From positions 248,001-312,000 of the forward strand of contig NZ_OZ026458.1 in the NCBI RefSeq assembly GCF_964019625.1: a DNA stretch of 64,000 nucleotides, given 5' to 3'. The notes beneath the pieces are model-generated. The model made no database searches, was not told the origin of the DNA, and saw nothing but the letters and a program-made list of their open reading frames with translations. Source of the stretch: Spiroplasma endosymbiont of Diplazon laetatorius. Its GTDB lineage: Bacteria > Bacillota_I > Bacilli_A > Mycoplasmatales > Mycoplasmataceae. Position numbers and translations under genes: made by a program. Shown piece after piece: positions 1-64,000 of the stretch; the first letter of the stretch is position 1, and every line of letters starts with the position of its first letter.

Positions 1-678
1 GTTCAAGGAAGAGTTAAAGTTAATGGACAAGTTATAAGAGAACTTGGATCTAAATTTGATTCTAATGTAAAAATAGATATTAATAATAAGAGTTTAGAAG
101 AAGTTAAAGAAAAGGTTTACTACTTATTTAATAAACCAAGACTTGTATTAACTACAATGCATGATCCAAAGGATAGAAAAACAGTAGCGGAGTTCTTTAA
201 GAATTCTAAATTAAGAGTTTATCCTGTTGGAAGATTAGATTATGATGTTTCTGGTGCTCTTATAATGACGAATGATGGAGAATTTGCAAACTTTGTAATG
301 CATCCAAAATATGAATTTAGAAAAACATACCAAGCACTATGTAACGGAAAAGTTCATAAATATCAAATCAAACAACTTGTTGATGGTGTTACTATCGATG
401 ATGACTACAAAACAAAAGCAATCCAAGCAAGAATATTAAAATATGATGAAGAATATGATGAATCTGTAATTGAATTAACAATTGCAGAAGGAAGAAAACA
501 TCACGTTAAGAAAATGCTTATTGCAGCTGACATATATCTTAAAAAACTTAAAAGAACTCAAATTGAGTTCTTAACACTTGATGAACTACCAATAGGTAAA
601 TATAGAGAGCTTAAAGCTCATGAAATTAAACAATTTTATGGAATATATAACTCATTAAAAGTTAAGAAGGGAAAATAA
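1..678 (+). CDS. rluB: RsuA/RluB-family rRNA pseudouridine synthase (5' end outside window)
   Basis: Isomerises a specific uridine of rRNA to pseudouridine. The open frame runs from base 1 without a start, so the N-terminus is missing; 225 residues remain. The first ~45 look like the end of an S4 RNA-binding domain (VKVNGQVI). The catalytic motif GRLDYDVSG follows, with the catalytic Asp at residue 80 of the fragment, then TNDGEF and the family's KxYxA-type stretch (RKTYQAL). RluB versus another RsuA-family member cannot be settled from this fragment. It ends 4 bp before the deoxynucleoside kinase, so the two are probably cotranscribed. Confidence 0.85.
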   Translation, partial: VQGRVKVNGQVIRELGSKFDSNVKIDINNKSLEEVKEKVYYLFNKPRLVLTTMHDPKDRKTVAEFFKNSKLRVYPVGRLDYDVSGALIMTNDGEFANFVMHPKYEFRKTYQALCNGKVHKYQIKQLVDGVTIDDDYKTKAIQARILKYDEEYDESVIELTIAEGRKHHVKKMLIAADIYLKKLKRTQIEFLTLDELPIGKYRELKAHEIKQFYGIYNSLKVKKGK

Positions 679-682
679 TAAT

Positions 683-1300
683 ATGAGAATAGCTATTTTT
701 GGAACAGTAGGAGCAGGTAAATCTACTGTAAGTGAAGAGATATCAAAAAATTTGGGATATGAAATATTTCCAGAACCTATAGATAATAATCCTTATTTCG
801 ATGACTACTATAAAGACATGGAAGCAAATGTATTTAAAATGCAAATATATATGTTAACTGCAAGAAGTCAACAACTAATTGAAGCTAGAACTTTAGAAAA
901 CGTTATTTTTGACAGAACAATTTTAGAAGATCCAATCTTTGTTGCTGTTAACCATGATTTAAAAACAATGAATGATACAGATTACAAAACTTATACAGAT
1001 TTTTATGAGCACGTTGTTATACCAAACCTTGCGCATAGAGCTAAATTTGATTTAGTAATTTATTTAAAAGTTTCAACAGATAAAGCAATTGAAAGAATTA
1101 AAGAAAGAGGAAGAAGTCAAGAACTAGATACTCCAAGAGAGTATTGAGAAACTCTTAATAACAAATATGATGATTTCTTCGAAAGGAGAAAACACATGTT
1201 TGATTTCTTAGTTGTTGATGCTGAAACTGATAATTTAGAAGAAAAAATGGAAGTTATCATGAATAAAATTTATGATAAAGATCCTAGTTTAAAAAAATAA
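683..1300 (+). CDS. Deoxynucleoside kinase (dAK/dGK family)
   Basis: Phosphorylates deoxyadenosine and/or deoxyguanosine for dNTP salvage, needed in an organism without de novo purine synthesis. It has 205 residues. The P-loop is GTVGAGKS (residues 7-14). The family's DR motif is in VIFDRTILED (D77, R78), and an Arg-rich lid lies near residues 137-146 (RIKERGRSQE). One in-frame TGA (1145-1147) is Trp; without it the protein would lose its C-terminal quarter. The start lies 4 bp after the preceding gene. The stop codon sits inside the left arm of a 12-bp terminator stem. Substrate preference cannot be read from the sequence. Confidence 0.85.
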
Positions 1301-1319
1301 GCAATTGCTTATTTTTTTA
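1291..1319 (+). terminator. Intrinsic terminator after deoxynucleoside kinase
   Basis: A perfect 12-bp stem (arms 1291-1302 and 1307-1318, loop AATT) ends in a T-run. It overlaps the kinase stop codon. Confidence 0.85.
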
Positions 1320-1385
1320 TTTTGTCATATTTAAAAATGGTGTAAAATCTTAAAGTAAAGTTTTAACAACAAGGAGACCTAAAAA

Positions 1386-2102
1386 ATGGGAAGAGCACAC
1401 GAAGTTAGAAAAGCAAGTATGGAAAAAACTGCTGCAATGAAATCAGCGATTTATGGAAGAGCTTCAAAAGAAATTTATATGGCTGCAAAAGCTGGAAGTA
1501 AAGATCCTGAAGCAAATTTAGCACTAAGAAGTGCTATTGATAAAGCAAAATCAAAACAAGTTCCTGCTGATGTTATCCAAAGAGCTATTAAAAAAGCTGA
1601 AGGTGGAGATGCAGATAACTATACTTCAAATAGATACGAAGGATATGGTCCTGGAAATTCTATGATAATAGTTGATTCACTTACAAATAATGTAAACAGA
1701 GCTATTGCAGAAATTAGAGATGCATTTAATAAAAATGGTGGAAAAATCGCAAACAGTGGAGCTGTTTCTCATTCTTTCCAAGCATCAAGTGTATTTGTAT
1801 TTGAAGGAAAAACTGTTGAAGAAGTATTGGAATTATTAATGGAAACAGATTGTGAAGTAAACGATGTTGTTGAAGAAGATGAATTTACAGTAGTTTATGC
1901 TCCATTCCAAGCGTTTAACTCAGTTAAAACAGCTTTAGATAATGCTGGAATAAAAGAATATAAAATGGCAGAAACAACTATGTTAGCTGATGAAATGATG
2001 ACAATTTCGGATTCAGAAGAAAAAGCTAAGTTTGATAAATTAATGGATAGACTAAATGAATTAGAAGATGTTCAAGATATTTATCACAATGTTGAAGATT
2101 AA
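1386..2102 (+). CDS. yebC: YebC/PmpR-family protein
   Basis: Conserved bacterial YebC-type protein, 238 residues, the usual length. Family members have been described as transcriptional regulators and, more recently, as ribosome-associated factors helping translation through difficult stretches; which applies here is unknown. Recognisable features are the N-terminal MGRAHEVRKASM, the YEGYGPGN motif near residue 84 and the acidic C-terminal domain. A strong ribosome site (AAGGAGA) lies 8 bases upstream. It is monocistronic, between two terminators. Confidence 0.92.
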   Translation: MGRAHEVRKASMEKTAAMKSAIYGRASKEIYMAAKAGSKDPEANLALRSAIDKAKSKQVPADVIQRAIKKAEGGDADNYTSNRYEGYGPGNSMIIVDSLTNNVNRAIAEIRDAFNKNGGKIANSGAVSHSFQASSVFVFEGKTVEEVLELLMETDCEVNDVVEEDEFTVVYAPFQAFNSVKTALDNAGIKEYKMAETTMLADEMMTISDSEEKAKFDKLMDRLNELEDVQDIYHNVED

Positions 2103-2130
2103 AAAAAGTACTAAATAAAGTACTTTTTTT
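2101..2130. terminator. Bidirectional terminator between yebC and pepO
   Basis: A perfect 12-bp inverted repeat (2101-2112 and 2119-2130, 6-base loop) has an A-run on one side and a T-run on the other. It can stop both convergent genes. Confidence 0.85.
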
Positions 2131-2131
2131 A

Positions 2132-4033
2132 TTATCAAATTTTAATTCTATTTTCTTTTTCTAAAAACATTCCATCTCCAGGTTTTGTTTCGTAAACTTC
2201 GTGGAATTCATCAATATTAATTAATACTCCATTACATCTAAATTCTTCTGGTGAATGAGGATCTATTAAAAGTCTTGTGTTTTTTAGTTCATCAGTAGAT
2301 TTTCTCATCCAAACTGTTGCATAGTTTTCAAAGAATAATTTAATATCTTCTGGACATTGTTCTTTACAAATATCTAATGCAGCAGCCACACCACTTAAAT
2401 CTCCAATATTTTCTCCTAATGTCAATTTACCATTAACATTAGTTCCATTTATTTCGTATTTATTGTATTGTTCAACTAACTTTTCAGTTCTTAAACTATA
2501 TTTTTTATAGTCTTCTTCTGTTCATCAGTTTTCGAAGTTTCCATTTTTATCAAACTTACTTCCTTCGTCGTCAAAACCATGACTTACTTCGTGACCAATT
2601 ACAGCTCCAATACCTCCAAGGTTTTTTGCTCTTGGTTCATTGATGTCATAAAATGGTTTTTGCAATATTCCTGCAGGAAAACAAATTTCGTTTGAAGTTG
2701 GATTATAATAAGCATTAACTGTTTGAGGATCCATGTATCATTTTGTTTTATCAACAGGTAAGTTTATTTCTTTTAATTCTTTTTCTATAAAATGTTTTGA
2801 AAGGTTTTTCATATTTTCATATAAACTTCCACCTTGTTCATAACTTCTTATTTCAATTTTTGAATAATCATCAAACTTATCTGGATAACCAATTTTAACT
2901 GTAAATGAGTTTAACTTATCGATTGCTTTTTCTTTTGTTGTTTCACTCATTCAGTCTAATGATTTAATTCTATTTGAATAAATTCTAATTAAATCCTTTA
3001 CCATTCCTAAAACATCTTCTTTTGCTTCTTGAGAAAAGTGTTTTTTAATATATTCTTGACCTAGTAAGTCTCCCAATCTTGAATTAGTGAATTCCACAGC
3101 TCTGTCCATTTCTGGTTTCATTTCCTTTACACCACTAAAAACACTTGAGTAATTAAAGTTTATTTGATATAAATCTAAACTTAAAATTGAAGAATAGGCT
3201 ACTAGAGTTTTAATTTTTAAAATATCTTTTAAATCTTCTAGTTTCATATTTTTTAACATTTCATTTAGTTTATTTAAGAACTTTGGTTCAGATAAAATTA
3301 ATATTTCAGCTTTTGAATATCCTGTTTTAGTTAAATATTCTTCTCAATCAATAAAATCACAATGTTTTTTCAAATCACTTATTGTAATAACATTGTAAAT
3401 ATTTTCTGGACTTCTTAATTCTTCTTGTTTTAACATGCTTTGAGAAATTTCTTTTTCAAAGTTATATACAAGCTCAAATAACGAATTTGTTTCGAAGTTT
3501 AATTTTGAAGTTTTTGAAATATCTTCTAAATAAACTTTGTAAGCAGCTTTAATTTCGTTGTGACGAGGGTGAGATTCTTCATAGAAATCCCTATCTGACA
3601 TTCCAAGTCCCATTGAACCAATCATTAAGGCTCTAACGTTACTATTTTTAAAATCAGAATCAATTCCTTTAGAATGAAAATAAGATACATTGTATTGTTC
3701 AAAACACTCTATTAGAAAACTTGTAAAGTCTGATTTATCTTTTAAATTATCTATTTTAGAAATTAAATCCTTAATAGGTTCAATTCCTTGTTTATTTCTT
3801 TCTTCTTTATTTAAATAGTTCTTAAATAGGTTAACTATTTTTTCTTGATCTGAATTTAAAGTTTCATCACTTGATTTAAATTCTAATATCATTTCTTTAA
3901 TATCATCAATAGATTTCTTGTGTAACATTTCAAAACTACCTCATGACGGATATCCGCTAGGCAATTCTGTGTTATCTATTCAATCTTTATTCATGTAATC
4001 AAAGAAATTATCTTGCGCTCTTATTTTTGACAT
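2132..4033 (-). CDS. pepO: M13-family zinc oligopeptidase (PepO/neprilysin-like)
   Basis: A zinc endopeptidase that cuts oligopeptides, supplying amino acids. It has 633 residues, as expected for bacterial PepO. The zinc site is complete: HEVSH (H481, E482, H485) and the third ligand E541 in ENIGD, with D545. The substrate-binding NAYYNP motif precedes HEVSH. The protein ends in ...KIW, the terminal Trp typical of neprilysins; this Trp is a TGA codon directly before the TAA stop. Several other TGA codons are also Trp. No signal peptide is visible at MSKIRAQ, so a cytoplasmic location is inferred. AGGAGA lies upstream of the start. Confidence 0.93.
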
Positions 4034-4119
4034 AAATATATCTCCTTTATACTAAGTAGATTATAAAACTTATAGATAAATAAACAATAGCAAACACTAA
4101 AAGAACAAAGTATTTATTT

Positions 4120-4128
4120 TGTTATAAT
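4120..4128 (+). promoter_or_regulatory. Extended -10 promoter of glpX
   Basis: TGTTATAAT fits the extended -10 form TGnTATAAT and lies 23 bases before the glpX start. Confidence 0.6.
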
Positions 4129-4150
4129 TAACTTTGTAAGAGGTATTAAA

Positions 4151-5170
4151 ATGAACAGAGATATCGTTTTGTTAAGAACAGTGGAAGTTGCTGCTATAGC
4201 TTCATATAAATATATTGGTAAAAAAGACAAAGATTTAGTTGATAAAGCAGCTGTAGAAGCTTTTGAAGTTATGTTGAAAAACGAAAAAGGATTTAAGCTA
4301 AAAGTAGTTAATGGTGAAGGTGAACTTGATCAGGCACCAATGCTTTTTGTTGGACAAATACTTGGAGATTTAGAAGACCCAAGTGTGATGACTTATGATG
4401 TAAGTGTTGATCCTGTTGAAGGAACTCACCCAGCTGCATATAACTTTGCTGGAAGTATTGCCACAATTGCTTTTTCTAAAGAAAATACAATGTTACAGTT
4501 ACCTGAAATGTATATGGAGAAATTATTTGTAAGCACTGAGTTTATTAATGATATAGATTTAAGTAAAGGTATAATTGAATCAGTAAAAATGATGCAAAAT
4601 AAAGCAAACAGAAAAGACTTAAAATGTATAGTTTTAGATAAACCACGTCATCAAGATATAATAAAACAAATGAATGATATGGGAATAATAGTAAGATTGA
4701 TACAAGACGGAGATGTATTGGCGGCAATAGATGTTGTTAATGGAGATGCTGATTTTGTTTATGGTATTGGTGGGGCTCCTGAAGGCTCATTAATGGCAGC
4801 ACTTGCTATTTCTTCTGGATGTAAAATGCAATCAAGATTAGTAAAATATGAAGAAATTTGACCAAGCGAAATCGAAACTCAATCAAGAGTTGATAAGGAA
4901 AGAGCTTGATTGGAGAAATATAATTTAGATTTCGATTCAATATTAGAAGATCTTGATTTGGTAGCTGATGATAGAGCTAGATTTTTTGCAGCTGGATTGA
5001 CAGCTGGTGGAAGTTTAAAGCCAGTTGATTATAAGGATGGTAAATTTTATGTAAATGCCTTTATGTCATCTCACGGAATTGTAAGAAACTTCAACTCTGT
5101 TTATGATGTTGAGAAAGTTAATGGTCTAAAACCAGAAATTAAATTTTTGTTTGATAAATATAAAAGATAG
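4151..5170 (+). CDS. glpX: Class II fructose-1,6-bisphosphatase (GlpX)
   Basis: Hydrolyses fructose-1,6-bisphosphate to fructose-6-phosphate; in a glycolytic mollicute it may feed the pentose pathway or balance sugar phosphates. It has 339 residues. The metal-binding motif is DPVEGT (residues 87-92, the DPxxGT signature), with GIGGAPEG near residue 205 as in E. coli GlpX. Two in-frame TGA codons (4859 and ~4907) are Trp. It is driven by an extended -10 promoter, and GTAAGAGG before the ATG serves as ribosome site. A membrane protein gene follows 42 bp downstream. Confidence 0.92.
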
Positions 5171-5212
5171 GTTTTTTAAAGTTATATAATATTCTAAAGA
5201 GAAGGTGTTAAT

Positions 5213-6004
5213 GTGGATGATATTACAAAGAAAGTACTTTTAATCTTTTTAGTTTTTTCATTAATTTCATTCATTACAATAAGAATTTATAATTCATATG
5301 TTATGAATAAGGTTGTTGTTCACGAAATAAATTCAGCTGATAGTAATATATCTAGCAGCAAAATAGACTCTATAATATCTAAGTTTAAGATATATCTAAG
5401 AGCTGAAGATTTACAAATAACTTATGGAGAAACTGAAAATTATTGTAGAGTTAATCAAATGCTTAGTAAGAGAAAAAAACAAATAAATATCCCTAAGTGA
5501 ATTATGCCAAGTGTTGGTTATGAATTGGATTATATATTAGCAAGTATTTGATTTAATACAAAGCTTTATCAAAAAGATAGTGAAATAAGAAAACTAAATA
5601 TGATAATCAAGTGAATTCCTATGTTTCTATATATAATTTACTTTTCAACAATGATTATTTCTTTTGTGATCTATTTTTTAAACACAGATGCAATAATAGC
5701 TGAAAACCCATCTAATTTTTTAATGTTCATTTTTAGTAAGCCAATATTTGAATTTATATGTATAACAGCATATATAACAATAATGACATTAGTATTTTTT
5801 TCTAATCAATTAAAATCAAAATTAGAAGAAAAATATGAAAGAGAAATTTTTCAATTTGTTAAAAATGAATGTGAAAGTTATAAAACAGATATATCTGCTG
5901 CAAGGGTATACGCAAGAGAATTTAATAAACTCGATTTTAAAATATTTAAATTTAATGCAAAGACGCAAAATTTAAAATTTTTCGGTCCTTTTACTTTCTT
6001 TTAG
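5213..6004 (+). CDS. Unknown membrane protein, three hydrophobic segments
   Basis: Function not recognised. It has 263 residues with a GTG start at 5213 behind GAGAAGG; the ATG two bases upstream is in another frame and stops at once. Hydrophobic segments lie near residues 7-25, 135-157 and 172-193, followed by a charged C-terminal tail of about 70 residues. Three TGA codons are Trp. The layout (one N-terminal span, a soluble stretch of ~100 residues, paired C-terminal spans) resembles YugP-type membrane zinc peptidases, but no HExxH is present, so a diverged inactive homolog is only a guess. It follows glpX by 42 bp. Confidence 0.6.
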
Positions 6005-6051
6005 ATTTTTTTCTAGTAAAATTTTTATGTAGTGTGTTAGAGGGAAAAAAT

Positions 6052-6747
6052 ATGATTGTATTAGAAAACGTTACAAAAAATTTTAATGGCAATTTAGCTA
6101 TTAATGAAGTTAGTTTGAGTATTGAAAAGGGAGAGAATTTAGCTATAATTGGAGCCAATGGTAGTGGTAAAACTACTTTGGTAGAGATGATTTGTGGAAT
6201 TCAAAATCCAACAAGCGGAAAAATAAGTTTTAAAAATGGAATAAATGATATTGTAGGAATTCAATTCCAGGAAGGAAGTTGACCTCCAAAAACTAGACCG
6301 ATTGATTTATTGGAATTTTTCAAAGGTAAAAAATGAAAAGATGAAGAATATGTAAATAAAATATTCAAAATTTTTGAAATTGAAAGTATTTTAAAAAAAG
6401 ATATTAATAAACTTTCTGGTGGGCAAAAACAAAGACTTAATTGTTTTTTGGCCATAATTAATAACCCAACCTTAATAGTTATTGATGAATTGATAACTGG
6501 TTTAGATCTTAAAATGCAAATTAGATTACTTAAGTATTTTCAAACTTTAAAAGAAAAAAAAGAAGTAACCATGATAATTGTTTCACATATTTCAGATGAA
6601 ATAGAATCACTTTGTGATAGGGTTGTTGTTTTAAAAGAAGGAAAAATATTTGAAGACAACAGTTTAAAGGAAATAGTAAAAAACTATAAAAACATAAGAA
6701 ATTATTTAGAAAAATATTTTGATGAGAGCAATGATGAGAATAAATAA
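6052..6747 (+). CDS. ABC transporter ATP-binding protein
   Basis: The 231-residue nucleotide-binding subunit of an ABC transporter. All motifs are present: Walker [10 protein letters not shown] (34-42), Q-loop in IQFQEGS, signature LSGGQKQR, Walker B LIVIDE and switch His in VSHISDE. Two Trp codons are TGA. The ATG at 6052 was chosen because AGAGGG lies just upstream; an in-frame TTG at 6034 has no such site. Its 3' end overlaps the first permease by 17 bp, so the pair is translationally coupled. It resembles exporter-type (drug/lantibiotic) ATPases paired with two ABC-2-like permeases. Cargo unknown. Confidence 0.9.
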
Positions 6748-7597
6748 AGATGCTTTTATAAATTTTTACAGACTTAATATACTTTTCTTTAAAAATATAT
6801 TTAAGGACTATAAAATTTATCTAGTTTCTATTTTAATTCCTTTAGTGTTATCTTTTTTACTGTATTGAATGTGAGGAACTGCTAATTCTAGCGCTATATT
6901 TGCTCCACAAATGTTTGGTTTCATATCTATAGGTTCTATAATAATACCTTTTTATATTTCTATCTTAACTAATGAGTGAAAATCTACAAATTTTTTAAAG
7001 CAAATTAAGTCTTCAAAAATATCTATAATAAGTCTGAATCTATCATTATGTTTAATAAATTCATTCTTTTGTTTATTATCTTCGGTTTTGTGTTTAATTT
7101 TAGCGATGATATCACTTAATTTTATTTATGCTTTTCCAATTAAAATAAGTGTTTTTTCAGACATCGATTGATATATATGATTAGATTATTTTTTAATTAT
7201 ATTATTTGGTTCTTTTTTAATACTATTATCTTTTTTTGTTGTATCAAATTTATTTAAAAATAAGTATTTATCTTTATTTGCAAATATTATTTTGATGATA
7301 GTATTCTTAGTTGGTGGGGACTGTGTTGTTATACCCAACATAACATCTAAAAATCTTTTTGTAATAATCATTCAATATTTAATACCTATCAAATATTATT
7401 TTTGAACCATTTTTATGTTTACATCTTATCAATTCATTGATTCTTATGGTATGGGTAAAATTTTATCAACAAATGATCTAAGCAATCAAAATATTTCTTT
7501 TAATAACATAATAGTGCCAATTATAATGATGTTAATTATGGTTGTTTTGTTTTTGTTAATTTTGAAAAAGATATATGTATGGGGGTATAAAAAATAA
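6731..7597 (+). CDS. ABC transporter permease, first of two
   Basis: A 288-residue, very hydrophobic protein with about six membrane segments, consistent with an ABC-2-type permease. The ATG at 6731 lies inside the end of the ATPase gene. Several TGA codons break the frame under the standard code, and all are read as Trp (for example in LLYWMWG). It ends at TAATG, sharing one base with the start of the next permease. With the ATPase and that permease it should form a heterodimeric exporter. No specific family motif was seen, so the substrate is unknown. Confidence 0.75.
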
Positions 7598-8511
7598 TGG
7601 ATAATTTGAGTTTTAAAAATAGTTTTATAAGAACTATTGGTTTCACTTTTAAAACAACACTAAAATCAATAAAACTATATATTTTTATGTTACTTATACC
7701 AGTATCTTTTTATGTTTTTAGTTATTTATTTATAAGCAATTTTGATTCAAAAATTATAAACCCAGCTATTATGTTATCTAAACTTTTACTACCATCTATT
7801 TTTTCTATTATGGTGATAACAACTTTGATGAATGATTGGAATAAATCGATTTTTATTAAGTATGTTAATATTTTTAAATTGAAAAAATTTCATTTAATGC
7901 TGGCTGTATTTATTGTTTTCTTCTTTCTTAATTTAGCTTTTTTATTATTATTTATTTCAATAACATCTTTTATAGATATTTTTTTAGTTAATAAGTCTAT
8001 GATAAATGCATTAAACTTAAAAACCTATTACATTCTTATTGATCAAAAAAATGTAAACTTTTTAATCAATTTTAGAAGAATAGTTGGAGTGATTTTTGTT
8101 TTTATATTTTCAAGTTTGATAAACTTTCTTATTGGTTATATGATGAGTCATATTTCAAAAAACTTAATATTAGTTCAAATATTAAATATTTTTCTAATAA
8201 GTTTTATATTAATTTTCTCAGATATGTTCATAGATCCAAATGATAGCTTATTTAATAATAATGTAATTTACATATGTTATTTGGTTCCTCAAAAATATTT
8301 AACGTGATTGGTCTATTTATTTTATGCTGATATTGGTACTGACAAGTCTTTTATAAATCTTATAATTTTAAATTTAAGAACCAAGTTGTTTGTAGATAAT
8401 TATGTTTTACCGATTTTGGTGTTATTTGCATATACAATGTTACTTCTGTTTTTAATACCAGGAAATAGAAAATTCCTAATTGAAAGGGTGAAAAAATGAA
8501 AAATTTCTTAA
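7597..8511 (+). CDS. ABC transporter permease, second of two
   Basis: A 304-residue membrane protein with about six hydrophobic segments (first near residues 27-50, last near 270-290). It starts in a TAATG overlap with the preceding permease. A TGA at 8305 is Trp. A second TGA at 8497 must also be Trp, so the protein extends to TAA at 8511 and overlaps the following lipoprotein start (8496) by 16 bp. Probable partner of the 6731 permease in one exporter. The two permeases have the same layout but little obvious sequence identity. Confidence 0.75.
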
Positions 8512-9593
8512 AAATAATAGCATCTTTTAATTTGTTTGTTCTTCCTCTTTTTTCTGTTGTTTCTTGTACAACACGAAATAATTTAGAATCTAAAATAAAT
8601 AAAATAATAAAACACAGAGAAATACCCACAGATTATAGATATTTAAATAATTGAAACGAATTGCTAATTTCTAACTCGCTTTATTTGAATAATTATAATA
8701 TGGAATATAATTGGGCTGTAAAACTTGAAGCCGAAAAATGATTTATGGAAGAAAATGAGAATTTAAAAAATTATTTAACCCCAAAAGAAACTAAAATTAT
8801 TGAAGGTGATGATTATAACGATAAAATACTTATTGATTTAGAATTTCCATATTCGAATGATCCAAAGGTTCCTTTCTCTGGTTCAACAGTTATAGCATCA
8901 ACTTTAATGGAAGAAGAGTTTTTACAGATATATAATTACAAAAATTTAGTAAATTTAGGTTATGAGATAAAAGTTGAATCTTCAAATAAAGATGTAATAA
9001 ATGTTATTTCTCAACCTGATGAAAATGGTGTTTTTTTCTTCAAGGGTACAAAAGAACAAGGTGATGCAATATTAAAAATTGAAGCAAATCCAAAGAGTCT
9101 TAACCAGAATCTACCTACATTAAATAATGAAATAAAAGTATATAACAGAAGTAATAAGGATAATGGTTTCTTGCAATGAAGAACATATCAATATGTAAAA
9201 TATGTATATTCAAAAACGGATAGTTTTACATTGTTGGTGGCATGTTACCTTGTTCAAATATATTCTCAAATGATGTACAATGCATCTTACAATACAAATC
9301 CAAATATAAGTGGAAAAATGCCTCTGTTAGATGAAAAAATGATTGATATGTTATATTGTGCTTCTGAATATAATATGTTTATTAATTATTTAGAATTCTG
9401 ACCTGCTGCAGATAGTCCAATAGGTGGATATGGTTTTTATTTCTCATTTAATTTCTATGTTCATCCAAGTTATAAAAGTGGAACCGGAAAAGCATTGCAA
9501 AGTTCACCATTGGCTGAAATAAACCCTTTATTAAAAGATTTTTCAAAAGAAACTTTTAATTTATACAACGATTTGAAAGGAGAGGAAAAATAA
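8496..9593 (+). CDS. Lipoprotein of unknown function
   Basis: A 365-residue surface lipoprotein. The signal peptide of ~23 residues ends in a lipobox-like FSVVSC with Cys24 as the predicted lipidation site. Residues ~105-190 are rich in beta-strand-like patterns (for example GYEIKVESSNKDVINV), suggesting an Ig-like domain. The C-terminal half is rich in Tyr and Asn. GAAAGGGTG lies upstream, within the end of the permease gene. It ends immediately before the GH85 gene with no gap, so the two lipoproteins are probably made together and may act together on the cell surface. No family recognised. Confidence 0.8.
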
Positions 9594-12206
9594 ATGAAAA
9601 AATTATTAACTTTATTCATGGTAACTGCAGTTACAACCTCTTCTGTAATCACGGTGTCTTCTTGCAGTATTGGAGAAACCTCTACCAGACCATACATATC
9701 AAAATTACCAGATTTTGATTGATCGAACGGTTCAACAGGATATGATTTAGATTTTGATCCTCTCAATAAAGAGTTTGTAATCGAAGAAGATAATTTTTTA
9801 GACACTAATTCAATTATTCAACCAAATTTCGTTGGTAAATATTTTGATTATGATACTTTGACAACAAATTTTAAAGAAACACCATCATTAAAAAAACAAG
9901 CCACTACAGGTGTTCCGATAAATAAAATATATTCATCCGGAAATGATTGAGCTGATTTTGGTGTTACTTCAAAGGCTAGAAAAGGATTGAAAGCAAACAC
10001 AATTTTAAATTGAAATGATGGTAAAGATATTGATTTAAAGTATGGTTTTGCAAATAAAGAATTAAATCACAGAACTAAAACTGCTCTAAAAGCAGTTTCA
10101 ACACAAGATGAAAGAATTTCTTTTGCTGATATTAGGGACCACTCTAGAGTAAATGGTTCTTATCAAAATACAAATATCGGAACTAAAAACCCATTTGAAA
10201 AATCAGTTTCAAATTTTCAGTATAGAGATTATATTTTTGATTGAGGTCAACACGGAAATATAGCTCCTCCTGCAGCGGATATGATAGATGCTGCGCATAC
10301 AAACGGTACTCCTATTTATGGGTTGATATTCTTATCTGGTTATGGAGGTCTTCAAAGAGAAGATGTAAAAGATTTCACTCGCAAAAATGCAGATGGAACA
10401 TATCAGCTTGTAGATATACTAATTGAAATGGCAATAACCTATGGTTTTGATGGATGATTTTTTAATGATGAAGCAAATGGTGGTTGACCCAACGGAACAA
10501 TAACACCTGCAAATTTTTCTTATGATATAATAAAACAATTTAATGCTAAGAAAAATAAAAGTAATGATCCAAAAGTCAAAAAATTAAACATCGCTTATTA
10601 TAGAGATAGTGGAACTTTGAAAACACTTAATAACACACCAACTTTTGGTGATTTTGCAAGAATGAGTGAATACAGTGATATTTTACAAACAGATTTCAGA
10701 GTTAAACCAAATGAAAACAAAGATTATATAAAAACAAACAATGTTGATAGTAAAAAAGTTCACAGTTTAGTGGAATTGGCAGGAATGTATTCTTTTGTTG
10801 GGAATTTCGATTGAAGACAATATATTTATGGTTTAGATGAAAATAATAACGATCCAACCAATCCTATTTATAATAAAGAAATTTACCAATCTGTAACTTC
10901 GTTTTCTGGAGCTGGCGGAGGTCAATTTGGAAGTGAGGCTCTTGAAATACTTAACTCAAATAACTCTTTAAAATCAAAAAATTATAAAAGTAAGGTTGAG
11001 TCATTTATTTATGCTCAACAAGTAAGTAATTTATATGATAATTATATATTTTCTGGATTGAATGGAGGTCTGTCTGAAAAGGATTCTGGATCAATTTCTC
11101 CTTTAGTACAAAATCCAAGAAATATGATCCAAGCAGATCCTAGGATAGATGTTGGTAATCAAAAATTAGAAGATGAAAATGATATTTTCAAAAACTTATA
11201 TGATTTTAAAAATAATGGAGGTTATGTTTCTACTAGTTTTGGAATCGGAGATGTAGTTCAAGAGTATACAATTATAAATGATGAAAACTTCCAAGATAAA
11301 AATAGTATCAAAACTAATTTCTCTCTTGGGAATGGTTCATATTTTTATGAAAGAAATGCAAACGGTAAAATAACAAGTAAGTTAGAAGGTTATCCTTGAA
11401 CTAACAGAAGATTTACTGATTTAGCACAAACATATAACTTTGATATAAAGAAGGACAAAAAAAACTTACCTATTGACCAAGGCATTAATGGTTTTTATGA
11501 TTACTATGAACCTTATGTAAAAGGTAATTCTTTATCTATTGGTTCTATTCTTAATATGGATGGTTCTATTTCTGAAGCTAATTGAAAAAGTGGAAGTTAT
11601 GATTGAAATATTATGGGTTCAAATTTAGAAAAAGGAAATTATTCTTTATCTTTTAATGTTAAAACTTCAAATGAGAATCTAAATATTGAAAATGATTTAA
11701 AAATACTTACCACATATACTAAAGATGGTGTTAATGAACAAACAGAATATTACACACCTAAAGTTAAAGAACTTAGTGATGGTTGATATAATATCTCAAC
11801 AGAAATATCTGCAACTGAAAATAAAAAAATTGCTAAGATGGGAATACAAATAAATCCAAAAATTGATGCAAAATTCAAATTTAATGTTGGTGAGTTTAAT
11901 ATTGAAAAAGAAAAACTCGAAAAAGAAAACACTGTAGTTTCAGATATAAATTCAGAAGCTGTAATTAAAAGAGATGATCAAACTATAAATGTGAGAATGA
12001 ATTGACGATCAAATCAAAATAAATCAGATTATTATGAAATATACTATAAATATGATGATAAATGATTTAGAGTTGGTGAATCAAGTATAGAATCTTTTTA
12101 TGTTGCTAACTTAAAATATGAAAGCGATATAGTACAGTTTGGTATTAAACCTGTAAATTCTGGTAATGATAATCAAAAAATACAGACATTTAAATTGAAA
12201 ATTTAG
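9594..12206 (+). CDS. GH85 endo-beta-N-acetylglucosaminidase lipoprotein
   Basis: Cleaves the chitobiose core (GlcNAc-beta1,4-GlcNAc) of N-linked glycans, releasing oligosaccharides from host glycoproteins. It has 870 residues with a lipobox ending SVITVSSC (Cys24), so it is anchored outside the membrane. The GH85 core spans about residues 110-480: YIFDWGQHG, NGTPIYGLIF and YGFDGWFFNDE. The last carries the family's catalytic N-x-E pair (N291 to position the oxazoline, E293 as acid/base). The region after ~residue 630 is beta-rich and may bind carbohydrate. Many TGA codons are Trp. It has a ribosome site (AAGGAGAGG) and is last in a five-gene run with an ABC exporter. Host-glycan foraging or masking is inferred. 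Confidence 0.88.
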
Positions 12207-12246
12207 TATAAAAAAAATCATTCCTTATTGAATGATTTTTTTTATA
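12207..12246. terminator. Bidirectional terminator between GH85 gene and ppa
   Basis: A perfect 16-bp inverted repeat (12207-12222 and 12231-12246) has an 8-base loop and A/T runs on both sides. It separates two convergent genes. Confidence 0.88.
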
Positions 12247-12254
12247 CTACAATA

Positions 12255-12818
12255 TTATCCTTGACCTAAGCCTTTTTCTTTTCACTCAGCCATGATTTCC
12301 TCTTTACCACCAGGTTTTGAGTATCTTTCTTTGTATTCAGCATATCTTTCTGTACATTCTTTTAGTTCATGCATAGCTTCTTCTGCTGTTCCTCAACCAT
12401 TTATTTTAACTTCTTTTTTTTGTAAAGCTTTATATTGTAAGAAGAAGTTTTCGATTTCATCTTTTAAATGTTGTGGTACATCACTTAATGTTTTGTAAGC
12501 ATCAAATCTTCTATCATCTGCAAAAACACCAAATAATTTAGTGTCAATTTCTCCAGCATCAATCATTTTGATTGAACCTAAAATTCTAACATTAACTCCA
12601 ACTCCTGGAAGAGTAGGGTAAGTTACAAGACTTATTACATCTAATGGATCTCCATCTCAATCAAGAGTATTAGGTACAAAACCATATTCTCCTGGGTAAA
12701 AGTTTGCTCCGTATAATACTCTATCTAAACTAATTTCGTTAGTGTTTATATCGTATTCATATTTATTTGAACTACCCTTTGGTATTTCAACTATCATTTT
12801 AATTGTATTGTTTTCCAT
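12255..12818 (-). CDS. ppa: Inorganic pyrophosphatase
   Basis: Family I soluble pyrophosphatase, hydrolysing the PPi released by nucleic-acid and aminoacyl-tRNA synthesis. It has 187 residues, close to the family norm. The signature metal-binding stretch DWDGDPLDV is present, along with IPKGSSNKYEYD near the N-terminus and YGANFYPGEYGFVPNT before the active site. TGA codons are Trp. AGGAGA lies upstream of the ATG. It is downstream of the ribU-like gene on the same strand, separated by a terminator hairpin, and may have its own promoter near 12846-12851. Confidence 0.95.
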
Positions 12819-12852
12819 TAATAAAAATCTCCTCTACAAAGATATTTTATAT

Positions 12853-12880
12853 TAAAAAAAGAAACTACATAAGTAGTTTC
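12853..12880 (-). terminator. Terminator after ribU-like gene
   Basis: An 8-bp stem, GAAACTAC/GTAGTTTC (12861-12868, 12873-12880), is followed on the minus strand by a T-run (12854-12860). Confidence 0.75.
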
Positions 12881-13593
12881 TAAAATAAATGTTTATTAAT
12901 TAAGTAAACTAGTGTTTTAATACTTAAACAAATAATGATAAGATTTGCAGCAAACTTTAATAAAGATACACCAAATGCAATAAAAAGTAAAGAAATTCAT
13001 GTTGCACTACCTTTATCGCCAATAATTTTACCTGTATCAGGTCAAACGTTCTTATATCATTCGAAAATAAATAAATCATTTAACACTAATGATGTAAAAG
13101 CTGACATAAAAGAAGCTACAAAACCACAAACTGCAATAATGGCAATATAGTATTTGATTTGATTATCACTTTCTACTTTAAATAATCAATATTTCTTCAA
13201 TAAAAAGAAAAATATGGCAAAAAAAGCTAAAAAAGAAACATCAGATAAAGTCATTGCCAACACTCCTATAGGATCACTTCCAAAAGGCAATACAATTCTT
13301 AAAGAATTTGCTGCTGCACAAAATATAGATGCATAAATAAAGTTAGAACTTATATAAATAAACATTATTCCCACAAACGATATTTCCATTGTGAAAAAAT
13401 TAGCGATTGGTATAGCTCCAAATGCATATTTACTAAATATTGTTAAGAATATCTCGACCGCAAACAACATAGAAAGCAGCGATATCTTTTTTATATCTAA
13501 GTAGAAAATGTCTTTCATAACCAATCTTCAGTTATATCTATTGATCTCTGCAAAGTCATATTTATGACTTCAAAAACCATAATAATTTTCCAT
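12880..13593 (-). CDS. ribU: ECF transporter S component, probable riboflavin transporter RibU
   Basis: A 237-residue membrane protein with about six spans, fitting the substrate-binding S component of an ECF transporter. Assignment to riboflavin rests mainly on the FMN riboswitch and terminator in its leader. The ATG at 13593 follows GAAAGGA. TGA codons in the N-terminal part and later are Trp. The S component would pair with a shared EcfA/EcfA'/EcfT module encoded elsewhere, since none is in this window. Riboflavin import is expected in an organism that does not make the vitamin. Confidence 0.8.
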
Positions 13594-13611
13594 TTAAAAA
13601 ATCCTTTCAAA

Positions 13612-13640
13612 TAAAAAGGCCCCACTAAATAAGGGGCTTT
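13612..13640 (-). terminator. Riboswitch expression-platform terminator
   Basis: On the minus strand a GC-rich stem (GCCCC/GGGGC) with T-run lies between the FMN aptamer and the ribU-like start. Ligand binding presumably favours this hairpin and stops transcription. Confidence 0.75.
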
Positions 13641-13684
13641 TATAAAACAAAAAATATAAACTTGAAAAGTTTAATTTATTGCTA

Positions 13685-13803
13685 GGTATTTTCTCACATC
13701 CGGACTGTACCGTCGGTTTCAGAATTCCACTGAATCATGCTCTTTTATAAGCTCATAGACTTTCACTATCGGTAAGGAATTTAACCTTGCCCCGAAAATA
13801 CTC
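13685..13803 (-). promoter_or_regulatory. FMN riboswitch (RFN element)
   Basis: On the minus strand the sequence carries conserved RFN blocks: GGGGCAAGGTTAAATTCC, GATAGTGAAAGTCTATGAGC, CAGTGGAATTCTGAAACCGA and CGGTACAGTCCGGATG. Its ends pair as the P1 helix (13794-13803 with 13685-13693). It senses FMN and controls the downstream S-component gene by transcription termination. Confidence 0.93.
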
Positions 13804-13847
13804 ACATTATTATTATAAACTACTATACATAAAAAACATTTAATTCT

Positions 13848-13890
13848 AATTTATAAAAATTATAATTTGTATTTATAATTTTTATAAATT
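13848..13890. repeat. Perfect 18-bp inverted repeat, candidate operator
   Basis: Arms 13848-13865 and 13873-13890 are exact reverse complements with a 7-base spacer. The repeat sits between the divergent FMN-riboswitch leader and the His-rich S-component gene. It covers the -35 position relative to a TATAAT at 13895-13900. Being pure A/T apart from one G in the spacer, part of the symmetry could be chance, but 18 exact pairs is long. Confidence 0.6.
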
Positions 13891-13894
13891 GATA

Positions 13895-13900
13895 TATAAT
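13895..13900 (+). promoter_or_regulatory. -10 box of the His-rich S-component gene
   Basis: TATAAT 29 bases before the ATG, with AAAGGAG between them as ribosome site. The 18-bp inverted repeat lies immediately upstream. Confidence 0.55.
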
Positions 13901-13928
13901 ATTTTTGACATATAAAGGAGAAAAAAAT

Positions 13929-14768
13929 ATGGAAAACAAAAATCACGAAATTCCACATCACGATGATGAAAAAGAGGGTAAAAAAGATCATTATCATGAT
14001 GAACATCACTTTGATTTTCTAGGTAACCACGATGATATTAACGATGAAGATTTTCATTGAAAAAATAGTTTATTTACAAGCAGACGTAATTTAACATTTA
14101 AAATAACTCTATCAGGAGTTTTTCTGGCATTGGCAATTGCAATGTCGGCATTTGAAATGGGTATTGAATTTATTTTAGAAAAAGTTCAATATCAAGGTGT
14201 TCCAATTCCATTTAGAATATTTGATTTAATAGTAATAACATTATCTTTATCGGCTTTAGGACCTATTTTCTCAAGTTTAATTGGTTTTATTGCGCCATTT
14301 ATACATTTAGCAGATGGAATGCATAGCCCTGTAGCGGTTGTTGTTGATTGTACGGGTTATTTCATAGCTGTTTGAGTATTATGATTTTTCTACTACTTTG
14401 TGTTTAGAAACTCAAGTATTCATAAACATCCAATTAATAGTGTAGACAAGTTTAAAAGGTGAACACCAATTGTAGCTTTTGTACCTATTATGACAATAAT
14501 TTACACAGTTATAGTTTTTGGAATGATGTATTTAAATATAACTTTTGAAGAAGCTCATCATTCACATGAAACATTTGCTAATATATCATTATTCCATGGA
14601 GATCACGCACATGACCACGACCATGGTGAGTGAGAAGATATAGTTAATAACTTTGGTGTATTTATAGGTATAATTTCTGCAATTGAATTAGCAAGATTTT
14701 CAATTTGCTACTCAATATTTGCATCAATTGAACCTCAAGTTAAAAAAATTAACCACTACTATAAGTAA
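13929..14768 (+). CDS. His-rich ECF transporter S component, possibly metal-linked
   Basis: A 279-residue membrane protein. The core (about residues 58-155) has the S-component pattern: a short-residue helix (VFLALAIAMSAFEMG), then PFRIFD and SALGPIFSSLIGFIAPFIH. The cytoplasmic-type N-terminus has nine His in the first 43 residues. A loop near residues 217-237 has about eight more, in alternating HxH patterns typical of metal binding. A nickel, cobalt, zinc or similar ligand is therefore plausible, but no metal-family signature was recognised, so this is inference. AAAGGAG precedes the ATG. It is transcribed away from the FMN riboswitch unit behind a long palindrome. Confidence 0.75.
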
Positions 14769-14850
14769 AAATAATTATTCTAATTTTTTCTTGCAATATT
14801 TGATAAAATCAATGTATAAGTTTTAAATAGATTGGCGAGGAAAATCGAAA

Positions 14851-15873
14851 ATGGCAGGAAAAAAACCAGTATATGTTTCTATGGATTTAGGAACAGCTTA
14901 CACTTTAGTATATATTGAAGGTCAAGGAATCGTTTATAACGAACCTTCAATCGTTGCTTACAGAATTAAAGAAAATAAAATCGTAGCAGTAGGAGCAGAA
15001 GCTTACAAAATGATCGGTAAAGGTAACAAAAACCTAAGAATCGTTAGACCAATGGTTGATGGAGTTATTACTGATATCAAAGCTACTCAAGCTCAATTAA
15101 ACTATATCTTTGCAAAATTAAGATTAGAAAAAACTCTAAGAGGATGTGTTATGTTATTAGCTTGTCCTTCAGTTATTACTGAATTAGAAAAATCAGCATT
15201 ACAAAAAATTGCATTAAACTTAGGTGCAGGACATGTATTTATTGAAGAAGAAGTTAAAATGGCAGCTATTGGAGCTGGAGTAAATATTTATGCTCCAACT
15301 GGAAACTTAGTTGTTGATATGGGTGGGGGAACAACAGATGTTGCTGTTATCTCATCAGGAGACATAGTTCTTTCAAAATCAGTTAAAATAGCTGGTAACT
15401 ACTTAAACGAAGAAATTTTAAAATTTGTTAGAGCACAATACGGAATGGAAATTGGGATCAAAACAGCTGAAACAATTAAAATCAGTATTGGTTCATTAGC
15501 AAAACATTCTGATGAAAAATCAATGAAAGTTTACGGACGTGACGTTGTTTCTGGATTACCAAGAGAAATCGAAATTACTCCAGAAGAAATGAGAGAAGTA
15601 TTAAAAGTTCCTTTATCAAGAATTATTGAATTAGTAGTTCAAGTTCTTGAAGCAACACCAGCTGAATTAGCTGGAGATATCTTCAGAAACGGAGTTATCT
15701 TATGTGGTGGAACAGCATTAATTAAAGGTATTGCAAAATACTTTGGTGATACTTTACAATTACCAACAAAAGTTGGAGAAACACCATTGTTAGCAGTTAT
15801 TAACGGTACAAAAAAATATGAATCAGAAGTTTTTGAACAATTAAGAGCAGCAAAACATGAATTAGATTACTAG
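14851..15873 (+). CDS. mreB: MreB-family actin-like protein
   Basis: Actin-fold ATPase that polymerises under the membrane. In Spiroplasma several MreB paralogs support the helical cell shape and swimming. It has 340 residues, the normal length. The nucleotide-binding motifs are phosphate 1 DLGTAYT (~residues 12-18), phosphate 2 DMGGGTTDVAV (~157-167) and the adenosine motif GGTALIKG near residue 289. A GAGG ribosome site precedes the ATG. It is monocistronic with its own terminator and without mreC/mreD, as usual in Spiroplasma. Which of the several MreB paralogs this is cannot be decided without alignment. Confidence 0.95.
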   Translation: MAGKKPVYVSMDLGTAYTLVYIEGQGIVYNEPSIVAYRIKENKIVAVGAEAYKMIGKGNKNLRIVRPMVDGVITDIKATQAQLNYIFAKLRLEKTLRGCVMLLACPSVITELEKSALQKIALNLGAGHVFIEEEVKMAAIGAGVNIYAPTGNLVVDMGGGTTDVAVISSGDIVLSKSVKIAGNYLNEEILKFVRAQYGMEIGIKTAETIKISIGSLAKHSDEKSMKVYGRDVVSGLPREIEITPEEMREVLKVPLSRIIELVVQVLEATPAELAGDIFRNGVILCGGTALIKGIAKYFGDTLQLPTKVGETPLLAVINGTKKYESEVFEQLRAAKHELDY

Positions 15874-15897
15874 AAAAATGCCAAAAGGCATTTTTTT
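15874..15897 (+). terminator. Terminator after mreB
   Basis: A 9-bp stem (15874-15882, 15887-15895; loop AAAA) is followed by T residues. Confidence 0.8.
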
Positions 15898-15963
15898 TAT
15901 TTGGAAATTATTGGAGAAAAATTCTAAAAAAAAATAAAAAAAATGTAACTTTTTTTATGAGTA

Positions 15964-15972
15964 TGCTATAAT
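15964..15972 (+). promoter_or_regulatory. Extended -10 promoter of candidate small RNA
   Basis: TGCTATAAT is an exact extended -10. A start near 15979 would begin the structured transcript that ends at 16165. Confidence 0.6.
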
Positions 15973-16028
15973 GAAATTGAAATTACAAGGAATTGTAATT
16001 TTACATGTATCAACAATGGGATGTTAAC

Positions 16029-16121
16029 ATGTTCAAAAGAAAAGCTGATTATCTTATTTCATTAATTATTAAAATAAAGTTGTTTTTGGGAATTGAATGA
16101 GTGGTGCAACATAAAAAATAA
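16029..16121 (+). CDS. Possible 30-residue basic, amphipathic peptide
   Basis: ATG at 16029 opens a 30-codon frame with one TGA=Trp, ending at TAA 16121. The peptide is Lys-rich with a hydrophobic middle (ISLIIKIKLFLGIEW), like small membrane peptides or type I toxins. The ribosome site is weak (GGGATG). It lies inside a structured RNA, so it may be a chance frame. Confidence 0.25.
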
Positions 16122-16137
16122 TTCAGATAAGATAAAT

Positions 16138-16165
16138 AAAAAAATTCTCGCAAGAGAATTTTTTT
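16138..16165. terminator. Bidirectional terminator, small RNA / ferredoxin
   Basis: A perfect 12-bp stem (16138-16149 and 16154-16165, loop GCAA) has A and T runs on either side. Confidence 0.85.
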
Positions 16166-16167
16166 AT

Positions 16168-16350
16168 TTATTCATCACCAATTTTAACAGCACCAGTTGG
16201 ACAAACCATTTGGCATTCCACTAATTCAAGATCATTTTCGTTTGCTTCAGCAAAACCGTCATCATCCATGAAGAGAGTACCAGTTTCATCAATTTGTACA
16301 CAAGCCATGCAACCAATACACATTGATTTATCTATTCAAGTTTTTTTCAT
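16168..16350 (-). CDS. fer: Small 4Fe-4S ferredoxin
   Basis: A 60-residue electron carrier. C11, C14, C17 (CIGCMAC) and C50 (VCP) form a single-cluster CxxCxxC...CP set, with an extra C46. The acidic middle is typical of ferredoxins. One Trp is TGA. GGAGATGG lies upstream of the ATG. It is monocistronic, sharing a terminator with the convergent small-RNA unit. Its redox partner is not evident; candidates in a mollicute include radical SAM proteins such as the HemW-like one in this window. Confidence 0.9.
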
Positions 16351-16441
16351 AAAAACCATCTCCGTTTCATTAATATAATAACAATAATTTTAAATATTTA
16401 CATATTTAATTTATAATATATAGGTTAATGGGGTGAAAAAA

Positions 16442-17119
16442 ATGAACCTAACAAGAATGGAAAGAAACAAGCAAATTCATGAAAAAGTGAGAAAAGAAAT
16501 TGCTTATAAAAAGAATATTCAAGATGAAAAATCTATAATTCATTCTACTTTTGAAAAACTTAAGAAAATAGATCTAGATTTTTTCAAAGAAAAGTTAGCT
16601 TTATTTGATGCTAAACACGAATTTGAAAAACCTTATTTAGATAGAGATAAATCTTCAAGTCTTTTCCCAGAAGAAATTAAGTACGAGATGAAATTAGAAA
16701 TCTCAGAACTTAAAAAACTTGGAAATGCGCCAGTTGTTAAAAAACCAGAACCTGAAATGGAAGAAGAATCTTTAAATTTAAGAAGTGAAAAGTACATTAA
16801 TTTATATAAAAGTCTTCAAGCAAACGAAAAAAACTTTCAAAGAAACATTGATAAGTTAAAAGAGAAACAAGCAGGACTTAAAAATACACCCCAAGATATA
16901 TCTATGACAACAGTACAACAAGTTAGAAGTAAAGATAATAGAAGTACTCAACAAATGATATTAGAAGTTAGTGAAAAAAACGAAAAAGGTCAAAATAGAG
17001 TACTTAAATCTTGAAAATTATATGAAAAAAAATATGGTTTTAAATGAGCTTTACCAATTTTAATAATATTGGCTCTAGTTATGGTTTTAGCTATAATAAT
17101 TCCAATTTTCATTGTGTAG
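16442..17119 (+). CDS. Unknown coiled-coil protein with C-terminal membrane anchor
   Basis: Function not recognised. It has 225 residues: a highly charged, helix-rich region (residues 1-190) with coiled-coil-like stretches, then two TGA=Trp codons and a single hydrophobic segment at the extreme C-terminus (about 203-225), so it looks tail-anchored with the bulk in the cytoplasm. The ATG at 16442 is preferred over a GTG at 16433 because GGGG overlaps the latter. It lies 15 bp before cmk and is probably cotranscribed with it. Confidence 0.7.
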
Positions 17120-17134
17120 AAGGGTATTTATAAT

Positions 17135-17797
17135 ATGAAAAACATAAATATTGCAGTAGATGGAACTGCAGGGTCAGGAAAAAGTTCTGTAATGACAAAA
17201 ATTGCAGATAAACTTCAAATGAATTTTATAGATACAGGTGTGATGTATAGAGCATTTACAAAATTATGTATCGATAATGGAGTTGATTTCTTGTCTGACT
17301 CAGATATTGAAAAGCAAATAGAAAAATTTGATTTTCAATATATTAATGAGAACTCAATACTTGTTAATGGTATCGATTATGGAAAAAACATTTTTGATTA
17401 TGAAGTTGCAGAAAACATTAAATATGTGGCTAAAAATAATAAAGTAAGAGCATTTATGGTTAAAGCACAAAGAAAAATGTCAGAGAGCAAAAATAATATT
17501 GTTATTGGAAGAGATATTACAACAGTTGTTTTACCAGAAGCAGAATTAAAAATATATTTTGATTGTTCTGTTGAATCAAGAGCAAAAAGAAGATTTGAAC
17601 AAAATAATAGAAAAAACGTAACTCCAAATGTTTATGAAGATATTTTAAGACAAATACAACAAAGAGATGATTACGACAAAAAAAGAGATGTAGGGGCTTT
17701 AAAGATAGCTCCCGATGCTTGATACTTAGATACAAGTGAATTAAATATGGATCAAGTTATTGAAGTGATTTTGAAAAAAATAGAAGAAATAAGATAA
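17135..17797 (+). CDS. cmk: Cytidylate kinase
   Basis: Phosphorylates CMP and dCMP to the diphosphates using ATP. It has 220 residues with P-loop GTAGSGKS (10-17), and the family's DTGVMYRA and VIGRDITT motifs bind CMP. One TGA (~17720) is Trp. AGAAGGG upstream serves as ribosome site. It precedes der, a conserved Firmicutes/Mollicutes arrangement (cmk-der-gpsA-hup). Confidence 0.95.
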
Positions 17798-17827
17798 TTT
17801 TATAAAAAATATAGGAGGTGTAGAATT

Positions 17828-19141
17828 ATGGCAAGAAAAGGAATAGTTGCAGTTGTTGGTAGACCTAATGTTGGTAAATCTACACTTTTTAATAGAATAA
17901 TTAGAGAAAAAAAAGCTATAGTAGAAGATAAACCTGGTGTTACAAGAGATAGAATGTATGGAAGAGCAGAATGACTTACATTACCTTTTATAGTTGTAGA
18001 TACTGGAGGAATTACTTTACAAGATAGTCCTTTTTCAAAAGAAATAAGAATGCAAGCTGAAATAGCAATTAAAGAAGCTGATGTTATTGTTTTTGTAATA
18101 AACTATAAAGACGGCATTACTCAAGAGGATGAAGCTGTTGCAAAAATACTTTATAAAACTCAAAAACCAGTTATTTTAGCTGTAAATAAATATGACAAAA
18201 AAGAACAATTTGATGAATCATTTACATTCATGACATTAGGTTTTGGTGAACCTTGTTTAATTTCTTCGACACACGGTATTGGTGTTGGTGACTTATTAGA
18301 TAAAGTTATTGAAAGTATGCCTAAATTTGATGACAACAAAGATGATGAAGAACTAAAATTAGCAATAGTTGGTAGACCTAACGTTGGAAAATCAAGTTTA
18401 GTAAATGCACTTGTTGGTGAAGAGAGAATGATTGTTTCAGATATTGCAGGAACAACTGTTGATGCAGTTGACAGTAAAATAAAATACAATGGTAACGAAT
18501 ATACAATTATTGATACTGCTGGTATGAGAAAAAAAGGTAAGATTTATGAAAATCTTGAAAAGTACAGTTACCTAAGATCAATTACAAGTATAAATAAAGC
18601 TGACATAGTTTTACTTGTTTTAGACTCAAGTGAAAAAGTAGCAGACCATGATACAAATATTGGTGGGGTTGCATTTGAGGAAAATAAACCTATAATAATA
18701 ATTGGTAATAAATGAGATTTAGTTTCAAATAAAGAAACTAATACTATGAAGAGAAAAGAAGAGGAAATCAAAGCCTACTTCAAGTACTTAAATTACGCAA
18801 AGGTATTATTTTTATCAGCAAAAGAAAACAAAAGAGTTAATAAAATATTTGATGTAGTTGATCTTGTTCAAAAAAATATTAAAAAAAGAATTAGAACAAG
18901 TTTATTAAATGAAATATTCAATAAAGCTCAATTAATAAATCCAGCACCAAATCATAATGGTGGTAGATTAAAAATATTTTATGCATCACAAGTTGAAGCG
19001 TATTTACCAACATTTGTTTTATTTGTAAATAATCCAGAATTTGTACACTTCTCATATAAAAGATTCTTAGAAAACCAAATAAGAGCGCAATTTGATTTTA
19101 GTGGAGTGCCAATAACAATAATCTTTAGGGAAAGGAAATAA
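17828..19141 (+). CDS. der: Ribosome biogenesis GTPase Der (EngA)
   Basis: Double GTPase required for maturation of the 50S subunit. It has 437 residues with two tandem G domains: the first P-loop GRPNVGKS at residues 11-18 with DTGGI, the second near residue 180 with DTAGM. A C-terminal KH-like domain follows from about residue 350. Two TGA codons are Trp. A strong AGGAGG site precedes the ATG. It ends 4 bp before gpsA. Confidence 0.97.
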
Positions 19142-19145
19142 GAAA

Positions 19146-20150
19146 ATGGCAAAGGAAAAAATAGCAATAATAGGTACAGGAGCATACGGGACTGTTTTAG
19201 CTAATGTTTTAGCAGATAATGGTCACGATGTTTTAATGTATGGTATAGAAGAAGGTCAAGTTAATGATATTAACGAAAATCACTTAAATTCTAAGTTTTT
19301 TCAAGATTTATTAATTAACTCAAACATAAGAGCTACAACTGATTTTGCTGTAGCAATGGAAAAAGCTAACATTGTAATCTTAAGTGTTCCTACTTTCGCT
19401 CTTAACAATGCAATTGAAAATGTAATTAAATACGGAAAACGTGAAATGCACATCATAAACGTAGCTAAAGGTTTAGATGAAGAAAATTTAGATGTTTTAA
19501 GTAAAAAAATTAAAAAACAATTCGAAGGAACAGGTGTTATGAAGTCTTATGGGGCTATTTATGGACCATCTGTTGCAGTTGAAGTGATAATGAGAAAACC
19601 AACTTGTGTAATGAGTTGTAATGAAGATGAAGAGATAGCTACTTATATGGCAAAAATATTCTCAAATGAATACTTTGTAGTTAAAGTATCAACAGATGTT
19701 GTTGGTTGTGAAATTGCAGCTGCTTTAAAAAACACAGTTGCAATAGCAGCGGGTATGTTACATGGATTTTCAGCAGCAGATAACGCAAAAGCATCTTTAA
19801 TTACTATTGGAAATGCAGAAATCTACAATGTAGCTAAGCATTTTGGAGCAAGAATTGAAACTTTTATGAACTTTGCTACATTAGGAGATCTTATTTTAAC
19901 TGCTTCATCACTTAAATCAAGAAACTTCTTTTTAGGAGTTCAAATAGCACAAAAAGACGATGCTAAAAAGGTTTTAACTTCACACAAAAACACTGTTGAG
20001 GGAGTATTATCTTGTAAATTAGTGTATGAAATGTGTAAAAAATATAAAATAAATGCACCAATGTTTGAAATAATGTATAAAATACTATACAATAATCATA
20101 AGCCTAGTGGGTTAGTTAATGACTTTTTCCAACACGCTAAGGTAGTATAG
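19146..20150 (+). CDS. gpsA: NAD(P)H-dependent glycerol-3-phosphate dehydrogenase
   Basis: Reduces dihydroxyacetone phosphate to sn-glycerol-3-phosphate, the backbone for membrane phospholipids. It has 334 residues. The Rossmann motif is GTGAYG (10-15), with GPSVAVEV and the KNTVAIAAG substrate-binding/catalytic region in the second half. It lies 4 bp after der and 20 bp before hup, so it is probably in one operon. Confidence 0.96.
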   Translation: MAKEKIAIIGTGAYGTVLANVLADNGHDVLMYGIEEGQVNDINENHLNSKFFQDLLINSNIRATTDFAVAMEKANIVILSVPTFALNNAIENVIKYGKREMHIINVAKGLDEENLDVLSKKIKKQFEGTGVMKSYGAIYGPSVAVEVIMRKPTCVMSCNEDEEIATYMAKIFSNEYFVVKVSTDVVGCEIAAALKNTVAIAAGMLHGFSAADNAKASLITIGNAEIYNVAKHFGARIETFMNFATLGDLILTASSLKSRNFFLGVQIAQKDDAKKVLTSHKNTVEGVLSCKLVYEMCKKYKINAPMFEIMYKILYNNHKPSGLVNDFFQHAKVV

Positions 20151-20170
20151 ATATAAGGGGTGGATAAACC

Positions 20171-20446
20171 ATGACAAAAAAAGAATTATCTGAAAAATTA
20201 TCAGCTGAATTTGGTAGCACTAAAGCAGAAGCTGAAAGAATGGTTAACTACGTATTTGACGAAATCTCAAATGCTTTAGTTAAAAAAGAAGAAGTAGCAA
20301 TCGCAGGATTCGGTAAATTCGTTACTGCTGACAGAGCTGCTCGTGAAGGTGTAAACCCAGCAACTGGAGCAAAAATTAAAATTGCTGCAACTACTGTAGC
20401 TAAATTTAAAGTAGCTAAACAATTAAAAGAAGCAGTTGCTAAATAA
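20171..20446 (+). CDS. hup: DNA-binding protein HU
   Basis: A 91-residue nucleoid protein that bends DNA. The fold is recognisable: MTKKELSEKL, the GFGKFVTADRAAREGVNP arm motif and a basic C-terminus. Its codon choice is notably regular (frequent GCT/AAA), as expected for abundant proteins. AAGGGG lies upstream. It is followed by a short terminator. Confidence 0.97.
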   Translation: MTKKELSEKLSAEFGSTKAEAERMVNYVFDEISNALVKKEEVAIAGFGKFVTADRAAREGVNPATGAKIKIAATTVAKFKVAKQLKEAVAK

Positions 20447-20462
20447 TAACCTATACAGTAAA

Positions 20463-20487
20463 AAAACTTGCTTTTAGCAAGTTTTCA
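20463..20487 (+). terminator. Terminator after hup
   Basis: A 9-bp stem AAAACTTGC/GCAAGTTTT (20463-20471, 20477-20485) has an interrupted T tail. Confidence 0.65.
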
Positions 20488-20490
20488 TTT

Positions 20491-20499
20491 TGCTAAAAT
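20491..20499 (+). promoter_or_regulatory. Extended -10 just before dnaD
   Basis: TGCTAAAAT ends 4 bases before the dnaD ATG, so the predicted transcription start coincides with the start codon. Confidence 0.5.
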
Positions 20500-20503
20500 A
20501 TAG

Positions 20504-21055
20504 ATGTTTGAATTATTTAAATCAGGATTAATTAGTAAAAAAGCACTTTTAATTCTTAACTACTCTAAAATTAATATTAATGAGAACCAGTTAGCTATAT
20601 TATTGATAATTATGGAATTATCAAATGAAGATCAAAAAAACTTTACACCATCTGAAATTGCTCAACACATGATGATTTCTAAAGAAGAAATAGAGAAAGA
20701 AATCTCAGAACTTTTAAAAAACAGAATCATTAAATTGGAGCAAAAAGGTAAAAAAACCATTCTAGACCTTACCCCTTTATTCAATAGACTACTTGTTGAC
20801 TTGGAAGAGTCACATTCAAAACTTAAAAATGATAATAATTATAAGTTTATTGAGAAAATATTTAACTATAAACTTAACGAACAAGAAATTGAACAAATCG
20901 ATAACTTTATTGAATTAGGTATTTCAAAACCTAAAATAATGTCTATTATTGATCAATATAAATTAAACAATATAAATGATTTATTTAAGAAATTAGAAGA
21001 ACAATCTAAGAAAACATCAGTAAAAATTACAATGTATAACTGATTAAATGATTAA
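20504..21055 (+). CDS. dnaD: DnaD-like replication initiation protein
   Basis: A 183-residue protein with an N-terminal winged-helix region (about residues 10-95, with a long helix-turn-helix around the EIAQHMMISKEEIEKEI stretch) and a C-terminal DnaD/DnaB2-type helical domain (about 115-165) ending near KLEEQ. In Firmicutes DnaD helps load the replicative helicase. A TGA at 21041 is Trp. There is no ribosome site, and a -10 box abuts the ATG, suggesting a leaderless mRNA. The 3' end overlaps recU by 29 bp on the opposite strand. Confidence 0.75.
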
Positions 21056-21515
21056 ATATTATATTGAAATCAAAATTAATACCTGAAAAATCTACTTTAA
21101 AAAAATTATCTTTAAAGTAATCATAGGGTATTTTTTTATTATTTAATTTATCCAAATCTTTAATGTGTAGGAAATATATCTCATCATATAAATGAAAATA
21201 AACTAATAAAAAAGCACAACCTCCATTTTTATTAACTAATTCTAACTTTTCTAATTGATGTTTTTTAATATTGCTTAGATTAAAAAACTCTTTTTCTGTT
21301 TCTTTGGCTTCAAATTCCAAATACAATCCATTTCATAAGCCTATATAGTCACAAAAACTGTTTTTATTTAATCTTGCTGTAACAATGTTGTCTTCAATTG
21401 AAATAATATTATTGTTAACTGGCATTTTATATATAAAGCCTTTTTGATCATTTAATAAATTAATACTATTGTTTATTATGGTTTCTAAATACATACCTTT
21501 ATTTTTAATAATCAT
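21027..21515 (-). CDS. recU: Holliday junction resolvase RecU
   Basis: Cuts four-way DNA junctions in recombinational repair. It has 162 residues, shorter than B. subtilis RecU (~206), mainly at the N-terminus. The nuclease core is visible: E11 in GMYLE, D57 in FCDYIG and E69-A-K71 in LEFEAKET, then the helix after ETEKEFFNLSN. One TGA is Trp. The ATG at 21515 was chosen because GGGTGAT lies 5 bases upstream; a TTG at 21527 would overlap that site. Its neighbours gpsB and rnpB match the Firmicutes recU locus. Confidence 0.88.
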
Positions 21516-21598
21516 AATATCACCCAATATATTAATCGTTATATATTTACAAAAATTTATAAAATAAGATACAATAAGACTAAACGGGGGCTAAAAAA

Positions 21599-21928
21599 AT
21601 GGCAGATTACATAAAATTATCAAAACAAGATATATTAGATAAAGACTTTGAAGTTGAATATAAAGGTTACAAAGTTGAAGAAGTTGATTCTTTTTTAGAT
21701 ATGATAGCAGAAGACTATAAAATATTTACTGATAGAGAAATCAAAAAAGATGAAAAAATAGCTCTTTTAGAAGAAGAAGTTAAAAGAGTGACTAACGATT
21801 TAAACCAAACATTAGCAAACTTAAAACTTACAGAAACACAAATTGAAGAATTAGCTAGAAAAGGACTTAACAGTTCTGATTTAATTAAGCGTATTTCTAA
21901 TTTAGAAAAAGACACATATAATAAATAA
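21599..21928 (+). CDS. gpsB: DivIVA/GpsB-type coiled-coil cell-division protein
   Basis: A 109-residue protein with an N-terminal DivIVA-like lipid-binding fold (ILDKDFEVEYKGYKVEEVDSF shows the FxxxxxGYxxxEVDxFL pattern) followed by a coiled coil of ~55 residues. Members act as scaffolds for division and envelope growth. Since mollicutes lack a wall, its role here is probably in division or membrane organisation. CGGGGGC lies upstream. Position between recU and rnpB matches gpsB in Bacillus. Confidence 0.88.
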   Translation: MADYIKLSKQDILDKDFEVEYKGYKVEEVDSFLDMIAEDYKIFTDREIKKDEKIALLEEEVKRVTNDLNQTLANLKLTETQIEELARKGLNSSDLIKRISNLEKDTYNK

Positions 21929-21930
21929 TT

Positions 21931-21939
21931 TGGTATAAA
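21931..21939 (+). promoter_or_regulatory. Extended -10 promoter of rnpB
   Basis: TGGTATAAA lies about 8 bases before the P1 helix of RNase P RNA. Confidence 0.55.
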
Positions 21940-21946
21940 ATAATGA

Positions 21947-22325
21947 TTGAGATTGAATCTGAATCAACTGCTATATTTGAAAAATAATATAGAGGAAACT
22001 CCACGCTTGCACATTCTGAGATGAATGTAGTGATTGTGCTAGAGGAAAAAATAACTCTAGGTACCAATTTATATTGGTAACGACTTAAGGGTAATCTAAG
22101 GGTACTTGTACCTATGATGAGCTTTTTAAAGTGCCACAGAGACGAATAGCTAGAAATAGTGAGATGGAACGCGGTAAACTCCACAAGCAAGAAACTCAAA
22201 TTTTGGTAGAGGAACTTGAGGGCGAGGAAATGAACAAGTCTTCAGGATCGCTTTTGGCGATAGATAGATAGTTGATGCACGTAAGTGTTACAAAACGTGG
22301 GTTATGATGATTTAATTTCACTATA
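21947..22325 (+). ncRNA. rnpB: RNase P RNA (type B)
   Basis: Catalytic RNA that trims the 5' end of tRNA precursors. Conserved blocks are clear: GAGGAAACTCCACGCTTGCAC, AAGTGCCACAGAGACGAA, GTGAGATGGAACGCGGTAAA, the L15-type GGTAGAGGAACTTGAG and the 3' GTTACAAAACGTGGGTTATG. The ends pair as P1 (21948-21959 with 22309-22320, using G-U pairs). This order of blocks is the Bacillus type. Ends are estimated to within a few bases. Confidence 0.96.
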
Positions 22326-22343
22326 TTTTTTAAGGATTTGTAT

Positions 22344-22796
22344 ATGGAAAAATTATTTGAATATTTAAAATTAAATAATTTAACAATATCTAGTTGTGAA
22401 TCATTTACAGGTGGATATTTCTCAAATCAAATTACAAATATTTCTAATGCAAGTAATTACTTTAAAGGTGCATTTGTTTGTTATACAGATGAATTTAAAA
22501 GTAATATTTTAGGAATAGATATAGAAATAATTAAAAAATATGGTGCAGTTTCAATAGAAACTCTTGAATTAATGTTAGACAAAACTCAAGAAAAATTAAA
22601 AACAGAAGTTGTTTTTGCTTTTACTGGTTTTGCAACTCCGCTTAACGAAAACCCATTAACTGGTTTAAGTTATGTTGGTTTTAAAATAAAAGAAAAAATA
22701 TATACTTATGAATTTAAAATAAAAGAAGACATAACAAGAGAAGAGTACAAACAAAAATCTTGTGAATTTCTTATAAATAAGTTTTTAAATTTATAA
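22344..22796 (+). CDS. cinA: CinA C-terminal domain protein (nicotinamide-nucleotide amidase type)
   Basis: A 150-residue stand-alone CinA C-terminal domain. The family hydrolyses NMN amide, recycling pyridine nucleotides. The motif [15 protein letters not shown] (ESCTGG type, residues ~16-30) and FAFTGFATP (GxxGP region) are visible; the second has TGFAT where many members have SGIAGP. The N-terminal molybdopterin-like half of full CinA is absent. AAGGA lies upstream. Being directly before recA is a widely conserved arrangement. Confidence 0.85.
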
Positions 22797-22842
22797 TTTT
22801 TTTCTCTATTTAGTCGATAAGACTTATAGGAGGAAAAAAATT

Positions 22843-23883
22843 ATGATAGAAAAAACATTACAAAAAAATAAAGAAGAGGTGCTTTTAAATATGAGTAACA
22901 ACAACATTTATGATGATCCAGCTTTTAAAAGTGTCTTAAAAGATATTGAAAAAACTTTTGGAAAAGGGTCAATCATGCAATTAGGAGACTCAATAAATTC
23001 TTCTATTGAAGTTATACCAACTGGTAGTTTCTTATTAGATAGAGCAATTGGTGCTGGAGGATATCCTAAAGGTAGAATAATTGAAATTTATGGTCCTGAA
23101 TCAAGTGGTAAAACAACACTTTCTTTACATGCTATTTGTGAAGCTCAAAAAAATAATGGAAGAGCTGCTTTTATTGACGCAGAACATGCATTAGATCCTA
23201 GATACGCACAAAATATAGGTGTAGATATCAAAAATCTAGTTGTAGCCCAACCAGACTCTGGAGAACAAGCTTTAGATATTTTAGAAATGCTTGTTAAATC
23301 AAATACTATAGATATAGTTGTGGTTGACTCGGTTGCAGCACTAGTTCCAAAAGCTGAATTAGAAGGTGAGATGTCAGATCAACAAATTGGTTTACAAGCT
23401 AGACTTATGTCAAAAGCTTTAAGAAAATTAAATGGTATTGTATCTAAAACAAATACAACAGTTATTTTTATAAACCAATTAAGAGAAAAGGTTGGAGTTA
23501 TCTTCGGAAATCCAGAAACTACACCTGGTGGAAGGGCTTTAAGGTTCTACTCTTCGTTAAGATTAGAAGTTAGAAAAGGTGAAACTATTTCTACAAATGG
23601 TGAAGCTACTGCCAATAAGGTAAAGATTAAAGTTGTAAAAAATAAAGTAGCACCACCATTTAAAACATGTCAAATAACAATTGCTTACAATAAGGGTGTT
23701 GAAAAAGACTTGGAAGTAGTTGAAATGGCAACAATCTACAATGTTTTAACAAAAGCTGGTGTTTGATATTCATATGGTGAAGAAAAAATTGGACAAGGTA
23801 AAGAAGCTGTGAGAGAATGATTTACAAAAAATCCAGATAAGTACCAAGAAATACAAGACAAATTAAAAGAATGTATAGAATAA
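22843..23883 (+). CDS. recA: Recombinase RecA, full length
   Basis: Forms filaments on single-stranded DNA and drives strand exchange. It has 346 residues with Walker [10 protein letters not shown] (84-92), DAEHALDP, the [10 protein letters not shown] Walker B and the loop [14 protein letters not shown]. Both ends are intact; the last ~40 residues follow a TGA=Trp at 23764. The ATG at 22843 has a perfect AGGAGG. A second ATG at 22891 (MSNNNIYDD) also has GAGGTG and is closer to the usual RecA N-terminus, so the true protein may be 330 residues. The S. citri group is reported to carry truncated recA; here it is not. Confidence 0.97.
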
Positions 23884-23908
23884 AAAAATCGATTTAATCG
23901 ATTTTTTT
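23882..23908 (+). terminator. Terminator after recA
   Basis: An 11-bp stem (23882-23892 with 23898-23908) is built around TCGA and followed by T residues. Confidence 0.85.
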
Positions 23909-23940
23909 ATTTGCCCCTTTATAAGTTCGCTCAAATATTG

Positions 23941-23966
23941 TAAAATCATAAAGTCGCAAAAGCGAC
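23941..23966 (+). promoter_or_regulatory. rny promoter with hairpin at the mRNA 5' end
   Basis: A TAAAAT -10 (23941-23946) predicts a start at 23952-23953, exactly at the base of a GC-rich hairpin GTCGC-AAAA-GCGAC (23953-23966). Such terminal hairpins can shield mRNAs from decay. Confidence 0.5.
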
Positions 23967-23994
23967 ACCACACTTTTCTAGGATTGGAGAATCA

Positions 23995-25527
23995 ATGCTA
24001 GTTACAAAATTAGAAGAAAATATATATATTGCGCTTTTAGCTATATTATCATCAATAATTATTGCATCCATTGCAGTCATTATTTATTTAGTTAAATCTC
24101 GTCAACGCAAATATATACTAAAAAAAGCAAATGACGAAGCAAAAGAAATAAAAATGAATATAATTGCAGAAGCAAAATCTCAAGAAGCATCTATTAGATT
24201 AAACGCAGAAAATGAAGCTAAATATATTCGTGAAGAGATTTCTTTGGAAGAAAAAAATTTAAAAATTAAAAAAGAAAAATTCTATCAGGAATTAGAACTT
24301 CTAAGCAAAAAAGAAGAATCAATAATTGAAGATAGAATGAATATAAATAAAACAAAAAAAGAACTTGAAATTGAACGTAAAAAAATTCAAATGTTACTTG
24401 AAAATACTGCTTCTTTAAGTGAAGAAGAAGTTAAGGAAGAACTTTTTAATATTGTTGAAAATAAGTATTTATTTGATCTTTCAAATAAAATAAAAACATT
24501 TGAAGAAAATCTTAACAAAAACGCTCAGCAAAAAGCTTCAAGAATATTGATTGATGCAATGCAAAGTTGTCATGTAGAAGTTACTACAGAAAAAAATACA
24601 ACTTTCTTTGAATTGGAAGATGAATCTTGAAAAGGAAAAATAATTGGAAAAGAAGGTAGAAATGCTAAAACTTTTCAATCATATGGTGGGGTTGACATAA
24701 TAATTGACGACACACCAAACAGAATCACTATCTCATCTTTTAATCCAATTAGAAGAGAAATAGCTTATTTGACTTTACAAGAGCTCTTAAAAACAGCAAG
24801 AATTCATCCTTCTACAATAGAAGAACAATTAATAATCCAAGAAGAAAAATTAGAAAAAAGATGTTATGAAATAGGTCTAAATGCTCTTAATTCATTAAAT
24901 ATCGATGATTTACCAGATGAAATAGTAACTATGATTGGTAAGTTGAAATTTAGACATAGTTACGGTCAAAATGCATTACAACACTCTGTTGAAGTTGCTT
25001 CCATTTCAAAAAGAATAGCTCAAGAACTTGGGCTAGATGAAAAAATAGCTCTTAAATCTGGTCTTTTACATGACATAGGAAAAGCTGTGGATTTCGAACA
25101 AGAAGGAAGTCATGTAACTTTAGGTGTAAGGGTACTTAAAAAATATGGAATAGAAGAAAAAATAATTAATGCAGTTGAATCTCATCATAATGATGTTGAA
25201 AAAGAAACTTATTATGCAGAAATTGTAGCCATAGCAGATGCTATGAGTGCTGCAAGACCTGGAGCTAGAAATAATGATTCTGAAGATTACTTCGCAAGAA
25301 TGAAAGAATTAGAAGATATTTGTTTATCACAAGAAGGGGTTTTAAAAGCATATGTATTAAAATCTGGTAGAGAAATTAGAGTAATGGTAAATCCAAGCAT
25401 AATTGATGATTATAATATGAAAAAAATATCATATAAATTAAAAGAAGAAATTCAAAAGATCAATAAAACTCCTGGAGATATCTTCATTACTGTAATTCGT
25501 GAAAAACGTGAAACTATAAGATTATAA
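23995..25527 (+). CDS. rny: Ribonuclease Y
   Basis: Membrane-bound endoribonuclease that starts mRNA decay in Firmicutes and Mollicutes. It has 510 residues in the family order: N-terminal membrane span (~8-32), long charged coiled coil (~35-190), KH domain (~205-270, with IIGKEGRNAKTFQS) and HD domain with the catalytic H359-D360 in GLLHDIGKAVD. One TGA (24628) is Trp. GGAGAATCA serves as ribosome site. The predicted mRNA begins with a stable 5-bp hairpin, which may affect its own stability. Confidence 0.96.
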
Positions 25528-25552
25528 AAACACCAAGCAAATGGTGTTTTTT
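25526..25552 (+). terminator. Terminator after rny
   Basis: A 10-bp stem AAAAACACCA/TGGTGTTTTT (25526-25535, 25542-25551). The next promoter begins right at its T-run. Confidence 0.8.
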
Positions 25553-25560
25553 GTTATAAT
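25552..25560 (+). promoter_or_regulatory. Extended -10 promoter of ffh
   Basis: TGTTATAAT, an exact extended -10, lies 23 bases before the ffh ATG and immediately after the rny terminator. Confidence 0.6.
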
Positions 25561-25583
25561 TATTTGTGATTGGAGTGAAACTT

Positions 25584-26927
25584 ATGGGATTTGGAGATTT
25601 TTTAACAGGTAGAATGAAAAAGTCTATCGAAAAGAACTTAAAGAAAAGTACTTTAAATAGTGAAAATGTAAAAGAAGTTTTAAGAGAAATTAGATTAGCT
25701 CTTTTAGAAGCTGACGTTAACGTTGATGTTGTAAAGAAGTTTATAACTAATGTTGAGAAAAAAGCAGAAGGAGCATTTATTGAACAAGGTGTTAGAGCTG
25801 ACCAACAAATGATCAAGATTGTTCATGAACAATTAGTTGAAATTTTAGGTAAAATTAACAAACCTTTAGAAATAGATAAAAAACCATCAATTATAATGAT
25901 GGTTGGACTACAAGGGGCAGGTAAAACTACTACTGTAGGAAAACTTTCTAACTTAATAGGTAAGAAAAACAAGAAAAAAACATTAATGGTAGGTCTAGAT
26001 ATTTACAGACCAGGAGCCATTGATCAATTAGTTGAATTAGGTCAAAAAAACAACTTAGATGTTTTTGAAAAAGGAAAACAAGATCCAGTTAAAACAGCAA
26101 AACAAGCAATCGATTTTGCTCAAGAAAATGGATATGAAGTAATAATACTTGATACTGCTGGTCGTTTACAAATTGATAAAGAATTAATGAAAGAGTTAAA
26201 TGAAATAAGAAAAGCTGTTTCGCCTCAAGAAATTATTCTTACAGTTGATGGTATGACTGGACAAGATATCATAAACGTTTCACAAGAGTTTAACAGTTTA
26301 TTAAAATTAACTGGTGTAATTGTTACAAAACTTGATGGTGATGCTCGTGGGGGAGCAACTTTATCAATTACTGATATTACAAAATTACCAATTAAATTCA
26401 TTGGGGAAGGTGAGGGAATTGGTGCTCTTGCAGAATTCCATCCAAAAAGAATGGCTGACAGAATCCTTGGTATGGGTGATGTTGAAACATTATTTGAAAA
26501 AGCAGCAGATGTTATTGATCAAAGAACTATGGAAAAAACCATGAAAAGAATGTTTGCTGGTCAATTCGATTTAGAAGATTTAAAAAACCAAATGGAACAA
26601 GTAGCTAAAATGGGAAATTTAGGAGGTATTATGAAAATGGTGCCTGGAATGAATGGAAAAATTAGTGAAACTCAAATCAATCAAGCTCAAGAAAAACTTT
26701 GAGTTGCAAATATATTAATGGACTCTATGACTTTAAAAGAAAGAAGAGAGCCAAGATTATTAAAAGCAATTACTAGAAAACAAAGAATTTTAAAAGGTTC
26801 TGGTAGAAGTGAAAAAGAATATAATGAACTTTTAAATCAATTTGATAAAGGTAAAAAACAAGTTCTTGAAATGTCAAAAGCATTAAAATCAGGAAGAATG
26901 CCTAATATGGGTGGAATGAAGTTTTAA
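25584..26927 (+). CDS. ffh: Signal recognition particle GTPase Ffh (SRP54)
   Basis: Binds signal peptides and 4.5S RNA and delivers ribosomes to FtsY at the membrane. It has 447 residues: N domain (1-100), G domain with GLQGAGKTT (108-116), DTAGR and TKLDGDARGG, and a Met-rich M domain (from ~300; MKRMFAGQFDLEDL, KMGNLGGIMKMVPGM). One TGA is Trp (26700). The ATG at 25584 was chosen with TTGGAGTG upstream; in-frame GTGs before it lack a site. Monocistronic. Confidence 0.97.
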
Positions 26928-26933
26928 TCAAAT

Positions 26934-26965
26934 AAAAAAACCAGTTTAATTAAACTGGTTTTTTT
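26934..26965 (+). terminator. Terminator after ffh
   Basis: A palindromic stem of up to 14 bp (CCAGTTTAA/TTAAACTGG core at 26941-26958), flanked by A7 and T7. Confidence 0.88.
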
Positions 26966-27389
26966 GCTCATTATTAAAATTTATTATTACATCCCTTTTG
27001 GTAATTGCGTTTTCAAATTCGGCTTCAATCACTAATGTGAACACACCTTTTTGACTTAAAACATTATTTTAGTCTCTAATTGTAACGGTAAAAAAATCAT
27101 TCTCTCCGCAATATAACCAATTATGAGAAACCTTTGCGCTTCCTGATAAAAAATTGTAGTTTTTTTCTTGAGTAATTTTAAATTCCTCCTTAGATTTTGA
27201 ATATGGTAGTAGCTCATTTATTAGGATTGAATCTTGTCTAACAGGGTTTTCAAATTCAAAATCATATGGGCCTGGTTTAGGAGATTCTATAACTGGAACT
27301 TTGATTTGTGTCTTTGACATAGTAACATTACCAATTACATCTAATTTCACATAAGACTTTGTAATTTCTTTTGTTAATGATAAAACAAT
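26946..27389 (-). pseudogene. Decayed lipoprotein fragment, paralog of the gene at 28586
   Basis: The frame matches the C-terminal ~60% of the 28586 lipoprotein: PGPYDFEFENP here against DGPYDFHLENY there, and the C-terminal FTLVIEAEFENAI against FEFFVSFENGKEE. The N-terminal part (signal peptide and first ~95 residues) is absent; an in-frame TAA (27390-27392) bounds it. Within the body a TAA at 27069-27071 replaces what aligns to Lys (IRD-stop-NNVL against ILDKNKIL), a single-base nonsense change. The frame then runs into the ffh terminator. No ribosome site or start was found. Pseudogene status is well supported by both lesions. Confidence 0.75.
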
Positions 27390-27433
27390 TTATTCCCCAC
27401 ATTAACCACTCTTATGCTTATTATATAATTCAA

Positions 27434-27459
27434 TAAAAAAAGTCTTTTGATAAAGACTT
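27434..27459 (-). terminator. Terminator after the exported-protein gene at 27471
   Basis: An 8-bp stem AAGTCTTT/AAAGACTT (27440-27447, 27452-27459) with a T-run on the minus strand. Confidence 0.8.
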
Positions 27460-27470
27460 ATTATTTTATG

Positions 27471-28454
27471 TTATTTTTTAATTTCTATATAATTTATTTT
27501 TGTTGTTATTTTTGAGTGTACATTAGCTTGATTTGCTCCACTTCTGTATTTTCCAGCAATATTAGTTGATCTTACTTGTATTGAATTTTGTTGCTGGTTA
27601 TATATTGTATCAATTGCATAAAATGCCCATATTTTGTTTTGTGTATAATTTATTTGATATTTTTTTATTACGCCATTTTCAAACAATGATTCATCAGTGT
27701 TATTATATATGTCTTGAGCTTTAGAATCTGATATTGTGTCTGGATATGTAAGTTCATTATGGTTGACTAATTTACCAAGATCAACTGTCTTAGTTTCGTT
27801 TAAGGTATTTTGAATCTCTCCATGACCATGTTTTGCATCATCTTCATGTTTAAAATTATAATTTATATTCAAATATGAATAATTTTCAATCAATTCTTGA
27901 TCGTTTTTCACACCATAATTATCAAGTTTTATATTTATAATTTCCCCATTTTTCGCCATTCATCTACTTCTTTTATCAACTATTGTATCAACAATAACAT
28001 CATTTGATTCGCCATTTACTTTAATTGTTTCTGGTCTTTGTATATCTGGCTCATTTATAAGTGTAATATCAAACTTAAAAACCCCTGAATACATTATGTT
28101 TGATGGAATCGCAACTGCCCTAGATTTATAAGTTAGTCTCTCTCCTTCATTTGGTTTTACATAATTCATACTTTGGAACTTTCAATTATCTTCTTCAAAT
28201 CACATTGAAAAGATAATATCTTCAACATACTCATTGTCTTCGTTAGCTATTAATAATTCTGTGAAAACAAGATCTCTTATTACTTCAAAATTTTCTTCTT
28301 CCTTTGATAAGTTAACCACGGCAGGATTAACTTTTATCGAGTTTACATTAATTTTATGCATTTCAATATTTTTTAAGTTAGTAACATTTGTTATAACTTG
28401 TACTTGACCTGAAGCTGTAATAATACTTAATGCACCAATAAGTGTTTTTAACAT
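27471..28454 (-). CDS. Unknown exported protein
   Basis: Function not recognised. It has 327 residues starting with a short hydrophobic signal-like segment (MLKTLIGALSIITASGQ) but no lipobox Cys, unlike the lipoproteins around it, so it may be secreted or kept as a non-lipidated anchor. The mature part has alternating beta-type patterns (FKFDITLINEPDIQRP, INYNFKHEDD) and one HGHGE cluster. Two internal TGA codons are Trp. AGAAGGAAA precedes the ATG. The gene lies between the decayed and the intact copies of a lipoprotein gene and is divergent from the latter. Confidence 0.7.
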
Positions 28455-28473
28455 AATTTCCTTCTTTCTTTTA

Positions 28474-28514
28474 GAATTATTTCTATTTTTTATATATTTT
28501 AATAGAAATAATTC
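28474..28514. repeat. 14-bp inverted repeat in a divergent promoter region
   Basis: GAATTATTTCTATT (28474-28487) and AATAGAAATAATTC (28501-28514) are exact reverse complements with a 13-base A/T spacer. They sit between two divergent exported-protein genes and could be an operator for either. Confidence 0.55.
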
Positions 28515-28585
28515 CTACTTTTATTTTATAATAATATTAATAATAAAAATAATATTTTATTATCTATTTTAAGGAAAAAAACAAA

Positions 28586-29302
28586 ATGAAAAAAACAATA
28601 TGAATGATTTTTATAGTTATTTTAACTATAACTTTATCTTTTGTTTATGGGTGTGGAAGCAGGAATTTGGAATTTGTAAAACTTTCTTCTGGATCTGTGA
28701 CTTTAGATTTAAAAAATGAAGAAACATCTTCGTCTGTAATAAAAATAATGAATATTAATTCCGTATTGTCAGTAAAAATAATATACAAAGATGATGCTGA
28801 TGAATACATTGATGTAAATATCAGTAATGAAGAGATTAGAATAAAGGCAATAAAGGAAACTAAACATGCAGAATTTGAGGTTGTAGGAGAAAGGTCTTTG
28901 GGCAGTGCAAAGGTTAATGTTAGTGTAGTTCATTCCCCGCCGGATGGACCATATGATTTTCATTTAGAAAATTATACTTTTACAAATCCTGAAAGTGAGG
29001 CCTATATAAGATATTCATTAAAAACGGGCGTAATACAAAATAATGGTTGAAATAGTCTATTAGGAAAAATGAGTTTTAGATATGAATGAATATGATGTAA
29101 TTCGGGTAGTTACTCAATAAACTATTGTCAACAAAATATACCGATCTCTGCTCATGAGAATTCTAATAATACAAACATTGATATTAAAATATTGGATAAA
29201 AACAAAATACTTCTAATGGAGGGTCAATCTGCGTTTGAATTCTTTGTGAGTTTCGAAAATGGAAAAGAAGAAAGAGAAGGTATAGTCCAATTTATAAATT
29301 AA
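28586..29302 (+). CDS. Lipoprotein of unknown function (intact paralog of 26946-27389)
   Basis: A 238-residue lipoprotein. The signal peptide ends SFVYGC, with Cys23 for lipidation. Residues ~30-115 form a beta-rich domain of the same pattern as the two repeats in the lipoprotein at 37280 (N-E-x...V-x-K-I-x-N, then IRIxA and A-x-V). Residues ~118 onward start with DGPYDF and are shared with the decayed copy downstream of ffh. TGA codons are Trp. AAGGA lies upstream and a terminator downstream. Surface exposure is expected; function unknown. Confidence 0.78.
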
Positions 29303-29303
29303 A

Positions 29304-29332
29304 AAAACTAGTTATATAACTAGTTTTATTTT
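29304..29332. terminator. Bidirectional terminator, lipoprotein / 29326 gene
   Basis: A 10-bp stem AAAACTAGTT/AACTAGTTTT (29304-29313, 29318-29327) between convergent genes. Confidence 0.8.
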
Positions 29333-30228
29333 TTTGCTTCAATTTTCTTGATGTCTTTTTCTTGTTGAGAAATGGCTTGTAATCTTCTGTTTGCTTCTTC
29401 GATAGTTTTTTGAGTAACTTCCATTTCAATTCTGCGTTTTTCAGCTTCCTTGATTTTTTTTCATACTCCAGCTTTCATTGAATCTGACATTAATAATACA
29501 GATACAACAGCTACGTTAAACAGATCACCAATAACTTTTTCTACATGTTTTTTTTCTTTTGCAGATAAGTTTTCTGATTTGTATTTCTCTAGAACTTCAA
29601 CTTCTTTAAAGTAATTAGTTGCAAAGTCTGTTCCAAATTTTTGGAATACTAAAGCATTACCTTCGTGAACGAATAATAGAATGTTTTTAAATAAGTTAAG
29701 TTTTAATTCTATTTCATCGTTTCCAGCAGCTCTAAATTGTCCGATAACATTGTTTAATCTGTCATCGTGGTATTGATCAACTAATTCTTCAACAACTATT
29801 CTTGTTGGTTGACCAACTAATTTTAAGATTGGTTTTTTAGTTGCAGTTTCTGAATCTACAAATTTGTAGTTCATTGCATTAATGTATTTTTTAATACGTA
29901 AAGGTAAGATGTACATATCGTATGCGATATATTCACTGTATCTTCATTTTCTAGCAACTATTTGTGAAATTATATTGTAAACCATTTCTAAAATAGTTAA
30001 GTTTAATGTTCTTTCATTTAATTTAAATTCTAATTTGTTCAATCTTAATAATTGGTAATATTCAAAACCATAGTATTCAAGAGCAATCATATTAAAGTAA
30101 GTTTGAACAGTTGAGTTGTTCATAATTGCAGAATATGAAAATTGAATATCTGGAACTAATGCATCAATTATATTTTCAAATTGAGGTCTAAAGTCCAAAA
30201 TAGATTGAAATTGTTTTTTTTCAGCCAT
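29326..30228 (-). CDS. Unknown conserved-looking cytoplasmic protein, helix-rich
   Basis: Function not recognised. It has 300 residues with no membrane segment or signal peptide. The first ~245 residues look globular and helical; the last ~45 are highly charged and probably coiled coil (KKIKEAEKRRIEMEVTQK region). Two TGA codons are Trp. The ATG at 30228 was chosen because AGGAGATATT precedes it; an upstream in-frame start lacks a site. The even use of common codons suggests good expression. Divergent from rlmH. Confidence 0.72.
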
Positions 30229-30321
30229 AATATCTCCTCCAAAATCATATAGATATTTTATCATATATTTTTTTGAATAAATATGATAAGTGTATAATAT
30301 TAGTGGTTTTTAGGAGAAAAT

Positions 30322-30786
30322 ATGAAAATAAAATTAATATGCTTTAATAAAGTGAATAAAGAGTTTAAAGAAGTTTATCAATCATATATTGATAAACTTA
30401 AAAACCACTGTGATTTAGAAATTATAGAAATAAATGAGTTTGATCACGGCGATATGAAGTCTAATATGGTTAAAAATGAACAAAATATTGAAATGAAACT
30501 AAAAGAAATAAAAGACTTTGAAGTATTTTTGTTAGATATAAACTCAAAACAATATACATCTGAACAAATAGCACAAACTCTTGTAGAAAATCAAAACTAT
30601 AAAGGAGGTAAAGCTTGCTTTATAATTGGGCCCAGTGATGGTTTTAGTCAAGAATTTAGAAAATTACATCAAAATAAAATTAGTTTTGGTTTAATCACAT
30701 TGCCTTATAACCTAGTAAGAATAGTGCTATTAGAACAAATTTATAGAGGTTTCAAGATTTCTAAAAACCAAAAGTACCATAAATAA
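30322..30786 (+). CDS. rlmH: 23S rRNA (pseudouridine-1915 N3) methyltransferase RlmH
   Basis: Uses SAM to methylate pseudouridine in helix 69 of 23S rRNA on assembled ribosomes. It has 154 residues, the family length, with a SPOUT fold. Key stretches are the SAM-binding FIIGPSDGFS and the C-terminal LVRIVLLEQIYRGFKI...QKYHK. TAGGAG lies upstream. Confidence 0.96.
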   Translation: MKIKLICFNKVNKEFKEVYQSYIDKLKNHCDLEIIEINEFDHGDMKSNMVKNEQNIEMKLKEIKDFEVFLLDINSKQYTSEQIAQTLVENQNYKGGKACFIIGPSDGFSQEFRKLHQNKISFGLITLPYNLVRIVLLEQIYRGFKISKNQKYHK

Positions 30787-30866
30787 AGGTTAATATCAAA
30801 TTTTAAAAAAATAGACTTTTTTAAAATTAATCTATAAAATGATACTATCGCTAAGGAGGTAATCCT

Positions 30867-31823
30867 ATGTTTGACGAAAAATCAACTTTTAATTGATTTC
30901 CAGGTCATATGAACAAAAGTATTAAAGAAATTGAAGAAAAAGTTTCAATAGTTGATTTAGTTATTGAAATTGTAGATGCAAGAGCACCTTTTTCAACTCA
31001 AAATCCGTTACTTAGAAAAATACTTAACAAAAGACCAAGACTTATTATCATGACTAAGTTTGACTTATCTGATAAGGAAATCACAAACCAATGAACTGAA
31101 TATTTTAAAAACTCTGGACATAGAACTTTTATTGTTAAAGATAAACAAACAGATATTTACAATGATGTTTTAAAACTTATCAATGAAATGACAAGAGAAA
31201 GCCAATTAAAACAAAAAAGTAGAGGTATAGAAAACCCACAACTAAATGTTTTAGTTGTAGGTATACCAAACGTTGGTAAATCAACTGTCATATCTAAACT
31301 TTCAAAAGGTAAAAGTTTGAAAATTGGAAATAAACCCGGAGTAACAAGAGGAATGCAAAGAATAGTTATGACAAATAACATAACTTTAATTGACACACCT
31401 GGAATTTTACCTGCAAAATTCGAAAATGAAACAGTTGCATGTAATTGTGCAGCTACAAATTCAATTAGATTAGATGTTGTTCCAAAAGAAAGAATGGCAA
31501 CAAAATTAATGAGATATATTTATAACTCATATCCTTCATTGATTGAAAACACTTACAAAATTAATAAAAACGTATTGAGACCTATAAATTATGACGATAC
31601 ATTTACTATTTTTGAAGAAATAGCTAAAAGAAATAAATTTACAATATTAGATGAAATAGCTGATGTTGAAAGAGCAATTGAATTATTTATTCACGATATT
31701 ATAAATAATAATCTTGGAAAAATATCATTCGAAAAACCAATTGAAATTAAAGAAATTTCAAAACAGGCAATTGAAGAAGATGACTTGGACTCAACTGTAG
31801 TAAGTGATTTAACAGTAGAATGA
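30867..31823 (+). CDS. rbgA: Ribosome biogenesis GTPase RbgA (YlqF)
   Basis: A circularly permuted GTPase needed for late 50S assembly. It has 318 residues. The G4 motif TKFD comes early (~residue 73) and the P-loop GIPNVGKST later (~130-138), then DTPGIL, as expected for permuted GTPases. The start WFPGHMNKS motif contains a TGA=Trp. A perfect AAGGAGGT precedes the ATG. It overlaps rnhB by 4 bp, the same pairing as in Bacillus (rbgA-rnhB). Confidence 0.96.
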
Positions 31824-32452
31824 TAGAAAATTTAAGATACTTATTTGATCAAAATATTAGAAAAGAACACAATGTTGTTTTAATTGCTGGAAGTGATGAG
31901 GTTGGAAGAGGTGCTATGGCAGGACCGATAGTTGTAGCTTCAGTTATACTTAAACCTGATTACAACAATCCTAAAATAAAGGATTCTAAATTATTAAATG
32001 AAAAACAAAGAGAAGAGTTATTTGAAGAAATAAAACAAAACTGTATAGATTACAGTATTTGTGAATATGACTCAAAGTTTGTAGATGAAAACAATCCTAA
32101 AAAAACAAGTCAAATAGGAATGATTGATTCTATAAAGGATTTGAAAGTTAAACCAGATATTTGCTTAATTGATGGAGAAAATATAGAATTAAGTGGGTAC
32201 AAATGTTTACAAGTAATAAAGGGTGATAACCTAAGTATCACTATAGGTACTGCAAGTATACTTGCAAAAGTTTATAGAGATAGAATTATGAACAATTACC
32301 ATCTGGAATATCCGCAATATAACTTTATTAAACATAAAGGTTATTGCACAAAAGGTCACCAAGAAAGAGTTAAAGAATTTGGTGTTTTGGATATTCATAG
32401 GTTTTCTTATAAACCTATTAAATTTCTAAAGGAGAAACAAAATGAACTTTAA
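31820..32452 (+). CDS. rnhB: Ribonuclease HII
   Basis: Removes ribonucleotides and RNA primers from DNA hybrids. It has 210 residues. The catalytic motif GSDEVGRGAMAGP (D-E-x-G-R-G), the DSKLLNEKQRE motif and a later Asp in CLIDGE are present, with GTASILAKVYRD near the C-terminus. It starts within the end of rbgA (ATGA overlap). Its end overlaps the next gene by 11 bp. Confidence 0.95.
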   Translation: MIENLRYLFDQNIRKEHNVVLIAGSDEVGRGAMAGPIVVASVILKPDYNNPKIKDSKLLNEKQREELFEEIKQNCIDYSICEYDSKFVDENNPKKTSQIGMIDSIKDLKVKPDICLIDGENIELSGYKCLQVIKGDNLSITIGTASILAKVYRDRIMNNYHLEYPQYNFIKHKGYCTKGHQERVKEFGVLDIHRFSYKPIKFLKEKQNEL

Positions 32453-34121
32453 TAAAAGTAATGAAGTGTATCAAGAGTGAGTTAATTCAACTCATTTAGA
32501 CGAAAGTTTAAAACAAGAATTATTAAATGCAAGTGATGAAGAATTAAATGCTGCATTTAATATTCAATTAGAATTTGGAACAGCAGGAATAAGAGGAATC
32601 TTAGGGGCTGGTCCAGGAAGATTTAACTTATATACAATTAAAAAAGTAACTATAAGTTATGCGAAACTTTTAATGTCAAAATATGGAGATGAATTGAATA
32701 GAGGAGTTGTTATTGGACATGACAACAGAAAATATTCAAAAGAATTTTCTCAATTGGCAGCAGAGATACTAACAAGCTTTGGTATTAAAGCTTATTTATT
32801 CAAAGATAACATTATGAAACCAACACCAGTTGTTTCATATGCTACAAAAGATTTAAATGCAATAGGTGGAATAGTTATAACAGCAAGTCATAACCCGGCT
32901 ATATATAATGGATACAAAATCTATGATGAATTTGGTTGTCAATTAATTGATGAAGATACAAAAGTCATAGCTGAATATATGGAAGAAATTCAAGATATAT
33001 TGAGTTGAAATTATAAAACTGATGAATCAATTTTAGAAGTAGTTCCTCAAAGTGTTTTAGATAACTACAAAGAAATGATCTCAAACTTACAATTCTATAA
33101 AAATGAATCAAGAGATGGATTTAAAATGATTTATTCAGCTGTTAATGGAACAGGAACTGAATTTACACCACCTTTATTGAGAAGTTTTGGCTATGATGTA
33201 ATTGAAGTTGAAGAACATGCTTTTGAAGATTCAACATTTAAAAATGTTGGAAACCCAAACCCTGAGTTTGAACCGGCTTGAAAAATTCCTTTTGAATACG
33301 GACAAAAAAATCAAGATGCATCAATAATGATAATTCAAGATCCAGATGCTGACAGAATTGGTTGTGCAATTAATCATAATGGTGAATGAATAAGAATTGA
33401 TGGAAACCAAACGGGACCTTTATTAATTGAATGAAAATTAAGTCAAATGAAAGAACATAATTTAACTCCAGAAAATCCAGCTATGTATTCAAGCTTTGTT
33501 ACAAGTGATTTAGGAGATAGAATAGCCAATGAAACTTATGGAGTTAAAGTAATTAAAACTCTAACTGGATTCAAATGAATGGGATCAGAAATCCTAAAAG
33601 AACCAGAAAGAAACTTAAACTTTGTATTTGCTTACGAAGAAAGTTATGGTTATGTTCTTGACTCATCAACTAGAGACAAAGATGGTATACAAGCAACAAC
33701 TATGTTAGTTGAAGCTGCATGATACTATAAAAAACAAGGTAAAACATTAATAGATGTTTTAAATGAGTTATATGAAAAATATGGTTATTACTATACATAT
33801 ACAGAAAATTTAAACTTCAAACCAGAAGAAATTAAATCTAAAGTTGAACCAATTATGAAGAAGCTTAGAGAAGAAGAATTTAACACTTTAGGTGGATTAG
33901 AATTGAGTTATGCTGAAGACTATATTGATGGACTATTCAATATGCCAGGTCAAAACCTAATGAAGTTTTACTTTAATGATGGTAGTTGATTTGCAGTAAG
34001 ACCATCAGGTACTGAACCAAAAGTAAAAATCTACTTTATTTGTGTTGATAAAAACGAACAAGATGCAAAAAATAAATGTGATTTAATCTTTAAAGATTTA
34101 AAAGAATTCTTAGAAATTTAA
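32442..34121 (+). CDS. Phosphohexomutase (phosphoglucomutase/phosphomannomutase family)
   Basis: Interconverts hexose-1- and hexose-6-phosphates; in some mollicutes the homolog also acts on pentose phosphates. It has 559 residues in the alpha-D-phosphohexomutase order: active-site Ser149 in TASHNP, metal loop DPDADR (~residue 302), sugar-binding EESYGYV (~403) and phosphate-binding RPSGTEPK near the C-terminus. Nine or so TGA codons are Trp. AAAGGAG lies upstream, inside the end of rnhB. Substrate preference (glucose versus ribose/deoxyribose) is unresolved. Confidence 0.93.
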
Positions 34122-34124
34122 TTT

Positions 34125-34155
34125 AAAAAAATAACACGATGTGTTATTTTTTTAT
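34125..34155 (+). terminator. Terminator after phosphohexomutase
   Basis: A perfect 13-bp stem (34125-34137, 34141-34153; loop GAT) with T-run. Confidence 0.88.
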
Positions 34156-34236
34156 TTTTAAGTTATAAAAAATACTTTTACTACAATATAATTATATTGG
34201 CAGTATATTTTTTGCAAATCGAATTGAGGAAAAGAA

Positions 34237-35568
34237 ATGAAAACTTTAATTATAGGTGGTAGTGCAACCGGAATGGGTGTTGCTGCTAAATTAAAAAGAA
34301 ATGATCCTAATATGGAAATCACAGTAATACAAGATAAGGAATATGTTTCTTTAGGTGCCTGTGGACTTCCTTACTTTGTAGTAAATAACTTTGAAGATAA
34401 AAACACTTTAATCGCAAGAAAAAAAGAAGAGTTTGAAAAAACTGGTATCAAAATCATAGCTAATACAAAAGTTTCATCAATTGACTTTGAAAATAAAAAA
34501 GCATTTTATGGTGATAAATTTGAAGACTATGAAAACTTAGTGATAGCAGTAGGAGCAAAACCTATAGTGCCAAATATTAAGGGTGTTGAAGGAGAAAATG
34601 TCTTTACTCTTACAACATTAGAAGATGGAGTATTGTTAAAAGAAAAAATGAACAATGATAAGACTATAAAAAAAGTTGCTATCATTGGGGCTGGGTTTAT
34701 TGGTTTAGAAATGACTGAAACTTTAGCTGAATTAAATAAAGAAGTTTATTTAATGGAAATGGAATCAAAAGTTATGAAAAGAACTTTTGATGAAGAGATA
34801 TCTAATTTAATTGAAGAAAAATTAAGTGAAAAAAATATCAATAAATTATTTGGAGAACAAGTTATTGAAATAAAACTTAAGGACAACAAAGTCGGCTCTA
34901 TATTGCTAAAGAGTGGAAAAGAAATAGAAGTTGATGCAGTATTGTTATCTGTTGGATTCCAACCAAATACACAATTTTTAAAAGAAAGTATTTTGGAAAT
35001 GAATGAAAGAGGAACAATTATTGTAAACACAAAAGGTGAAACAAACATTAAAGGTGTTTATTCAGCAGGTGATTGTGCAACTTCTAAAAACTATATCAAT
35101 CAAGAAGATATTTATTCTCCATTAGCAACAGTTGCAAGTAAATTTTCTAAAGTTATAGCTGATAACATAGCTGGAAAACAAAATGAATTTGTAGGTTCTA
35201 TACAAAGTGCAATTTTAAGGTTGTTTGACCTAGAAATAGCAAGAACTGGTTTAACAGAACAAATGGCTAAAATGAATAACATAAATGTTAAATCTGTTTT
35301 CATAAAAGATAAAGATCATACAAACTACACTCCAAATCAAAAGGACATATATCTGAAATTGATAATCAATGATGATACAAAAGAAATCATCGGAGCGCAA
35401 ATGGCAGGAAGTAATAATTCTATTTTAAGAATTTATGGATTAGCTGCTTTAATTTGACAAAAGGCAAAAGTAGATAACGCTTTAGAACAAATCGACTTAC
35501 CATATGCACCACCGTTTTCAAGAAGTGTGGATATTATTCACATAGCTTTATCAAAATTAAATAAATAA
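34237..35568 (+). CDS. nox: FAD-dependent NADH oxidase / CoA-disulfide reductase-type protein
   Basis: A pyridine-nucleotide disulfide oxidoreductase of 443 residues. It has the FAD motif GGSATG (~7-12), redox Cys42 in SLGACGLPYFV, an NAD-binding GAGFIGLE (~151) and the second FAD motif GVYSAGDC (~278). The C-terminus PYAPPFSRSVD is typical of the Nox/CoADR group. In lactic bacteria and mollicutes such enzymes reduce O2 to water and regenerate NAD. CoA-disulfide reductase activity cannot be excluded. One TGA (35455) is Trp. GAGGAAAAG precedes the ATG, and a symporter gene follows 20 bp later. Confidence 0.88.
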
Positions 35569-35588
35569 TAAAAGGGGGAACTAAAAAA

Positions 35589-37277
35589 ATGTTCTTATCA
35601 GAAGATCAAGGTCATAATTTGCTTAGAGACTTTCTAGCAATTAGTACATGACAGTCACTTGTGGCAATAACAATATTTATATCATTACAAGTTGGTTTAT
35701 GATTCTTTTTAAAGAAATATAAATTTGCTTTTATGTACAGAGTTATTTTAGGTATGGGAATTGGTTTGGTATTTGGATTAATATTACAATCAATAATAGG
35801 ATTTCCTGGTTCTGATGGTTTTGAAGAAATTTCAAAACCATGAAATGAACTTTACTGAATTTATGAATTAAATATATGAGCTTCATTCTTTAAAAATATT
35901 TTCATTAACGGAATTTATTTATTAACTGTACCTATTGTATTTATAGCAATATTTAAAATTACTTCTAAACCAGGAGAAACTGGTTTGGGAAGAATTACAG
36001 CAAAAGGAATTGCATTATTGTTATTTAACGTAGCTGTAATGTTTACAGTAACATTCTTTATCGGTCTGTTACTAAAAGTTGGTGAAGGTTTTGATTTAAC
36101 TTCAGATAGTGCTGTTACAAACAAAGATAACGTACCATTACCTCAAATTATTTGAGAATATATTCCAAATAATATTGTTGGAACTTTAGCTAAAAACTCA
36201 ATAATACCTGTAATGGTAGTTGGGGCTTTAGCTGGAGGGAGTGTAAAAATACTTTCAAAAAGAAAACATGTTGAAATGGAAGCCATTAGAAAAGCTATGA
36301 ATACAGGATGAGATGTAATGATGTCAATTTTAATGACATTCATGAAAATAATGCCTTTAGCTGTTATGTCTATGATTACTGTTTCAATTACTTCAAGACC
36401 AATTGGTGCTTTAGTAATTCTTGGTAAAGTAATTGGTGTTGGATATTTAGGAGTATTTATTGCTCTAGGATTATTAACACTAGAAATTTTCTTGAGTGGA
36501 GTAAAAGTTGGTGCTTGATGAAAAAAAGCTTGAAGACCTTTAGTTCAAGGTTTTTCAACCCAATCTTCTAACGCTTCCTTGCCTGTTGCTATGGAAACAT
36601 TAACAGAAGATATGAAAGTTAATGGAAAATCATCAAATACAATTCAACCAATCTCTACAACAATGGGATTAATTGCTTGTGCTGGAGTTCAATCTGGATT
36701 AGCAACAAGTATTTTATGAACTGGAACTTCATCAGGAAGTGCAGTTCATGATATGGGATTATTCACATTTTTCATAATGGCTTTATTTGTAACTGTTGTT
36801 GCATCACTTGGTATTGCTGGAGTTCCTGGAACTGCAACAGTTGTTACTGTTGGTGTTCTTGGAGGAATCGGATTTGGTGGATATGCAGGAAGTGTATTGC
36901 AAGTAATCGCACCTCTAGATGGACTATTCGATATGGGTAGAACAGGAGCCAATGTAGTTGGTGGTGTAGCTGTTGCAACAATTGTAGGTAAATCAGAAGG
37001 ATTGATTGAAGAAGACTCGGATCTTTTAAGTGAAAAAGGTAAATTGGTTCAAAAAAATATACTTGAAAATCACAAAATAAAAGATGATCATGTAAATAAC
37101 TTAAATTCTATTAAGTCTAGTGCTTCAAAAGAATTAAGAAATAAAGAATTAAGTGTTGAGAAAAAATCTGAAATTAATAAAAAATTAAAAGAAGACATTA
37201 AAACAGAAAATCAAAATTTTAAAGCTAAAATGATTAGTTTAAAAGAAAGCAAATCAAAAACAAAGGGGGCTAATTAG
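35589..37277 (+). CDS. Dicarboxylate/amino acid:cation symporter (DAACS family)
   Basis: A secondary transporter of 562 residues with about eight membrane spans and two re-entrant regions. The family's Ser-rich hairpin appears as FSTQSSNASLPVAM and the second as GTATVV...GGIGFGG. The closest functional groups are glutamate/aspartate and cystine (TcyP-like) importers; the substrate is not decidable. An extra hydrophilic, Lys/Glu-rich C-terminal tail of about 85 residues looks coiled coil and is longer than usual. Many TGA codons are Trp. AAGGGGG lies upstream, 20 bp after nox. A lipoprotein follows 2 bp downstream. Confidence 0.88.
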
Positions 37278-37279
37278 TT

Positions 37280-37897
37280 ATGAAAAAGATTTTATCTATT
37301 TTAGCAACTATAACTTTAACAAGTACAACTTCTAGTTTAGTTGTAGCTTGTACAGATACTGTTAGTTCTCTAAAAACAATTGATTTAGATGATACTAAAA
37401 GAGAATTCAATATAGATCAATTTGGAAGAAAAGAAATTAAAATTACAAATAGAAGTAAATTAACAGGACTTAAAATAACAACTTCAGGAAATATTACTGC
37501 AACATTGGGTGGAAAAAATAATGATGTTATTACTGTTGAGGCAGGAAAATTTGAAGATTCTACTAAAGATAAAACAACTTTAAAAATCGAAGCTAAAAAT
37601 GCTTATACAGAAGTTATTTCATTTAGTATTAATCAAAACTCAGGTTGAAAAGAAATTGAAACAGATCCTAAAGAAGAATTAGAATTAAAACAAAATGAAG
37701 AACAAGTTATAACAATAAAAAATTATTCTGAATTAAAAAATGTTTTAGTTTCAATTGATAGTACTGAACATGTTACTTATAAACATGAAGGTAACAAAAT
37801 AAGAGTTTATCGTAAGTCTGAAGGAGAAGCTAAATTAACTATTAAAGCTGATAATGTTGATAACTCAAAAGAATCAAAAACAATAAATATAAAATAA
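37280..37897 (+). CDS. Lipoprotein with two copies of a beta-rich domain
   Basis: A 205-residue lipoprotein. The signal peptide ends SLVVAC (Cys24). Two repeats of ~80 residues follow (about 32-120 and 125-205). Each has an N-terminal strand (FNIDQFGRKEIKITN / LELKQNEEQVITIKN), a central L-K/V-x-x-x strand and a C-terminal A-x-L-x-I-x-A strand ending in SFSIN/TINIK, like a bacterial Ig-type fold. The same pattern recurs in the lipoprotein at 28586. AAAGGGGG precedes the start, 2 bp after the symporter, so the two are coupled and it might assist the transporter, though that is only inference. Confidence 0.8.
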
Positions 37898-37922
37898 TTA
37901 CTGAAAAGTAATTATTTTTTTA
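37891..37922 (+). terminator. Terminator after lipoprotein
   Basis: A 12-bp stem AAAATAATTACT/AGTAATTATTTT (37891-37902, 37907-37918) overlapping the stop codon. Confidence 0.82.
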
Positions 37923-37970
37923 TTTTTTTCAAATATTTATCGACATTAATATTTGGGAGGAATATTAAAT

Positions 37971-38276
37971 ATGAATAATGTAACAATAATTGGACAAATA
38001 GAGGGAAACCCTCAAGTAGTTTTTAATTCTAAAGATGGAGAAAAAAAACTATATAAATTAACATTAAGAGTTCCAAGAAACTATAAAACAAAATCAGGAG
38101 AAATCATTGATGATTTTATAAATGTAAAAGTATGATCAAATGTATTAGGTGATGAGTATGAATACTTTGATCAGTCTTATATCGGTGTTGAAGGAAGATT
38201 AGTTTCATTTGGTAATTCTGAAAATAACAATTACGGCAATGAATTAGTTGCCAATAAAGTAATGCAAATAAACTAA
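37971..38276 (+). CDS. ssb: Short single-stranded-DNA-binding protein (OB fold)
   Basis: A 101-residue SSB-like protein: MNNVTIIGQIEGNPQV, then KLTLRVPRNYKTKSGE, DFINVKVW and GVEGRLVSF follow the OB-fold strand pattern of SSB/PriB proteins. It lacks the acidic C-terminal DDDIPF-type tail that recruits partners, so it may be a second, specialised SSB. One Trp is TGA. GGGAGG lies upstream. It overlaps the following DprA-like gene by one base (TAATG), coupling the two. Confidence 0.82.
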
Positions 38277-39031
38277 TGGAAAACGTATTATTATATTTTT
38301 CTATAAAGTACAAAGGTGATTGAGACAAAATTTATCATGCTTTAGATACTAAAGAGAAAATAACTCATAAAGACTTAGATGAAATATCTTCTAAAATAGA
38401 TTGTAACTTCATAACTATTTTGAGTCCGTTATATCCTAGTTATTTAAAAAATACTCACAAACCACCATTTGTAATATTTTATAAAGGGGACATTACCTTA
38501 CTTTCTAAATATCACAAAACAATAGCTTTGGTTGGTGGAAATGAAGTCAATGACTATGGTATTCAAAATATTGATTCTTTAATGCAAGAATTAGACTCTG
38601 AAAATGTAATTTTTTCAACTATTGAAAATGAAGGTGTAAATAATGAAGTTTTAGATAACTCTATTAAAAATGAATATAGTTTAATAAAGGTTATCCAAGA
38701 TAGTATGAAAGATTACTTGAAAAAATCAATTGATCTTCCTGAAAGAAAAAAACTCTTGGCTATAACTGAGGTTTATGAAAGCGATATTAGTTTAAATGAT
38801 CAAATTAATGACTATTCAAATAGGGCTCTTTGTGGTATTTCTAAGGGAATTGTTTTTGTACAATTTAAAAACAATGATCCTATAAATAAGTTATTTTCTT
38901 TTGCAATTAACGAAGGCAAAGAAGTTTTTGCAATACCTGATAGTACTTTCTCTAAAAACGGCACTAATAAACTAATTAAAAATGGTGCTAAGTTAGTTGA
39001 AAATGCAAAAGATATATTAAATGAAATTTAA
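38276..39031 (+). CDS. dprA: Diverged DprA/Smf-like DNA-processing protein
   Basis: A 251-residue protein with the layout of a minimal DprA Rossmann domain: PSYLKNTHKPPFVIFYKGD (the PxxLxxxxxPPxxLyxkG stretch), then TIALVGGNEVNDYG where typical DprA has VGxRxxSxYG. The C-terminal part has GISKGIVFVQ, EVFAIPDS and GTNKLIKNGA, matching the end of the domain (VFAVPG, GxNxLI..GA). The middle is poorly conserved and one GG/S motif is altered. DprA loads RecA on incoming DNA; here it is paired with an SSB gene by a TAATG overlap. Activity is uncertain. Confidence 0.8.
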
Positions 39032-39034
39032 TAG

Positions 39035-39043
39035 TGATATAAT
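39035..39043 (+). promoter_or_regulatory. Extended -10 promoter of candidate small RNA
   Basis: TGATATAAT, an exact extended -10, just after the dprA stop; predicted transcription start near 39050. Confidence 0.55.
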
Positions 39044-39049
39044 GAATTT

Positions 39050-39180
39050 GTGATAAAGATATCACGCTTGTAAGGCTTAGGCCTAAAAAACTAAGTATAA
39101 ATTAAACTAATCATTTTATTCCCGACACACAAATGATAAGAGTAATTTTAATTTGAGAGAGATTTTATCTCTCTTTTTTT
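39050..39180 (+). ncRNA. Candidate structured small RNA, ~130 nt
   Basis: A self-contained unit in the 199-base gap. Four hairpins line up: GTGATA/TATCAC near 39050-39066, CTTAG/CTAAG (about 39076-39096), ATCATTT/AAATGAT (about 39111-39136) and the terminator stem. No coding frame with a ribosome site was seen. It is separated from the ABC gene by its own terminator and by a new promoter at 39189-39197, so it is not a leader for that gene. It does not fit 4.5S RNA, tmRNA or any riboswitch I could recall. Confidence 0.5.
39155..39180 (+). terminator. Terminator of candidate small RNA
   Basis: An 8-bp stem AGAGAGAT/ATCTCTCT with TTT loop, followed by T7. Confidence 0.85.
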
Positions 39181-39188
39181 GTTTTGGG

Positions 39189-39197
39189 TGTTATAAT
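39189..39197 (+). promoter_or_regulatory. Extended -10 promoter of the ABC exporter gene
   Basis: TGTTATAAT lies 34 bases before the ATG at 39231, directly after the small-RNA terminator. Confidence 0.55.
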
Positions 39198-39230
39198 TTT
39201 ATGGATATTTAAAAGAAAAATGGTGAAAAA

Positions 39231-41231
39231 ATGGCTGATAAAATTACATTGGAAAATACTCAAGAAGTAAATATCCAAAATCAAAACAAAGATATCAAAC
39301 CAGAATTCAAAACTAAAAGAAGTGGGAAATCATTCTTTGCAATAATATTCCATTACTTGAAAAGACATCCAATGATAGGTATTTTTTTGGTAGTACTTAC
39401 ATTGGCTTCTTCCGTTACTAGTGTTTTGAGTCCAAAAATTATAGAAAATATTATGAGTATATTAACTGCTCCAACAAGAATTAGTTCAGCAATTGCTGGA
39501 GAAACAAAACCTCCTGTAAATTCAGTTGAGGATATTAATAATATTCTTTGAGCAATAACTAGTGGTCCTAAAATAACTGCCCATGGAGATGGTACAGATT
39601 GAAAAAATTTTTACTACACAACTAGTTTATTTGGATTTGATCTTCAATGACAAGATTGAATCTATGTTCAATTAGGATTATTTGGTTCATTGGCAATATT
39701 TACGTTTGCATCAAACTTTATTGCTGGAATTATGGGTAAAAACATCGAAATTGAATTAAGAAATAAAACTCTTGAAAGACTTGTTAAACAAGACATGAGT
39801 TATTATTCAGATAAAAAAATTGGTGAAATTTTAACAAAAATAGTTTCAGACACTCAAATAATCGGTGATCAAGCACAACAAGTACCAGTTACAATGTTGG
39901 GTGCTGCTTTTACATTCTTTGGGGCATTAATAATGATGTTTACAATAAATATATATCTAACTGTTGTTGTAATTATAACAATGGCAATTATTGTGACTTC
40001 AATATTCTCTACATTTGGAATAGTTAAAAAAGCTGCTTTCAAAACAAGAGACTCAATTACAAATATAAATGGAGATGTTACTGATAGAATTGCTACAGTA
40101 AGATTGATTAAAGCTTCTGGAACAGAAAATTATGAAACAGAAAGATTTAAAGAAATACACAAAGATTACTTTAAAAAATCAAGTAGTTTAATTAAGTTAC
40201 AATCAACAGTTATTACAGTTTTGGTAGCTGGTGTAAGTTCAATACAAATGATTATTGTTATTGCTGCTGCTATCAAATGACACGATAACCCAGGAACATT
40301 ATCTATTGTATTAACTTCATTTATATCTTCTGTTGGAACAATGGTTGGACCAATTATGCAAGTTGCAAGATTACAAGCTGGATTAATCCAAGCCTCAACT
40401 TCTGCAGTAAGAATTAATGAAATACTTGGAGCAAAATCAAAAATTGATCCACATTATAATCCTGAAGAAGGAATACATATTGAAAATATTGACAAAGACA
40501 TCGTATTTAAAGATGTTGAGTTTAGATATCCAGAAAAACCAGAAAAAGTTATTATTCCTCAATTCTCATTTACATTCGAACATGGAAAATCATATGCGTT
40601 TGTTGGTGAAACAGGAGCTGGTAAATCTACAATAGCTAAATTATTATTAAGATTCTATGATCCTTATAAAGGACAAGTTTTAATAAATGAAAAATATGAC
40701 TTAAAAGATGTAAACTTATCAAGTTACTTAGATAAAGTAGGTTATGTTGAACAAGAACCTCAAATCTTATTTGGAGATGTTTTAGATAACATTAAATATG
40801 GTAGATTTGATGCAACTGATGAAGAAGCTATTGAAGCTGCTAAATTAGCTGAACTACATGATTTAGTTATGACTTGACCAGAAGGATATAAAACAATTCT
40901 TGGTGAACGTGGATTTATGTTATCTGGTGGTCAAAAACAAAGACTTGTTATTGCAAGAATGTTCTTAAAAGACCCACAATTATTAATCTTAGACGAAGCA
41001 ACAAGTGCTTTAGATAATATTGTTGAAAAAGAAATTCAAGCAAAATTGGATAGCTTAATGAAAGGTAGAACAACAGTTACTATCGCTCACAGATTAAGTA
41101 CTATCAAAAATGTTGATCAAATTATAGTACTTGCACCAGAAAAAGGAATAGCTCAAACTGGAACTTTCAATGAATTGAAAAACAAAGAGGGACATTTCAA
41201 AAATCTTTATGATGCAGGTCTAATGGGATAA
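39231..41231 (+). CDS. ABC exporter, fused membrane and ATPase domains (MsbA/LmrA type)
   Basis: A 666-residue half-transporter with six membrane spans (about residues 40-390) and a C-terminal ATPase: Walker [10 protein letters not shown] (~459), Q-loop, signature LSGGQKQR (~564), Walker [13 protein letters not shown] and switch His in IAHRLST. A polar loop between the first two spans (~85-140) is longer than usual. As a homodimer it probably exports lipids, peptides or drugs; the substrate is unknown. Several TGA codons are Trp. It has its own extended -10 promoter and ends in a strong terminator. Confidence 0.92.
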
Positions 41232-41260
41232 AAAAAGAACTTTATAAGTTCTTTTTTTTT
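41231..41260 (+). terminator. Terminator after ABC exporter
   Basis: A 12-bp stem (AAAAAAGAACTT/AAGTTCTTTTTT) with a short loop and T10 run. Confidence 0.85.
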
Positions 41261-41319
41261 TAAACACTTTTATGCTGAGATAATATATAATTATTATGAA
41301 AGAAAAAAAGGGTAAAAAA

Positions 41320-42987
41320 ATGAAGTTTTTAATTAAAGTTATGTCCATAGCTATGCCAATCTCTGTGGTTGGTTCAAATCCAATAATCAACGAAATGGTA
41401 GAAATCAATACAAGAATCGTTAAAGATGATTTAAGTAATTTTGATAACAATTCTTATTCTATACATGGTATAGAATATCATAAGGGTTGAGAAGAAGATA
41501 TTTTCTTACAAATATCTGATTCATTTTCACAAAAAAATCAACATAATGAGGAACAATTATTTATTAATTTACACAATTATGGTAAAGAGTGATTTATTAT
41601 AAGAGGTAATAATTTTTCTGTTCCAAAAGTTGGTAAATATAATAGATACAAAATAAATATTCAAGCAAATGAAAAAAATCCTTTTTATAAAGGTGCAACA
41701 ACTTTTGAATTAAAGATATGAAATGATGGTGAAAAATTAGATATATTTGAAGAATATGATGACTTTATAAATAACCAGTATTTTAAAGAAAATTTTTCTT
41801 TAAGTAATTCACCTGAAAAAGAAATTAACAACATATTTATTGAAGAATTGGTTAAGTTCATTAATAGAAGTTCTTTTGTAGGTAATGGATATGATGCTGA
41901 ATTATTAAAAGATGCATGAGAAAATGGAGAATTAATAATAAAAAACAGCTTAGTAACTGATAATGATTTTTATTCAATTTATGAATTTGAACTTTATTCT
42001 ATAGAAAGTAAGTGATCAAAATTATTGGTTTCTGGTAAAAAACTTGAGTTTGAAAATGTAAAATTAGTAAAAAGACAAAAAACATCATTTTCACATTTAC
42101 AAGATGTTTTAAATGATAAAAAAATGGAAAACTTTGAAATAAATAATGATAACTATAATGATGATTACATAATCGATAAAAATATAGATATTATTGATGA
42201 TTATTTCAATAAAAATCCAAATAATACAATTTATAAGGATGTTGGTAATTTTTTATCTACATATAGAAGTCAATATGATATTTCTGTAAGTGAAGAAAAA
42301 GAAATTAAAGATAAAAACTACACAAGTACAAAAAATTATTATTTTGTCAAAAGAACATATGAGTTTATACCAAATAAAAATAATAATATTTTTATAAATA
42401 ATTCCGTTTTATCTATAGATTTCGTTTATAAAATAGATTATAAAGATGAAGTTTATAATTTTAATTCTCTTGAACAAAAACACACCATGACTGCAAAATC
42501 AAGTAAAATTGTTAAATATAAAATGACTAGTAAAGTTATGAATATAGATTTTAAAAACATAAAGGAAGTTGATAACTTTGAACAACTAATTTATAGATAT
42601 TCAGAAGTAAAGTTTGACTTTAAAAGTTCTTATAAAGTTCAAAACAAAAAGATTACTGAGTGTAATTTTATTTATGATGGATTTAAAAATACTTCAACTA
42701 AAGGTCACAAAGCAAAATGCAAAGAAGCAAAACAAAATGAATCTTTAAAATTAACTGATTTAAAAGATTCAACCGAAAAAAAACCATACAATTTAAATTT
42801 ACTACATAAAAACGAAGCTTGATATATTGCAGACTGAAACACTAATTCCTCAACTAAAGCTAAAATTTGATATGAAGGTACTAAAATTTTCTACATAATT
42901 GAATCAAACATTTATTTATATAAAAGTGGTAGTGAAATGCAAACTGATTTTGATTTTAAATTAAAATCTTTAACATTAAAAAAATAA
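41320..42987 (+). CDS. Large secreted protein of unknown function
   Basis: Function not recognised. It has 555 residues beginning with a signal-like segment (KFLIKVMSIAMPISVVGSNP) without a lipobox Cys, so probably secreted or membrane-tethered by an uncleaved signal. The rest is hydrophilic, Asn/Lys/Asp-rich and beta-patterned, with at least two cysteines (ECNF, AKCKEA). The ATG at 41320 with AGGGT is preferred; an in-frame ATG at 41296 sits right behind a -10 box. It ends immediately before a large permease-like gene (TAAATG), so both are one operon and this protein may work with that transporter. Confidence 0.7.
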
Positions 42988-44820
42988 ATGATACTATACA
43001 AATTAACATTTAAAGAATACTTTACAAATATAAAAAATAATATTATGAACCTAATCTTTTTGCTATTAATGGTTTTTTTGAGTATTATTTTATCTATTTT
43101 GGAAAATAACAATAATTATGGAGAAAATCTGTTTGCTATTTATCAAATAATTACATTTTCAATGGTTTTATTATTTAATATTATAATTCTGATTAACTAT
43201 TTATACACAGAGCTTATTTATAAAACAAAAAACAATATTATAAATCAAGAAGTGAGACACAAAATAAAAGTAGTAAAAATTTATACAAGAAAATTGAGTT
43301 TAGCTTTTGTGATACTTTTAATAGTTAACTTAAATTACTTGCTTGCAGAAATAATCATTTGATCTTTGACTGCGCCTTTTTATAGTTTTTATGCTCAAAT
43401 TATAATCTTCAAGTATATATCTATTATGTTTTTGGACATATTAATAATAAGCTTTTTGTCTTCTTTATTTATTCTTGGTCAAGAAATAGTAGCTATTATA
43501 TTTTGTCTTTTAATTTTTATGAGTTTTTCTTTCAAAAGTATTGCGTCGAATCCGTCGTTCAATTCTGAAATAAAAAATGTTAATTTTCAAAAACAATATG
43601 AAAATAAAAAAATAAAAAATTATGATATAGCTTATTCAAATTATAATGTAAGTAAACTTTTAGAATGATCAATAAAAATATATGAATTGAAAGAAAATAA
43701 TCGTATATTTTCTTCAATGATTGAAAAACCAAAAGAATTTATCGAACTCTTTGATGAAGATTTTGTTTTAGTTTCTTCAAATGGGGATAGATTAGATAAA
43801 TATAGTGATAACTATGTTAATATCTTTTGATACTTTTTATTAGATTCTAATATATCAACAAATGTGGTAGATTCTTGAAAATGAAATACGTTTGATGAAT
43901 TTAAAATTCAATTAAGAGATATGAATGATATAGATTTAAATAATCCATATAAATGAATGCTGGATTTACAATTTTTAATAAATAACTTATCTTCATATGA
44001 ACCGATAGAAGATGATTCATACATTGAAGATCTTGGTTTAAAAACAGGCCCTAAAGGTTACGATGTAAGAAAAATTTATAAATTAATGATAAAAAATTTA
44101 AATATTTTATCTAATCAAAAATATGGATCTTCTTCTTTAGAAGATATAGCAGAGATTAGACAAATAATAATGCTTTCTTATGAATTATTTTTAGATGAAT
44201 TTACTAATAATAAAAATATTCATGGAATAAATTGGGGTTATAGAACATTTTCAGGGCTAGATGAACCAAATAATGCTATAAACGGTTATAAGTGAGGTGC
44301 TGAAAGAGAAATATATTCAAACAAAACCTCTATATCATATGGTAATAACGAAATATATTCTGGAATTATGCAAATGATAGCGCTATCAAAAAATATTCCA
44401 AATATGAATGAATTTTATGAATGATCAGAATACAATATTTTTTCAAATGAAATTTCAAATAGATATATTAAATCAACTAGGTTAAATTATTACTTTAATC
44501 CATACGCATCTATAAACTACATATCCAACTTTGGATTTTATACAAACCCAACTAGTGAAAATATAAACAATAGAAGTAAAGGCGATAAAATAATGGGAAA
44601 AGGTTTTCTGGCCAATAATTATATTTATTTCGACTATAAAAATAAAAACAACGCTAGTGTTTTTGATTTGGAAAGAAATGATTGAGAAGATGGAACTTTA
44701 AAGGTTGTAAAAAAAGTACAAATAATTAGTCCTTGATTAATTTATTTTGAATGAATTTTAATTGATACAATTGCTTTATTTTTATCTTATCGATTTTTCA
44801 AAAAGAAAACAATTATATAA
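42988..44820 (+). CDS. Permease-like membrane protein with very large soluble domain (A)
   Basis: A 610-residue protein. Four or five membrane segments lie in the first ~185 residues, a large hydrophilic domain at ~190-580 and one final span (~583-603). ABC-2-type permeases usually lack a ~390-residue insert of this kind. It is paralogous to the next gene: both start with a YxLK/TFKEYF-type helix, and near the end of the soluble domain share an NYY-x-NP-x-A pattern (LNYYFNPYAS against INYYLNPLAG). About ten TGA codons are Trp. It has no gap to the secreted-protein gene and is 12 bp before its paralog. Function unknown; export or adhesion is conjecture. Confidence 0.7.
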
Positions 44821-44832
44821 GGAGGACAAAAA

Positions 44833-46548
44833 ATGAGAATATATTTATACAGTTTAAAAGATATTTTTTTAAAAAAAAGCTCTATTTTATGCTCGCTTAT
44901 TTTTCTATTTATATCAATATTTTTTTCAATCATTGATATTTATTTAGATATAGATAGGTATTCGACCACTCAAATAATAGTTATGATGACCGGTTCTGGT
45001 GCTGGATTTTTAAGTGTTTGAGTTTTTCTTGTACTACACTTTTATGAAGAATTCTACAAAAAAAGTGAAAATGGAACTTTAAATTTAGAAATTAGACTTA
45101 AAATTAATGCATTTAACATTTTTGCAAGAAGAATCATAACTTCTATGATTTGAATGATTTCTTTATATTTAATAACTATGACTTTTGAAGTTATTATAAG
45201 ATCTTCACTCACTTTTAACTTTTGGTATTATTATTCGACTATAATTTCAAAGTACTTGACGGGATTGATGATTAATTTTGTCATTATATGCTTATTAACT
45301 GTATGTTTTTCTTGGAGAAAAATAGTTTTAGCGATTATTTCTTCTTTTATTTTGTCTGTTTTATATTTGGCAGGAGATTTCGTTGCAAACCCCCTTACTT
45401 TGAAAAAAATAGATAATAATGACGATGACTGAACTGATTTTGGAAATTTTGCCTATAACGAACTTAAACTTAACTATAGAATCACCATTTCAGAAATGGC
45501 ATTGAAATTAAAAGAAACTAACAATACTTTTAGAGATATGTGTGATAATCCAGAAAAATTAATTGAACTATACAACTCCATTAACATTAATTATGGAGGA
45601 GTAGAAACAATAGTTGATTGAAAGAAAGATGAAAATGAAAACACAAATATGAGTAAGTTATTCTTCTATATTTGAAAATCAGGTTACAGTATTAATTTAG
45701 AAGATATAGATAAGATTTATTATATTAAAGCATCTATTGTTAAAGATAAAAAAATCACAAAAAACCCATTCAATTGAATGGAAGACTCAAAAAAACACTT
45801 ATATAGTAAATACAATAGATTTGATAATATTATAGAAGCTTATAATTTTATGTTTAAAGAAATTGATGGAATGAAAAAAAGTGATGGAAGTCAATATACC
45901 AAAAAAGAAATAAAAGAAATAAAAGAAATTATTAATTTAGCAACTTATTCATTTAATTTTGGTTCGATACTTAAAAACAACTTTATCTACTCTCAATATG
46001 AGAATTTAATTACTATCTCAGAATCTGATAGATTATATGCTTATAAAGATGGTGAACAATTAAGTATGGATTATTTTTTAGGTGAATTATTTAATCAAGT
46101 CATGGACTGTGTTATGTCTACAAGAATTTTCTCGTTTTCAGAATTAGTACCTAATGCTGAATTTACAATTTATTCTGACAAAATTAGATCTGAATACTCT
46201 AGATTAATGAAAATAAATTATTATTTAAATCCTCTTGCAGGTATTTTATATTTGAAAAATTACGGGGTTTCAAGTAAAGATGGATACTCATTTTCTGATA
46301 ATTTTTCTGGTATGGGGAGCACTTCCTTATCTTATGGTGGAAGAACTAAAGTAGTGCGAATTAAAAATAAAAATATATTAACTGACTCTGATTTTGATAT
46401 AAATCAAAATGACTTTTATGATAATGTATCTTTTGAAATAGAAGATGTTTTAATTAACAAATGAATAATTTTTATAGAACAGTTGTTGTGAACGGCGTTA
46501 ATATTTTATATAACATCAATAACTTGAAAAAGAAAATTAATAGTATAG
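44833..46548 (+). CDS. Permease-like membrane protein with very large soluble domain (B)
   Basis: A 571-residue paralog of the preceding gene with the same layout: about five spans in residues 1-190, a soluble domain (~195-545) and a terminal span. TGA=Trp codons occur throughout; two near the end (46486, 46525) mean the protein runs to TAG 46548, past an apparent stop at 46464. AGGAGG precedes the ATG. It ends 11 bp before an ABC ATPase, so A, B and that ATPase plausibly form one heterodimeric ABC system whose extracellular or cytoplasmic domain is unusually large. The sidedness of that domain is not determined. Confidence 0.7.
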
Positions 46549-46559
46549 GAGAAAGAAAT

Positions 46560-47300
46560 ATGAATTTTAATGTATCTAATGTAACTAAAAAATTTAAAGA
46601 GAACGGAATTGAAAATATAAATGTAAATTTCGAATCTAGTGACATTGTTGGTTTTGTTGGCCCTAACGGAGCTGGTAAAACAACTACAATGAAGTCTATA
46701 TTTGGTGAATATAAATTAGATTCTGGTCAAATAACTTATGGGGGTAAGAAATTTTCTGATTGTGATCCTTCAAAAGTAATATTCTTAACAGATCAAACAC
46801 AGCTACCACAATTTTATAAAGTTAAAGATTACATATTGTGAACAGGAGCTTTATACAAACTCTCAAAGGAACAAATTCTAGAAAGAAGCGACTTTCTATT
46901 AAACTCTTTTAATTTAAGTGAAATAAAAAATAAGAAAATTAAAGAATTATCTTTAGGTATGCAAAAAAAATTAAGCATAGTTTTAGCTTTAATGGCTAAA
47001 CCTGAAATAATATTTATGGATGAACCTACAGCAAATCTTGATGTTGATGCAAGACAAGAAATTTTAGAGATAATAAGAAATCTAAATGAAAAAGGGGTTG
47101 GATTTTTTATTACTACTCACATAATTGATGAACTAGAAGAAATTATAAATAAACTAGTCATTATTCAAGACGGAAGAATTTTATATAACGACTCTTATGA
47201 TAAAAAAAATAATAAAATATTAGAAATTTATAAGAAAACTACAGTAAAAGAGATAAAACCTATAAATACAAATCTTGAAGATTTGTTCAAAATGAAGTAA
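46560..47300 (+). CDS. ABC transporter ATP-binding protein of the large-domain permease system
   Basis: A 246-residue ATPase: Walker A GPNGAGKTT (34-42), Walker B IIFMDEPTANLD and switch His in TTHIIDE. The signature is LSLGMQKK rather than LSGGQ, a variant also seen in some ABC-2 exporters. One TGA is Trp. AGGAGA precedes the ATG, 11 bp after permease-like protein B. Expected to power the paired large-domain membrane proteins upstream. Confidence 0.9.
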
Positions 47301-47336
47301 AACCTAAAATATTTTTAGGTTTTTTTTTTTTTTTTT
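47301..47336 (+). terminator. Terminator with 17-base T-run
   Basis: A 9-bp stem AACCTAAAA/TTTTAGGTT (47301-47309, 47313-47321) is followed by an uninterrupted T homopolymer of 17 in all. Confidence 0.85.
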
Positions 47337-47352
47337 ATTTAATTTTGTATCA

Positions 47353-47358
47353 TATAAT
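47353..47358 (+). promoter_or_regulatory. -10 box of the ABC fusion gene
   Basis: TATAAT, 43 bases before the ATG at 47402, with AGAAAGAG as ribosome site. Confidence 0.5.
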
Positions 47359-47401
47359 ATCAATCATGGTACTTCTTTGTATCTAGAAAGAGAAAAAAAT
47401 A

Positions 47402-48991
47402 ATGACAAATAACAGTAAAGAAAATCTGATTAATGAAAAGCAGCCATTAATTCAATTACAAAATATAACAAAAACTTATAAAAATAAAAAAGCTTTAGAT
47501 GACGTTAGCTTGATTATTAATCAAGGGGACAGAATTGGTGTAATTGGTCCAAATGGTGGAGGTAAGTCGACTTTAATTGAAATACTTGGTGGAATAAGAA
47601 AGCCAACTAGTGGAAAAGTAATTAGACAAGAAAATATGACTATTGGATTACAATTTCAAGAATCAAAATATCCAATTGGTATAACTGTTTTAGATATGAT
47701 CAAATACTACTTGGAGACATTTAATATTCCTATGACAGAAAAAGAACTAACTGATATTTTAAGAAAATTTCAAATTGATAATTTTAAAAATAAATTCTTA
47801 GAAGGTTTAAGTGGAGGACAACAACAAAGAGTGAATATTCTTTTAAGTTTAATTCATAATCCTGACTTAGTTATCTTTGATGAAATTTCAACAGGACTTG
47901 ATATTGAAGTTAGAAGTGAAATATTTGATGCGATAAAAGAAAATGTAGTAAATAAAAATAAATCTATGATTTTAGTAACTCACATGATGAGCGAAATAGA
48001 AGAATTATGTGATAAATATATTTATATCCATAATGGAAAAATAAAAGAGCAAGGATTGGTTAAGGAACTTGTCACAGAATATGGATCAGTTCATAACTTT
48101 ACTTGAAAGAAATTTAAAGAAGAAAAGGCTGTTGATTTGCAAAAAGAATTCAAACAAACTGATAGTGAAAATAAAAATAAACTAGATAAAATAATCAATA
48201 ATGAAAAAAATAAAGGTAAAAACATTCCTTTAATAAAACTTTTACTTAAATATTATTACAAAGGTTTTGCAGTTCCGTTTTTCTTGTTTTTCTTTCCTTT
48301 AATACTTTTATTTTTAGAAGGTTTTGTATTTAAAACTATGCCTGATGAAAATGGAGTAGTTGGGGGATTACTACATAATTTAATTGGTTCTTTAGCTATG
48401 ATGCAAATTATTTCTGTAGGTATTTTTATAATTCCTCAAACAATATTAGAATTTAAAAATAGTGTTCTTATGAAACGAATTGGAGCTACAAATATTAGAC
48501 CGATTTTCTTTATATTGACAGTAGTTGCTATGGGAATATTTTTCATGATAATTGGCTTTCTTTGAACGCTTCTTTGAGCTGGAATTATGTTTGGTGGTAG
48601 TTTGGGTTGAGCCAATGTTTCTCTGCCTGTTCAGATTGGTGAATCTTTACCATTTTTACTATTAACATTAGTTCAATCAATATCTTTAGGTATGCTTTTA
48701 GCAGCACTCTTTAAATCAACTACAGCTTATATAGCTGTTTCAAATGTTTTATATATGCCAATAGCGTTTTTGGGAGGTTCATTCTTACCAATTGATTTAA
48801 TTATGAACAGTTCAGTACTTAAATATGCTACCTATATAAATATATTTAAATATTGTATGGATCCATTTATAAATGCATGAGCAGGAAGATTTGTATTTGA
48901 CTTAACAACCGGAATATACTTAGGTGTATCAATTGTTATGGTAAGTGCATTTACAACTACAGCTGCATTTAAATTAAAATGAGAATCTTAA
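47402..48991 (+). CDS. ABC ATPase fused to an ABC-2-type permease
   Basis: A 529-residue single-chain transporter. The N-terminal ATPase has Walker A GPNGGGKST (49-57), signature LSGGQQQR, Walker B LVIFDE and switch His in VTHMMSE. A charged linker (~236-280) leads to a C-terminal membrane domain with about six spans and the ABC-2 pattern around SLGMLLAALFKSTTAY and PIAFLGGSFLPID. In most bacteria these are two proteins (NatA/NatB or drug exporters). Six TGA codons are Trp and the fusion frame contains no stop. Substrate unknown. Confidence 0.88.
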
Positions 48992-48997
48992 TAGTTT

Positions 48998-49037
48998 AAA
49001 AATTGCTCAATTGTATTGTGCAATTTTTCTTTTCTTT
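48998..49037 (+). terminator. Terminator after ABC fusion gene
   Basis: A 9-bp stem AAAAATTGC/GCAATTTTT (48998-49006, 49020-49028) with a T-rich tail. Confidence 0.78.
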
Positions 49038-49041
49038 TTTT

Positions 49042-49050
49042 TGTTATAAT
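49042..49050 (+). promoter_or_regulatory. Extended -10 immediately before trmFO
   Basis: TGTTATAAT ends 6 bases before the trmFO ATG, so the predicted transcript starts at the start codon. Confidence 0.6.
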
Positions 49051-49056
49051 TAAGCA

Positions 49057-50373
49057 ATGGAAAAACTAGTTAATATAATTGGTGCAGGATTAGCAGGTTG
49101 CGAAGCTGCTTACCAATTATCAAAAAGAAATATAAAAGTAAAATTGTATGAAAAGAAAACAATCGAAAGGAACCCTGTTCAAAAATTAGATTATTTTGCA
49201 GAATTGGTATGTTCAAATACTTTAAGATCTACTGATTTAAAAAATGCAGTAGGTACTTTAAAAGAAGAAATGAGGATGTTTGATTCTTTAATAATTAAAG
49301 CAGCTGAATATGCTCAAATTCCAGCTGGAGGAAGTTTAGCGGTCGATAGGGATGAATTTTCAAAATACATCACAGATACAATGAAAAATGATCCTAACAT
49401 CGAAGTTATTGAACAAGAGTTTGAAAAAATCGATGAAAATCAAATTACTCTAATAGCTTCAGGGCCCTTAACTACTGAAAAACTACAACAAGAAATTGCT
49501 TCTCTAATTGGAGAAGATTACTTTTACTTTTTTGATGCAGTAGCACCAATAATAACAAAAGATTCAATTAATATGGATATTGCTTTTAGAAAAAATAGAT
49601 ATGAAAAAGGTGAAACACAAGACTATATAAACTGTCCAATGAACAGAGAACAATATGAGTTATTTTATAATGAACTAGTAAATGCTCAATTAGCTCCAAT
49701 GCATTTAGAATCTGAAAAAAACTTAAAATACTTTGAAGGTTGTATGCCTGTTGAAGTTATGGCAAAAAGAGGTTTTGATACACTAACATTTGGACCATTA
49801 AAACCAGCTGGTTTAAGAAATTTAGATGGAACTAATAATTTTGCTGTTGTTCAATTAAGACAAGATAATGCAGCAGATGATTTATATAATTTTGTTGGTT
49901 TTCAAACAAACTTAACTTGACCTGAACAAAAACGTGTATTCAGATTAATACCAGGTCTTGAAAAGGCTAATTTTGTAAGATATGGAGTTATGCATCAAAA
50001 TAACTTTATTAATTCACCAACTGTTTTAAATGAATTCAACCAATTAAAATCAAATAATAATATATTCTTTGCAGGACAAATAACAGGAGTAGAAGGTTAT
50101 GTTGAATCAACTTCTTCAGGTATTATTGCTGCAATCAACATTGCAAGAATGATAAATGGAAGTGAATTAAAAAAATTCCCAAAAGACACAGTTATGGGTG
50201 GACTTCAAAACTATATTATTTCAACTAATCCTAAAAACTTTCAACCAATGAAAGCTAATTGAAGTATTGTTGAAAATTTAGAAATTAAGTCTAAAATAAA
50301 AAAGGAAGAAAAAAAAGAACTTTATTCAAACAGATCTTTAAATTCTATGAAAGATTTTATTAAAACTTTGTAA
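49057..50373 (+). CDS. trmFO: Folate-dependent tRNA (uracil-54) methyltransferase TrmFO
   Basis: Makes ribothymidine at position 54 of tRNA using methylenetetrahydrofolate and FAD. It has 438 residues. The N-terminal FAD motif is GAGLAG (9-14); family stretches [38 protein letters not shown] and [13 protein letters not shown] are present. Two TGA codons are Trp. No ribosome site precedes the ATG, and the -10 box lies 6 bases away, so the mRNA looks leaderless. Confidence 0.96.
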
Positions 50374-50392
50374 TAATAAATGAAAGGCAAAC

Positions 50393-51991
50393 ATGAGAGA
50401 AATTGATAAACAGAGTATTTTTTGATTTGGATTACATAATTTAGCTCAAGAAAATGCTCAATTAAAATACTATATAACTACTCAAAAAGAACTTATTTAC
50501 AACTTATATCCAGTAGTTTATTTAGGGGTAATACAATATTCTCTTTACAGAGGTATAGTGTTGGATGAAATACCTCTAGAAGAAAGCAATTCATATACAG
50601 ACTATATTTTAGAAAGATATGAAGAAATATATAAGATAAGATATAGATTTGTAAAAGAAAAACCTAAAAAAGCAAATCTAAAAGACGAAGAAACTTATGA
50701 GTTATGCGAAGAGATAATATCAAACTTACTTATTACTTACATAAACGAATATTGTTTTAGAACTTATGATATGTGAAAAAACTTAGCACAAGCTTATATA
50801 AGAGAATGCGTTATAAATTACGAATATGATATAAATCATGAATCAGATGATGGAAAAATAAAAACTTCAATGTTATATCCTTTCTTTTTTACACTAAGTT
50901 TAATAGTTGTACAAGAAAAACAAGGTTTATATCAAAGAATTGAGAAATGTTATCAAAAAGATGTTTTATTAAGAAAATTTAATTCTGGAAGAGAATGAAG
51001 AGAAAAAGAATTAGATTATTTAAATGAAACATATGAACTTATAAAAAATGATGAAGAGTGATTGCTTTTCTTAAGTAACTTTTCATCTTCTAAATGAGAT
51101 AACTTTGATCTAAAAGAAAGATTTAAGGCTTTATTCCAATTAACTAAGTTAACTACTATTCTTATGAAAGATGAAATTAGTGCTGTGACAATGTTAGATG
51201 ATGGTGAAGAACTTTTTGATCAAGTTAAAAATTACTTACTATTATTTATTAGTGAAGACAAAATTCTAAATGATAAAAATGAACTTAAAAAAGACTATAA
51301 AAAATCTAATATAAAAATTCTTTCACCATTTGCAAACCAAAATATTAATATAGAGGTTTTAGCACCTTACATTGAATCAAAAGGAGAAAGATTTACAGAA
51401 TTTAATAAAGATACTTTAATAAGAACTTCAGAAGTTATTTATACGGTTTTAGCAAAATTGAGATTAATTCTTTTAATTCATGAATATTTACCAAACTTGA
51501 TTGATTCAAGAATAAATCCAAAGAAAAAATTGTTTGTTGATGTTCTTAATTTATTTGAAGAAGTTAAAGAAGGTAAGTTCAAAAGAAAACTTGACGTTGA
51601 AAACCTATTAGAAGCTGACTTTTTAATATCTGAAGAAGATATTAATGAAATATTGGAAATAGATTATACAAATATTGAAGATTTTTATAATAAAAATTGT
51701 TTCTACAAAATGGGTAGAATTATGAGTTTGATGCTAGGTATTGAAAATACAACTGCTTCAAAAATGAACTATGATCTTTTTGAATTATTTAGAAATATTA
51801 TCATCTTAATGGGACCTCACCCATTAGATCACACAGTTCAAACCAATGAAAATATAGAAAAGCTTTATGAAAGCTTTAAACTAATGTGTTTTGATTATGA
51901 AAAAATGTTAAAAAATAACTTTGAAAAGTCTTTAGAGTATATTTCTAATTTAGAATTACCTTTAAAGTTATTAAGATGAAAAAAAGACTAA
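50393..51991 (+). CDS. Large unknown cytoplasmic protein, helix-rich
   Basis: Function not recognised. It has 532 residues, hydrophilic, without membrane segments or signal peptide, rich in charged helical stretches, and with Tyr/Asp/Glu bias. Local motifs are not diagnostic. Seven or so in-frame TGA codons are Trp. The start at ATG 50393 is 20 bp after trmFO (upstream AAAGG), so the two may be cotranscribed. It ends 51 bp before tRNA-Arg. Confidence 0.65.
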
Positions 51992-52042
51992 ATTTAATAG
52001 TAATCTATAAAAAAATTTGCTATTATTATTTTGTCTTATTTT

Positions 52043-52119
52043 GCCCACGTAGCTCAGTAGGATAGAGCATGCGCCTTCTAAGCGTAGGGTCAGAAGTTCG
52101 AATCTTCTCGTGGGCGCCA
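52043..52119 (+). tRNA. trnR-UCU: tRNA-Arg (anticodon UCU)
   Basis: The cloverleaf folds fully: acceptor GCCCACG/CGTGGGC, D arm GCTC...GAGC, anticodon loop CTTCTAA with UCU reading AGA/AGG, TpsiC arm AGAAG-TTCGAAT-CTTCT. CCA is encoded. AGA is the dominant Arg codon in this genome. Confidence 0.97.
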
Positions 52120-52132
52120 TTAAGAAATTAGG

Positions 52133-52159
52133 TACTAGTTAAAGCTAGTATTTTTTTTA
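52133..52159 (+). terminator. Terminator after tRNA-Arg
   Basis: A 6-bp stem TACTAG/CTAGTA (52133-52138, 52145-52150) and T8. Confidence 0.65.
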
Positions 52160-52207
52160 TTATTTTTTAGTACAATACAGTTGTACAATCAAGTTGAGGT
52201 AAAGAAA

Positions 52208-52975
52208 ATGACATTAAAATATGATTCAAAAATTTCAGAAAATGAGAAATATGATTTAATTGCAAAAGCTTATTTAAGTTATTTTGCAGATCCTGTTTAT
52301 GATGAAGTGAAGCAAATCAAATTTGAAAACTATGAAGTTCTAGAATGTAAAAATCATTCTAATGCAATTGTCACAAGCAATTGAAATTATGAGATTAAAA
52401 ACTTTGAAGACGTTAAAAAATACAATGCAAAATTCTTAGTTAACTTTACAGAAAGAAAATATAATAATCAAAAACTAGATAACTTTCGTTTTAAAGGAAG
52501 TTACAAATTCATGTCTTTAAACTTAGAGGGTTATGAAAAATTAGATATTCAAGAAATTGAAAATGCACAGTTTGAAAAATTAACTGATAGAAAAGATTTG
52601 GATGATTTTGTCAAAATAGTTGGAGATGTCTTCAGTGAAGAGGGCAGTGACAATAAAAAATTCTATGGAATATTTGATGAATATAATGAATTAAGTGAAC
52701 TTTTCATAATCAAATATAACCAAAAAATAGTTGGAACTGGTCATCTTATAAATTTTGAAAATAAATTAACAATAGTGGATGATATAACAATGTCTGAAGA
52801 GGTTAGGGGAAAAGGTCTTGCAACCTTTCTTATGAAATCTCTTATCAATAGATGTATTGAAATGGGACAAAAGGAAATTTGCTTAATAGCAAGCGAAGAT
52901 GCTTTTAATATATATAAGAAACTTGGGTTTGAAGAAGAAGGCTTCTGACTTGAACAGTTTAAGTTAAATAGTTAG
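52208..52975 (+). CDS. GNAT-family acetyltransferase
   Basis: A 255-residue protein whose C-terminal ~120 residues form a GNAT fold: KIVGTGHLINF, IVDDITMSEEVRGKGLATFLM (the R-G-x-G-x-A acetyl-CoA motif) and the late YKKLGF. The N-terminal ~130 residues are a separate domain seen in some two-domain GNATs. The acetyl acceptor is unknown. Two TGA codons are Trp. TTGAGGT lies upstream. It follows the tRNA terminator. Confidence 0.85.
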
Positions 52976-52985
52976 GAAAATTGAT

Positions 52986-54242
52986 ATGAAAAAATTTAGT
53001 ATACAGTTAGTATTTATAAGTGTTTTATTTTTCTTATACTACTTTTATAGCGCTTGAGTTAATAGTTTTAAAGATGGAAATTCAGATTTAATGTTTGAAT
53101 TATTTGATCCTTTTAAATTAATTTTATTGGGTATGATATTCACCATAATCTATTCAGCAATAAAAAATTTACTTTTTTCTAGATTTGTTAATCTTAAAGA
53201 ATATAGAAAAAACTTAAGAAACTATATATTATTTGAATTTGAAAACACAATAAGTTATGTAAATAATTTAAAAGTTATAATAGAAAAAAATGATTCTTTA
53301 GGAGCTAAAAACTCCATTAAAAATTTCAAATCTATTGTATATAGTCCAAATTACTTATCTGATTTTATGGAAGTTTTGGCAAATGATATTTTAATGGAAA
53401 AAGACATATCTATTTATAAAGATAGTATTGAAATTATTAAACAAAATATTGAAAATAACTTTCATTCAGAAAGAGAAAGAGTACTTAAAAATCAAAAAGG
53501 TATAATTGAACTAAAAATGTCTGAATCTTATTTTACAAATACAAGTTGAGATTCAATAAAATATAATTTGGCTTTAAATCATCTTGAAAGCAGTACAGCA
53601 AGTAGATGAAAAATATCTAGTTTATACATATCTAAATTTAAAAACTCTTTATTTATTTCGTTTTTAATTACATCATTAATATTTTTATTTGTTGGGATTG
53701 GAATGTATTTAAATAAGACTGCATTTAATAATTATGTTTTAGTTGGTTTTATTGGATCAATATTATTAATTTCTATGATTCACTATAATATCTCTATTTT
53801 AATATCATCTAAAAAAATGAATATTAAAATTTATTGAAGCCACTTAACTGTTTATTACTTAGTTATAAGTGTTATATTTGCAAATATAATTTTAAACGTG
53901 ATATTTTTCCCAAATGTTTCTTCTAATAATGTAGAAGGTAGTTCGGCTTGATATAACTCTGAGTTATTAAACTTCTTAAAAAACATTCTTTATATAGTGT
54001 TTTCAACAATGTTATTAACATATGTTTTTGGAGGTCTTCTAGAACTTCTTGAAAACAATAAATTTAACTTGAAAAATTCAATTGAGGCATTTTTAATACC
54101 TTTATTTGTATTTGTAACTACATTGATCATAAATGTAATTTCAATTCATCAATCTGAAGACTCTCTATACTTTATAAATTTTGCTATTATGACTGTATTT
54201 TGAATATTTGTAGGTATTTGAAATAAGTTCTTTGCTAAGTAG
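52986..54242 (+). CDS. Unknown multispan membrane protein
   Basis: Function not recognised. It has 418 residues with about eight hydrophobic segments: two near the N-terminus (7-24, 45-63), a charged domain (~65-210), then six (from ~220 to ~413). It contains no transporter motif I know. Several TGA codons are Trp. The ATG is 10 bp after the acetyltransferase stop (TAGGAAA as ribosome site overlapping it), so both probably share a transcript. Confidence 0.65.
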
Positions 54243-54326
54243 TAAAAAATTTTACTAATAGTAAAATTTAATAATTAATAAAATCATTTAAAATAAAGTG
54301 TTCATAAACCTTATTATTAAAGGGTT

Positions 54327-54467
54327 ATGAAAAGAAGTATACACACAAAAATTTGTTTTAAATGTAAGTTAAAAATTGAAGAAAGCGACAGATATAAACA
54401 TTTTGAAGAGCAAGATATATTCTCTAATAAAGTAATATTCTACGCTCATCAAGATTGTTTAAAATAA
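54327..54467 (+). CDS. 46-residue putative zinc-binding protein
   Basis: A small protein with CFKC near the N-terminus and HQDC at the end, giving a C-x2-C...H-x2-C arrangement suited to one zinc ion. The length (46 residues) and the tidy stop before a terminator support a real gene. AAAGGG lies close before the ATG. Function unknown. Its stop overlaps the long terminator stem, leaving rpsP with a separate promoter. Confidence 0.6.
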   Translation: MKRSIHTKICFKCKLKIEESDRYKHFEEQDIFSNKVIFYAHQDCLK

Positions 54468-54505
54468 GTTTGTTAAGTAATTTAACTTGACAAACTTATT
54501 TTTTA
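54461..54505 (+). terminator. Long terminator hairpin before rpsP
   Basis: A 13-bp stem (54461-54473 with 54490-54502) with a secondary AAGT/ACTT pair inside and a T tail. It overlaps the stop of the zinc-protein gene. Confidence 0.78.
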
Positions 54506-54549
54506 GTTTAATATTAATAATGTTCTTAAATAGAAAAATAGGAGGAAAC

Positions 54550-54900
54550 ATGGTTAAATTAAGATTAAAAAGAGCTGGTAAAAAAAGAGCTGCATTCTAC
54601 AGAATTGTTGCTTCAGATGCTCGTGTTAAACGTGATGGAGAATACATCGAATTAATCGGGACATACAACCCAATTAATGGTGAAGTGAGCGTTAAAAAAG
54701 AAATCGCATTAAAATGATTACAACAAGGTGCTCAACCAACTGATACAGTTAGAAATATTCTTTCAAAAGAAGGTGTTATGACTGATTTACACAATGCTAA
54801 ATTAGAAAACAAAAAAAACCAACCCAAGAAAGAAAAAGCAGCTAAAAAACCTGCTGCTAAAAAACCTGCTGAAGCTAAAGAAGAAGCAGCTGCAGAATAA
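54550..54900 (+). CDS. rpsP: Ribosomal protein S16
   Basis: Small-subunit assembly protein, 116 residues. The S16 core ([28 protein letters not shown], and [12 protein letters not shown] after a TGA=Trp) is followed by a Lys/Ala-rich C-terminal extension of ~30 residues ([16 protein letters not shown]), longer than in many bacteria. A perfect AGGAGG precedes the ATG. First gene of the rpsP-rimM-trmD-rplS operon. Confidence 0.97.
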
Positions 54901-54902
54901 TT

Positions 54903-55163
54903 ATGCAAGATGTTTTTAAAGCATGAGAGGAAATGTTAGGTGAAATTATTCCTAAAGAGATAAAATATGCTTTTAAGGAAAAAATAGAAACCGATCAAAC
55001 TTACGAATTCATTTTAGTAATTGAAGAAAAAGACTCAGAGATTTTTAGAAGTAAAAAATCTGAAAACTTAATAGATTCAATAACAAACATTTGCAATTCT
55101 GAGATTTCAAATTTTTCTAAAAAAATAGTAATAGATTTAGAGGTATTAGAAATATATGCTTAA
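54903..55163 (+). CDS. KhpA-like small protein without the GxxG loop
   Basis: An 86-residue protein in the slot between rpsP and rimM that holds the KH-domain RNA-binding protein KhpA in Firmicutes. Its pattern fits a single KH fold (EFILVIEEKD strand, then EIFRSKKSENLIDSI helix), but the RNA-contacting GKxG-type loop is absent. One Trp is TGA. It starts 2 bp after the rpsP stop and overlaps rimM by 8 bp. Homology rests on position and weak pattern, so a distinct family is possible. Confidence 0.55.
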
Positions 55164-55650
55164 TAATCTAAAAAAAATAGGAAAAATAGTTGCTACTCAC
55201 GGTTTAAAAGGTGAAGTCAAATTCAAATTGGAAAGTAATCTTATTCTTTCAAAAGAAATTTTAGGAGAACAAGTATTTCTTGAAGATAATTCTAAAAATC
55301 TAGATGTATTTGATGTTAAAAAGTCTTACTTTTTAAATAAAAAACACATACTTGGGTTAGAAGAAGTTACTGATATTAACAAAGCTCAAAAGTTAGTTAA
55401 TAACTTAGTTTATGTTAAAAAAGATTCTGATTTTATAGAAGAAGAATTTAGTTATGTTGGATTTGAATGTTTTTACAAAAACGATACTTATGGGAGAGTT
55501 ATCGAAGAAATGTTCAATGGAGCTCACGATTTAATCAAAATAAAAGTTAATGAAAAGGATTTATGAATCCCTTGTGTAGACTTTTATATTGAAGAAGTTG
55601 ACGAACAAGAAAAGATAATTAAATTAAAAGAGATAGAGGTACTAATGTAA
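55156..55650 (+). CDS. rimM: Ribosome maturation factor RimM
   Basis: Binds S19 and helps fold the head of the 30S subunit. It has 164 residues: N-terminal barrel ([17 protein letters not shown]) and C-terminal PRC-like barrel ([19 protein letters not shown], then WIPCV after a TGA=Trp). It overlaps the upstream gene by 8 bp and trmD by 1 bp (TAATG). Confidence 0.93.
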
Positions 55651-56381
55651 TGAAATTTTCAATTATTACGTTATTCCCTAATCTAATTAATTCTTATATA
55701 TCTGAATCAATTATTAAAAGAGCTATTGATAAAAACAGTATTGAAGTTGAAGTTATTGACTTAAGAGATCACACAAATTTAAAACACAATCAAGTTGATG
55801 ATTATCAATTTGGTGGTGGAAAAGGTATGGTTTTAATGGTAGAACCAGTAGTAAATGCAATTGAAAGTTGTAAAAAAGAAAATAGTTTGATTGTTTTAAC
55901 AAGTCCTCAAGGTAAAACTTGAAATCAAAGCTTGGCTAGAAATTATGCTTCTAGCTATGAACACATAATATTAATATGTGGTCATTATGAAGGTTTTGAT
56001 GAAAGAATCTTGGATTATGTTGACTTAGAAATATCAATTGGAGATTATGTATTAACAGGTGGAGAAATTGCAAGTATAACAATTTTAGATTCAATAACTA
56101 GATTATTGGATGGTGTTATTGCAAAAGATTCACATTTAAATGATAGTTTCGAAAATGATTTACTAGATCACCCTGTTTACACTAAACCTTTAGAGTTTAG
56201 AGGTAAAACAGTTCCAGAGGTTCTTACAAGTGGACACCATGCAAATGTTGAAAAATATCGCCAAGAAGGCAGATTAAGAAACACTTTCAATAAGAGACCT
56301 GATCTTTTAGAAAAAAGTGAATTATCAAAAACAGATAAAGAGTTTATTGAAAACTTAAAAAAAATGAAAGGAGATAATTAA
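55650..56381 (+). CDS. trmD: tRNA (guanine-37 N1) methyltransferase TrmD
   Basis: Methylates G37 next to the anticodon, preventing frameshifts. It has 243 residues with the SPOUT trefoil knot: [36 protein letters not shown] and [12 protein letters not shown]. The C-terminal domain has [16 protein letters not shown]. One TGA (55920) is Trp. It overlaps rimM by one base and precedes rplS by 2 bp. Confidence 0.97.
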
Positions 56382-56383
56382 TT

Positions 56384-56785
56384 ATGAATATGTTAACAAA
56401 AAACACAAAATCTTTAATAGATGAACAATTAAATAACAATCTTCCAAATTTTACATCAGGAGATACTATCAAAGTTAATGTAAAAATTAAAGAGGGAGAA
56501 AAATACCGTATCCAAGCATTCGAAGGTGTGGTTATTAAAACTCAAGGAAGTGGAATTTCATACTCAGTTTGTGTAAGAAAAAACTCAAACGGTGTTTTTG
56601 TTGAAAGAACTTTCCCGGTTCATTCACCAATTATTGAATCAATTGAAATCATTAAACGTGGACGTGTAAGAAGAGCAAGAATTTACTACATAAGAAAATT
56701 ATCAGGTAAAGCTGCACGTATTAAAGAAGTTATCAACAATAAATCAAAAGATGCTTCATCAGTTAAAAAAGCAGTTAAAAAATAA
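56384..56785 (+). CDS. rplS: Ribosomal protein L19
   Basis: A 133-residue protein at the 30S-50S interface. The core [26 protein letters not shown] and [20 protein letters not shown] are typical; a short Lys/Ser-rich tail follows. AAGGAG lies upstream. Last gene of the rpsP operon, before a terminator. Confidence 0.97.
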
Positions 56786-56801
56786 TTTAAAAAAAATAAT
56801 G

Positions 56802-56829
56802 ATCTCTCAACATGTTGAGAGATTTTTTA
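56802..56829 (+). terminator. Terminator of the rpsP-rplS operon
   Basis: A 9-bp stem ATCTCTCAA/TTGAGAGAT (56802-56810, 56815-56823), loop CATG, T-run. Confidence 0.88.
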
Positions 56830-56890
56830 TTTTAAACTAATAAATTAATACTTAAAAAAGGTAAAATATACTTTGTTAAGAGGTGAAAAT

Positions 56891-57634
56891 ATGAAAAATT
56901 ATTATGAAGAGCTAATGGAAAAAATAAATGAAGCAGTAAATAATAATAATTTTGAAGAAGCATTTAGAATAGTCAATGAAGAGTTAAATGCTCCATATGT
57001 ACCTCATGACTTTGAAGAGCAACTTGAAAAAATGCACACTCAATTAATGGAAAAACTTAATTTAAAAGATAATAATTATAGCAATTGAAACACTGATAAA
57101 GTATTAGAAATAATGTCTAAAAAAATGGATCAAGATGTTCATTTAATGGCGTTTGATGCTCTAAGGGGTTTAAATGCGAGATTAATAATTGATGAAATTA
57201 AAGATTATCTTTTAGATAAAGAAATAAAACCAGAATACAAAACTTTTTTAGTTATGGTTTTAATTGAACAATCTATTGATCAAGAAATAGTTATTGAAAA
57301 GAATAATCAAAGTATTTCTATAAATCCATCAAAATTTAAATTAAATGATGCACAAGATATATTGAGAGATATAGAGTTAAAAATAGAACAAGTTGTATAT
57401 GATGTTAATCCAAGTTTATTTGCAATTTGCCAACATATTGCAAATACATATTTTTACAATAAGTTTCCAATGTTAACTTTTGAAAACTTTACTTTAAATG
57501 ATTTGGCTATGGCAATCATCACAAAAGCTTCTAATTCGCTTGGTTTAGAATTGGATGAACAGTTAGAATTAAAATTAGATTTTAATAAAGATAATACAAT
57601 GTTATTATTAAATGAGTTGAATAACATTATTTAG
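56891..57634 (+). CDS. Mollicute-specific helical protein (DUF3196-like)
   Basis: A 247-residue acidic protein of helix pairs resembling the mycoplasma DUF3196 group (MG237 type), with a TPR-like N-terminal part (NNNFEEAFRIVNEEL) and EYKTFLVMVLIEQ in the middle. Function is unknown; the assignment to this family is from memory and not certain. One TGA is Trp. AAGAGGTGAA precedes the ATG. It is 18 bp before a zinc-ribbon-like gene and near obg. Confidence 0.65.
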
Positions 57635-57652
57635 AAGAAGAGGTATTTAATT

Positions 57653-58000
57653 ATGATAAAAACAACTTTTACAGAAGAAGACTTTGTAAAATATAACGAC
57701 CCAAAAAGCGTTATGATGCAATTGTTTGGTGTTACATGTTCAGTTTGTGGAATTGATGAAATTGATTTTGTTGATGAAAAAGCACCAAAAACATTAGGAC
57801 AAGTTGCTGAAGAAATTTTAGCAGAGAACCCAGAAATAGATGATGAAGAATTAAATGAAATGATAGAACCACAAATTGATGCGTGACAAGAGTTAGATGA
57901 TTACAACGCTTCAATAGGTATGCCTACATTTTTATGTTATAACTGTCATGATCAATTAATTGAGGGAGAAATTTCAATCTCAATGAATGGTGAAGAATAA
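57653..58000 (+). CDS. Unknown protein with two CxxC pairs
   Basis: A 115-residue acidic protein with CSVC (~residues 30-33) and CYNC (~residues 96-99), together fit for one zinc ion. The stretch between is acidic and contains one TGA=Trp. No family recognised. AGAAGAGG lies upstream. It is 18 bp after the DUF3196-like gene and 23 bp before obg, so all may be one operon. Confidence 0.7.
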
Positions 58001-58023
58001 TTTTTAAAGGAGTAAAATAGTTC

Positions 58024-59316
58024 ATGAAATTCGTAGATTTAGCACATTTTAATATTAAATCAGGAAAAGGTGGCGATGGAGCTGTCTCTTTTCGTCATGA
58101 ACTTTATGTAGCTAATGGTGGACCAAATGGTGGAGATGGTGGAAAAGGTGGCGATGTAATTTTCGTTGCTGATGAAGGAAAATCTTCACTATTAGACTTA
58201 AAATTACAAAAATTTTATACTGCAGAAGATGGTTACAAAGGTGACATCAAAAATATGCACGGTAAAAACGGTAAAGATACTTATATAAAAGTTCCTGTAG
58301 GAACTGTTATATATAATGCAGATACAAACGAACTATTATATGACTTTGTAAATGATGGTCAAGAAGAAATAGTTGCTTTAGGTGGAAAAGGTGGAAGAGG
58401 AAATGCAAGATTTGCTAACTCAAGAAACAAAGCACCGACAATCTTTGAAGCTGGAGACCCAGGAAAAGATATAAATATTAAAGCAGAACTTAAAGTTTTA
58501 GCTGATGTGGGATTTGTTGGATTACCTAATGCTGGTAAATCAACTCTTTTAAGAACTATATCAAATTCAAAACCACAAGTTGCAGACTATCCATTTACAA
58601 CTTTAAATCCTCAACTTGGTGTTTCAAGAGATAAGCAAGGAAGAACATTTACTGTTGCTGACTTACCTGGTCTTATTGAAGGAGCTAGTTTAGGTAAGGG
58701 TTTAGGACATGAATTTTTAAGACATATTGAGAGATGTAAAATCATTTGTCATGTTATAGATATGTCTGGTAACTACGCAACTGAAGATGTAATTAAAAAT
58801 TATGAATTAATTAGAAAAGAATTAGTTGAATATAATTATCACTTAGAAAAAAGAGTAGAAATAATTGTTGCAAACAAAATGGATATTGATGAAGCTCAAA
58901 TAAATGTTTTATATTTTAAAGAAAAGTACAAAGACAAAAAAATAATAGAAGTTTCTGGTTTAAGTAGAATGAATATAGATCAACTTTTATTAGAAATTGG
59001 TTCAACTTTAGAGGAAGTAAAAGACATTCCTCTTTGAGAAATAAAAGATGAAAATCCTCAAGATTATAAATTATATACATTTGAAAGTGACTTGAAAGAT
59101 ATTCAAGTTAAAAACCTAGGTAATGGTAGATGAAGAATCGAAGGAGAAGATGTTTATAAGGTTTATCAAAAAACACCTATCTCAACTTACGATAACTTAT
59201 TACTATTTAACGAAAAACTTAAACAATTGGGTGTTTATGAAGTTCTTAGAGAAAAAGGCGCACAACAAGGAGATATTGTTAAAGTCTTTGATATAGAGTT
59301 GGAGTGAATGGATTAA
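58024..59316 (+). CDS. obg: GTPase Obg (CgtA)
   Basis: Essential GTPase for 50S assembly and stress control. It has 430 residues in three domains: the Gly-rich Obg fold (1-158; HFNIKSGKGGDGAVSFRHE), a G domain with GLPNAGKST (~168-176) and DLPGLIEGA, and a C-terminal OCT domain (~345-430; RWRIEGEDVYK). Several TGA codons are Trp, two of them near the C-terminus. AAAGGAG lies upstream. It ends 1 bp before nadE. Confidence 0.96.
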
Positions 59317-59317
59317 T

Positions 59318-60046
59318 ATGGAATTAAAAGAATATTTAGATTATTTAGTTGATTGATTAAGACAAGAAGTTAAAAAAGCAAGTCAAAAGGGTCTTGTTGT
59401 TGGTATAAGTGGTGGAATTGATTCAGCTGTTGTTGCAGCTTTAGCAAAAAAAGCTTTCCCAAAAGATTACATAACTGTTTGAATGCCATGTAAATCAAGT
59501 GAATTAGATGAAAAATGCAAAATGGAATTAATCAACGATTTAGACCTAAAAAATGTAACTGTTGATTTATCTCAAACATTTGAAGTTATTTCAAAATCAC
59601 TGAATGATTCAGGAATAGAACAGTCTAAATTAGCTTTAGCAAATACTAAAGCTAGATTAAGAATGTCAACACTATATTCTATGGCGCAAACTCATAACTA
59701 TTTAGTTTTGGGAACAGATAATGCTGATGAATGACATATTGGATATTTCACTAAATTTGGAGATGGTGGAGTTGACTTACTTCCGATAGTTCACTTATTA
59801 AAAAGAGAAGTAAGGCAAGCTGCTAAAATACTTGGAGTACCAGAATCTATTATAAATAGAGCTCCAACTGCAAGTTTATGAGAAGATCAAACTGATGAAT
59901 CAGAAATTGGATTCAGCTATGATTTAATCGATGATTATATAAGTGGTAAAGAAGTTCCTGATGAAGTAAAACAAAGAGTTGATCACTTACATAAAATATC
60001 AGAACATAAAAGAAATGGCGCACCAATGCCTAAAAATATAAGATAA
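59318..60046 (+). CDS. nadE: Ammonia-dependent NAD synthetase
   Basis: Makes NAD from deamido-NAD, ATP and ammonia, the last step of pyridine salvage. It has 242 residues without a glutaminase domain. The P-loop is GISGGIDSA (~29-37), with [14 protein letters not shown] and ASLWEDQTDE of the active site. Five or so TGA codons are Trp. It starts 1 bp after obg. A nicotinamidase further down (63672) belongs to the same salvage route. Confidence 0.95.
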
Positions 60047-60078
60047 AAGTTTAAATAATTTATTTAAACTTTTTTTTA
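60045..60078 (+). terminator. Terminator after nadE
   Basis: A 12-bp stem AAAAGTTTAAAT/ATTTAAACTTTT (60045-60056, 60062-60073) with T-run. Confidence 0.85.
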
Positions 60079-60127
60079 TTAATACACTTTTTTGTTAGAT
60101 AATTAGAGAAACAAGGAGAAATACAAA

Positions 60128-60619
60128 ATGACAGAAGTACAAGCAAATACAATAAGTGAATTTATAGATAATTTACCTGACCAAACAGCTGATAAAATGT
60201 TTGAAGAATTAATAGCTGGGATGAGTTTATACTTTGCAGTAGTTTTATTTGGTGAAGAAATTGAAAAAACTTATGAACCATTAAAATTAGATGGAAAGTC
60301 TCTTGAAGAAATAGCAAGAGTAGTTAAAGAAACTGAAATAGGAGAAGAAGAGGTTTATGCTGCATTGATGGGATCATTGCAAGAAGAATCAGATGCTGAA
60401 TTATTTGCTGAAGATTGTGTACAATCAATTGCTTTTAGTCCAGAATTCCCTGAAGAAGTTTTAGCAAAATTAAATGAATTAGATATAGAAATTAATGACT
60501 TTGCAATGAATTTAATTGTTACATTGAAAGATGAATTTATCGATTTCTTTGTAAATGACTTAGATGTTGTTGAATGAAAAAACGATATCATTGATGCATT
60601 AGTTGCAAGTTGAGATTAA
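60128..60619 (+). CDS. Unknown very acidic small protein
   Basis: Function not recognised. It has 163 residues, very rich in Glu and Asp (net charge strongly negative), predicted helical and soluble, with an Asp/Glu-rich C-terminus ending SWD. Two TGA codons are Trp. AAGGAGAA precedes the ATG. Monocistronic between two terminators. Acidic proteins of this sort may bind cations or basic partners, but nothing in the sequence says which. Confidence 0.7.
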
Positions 60620-60629
60620 TAAAAAAATT

Positions 60630-60661
60630 AAACTAGATTAAAAAAAATCTAGTTTTTTTTA
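60630..60661 (+). terminator. Terminator after acidic protein gene
   Basis: A 10-bp stem AAACTAGATT/AATCTAGTTT (60630-60639, 60646-60655), A-rich loop, T8. Confidence 0.8.
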
Positions 60662-60731
60662 TAATTATGTTATTATAAATATGATTGTAGATAGGGTAAT
60701 TTACAGTTGGGCTAAGAATAAAGGTGATTTT

Positions 60732-61004
60732 ATGAACGCATTATTATTCAGTAAAACAGTTTTTGAAGTTATGGGACTAAGAATTCCATTAACTGTTATA
60801 TTGGTGGTTTTTGCTATCATTGCGTTAGCATCTTTGACAATATATTTCTTAATTCTTTTTAGAAAAAATAGAAAATTCTATTTTGAAAAAGAAGAAGTGT
60901 CTGCAAACGAGTTTAAAAGACTTGAAAAATTTGAAGACCAAAGAAACGATTTTGAGCTTGAAATAGCTAAAATCAAAAAAATTCAAAGAGAACGTAAAAA
61001 ATAA
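60732..61004 (+). CDS. Unknown small membrane protein, single span
   Basis: A 90-residue protein with one clear membrane segment (residues ~17-40, IPLTVILVVFAIIALASLTIYFLILF) and a charged C-terminal coiled-coil-like tail facing the cytoplasm. The ATG at 60732 is chosen with AAGGTGA; an in-frame ATG at 60681 lies within the expected promoter. It is 36 bp before a large membrane protein, and could be its partner. Confidence 0.7.
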   Translation: MNALLFSKTVFEVMGLRIPLTVILVVFAIIALASLTIYFLILFRKNRKFYFEKEEVSANEFKRLEKFEDQRNDFELEIAKIKKIQRERKK

Positions 61005-61040
61005 TACCTTTTTATGCTCGTAAAAAAGGGGGCTTTTTTT

Positions 61041-62576
61041 ATGAGTGGATTTTTAAATCCTTTTAAAAAAGAAAATTCAACAGAGAACCAAAACCAACAA
61101 AATGTTGGAAATTTTGCGTTTAATCAAAACCCTCAACAAAACATGAATTACCATAACGAAACTGCTATGTACCAAAAAAACTTGATCGAAAACAAGAATG
61201 AAGGTTACATAAGACCAAGAAATAGAACTTTTGATAATAGTTACTTTGAACAAGCTCAACAAACACCTCAATTCGGTAAAAACGAAATTACTGGAGAAAT
61301 ATTTATGAAAGGTTATGTTTCAAATAATACACCAAACAATAATTCAATGTATTATCAACCACAAATTAATCAACAACCAGTTCAAAGACCTCAAGTTCAA
61401 CAAATGAATCAACCACAAATGAGACAAAATTCTTATAATAATTATCCAATTCAAAATGAAAACTTAAAACAAGAATATTTAGATTTTGATAATAATGCAA
61501 GAATTGATTATGGAAATTACAGAGACGAAAACCAATATAATAGAATGGTTTATCCTCCAAATAATCAAATGAATAACATTCAAGTTAATGAAAACTATAA
61601 TAATAAACCATTATACGAAAACTACAGTGCACCAAACAACAACATGCAATATGGCTACAATGATTTTTCAAATAATAATCAATTTTACAACCAAAACTCT
61701 CCATATGGATATAATCCAGAAATAGATTATGCACCAGTAAGTTCTAATAACTATAACCCTTATGAAAATAAAAGTTATAAAGATAGATACAAAAATGCCA
61801 ACATGATGCCAAAAGAAATTGGTAAGGAAGTTAGAAGTGAAAAATTAAGAATATTCTTAATGTTCTTAATTGGGGCTACTGGAATAATAACTTCATCTTT
61901 AATGTTAGCTATTTACTATAAAGCTGGTGAAAAAGGTACATACATGGGAATTGGAAGACAAGAAGTTATGTATCCTTTCTTTTCAATTTTATTGTTAATA
62001 GTTTCAGCTGGTTTCTTTTTCGTAAGTATATCTGATTTTGGATTCTTATATTCAAATGTTAAAAAATATGAAAGAGATTTATATTTTGGAAGAGAATCAG
62101 TTCCGTATTTCATAACAAGAAATTATAGAAATTTAATCTCAAGATCTGTTTATTTAAATTGAATATCTTTCAATATATATGTTTTTGGAGCAATAGTTTT
62201 AGGAATAATGTATGGTCTTCAAAGTCAATATTTAACAAATAATACAAATATTTATTTCCTATTTTGAAAAATAGGAGAATTAAAATCATTAGAGTCAGAA
62301 ATTAAAATAAATATAATTATTTTATTTACAACTTTAATCATTCACGTTTTAAATTTAGTTACTACAAGAACTAGAAAAAATAACATCATTGGATATTATG
62401 GATATGAAATAATTCCTCAACAAGAAATTAAAGAAATAAGAAAAAAAGCAAATAAAGTTTGTATGATTATTTTCTTTACTGTATTGGCAATTATATTATT
62501 CTTAATAGTTATACCTTGATTAATTGTTAGAAAAAAAAGAGGTCTACCACTTAAACCATGAGGATCAACAGTTTAA
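61041..62576 (+). CDS. Membrane protein with long Asn/Gln-rich N-terminal region
   Basis: A 511-residue protein. Residues 1-265 are hydrophilic and heavily enriched in Asn, Gln, Tyr and Pro (QQNVGNFAFNQNPQQN, NNNSMYYQPQINQQP), probably disordered. Residues ~280-500 have about six membrane spans. Architecture suggests the MSC_0882-type mollicute membrane family, recalled from memory. Four TGA codons are Trp near the C-terminus. AGGGGG precedes the ATG at 61041; an upstream in-frame ATG at 61014 has no site. It ends at TAATG, overlapping the hemW-like start by one base. Function unknown. Confidence 0.72.
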
Positions 62577-63670
62577 TGGACAGAAAAATTAATAGCTTAT
62601 ATGTTCACATTCCTTTTTGTGAACATATTTGCTTTTATTGTGACTTTGTTAAAGTTAAAAAACCTCAAGATCCAAAAGTAATTGAAAAGTATCTTGATAG
62701 GTTAAAAGATGAATTAGATTCATATGGAAATAATTTAGATAACATACAAAGCATTTATATCGGTGGAGGAACTCCAAGTTGTTTGAATGAAGAACAAACA
62801 ATAGTTATGTGTGAAATGCTTTTAAAATATACTCAAAAAGAAAATTTTGAATATTCAATTGAGTTAAATCCAGAATCAGTTACAAAAGAAAAACTAGAAA
62901 TTTATAAAAAATATAATATCAACAGAATAAGTATGGGTGTTCAAACTTTTGATAATGATTTATTAAAGAAAATAGGAAGAATCCATAATAATTCAATTGC
63001 TATAAATGCTTATAAGTTAATAAGAGAAGTTGGATTTAAAAATGTAAGCATAGATTTGATGTATAACTTATATGATCAAACTAAAGAAAACATCGCTGTA
63101 GATTTAAATTACATTAAAGAACTTAAACCAGATCATATTTCATGATATTCACTTATCATGAAAAAAAAATCTGTTTGAGGAAGAAAAAATATGAAGGTTC
63201 CAGAAAATGATGAACTATTTGATGAAATAGTAAATCAAGGTTTAAAAGACTTGGGATATATTAGATATGAGATTTCAAATTACGCTTTAGGAGAAAAAAA
63301 TAAATCTTATCACAATATGACTTATTGAAATAATTCTATATTTGCAGGTGTTGGAATTGGAGCAACAGGTTTTGAACAAATAGAAGGTAAATACTTTTTA
63401 ACTAAAAATGAAGGTAATATTTTAAATTACACAAAAGAATTTGAAGAATTAACTCAAGAAGATTATTATTTTCAAATAATAATGATGGGATTAAGGCTTG
63501 TAGAAGGTATAGATACATCTTTAGAAATAAATAAAGAAATTTATACTTTCTATAAAGAAAAAATTAATCAAAAAATTGATGAAAATTTACTTGAAATAGT
63601 AAATAATAAACTTAGATGTACAGAAAGGGGATTTAATATCTTAAACGAGATATTAATAGATTTTTTATAA
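62576..63670 (+). CDS. hemW: HemW-like radical SAM protein
   Basis: A 364-residue radical SAM protein with CEHICFYC (C15, C19, C22; the CxxxCxxC cluster), YIGGGTPS and the ISMGVQTFD motif of the coproporphyrinogen III oxidase-like group. In heme-less organisms these are thought to be HemW heme chaperones or orphans. The ATG at 62576 overlaps the previous stop (TAATG) with AGGATC upstream; an ATG at 62558 would add six residues. TGA codons (63143, 63177) are Trp. It may draw electrons from the ferredoxin at 16168. Confidence 0.88.
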
Positions 63671-63671
63671 T

Positions 63672-64000
63672 ATGAAAAAAGCTTTAATAGTTGTTGATTA
63701 TCAATTTGATTTTGCAGATCCAAAAGGAAAGTTATATGTTCCTCAAGGAGAAGTGATTAAAAATGGAATTGAAGATAAAATAAACGAATATAAGAATAAT
63801 GGTGACTATGTGGTTTTCTCTGGAGACTTTCATCCAATGGAACATGTTTCATTCTCTCAATGAGGAGAACATTGTGTTGTTAACTCAGCAGGATCTGAAT
63901 TCTATGTAGATAGTTCAAAAGTAGATTTAATTATAAGAAAAGGAACAGAACTTGATTATGATAGTTATTCTGCTTTTTATGTTGCTCAAGATTTAAAAGT
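63672..64000 (+). CDS. pncA: Nicotinamidase, isochorismatase-family (3' end outside window)
   Basis: Deamidates nicotinamide to nicotinate for NAD salvage. 109 codons are visible before the window ends. The start has IVVDYQFDF (catalytic Asp9), and the metal site is in SGDFHPMEHVSF, where D52 and H54/H58 match the PncA pattern. An in-frame TGA is Trp (SQWGEHC). It begins 1 bp after hemW, and with nadE in the same window belongs to one NAD pathway. Confidence 0.9.

What the first reader, a model, noticed from the sequence alone, without database searches (positions are those of the whole stretch)
41320..47300. Unusual ABC system: paired permease-like proteins with ~350-390-residue soluble domains plus a secreted protein
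Four genes abut or nearly so: a 555-residue secreted protein, two paralogous membrane proteins with large soluble domains and an ATPase with LSLGMQ signature. I recognise no described ABC family with such inserts. The shared pattern near the end of the soluble domain (NYY-x-NP-x-A) supports a common domain of unknown function. This is my best candidate for an undescribed system.
Basis: partly seen in the sequence, partly recalled or inferred. Interest (0 to 1): 0.65.

Follow-up and report, generated by a model that had tools for sequence, protein, structure and literature searches.

The report
Spiroplasma ABC transporters with large ectodomains
This four-gene unit is one copy of a large, fast-changing and apparently uncatalogued family of membrane pumps of Spiroplasma-type bacteria that carry a big outside domain and are often made together with a secreted protein, so it is a plausible place to look for how these wall-less bacteria interact with rivals or hosts.

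Summary
Window 41320-47300 carries, in one transcription unit closed by two intrinsic terminators, a Sec-type secreted protein (555 aa), two paralogous permeases (610, 571 aa) and an ABC ATPase (246 aa, LSLGMQ). The three non-ATPase proteins match no Pfam, NCBIfam, PHROG or PADLOC family above cut-off.

The unit is one member of a large family. Its permeases have five N-terminal TM helices, a 280-620 aa extracellular domain, and one C-terminal TM helix. Members occur in 49 of 60 genomes of the window's own family, up to 16 matches per genome. Weak evidence links the TM part to ABC-2 exporters. About a third of the loci carry a signal-peptide protein beside the pump (Fisher p 4e-5 for the upstream neighbour). 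The exact four-gene order occurs in one close relative; secreted-permease-ATPase recurs in other genera.

Permeases and secreted protein evolve far faster than their ATPase and neighbours: dN 0.44-0.49 against 0.04-0.12, dS being similar. In one species pair the ectodomain changes ten times faster than the TM part.

Best guess: an ABC-2 pump whose ectodomain handles a Sec-exported partner, like a bacteriocin plus its self-protection pump. The architecture is well supported; the function is inference. Both structure predictions failed.

The parts
41228..41261 (+). intrinsic terminator of the preceding ABC exporter gene; upstream border of the unit
   Evidence: hairpin then T-run, -10.5 kcal/mol
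41320..42987 (+). secreted protein, 555 aa, Sec-type signal peptide without lipobox cysteine
   Evidence: 37% identical over 438 aa to the secreted protein of genome G052; no paralog in its own genome
41428..41754 (+). N-terminal module (about residues 37-145) shared with secreted proteins of other loci
   Evidence: hhalign 72% probability, E 3e-5 with L074; 89%, E 2e-6 with G024 protein; decoy modules E 0.1-0.5
42988..44820 (+). permease A, 610 aa: TM1-5, ectodomain, TM6; translation probably coupled to the secreted gene (TAAATG)
43231..43257 (+). NNIINQEVR, cytoplasmic TM2-TM3 loop motif (ABC-2-like) of permease A
   Evidence: glutamate and arginine invariant in the ten-sequence alignment
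43558..44703 (+). extracellular domain of permease A (about residues 191-572)
   Evidence: hydropathy and N-in five-TM topology
44485..44508 (+). NYYFNPYA motif near the end of ectodomain A
44833..46548 (+). permease B, 571 aa, same layout; Shine-Dalgarno AGGAGG upstream
45067..45096 (+). ENGTLNLEIR, cytoplasmic TM2-TM3 loop motif of permease B
45403..46452 (+). extracellular domain of permease B (about residues 191-540)
46216..46239 (+). NYYLNPLA motif near the end of ectodomain B
46560..47300 (+). ABC ATPase, 246 aa; LSLGMQ signature at 46947-46964
   Evidence: PF00005 E 7.4e-26; nearest NCBIfam DrrA 148 bits, lantibiotic protection 142 bits, both below cut-off
47298..47336 (+). intrinsic terminator; downstream border of the unit

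Best explanation
The unit encodes an ABC-2-like (exporter-type) transporter. Permeases A and B are probably the two halves of a heterodimeric membrane channel, driven by two copies of the ATPase. Each half carries a large extracellular domain inserted between TM5 and TM6. The secreted protein crosses the membrane by the Sec route on its own signal peptide, so the pump is not needed to translocate it. Instead the pump's ectodomains most likely bind this partner (or a product linked to it) on the outer face of the single membrane, and ATP-driven movement releases or dislodges it. The likeliest biological setting is a bacteriocin-like or other secreted effector with a dedicated release or self-protection pump. 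Shown: gene order, topology by hydropathy, family, linkage to secreted proteins, fast evolution. Supported but weak: kinship with ABC-2. Inferred: heterodimer, binding of the partner, self-protection.
For: One transcription unit with probable translational coupling of secreted protein and permease A. Same three-gene order with a homologous secreted protein (37% identity, E 1e-80) in another genus and with other secreted proteins in Spiroplasma sp. TIUS-1 and many genomes. Secreted proteins enriched as the same-strand upstream neighbour: 18 of 74 against 39 of 525, p 4e-5; beside 29 of 78 blocks within 120 bp on either side, including a few false calls. Five TM + ectodomain + one TM with basic C-tail. 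ABC-2 kinship: relative L048 matches PF12679 at E 1.1e-5 (25.3 of 27.2 bits) and PF01061 at 0.003; family TM profile aligns with a plain 317 aa permease next to a different ABC ATPase (hhalign 90%, E 1.9e-6). ATPase nearest to DrrA and lantibiotic-protection types. Permeases and secreted protein dN 0.44-0.49 against ATPase 0.10 and flanking genes 0.04-0.12 at similar dS; in G050/G052 ectodomain dN 0.11 against 0.011 for TM1-5.
Against: Most loci of the family have no adjacent secreted gene, and permeases of a second system in the same genome, without a secreted neighbour, also evolve fast, so fast evolution alone does not prove co-evolution with the partner. The secreted gene is truncated in G007 and deleted in G050 while the transporter stays. 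A conserved relative of another group of these secreted proteins sits beside a lipoprotein, not a pump, in the same genome. The window's own permeases match no ABC-2 model, and the family TM profile did not align significantly with six of seven permeases tried; the one it did align with has no ABC-2 Pfam match of its own. No toxin or bacteriocin domain was recognised in any secreted protein tested.
Confidence: 0.4

Rival explanations
1. A self-sufficient ABC-2 efflux pump that removes external antimicrobial peptides or lipophilic toxins (for instance from insect hosts) from the membrane; the ectodomain captures the foreign compound, and the secreted gene is a neighbour with a related but separate role.
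For: Nearest ATPase models are drug and lantibiotic-protection types; most copies have no secreted neighbour; several divergent copies per genome; fast ectodomain evolution also in systems without a secreted gene.
Against: Secreted proteins are enriched beside the pumps, and here the secreted gene is probably translationally coupled to permease A.
Confidence: 0.3
2. A dedicated export or surface-assembly machine for the secreted protein: the pump completes its folding, extraction from the membrane or display, and the protein is a surface or host-interaction factor, not a toxin.
For: Gene order and coupling; secreted proteins are multi-module and related modules recur widely in secreted and lipoprotein-like proteins of the group.
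Against: They have ordinary Sec signal peptides; pumps persist where the secreted gene is lost; related secreted proteins occur without a pump.
Confidence: 0.17
3. An importer in which the secreted protein is the substrate-binding protein.
For: A secreted protein, two permeases and an ATPase are the usual number of parts of an importer.
Against: No lipobox to tether it to the cell; permease layout and ATPase relatives are of exporter type; no binding-protein family recognised.
Confidence: 0.05

Closest known systems
ABC-2 exporters of the BcrAB / DrrAB / LanFEG type
   Same: 246 aa ATPase closest to DrrA and lantibiotic-protection models with LSLGMQ signature; separate 6-TM half permeases; TM2-TM3 loop motif resembling that of ABC-2 permeases.
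   Different: Typical members have no large domain between TM5 and TM6 (own knowledge); here it is 280-620 aa. The window's proteins match no ABC-2 permease model.
Lactococcin 972 / streptococcin B loci
   Same: Bacteriocin thought to leave by Sec, encoded with two genes for a putative ABC transporter thought to give immunity (PMC4055356, PMC11796350; those gene functions are unproven there too).
   Different: No match of the proteins tested to Lactococcin_972 or to the associated membrane-protein models. Lcn972 binds the wall precursor lipid II (PMC8538875), which wall-less mollicutes lack (own knowledge). No sequence relation seen.
Mechanotransmission ABC systems (MacB, LolCDE, FtsEX, BceAB)
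   Same: ATPase plus permease with a large outside domain that works on a partner beyond the membrane.
   Different: Those have FtsX-type permeases, 4 or 10 TM helices, with the outside domain between TM1-TM2 or TM7-TM8 (own knowledge).
ABCA and ABCG exporters
   Same: ABC-2 fold with extracellular loops or domains; ABCG has a TM5-TM6 extracellular loop (own knowledge).
   Different: The ABCG loop is only tens of residues; the large ABCA domains follow TM1 and TM7.

Membership tests
ABC transporter (NBD superfamily) | PF00005 with Walker A, signature, Walker B | tested here: met
   PF00005 E 7.4e-26; motifs located
ABC-2 type exporter | six TM helices, N-in, short C-tail in | tested here: met
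   hydropathy: five N-terminal TM, one C-terminal TM, basic C-tail in 86 of 88; prediction from hydropathy, not a structure
ABC-2 type exporter | match to a Pfam ABC2_membrane model | tested here: inconclusive
   window permeases none; relative L048 PF12679 25.3 bits, cut-off 27.2, E 1.1e-5; two relatives match PF12698, best E 4.6e-4
ABC-2 type exporter | ABC-2 (type V) three-dimensional fold | tested here: inconclusive
   AlphaFold model pLDDT 41, four sequences only; Foldseek no match at E below 0.001
Lactococcin 972 system | Lactococcin_972 bacteriocin family | tested here: not met
   no hit for the window's secreted protein in Pfam or NCBIfam, nor for four other secreted proteins in Pfam
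Lactococcin 972 system | bacteriocin-associated integral membrane protein family | tested here: not met
   no NCBIfam hit for permeases A and B or for 34 family members
Lactococcin 972 system (works like) | Sec-secreted protein in operon with ABC genes | tested here: met
FtsX/MacB-type ABC system | ectodomain after TM1, four TM helices | tested here: not met
   ectodomain lies between TM5 and TM6; no FtsX or MacB model hit
ABC importer with binding protein | lipid-anchored or fused substrate-binding protein | tested here: not met
   no lipobox, no binding-protein family
known anti-phage defence system | match to PADLOC models | tested here: not met
   no hit for the secreted protein and both permeases

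The most novel reading that the evidence does not exclude
A mollicute-specific system type in which a rapidly diversifying ABC-2-like pump with a TM5-TM6 ectodomain and a Sec-secreted modular partner form a matched pair, expanded to several copies per genome, mediating competition or host interaction in wall-less bacteria.
Probability: 0.3. Interest if true: 0.75.

Novelty: new variant of a known kind. Interest (0 to 1): 0.5.

Why it matters
No Pfam or NCBIfam model names this permease type above its cut-off among the members tested, although it occurs in 49 of 60 genomes searched in its bacterial family and reaches up to 16 matches in one genome. Its ectodomains, and here its secreted partner, are among the fastest-changing proteins in their neighbourhood while the ATPase stays conserved, which points to a changing partner outside the cell. 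If the partner is the secreted protein, it would be a new kind of dedicated secretion or self-protection pump in bacteria without a cell wall; if it is a host peptide, it would be a defence repertoire of insect symbionts. Either way the family gives a concrete set of gene pairs to test.

Tried and rejected
A sequence-profile search of solved structures gave only chance hits. A common C-terminal domain in all secreted proteins was suspected by eye but not supported by profile comparison between most groups and is left as a suspicion. The idea that lipoproteins paired with related secreted proteins resemble the permease ectodomain was tested and rejected. Genome-collection scans with permease B found no relative; with the ATPase they found three loci, of which L064 (Evansella) is not one of these systems. 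Paper searches found no description of the family. An importer reading was rejected on topology and missing lipobox.

Full report
WHAT IS THERE. The window is base 248001-312000 of a single-contig 979,438-base mollicute genome. In code 4 four genes lie head to tail: a secreted protein (41320-42987, 555 aa), permease A (42988-44820, 610 aa), permease B (44833-46548, 571 aa) and an ATPase (46560-47300, 246 aa). Gaps are 0, 12 and 11 bp. Permease A begins on the base after the secreted gene's stop, without its own Shine-Dalgarno, which suggests coupled translation. Strong terminators close both ends.

ARCHITECTURE. Both permeases have five hydrophobic helices in the first ~190 residues, then about 380 (A) or 350 (B) soluble residues, then one helix and a basic tail. 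With the N-terminus inside, five helices put the soluble part outside. The loop between TM2 and TM3 carries NNIINQEVR / ENGTLNLEIR; the glutamate and arginine are invariant in ten aligned members.

FAMILY. No model in Pfam, NCBIfam, PHROGs or PADLOC matches the secreted protein or the permeases above its cut-off. A first search of 119 relatives found seven genomes; a profile from eight members found 15 of 395 in the class; a profile from 34 members found 49 of 60 genomes in the window's family, with up to 16 matches per genome, and weaker matches in other families of the order. Many of the weak matches are short frames and may be plain ABC-2 permeases; but locus L070, from another family (f5), has two full-length permeases, an ATPase and a secreted gene. 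Named members are in Spiroplasma sp. TIUS-1 and Mesoplasma seiffertii ATCC 49495. In the loci read, 68 of 78 blocks have an ATPase beside the permease and 11 have two or more permeases; in one genome ATPase and permease are fused (L057). In the tree the window's permeases A and B and the single permease of G050/G052 form one clade (support 99), with A and B each pairing with its ortholog in G007.

KINSHIP WITH ABC-2. The evidence is moderate. Relative L048 matches PF12679 at E 1.1e-5, just under the curated cut-off, and PF01061 at 0.003; two relatives match PF12698, best E 4.6e-4. The family's TM profile aligns to a plain 317 aa permease next to another ABC ATPase with 90% probability, though that protein itself has no ABC-2 Pfam hit; its neighbour has a sub-threshold one. 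Six other permeases tried gave no significant alignment. The ATPase is closest to DrrA and lantibiotic-protection models but below their cut-offs.

THE SECRETED PARTNER. The same secreted protein stands before a single permease and an ATPase in G052 (another genus; 37% identity over 438 aa). In G007 it is cut to 124 aa, and in G050 only remnants of its two ends are left, while the transporters stay. It has no paralog in its own genome. Across the loci the same-strand upstream neighbour is a signal-peptide protein without lipobox in 18 of 74 cases against 39 of 525 background genes (p 4e-5). A looser count finds one beside 29 of 78 blocks within 120 bp on either side, including a few false calls such as carbamate kinase. 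These proteins fall into several groups. The N-terminal module of the window's protein is shared with those of L074 and G024. L074 in turn resembles a second group, with an ATAWNAYW C-terminus. Members of that second group also occur away from pumps, beside a lipoprotein, for instance in the window's own genome (L111). A common C-terminal domain for all is a suspicion only.

EVOLUTION. Between G000 and G007, the flanking genes of the unit are 83-94% identical and the ATPase 83%, but the permeases only 43 and 46%, and the remaining N-terminal part of the secreted protein 44%. dS is 0.7-1.3 throughout, so these are orthologs of one age; dN is 0.44-0.49 for permeases and secreted protein, 0.10 for the ATPase, 0.04-0.12 for neighbours. 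Between G050 and G052 the ectodomain has dN 0.11, TM1-5 0.011, the ATPase 0.017. A second system in the same genome, near the ribonucleotide reductase genes and without a secreted neighbour, shows the same tendency more weakly. The ratios remain below one, so the genes are functional but loosely constrained or diversifying.

MECHANISM. The Sec signal means the partner does not need the pump to cross the membrane. I therefore favour a pump that works on the outer face: ectodomains bind the partner or a linked product, and ATP-driven motion releases or dislodges it, as proposed for ABC self-protection in bacteriocin producers. The nearest analogue is the lactococcin 972 type of locus, with a bacteriocin thought to leave by Sec and putative ABC immunity genes (PMC4055356, PMC11796350); membership is rejected because no defining model matches, and its target, lipid II (PMC8538875), should be absent from wall-less mollicutes. 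Binding, heterodimer and self-protection are inference. A pump against host peptides is almost as likely.

LIMITS. Gene calls in relatives are mechanical ORFs, and signal peptides were judged by hydropathy rules of my own. Neighbouring loci from related species are not independent, so the Fisher value is optimistic.

Noticed in passing
window 6034-12206: Another ABC cluster: ATPase, two ABC-2-like permeases of 292 and 304 aa, a 365 aa lipoprotein and an 870 aa lipoprotein with a glycosyl hydrolase family 85 domain (PF03644 E 2.9e-20), possibly a host glycan-cleaving unit.
   Followed up: partly
L111:8295-10701 (own genome about 697,294-699,700): A 393 aa secreted protein of the ATAWN group is paired with a 381 aa lipoprotein; similar pairs occur in several genomes of the genus (L112, L113 twice, L114, L116).
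   Followed up: partly
L053:5217-7593 (G007) and L055:4411-6721 (G042): Members of the pump family lie among several MreB-like genes.
   Followed up: no
L052:6425-11933 (own genome about 105,424-110,932): A second, ATPase-permease-ATPase-permease system sits downstream of the ribonucleotide reductase genes and has counterparts at similar chromosome positions in many genomes of the genus.
   Followed up: partly
L057:4281-6854: ATPase and permease of this family fused in one 857 aa protein.
   Followed up: no
L094, L108, L050: Split or truncated permeases of the family, suggesting birth-and-death evolution.
   Followed up: no
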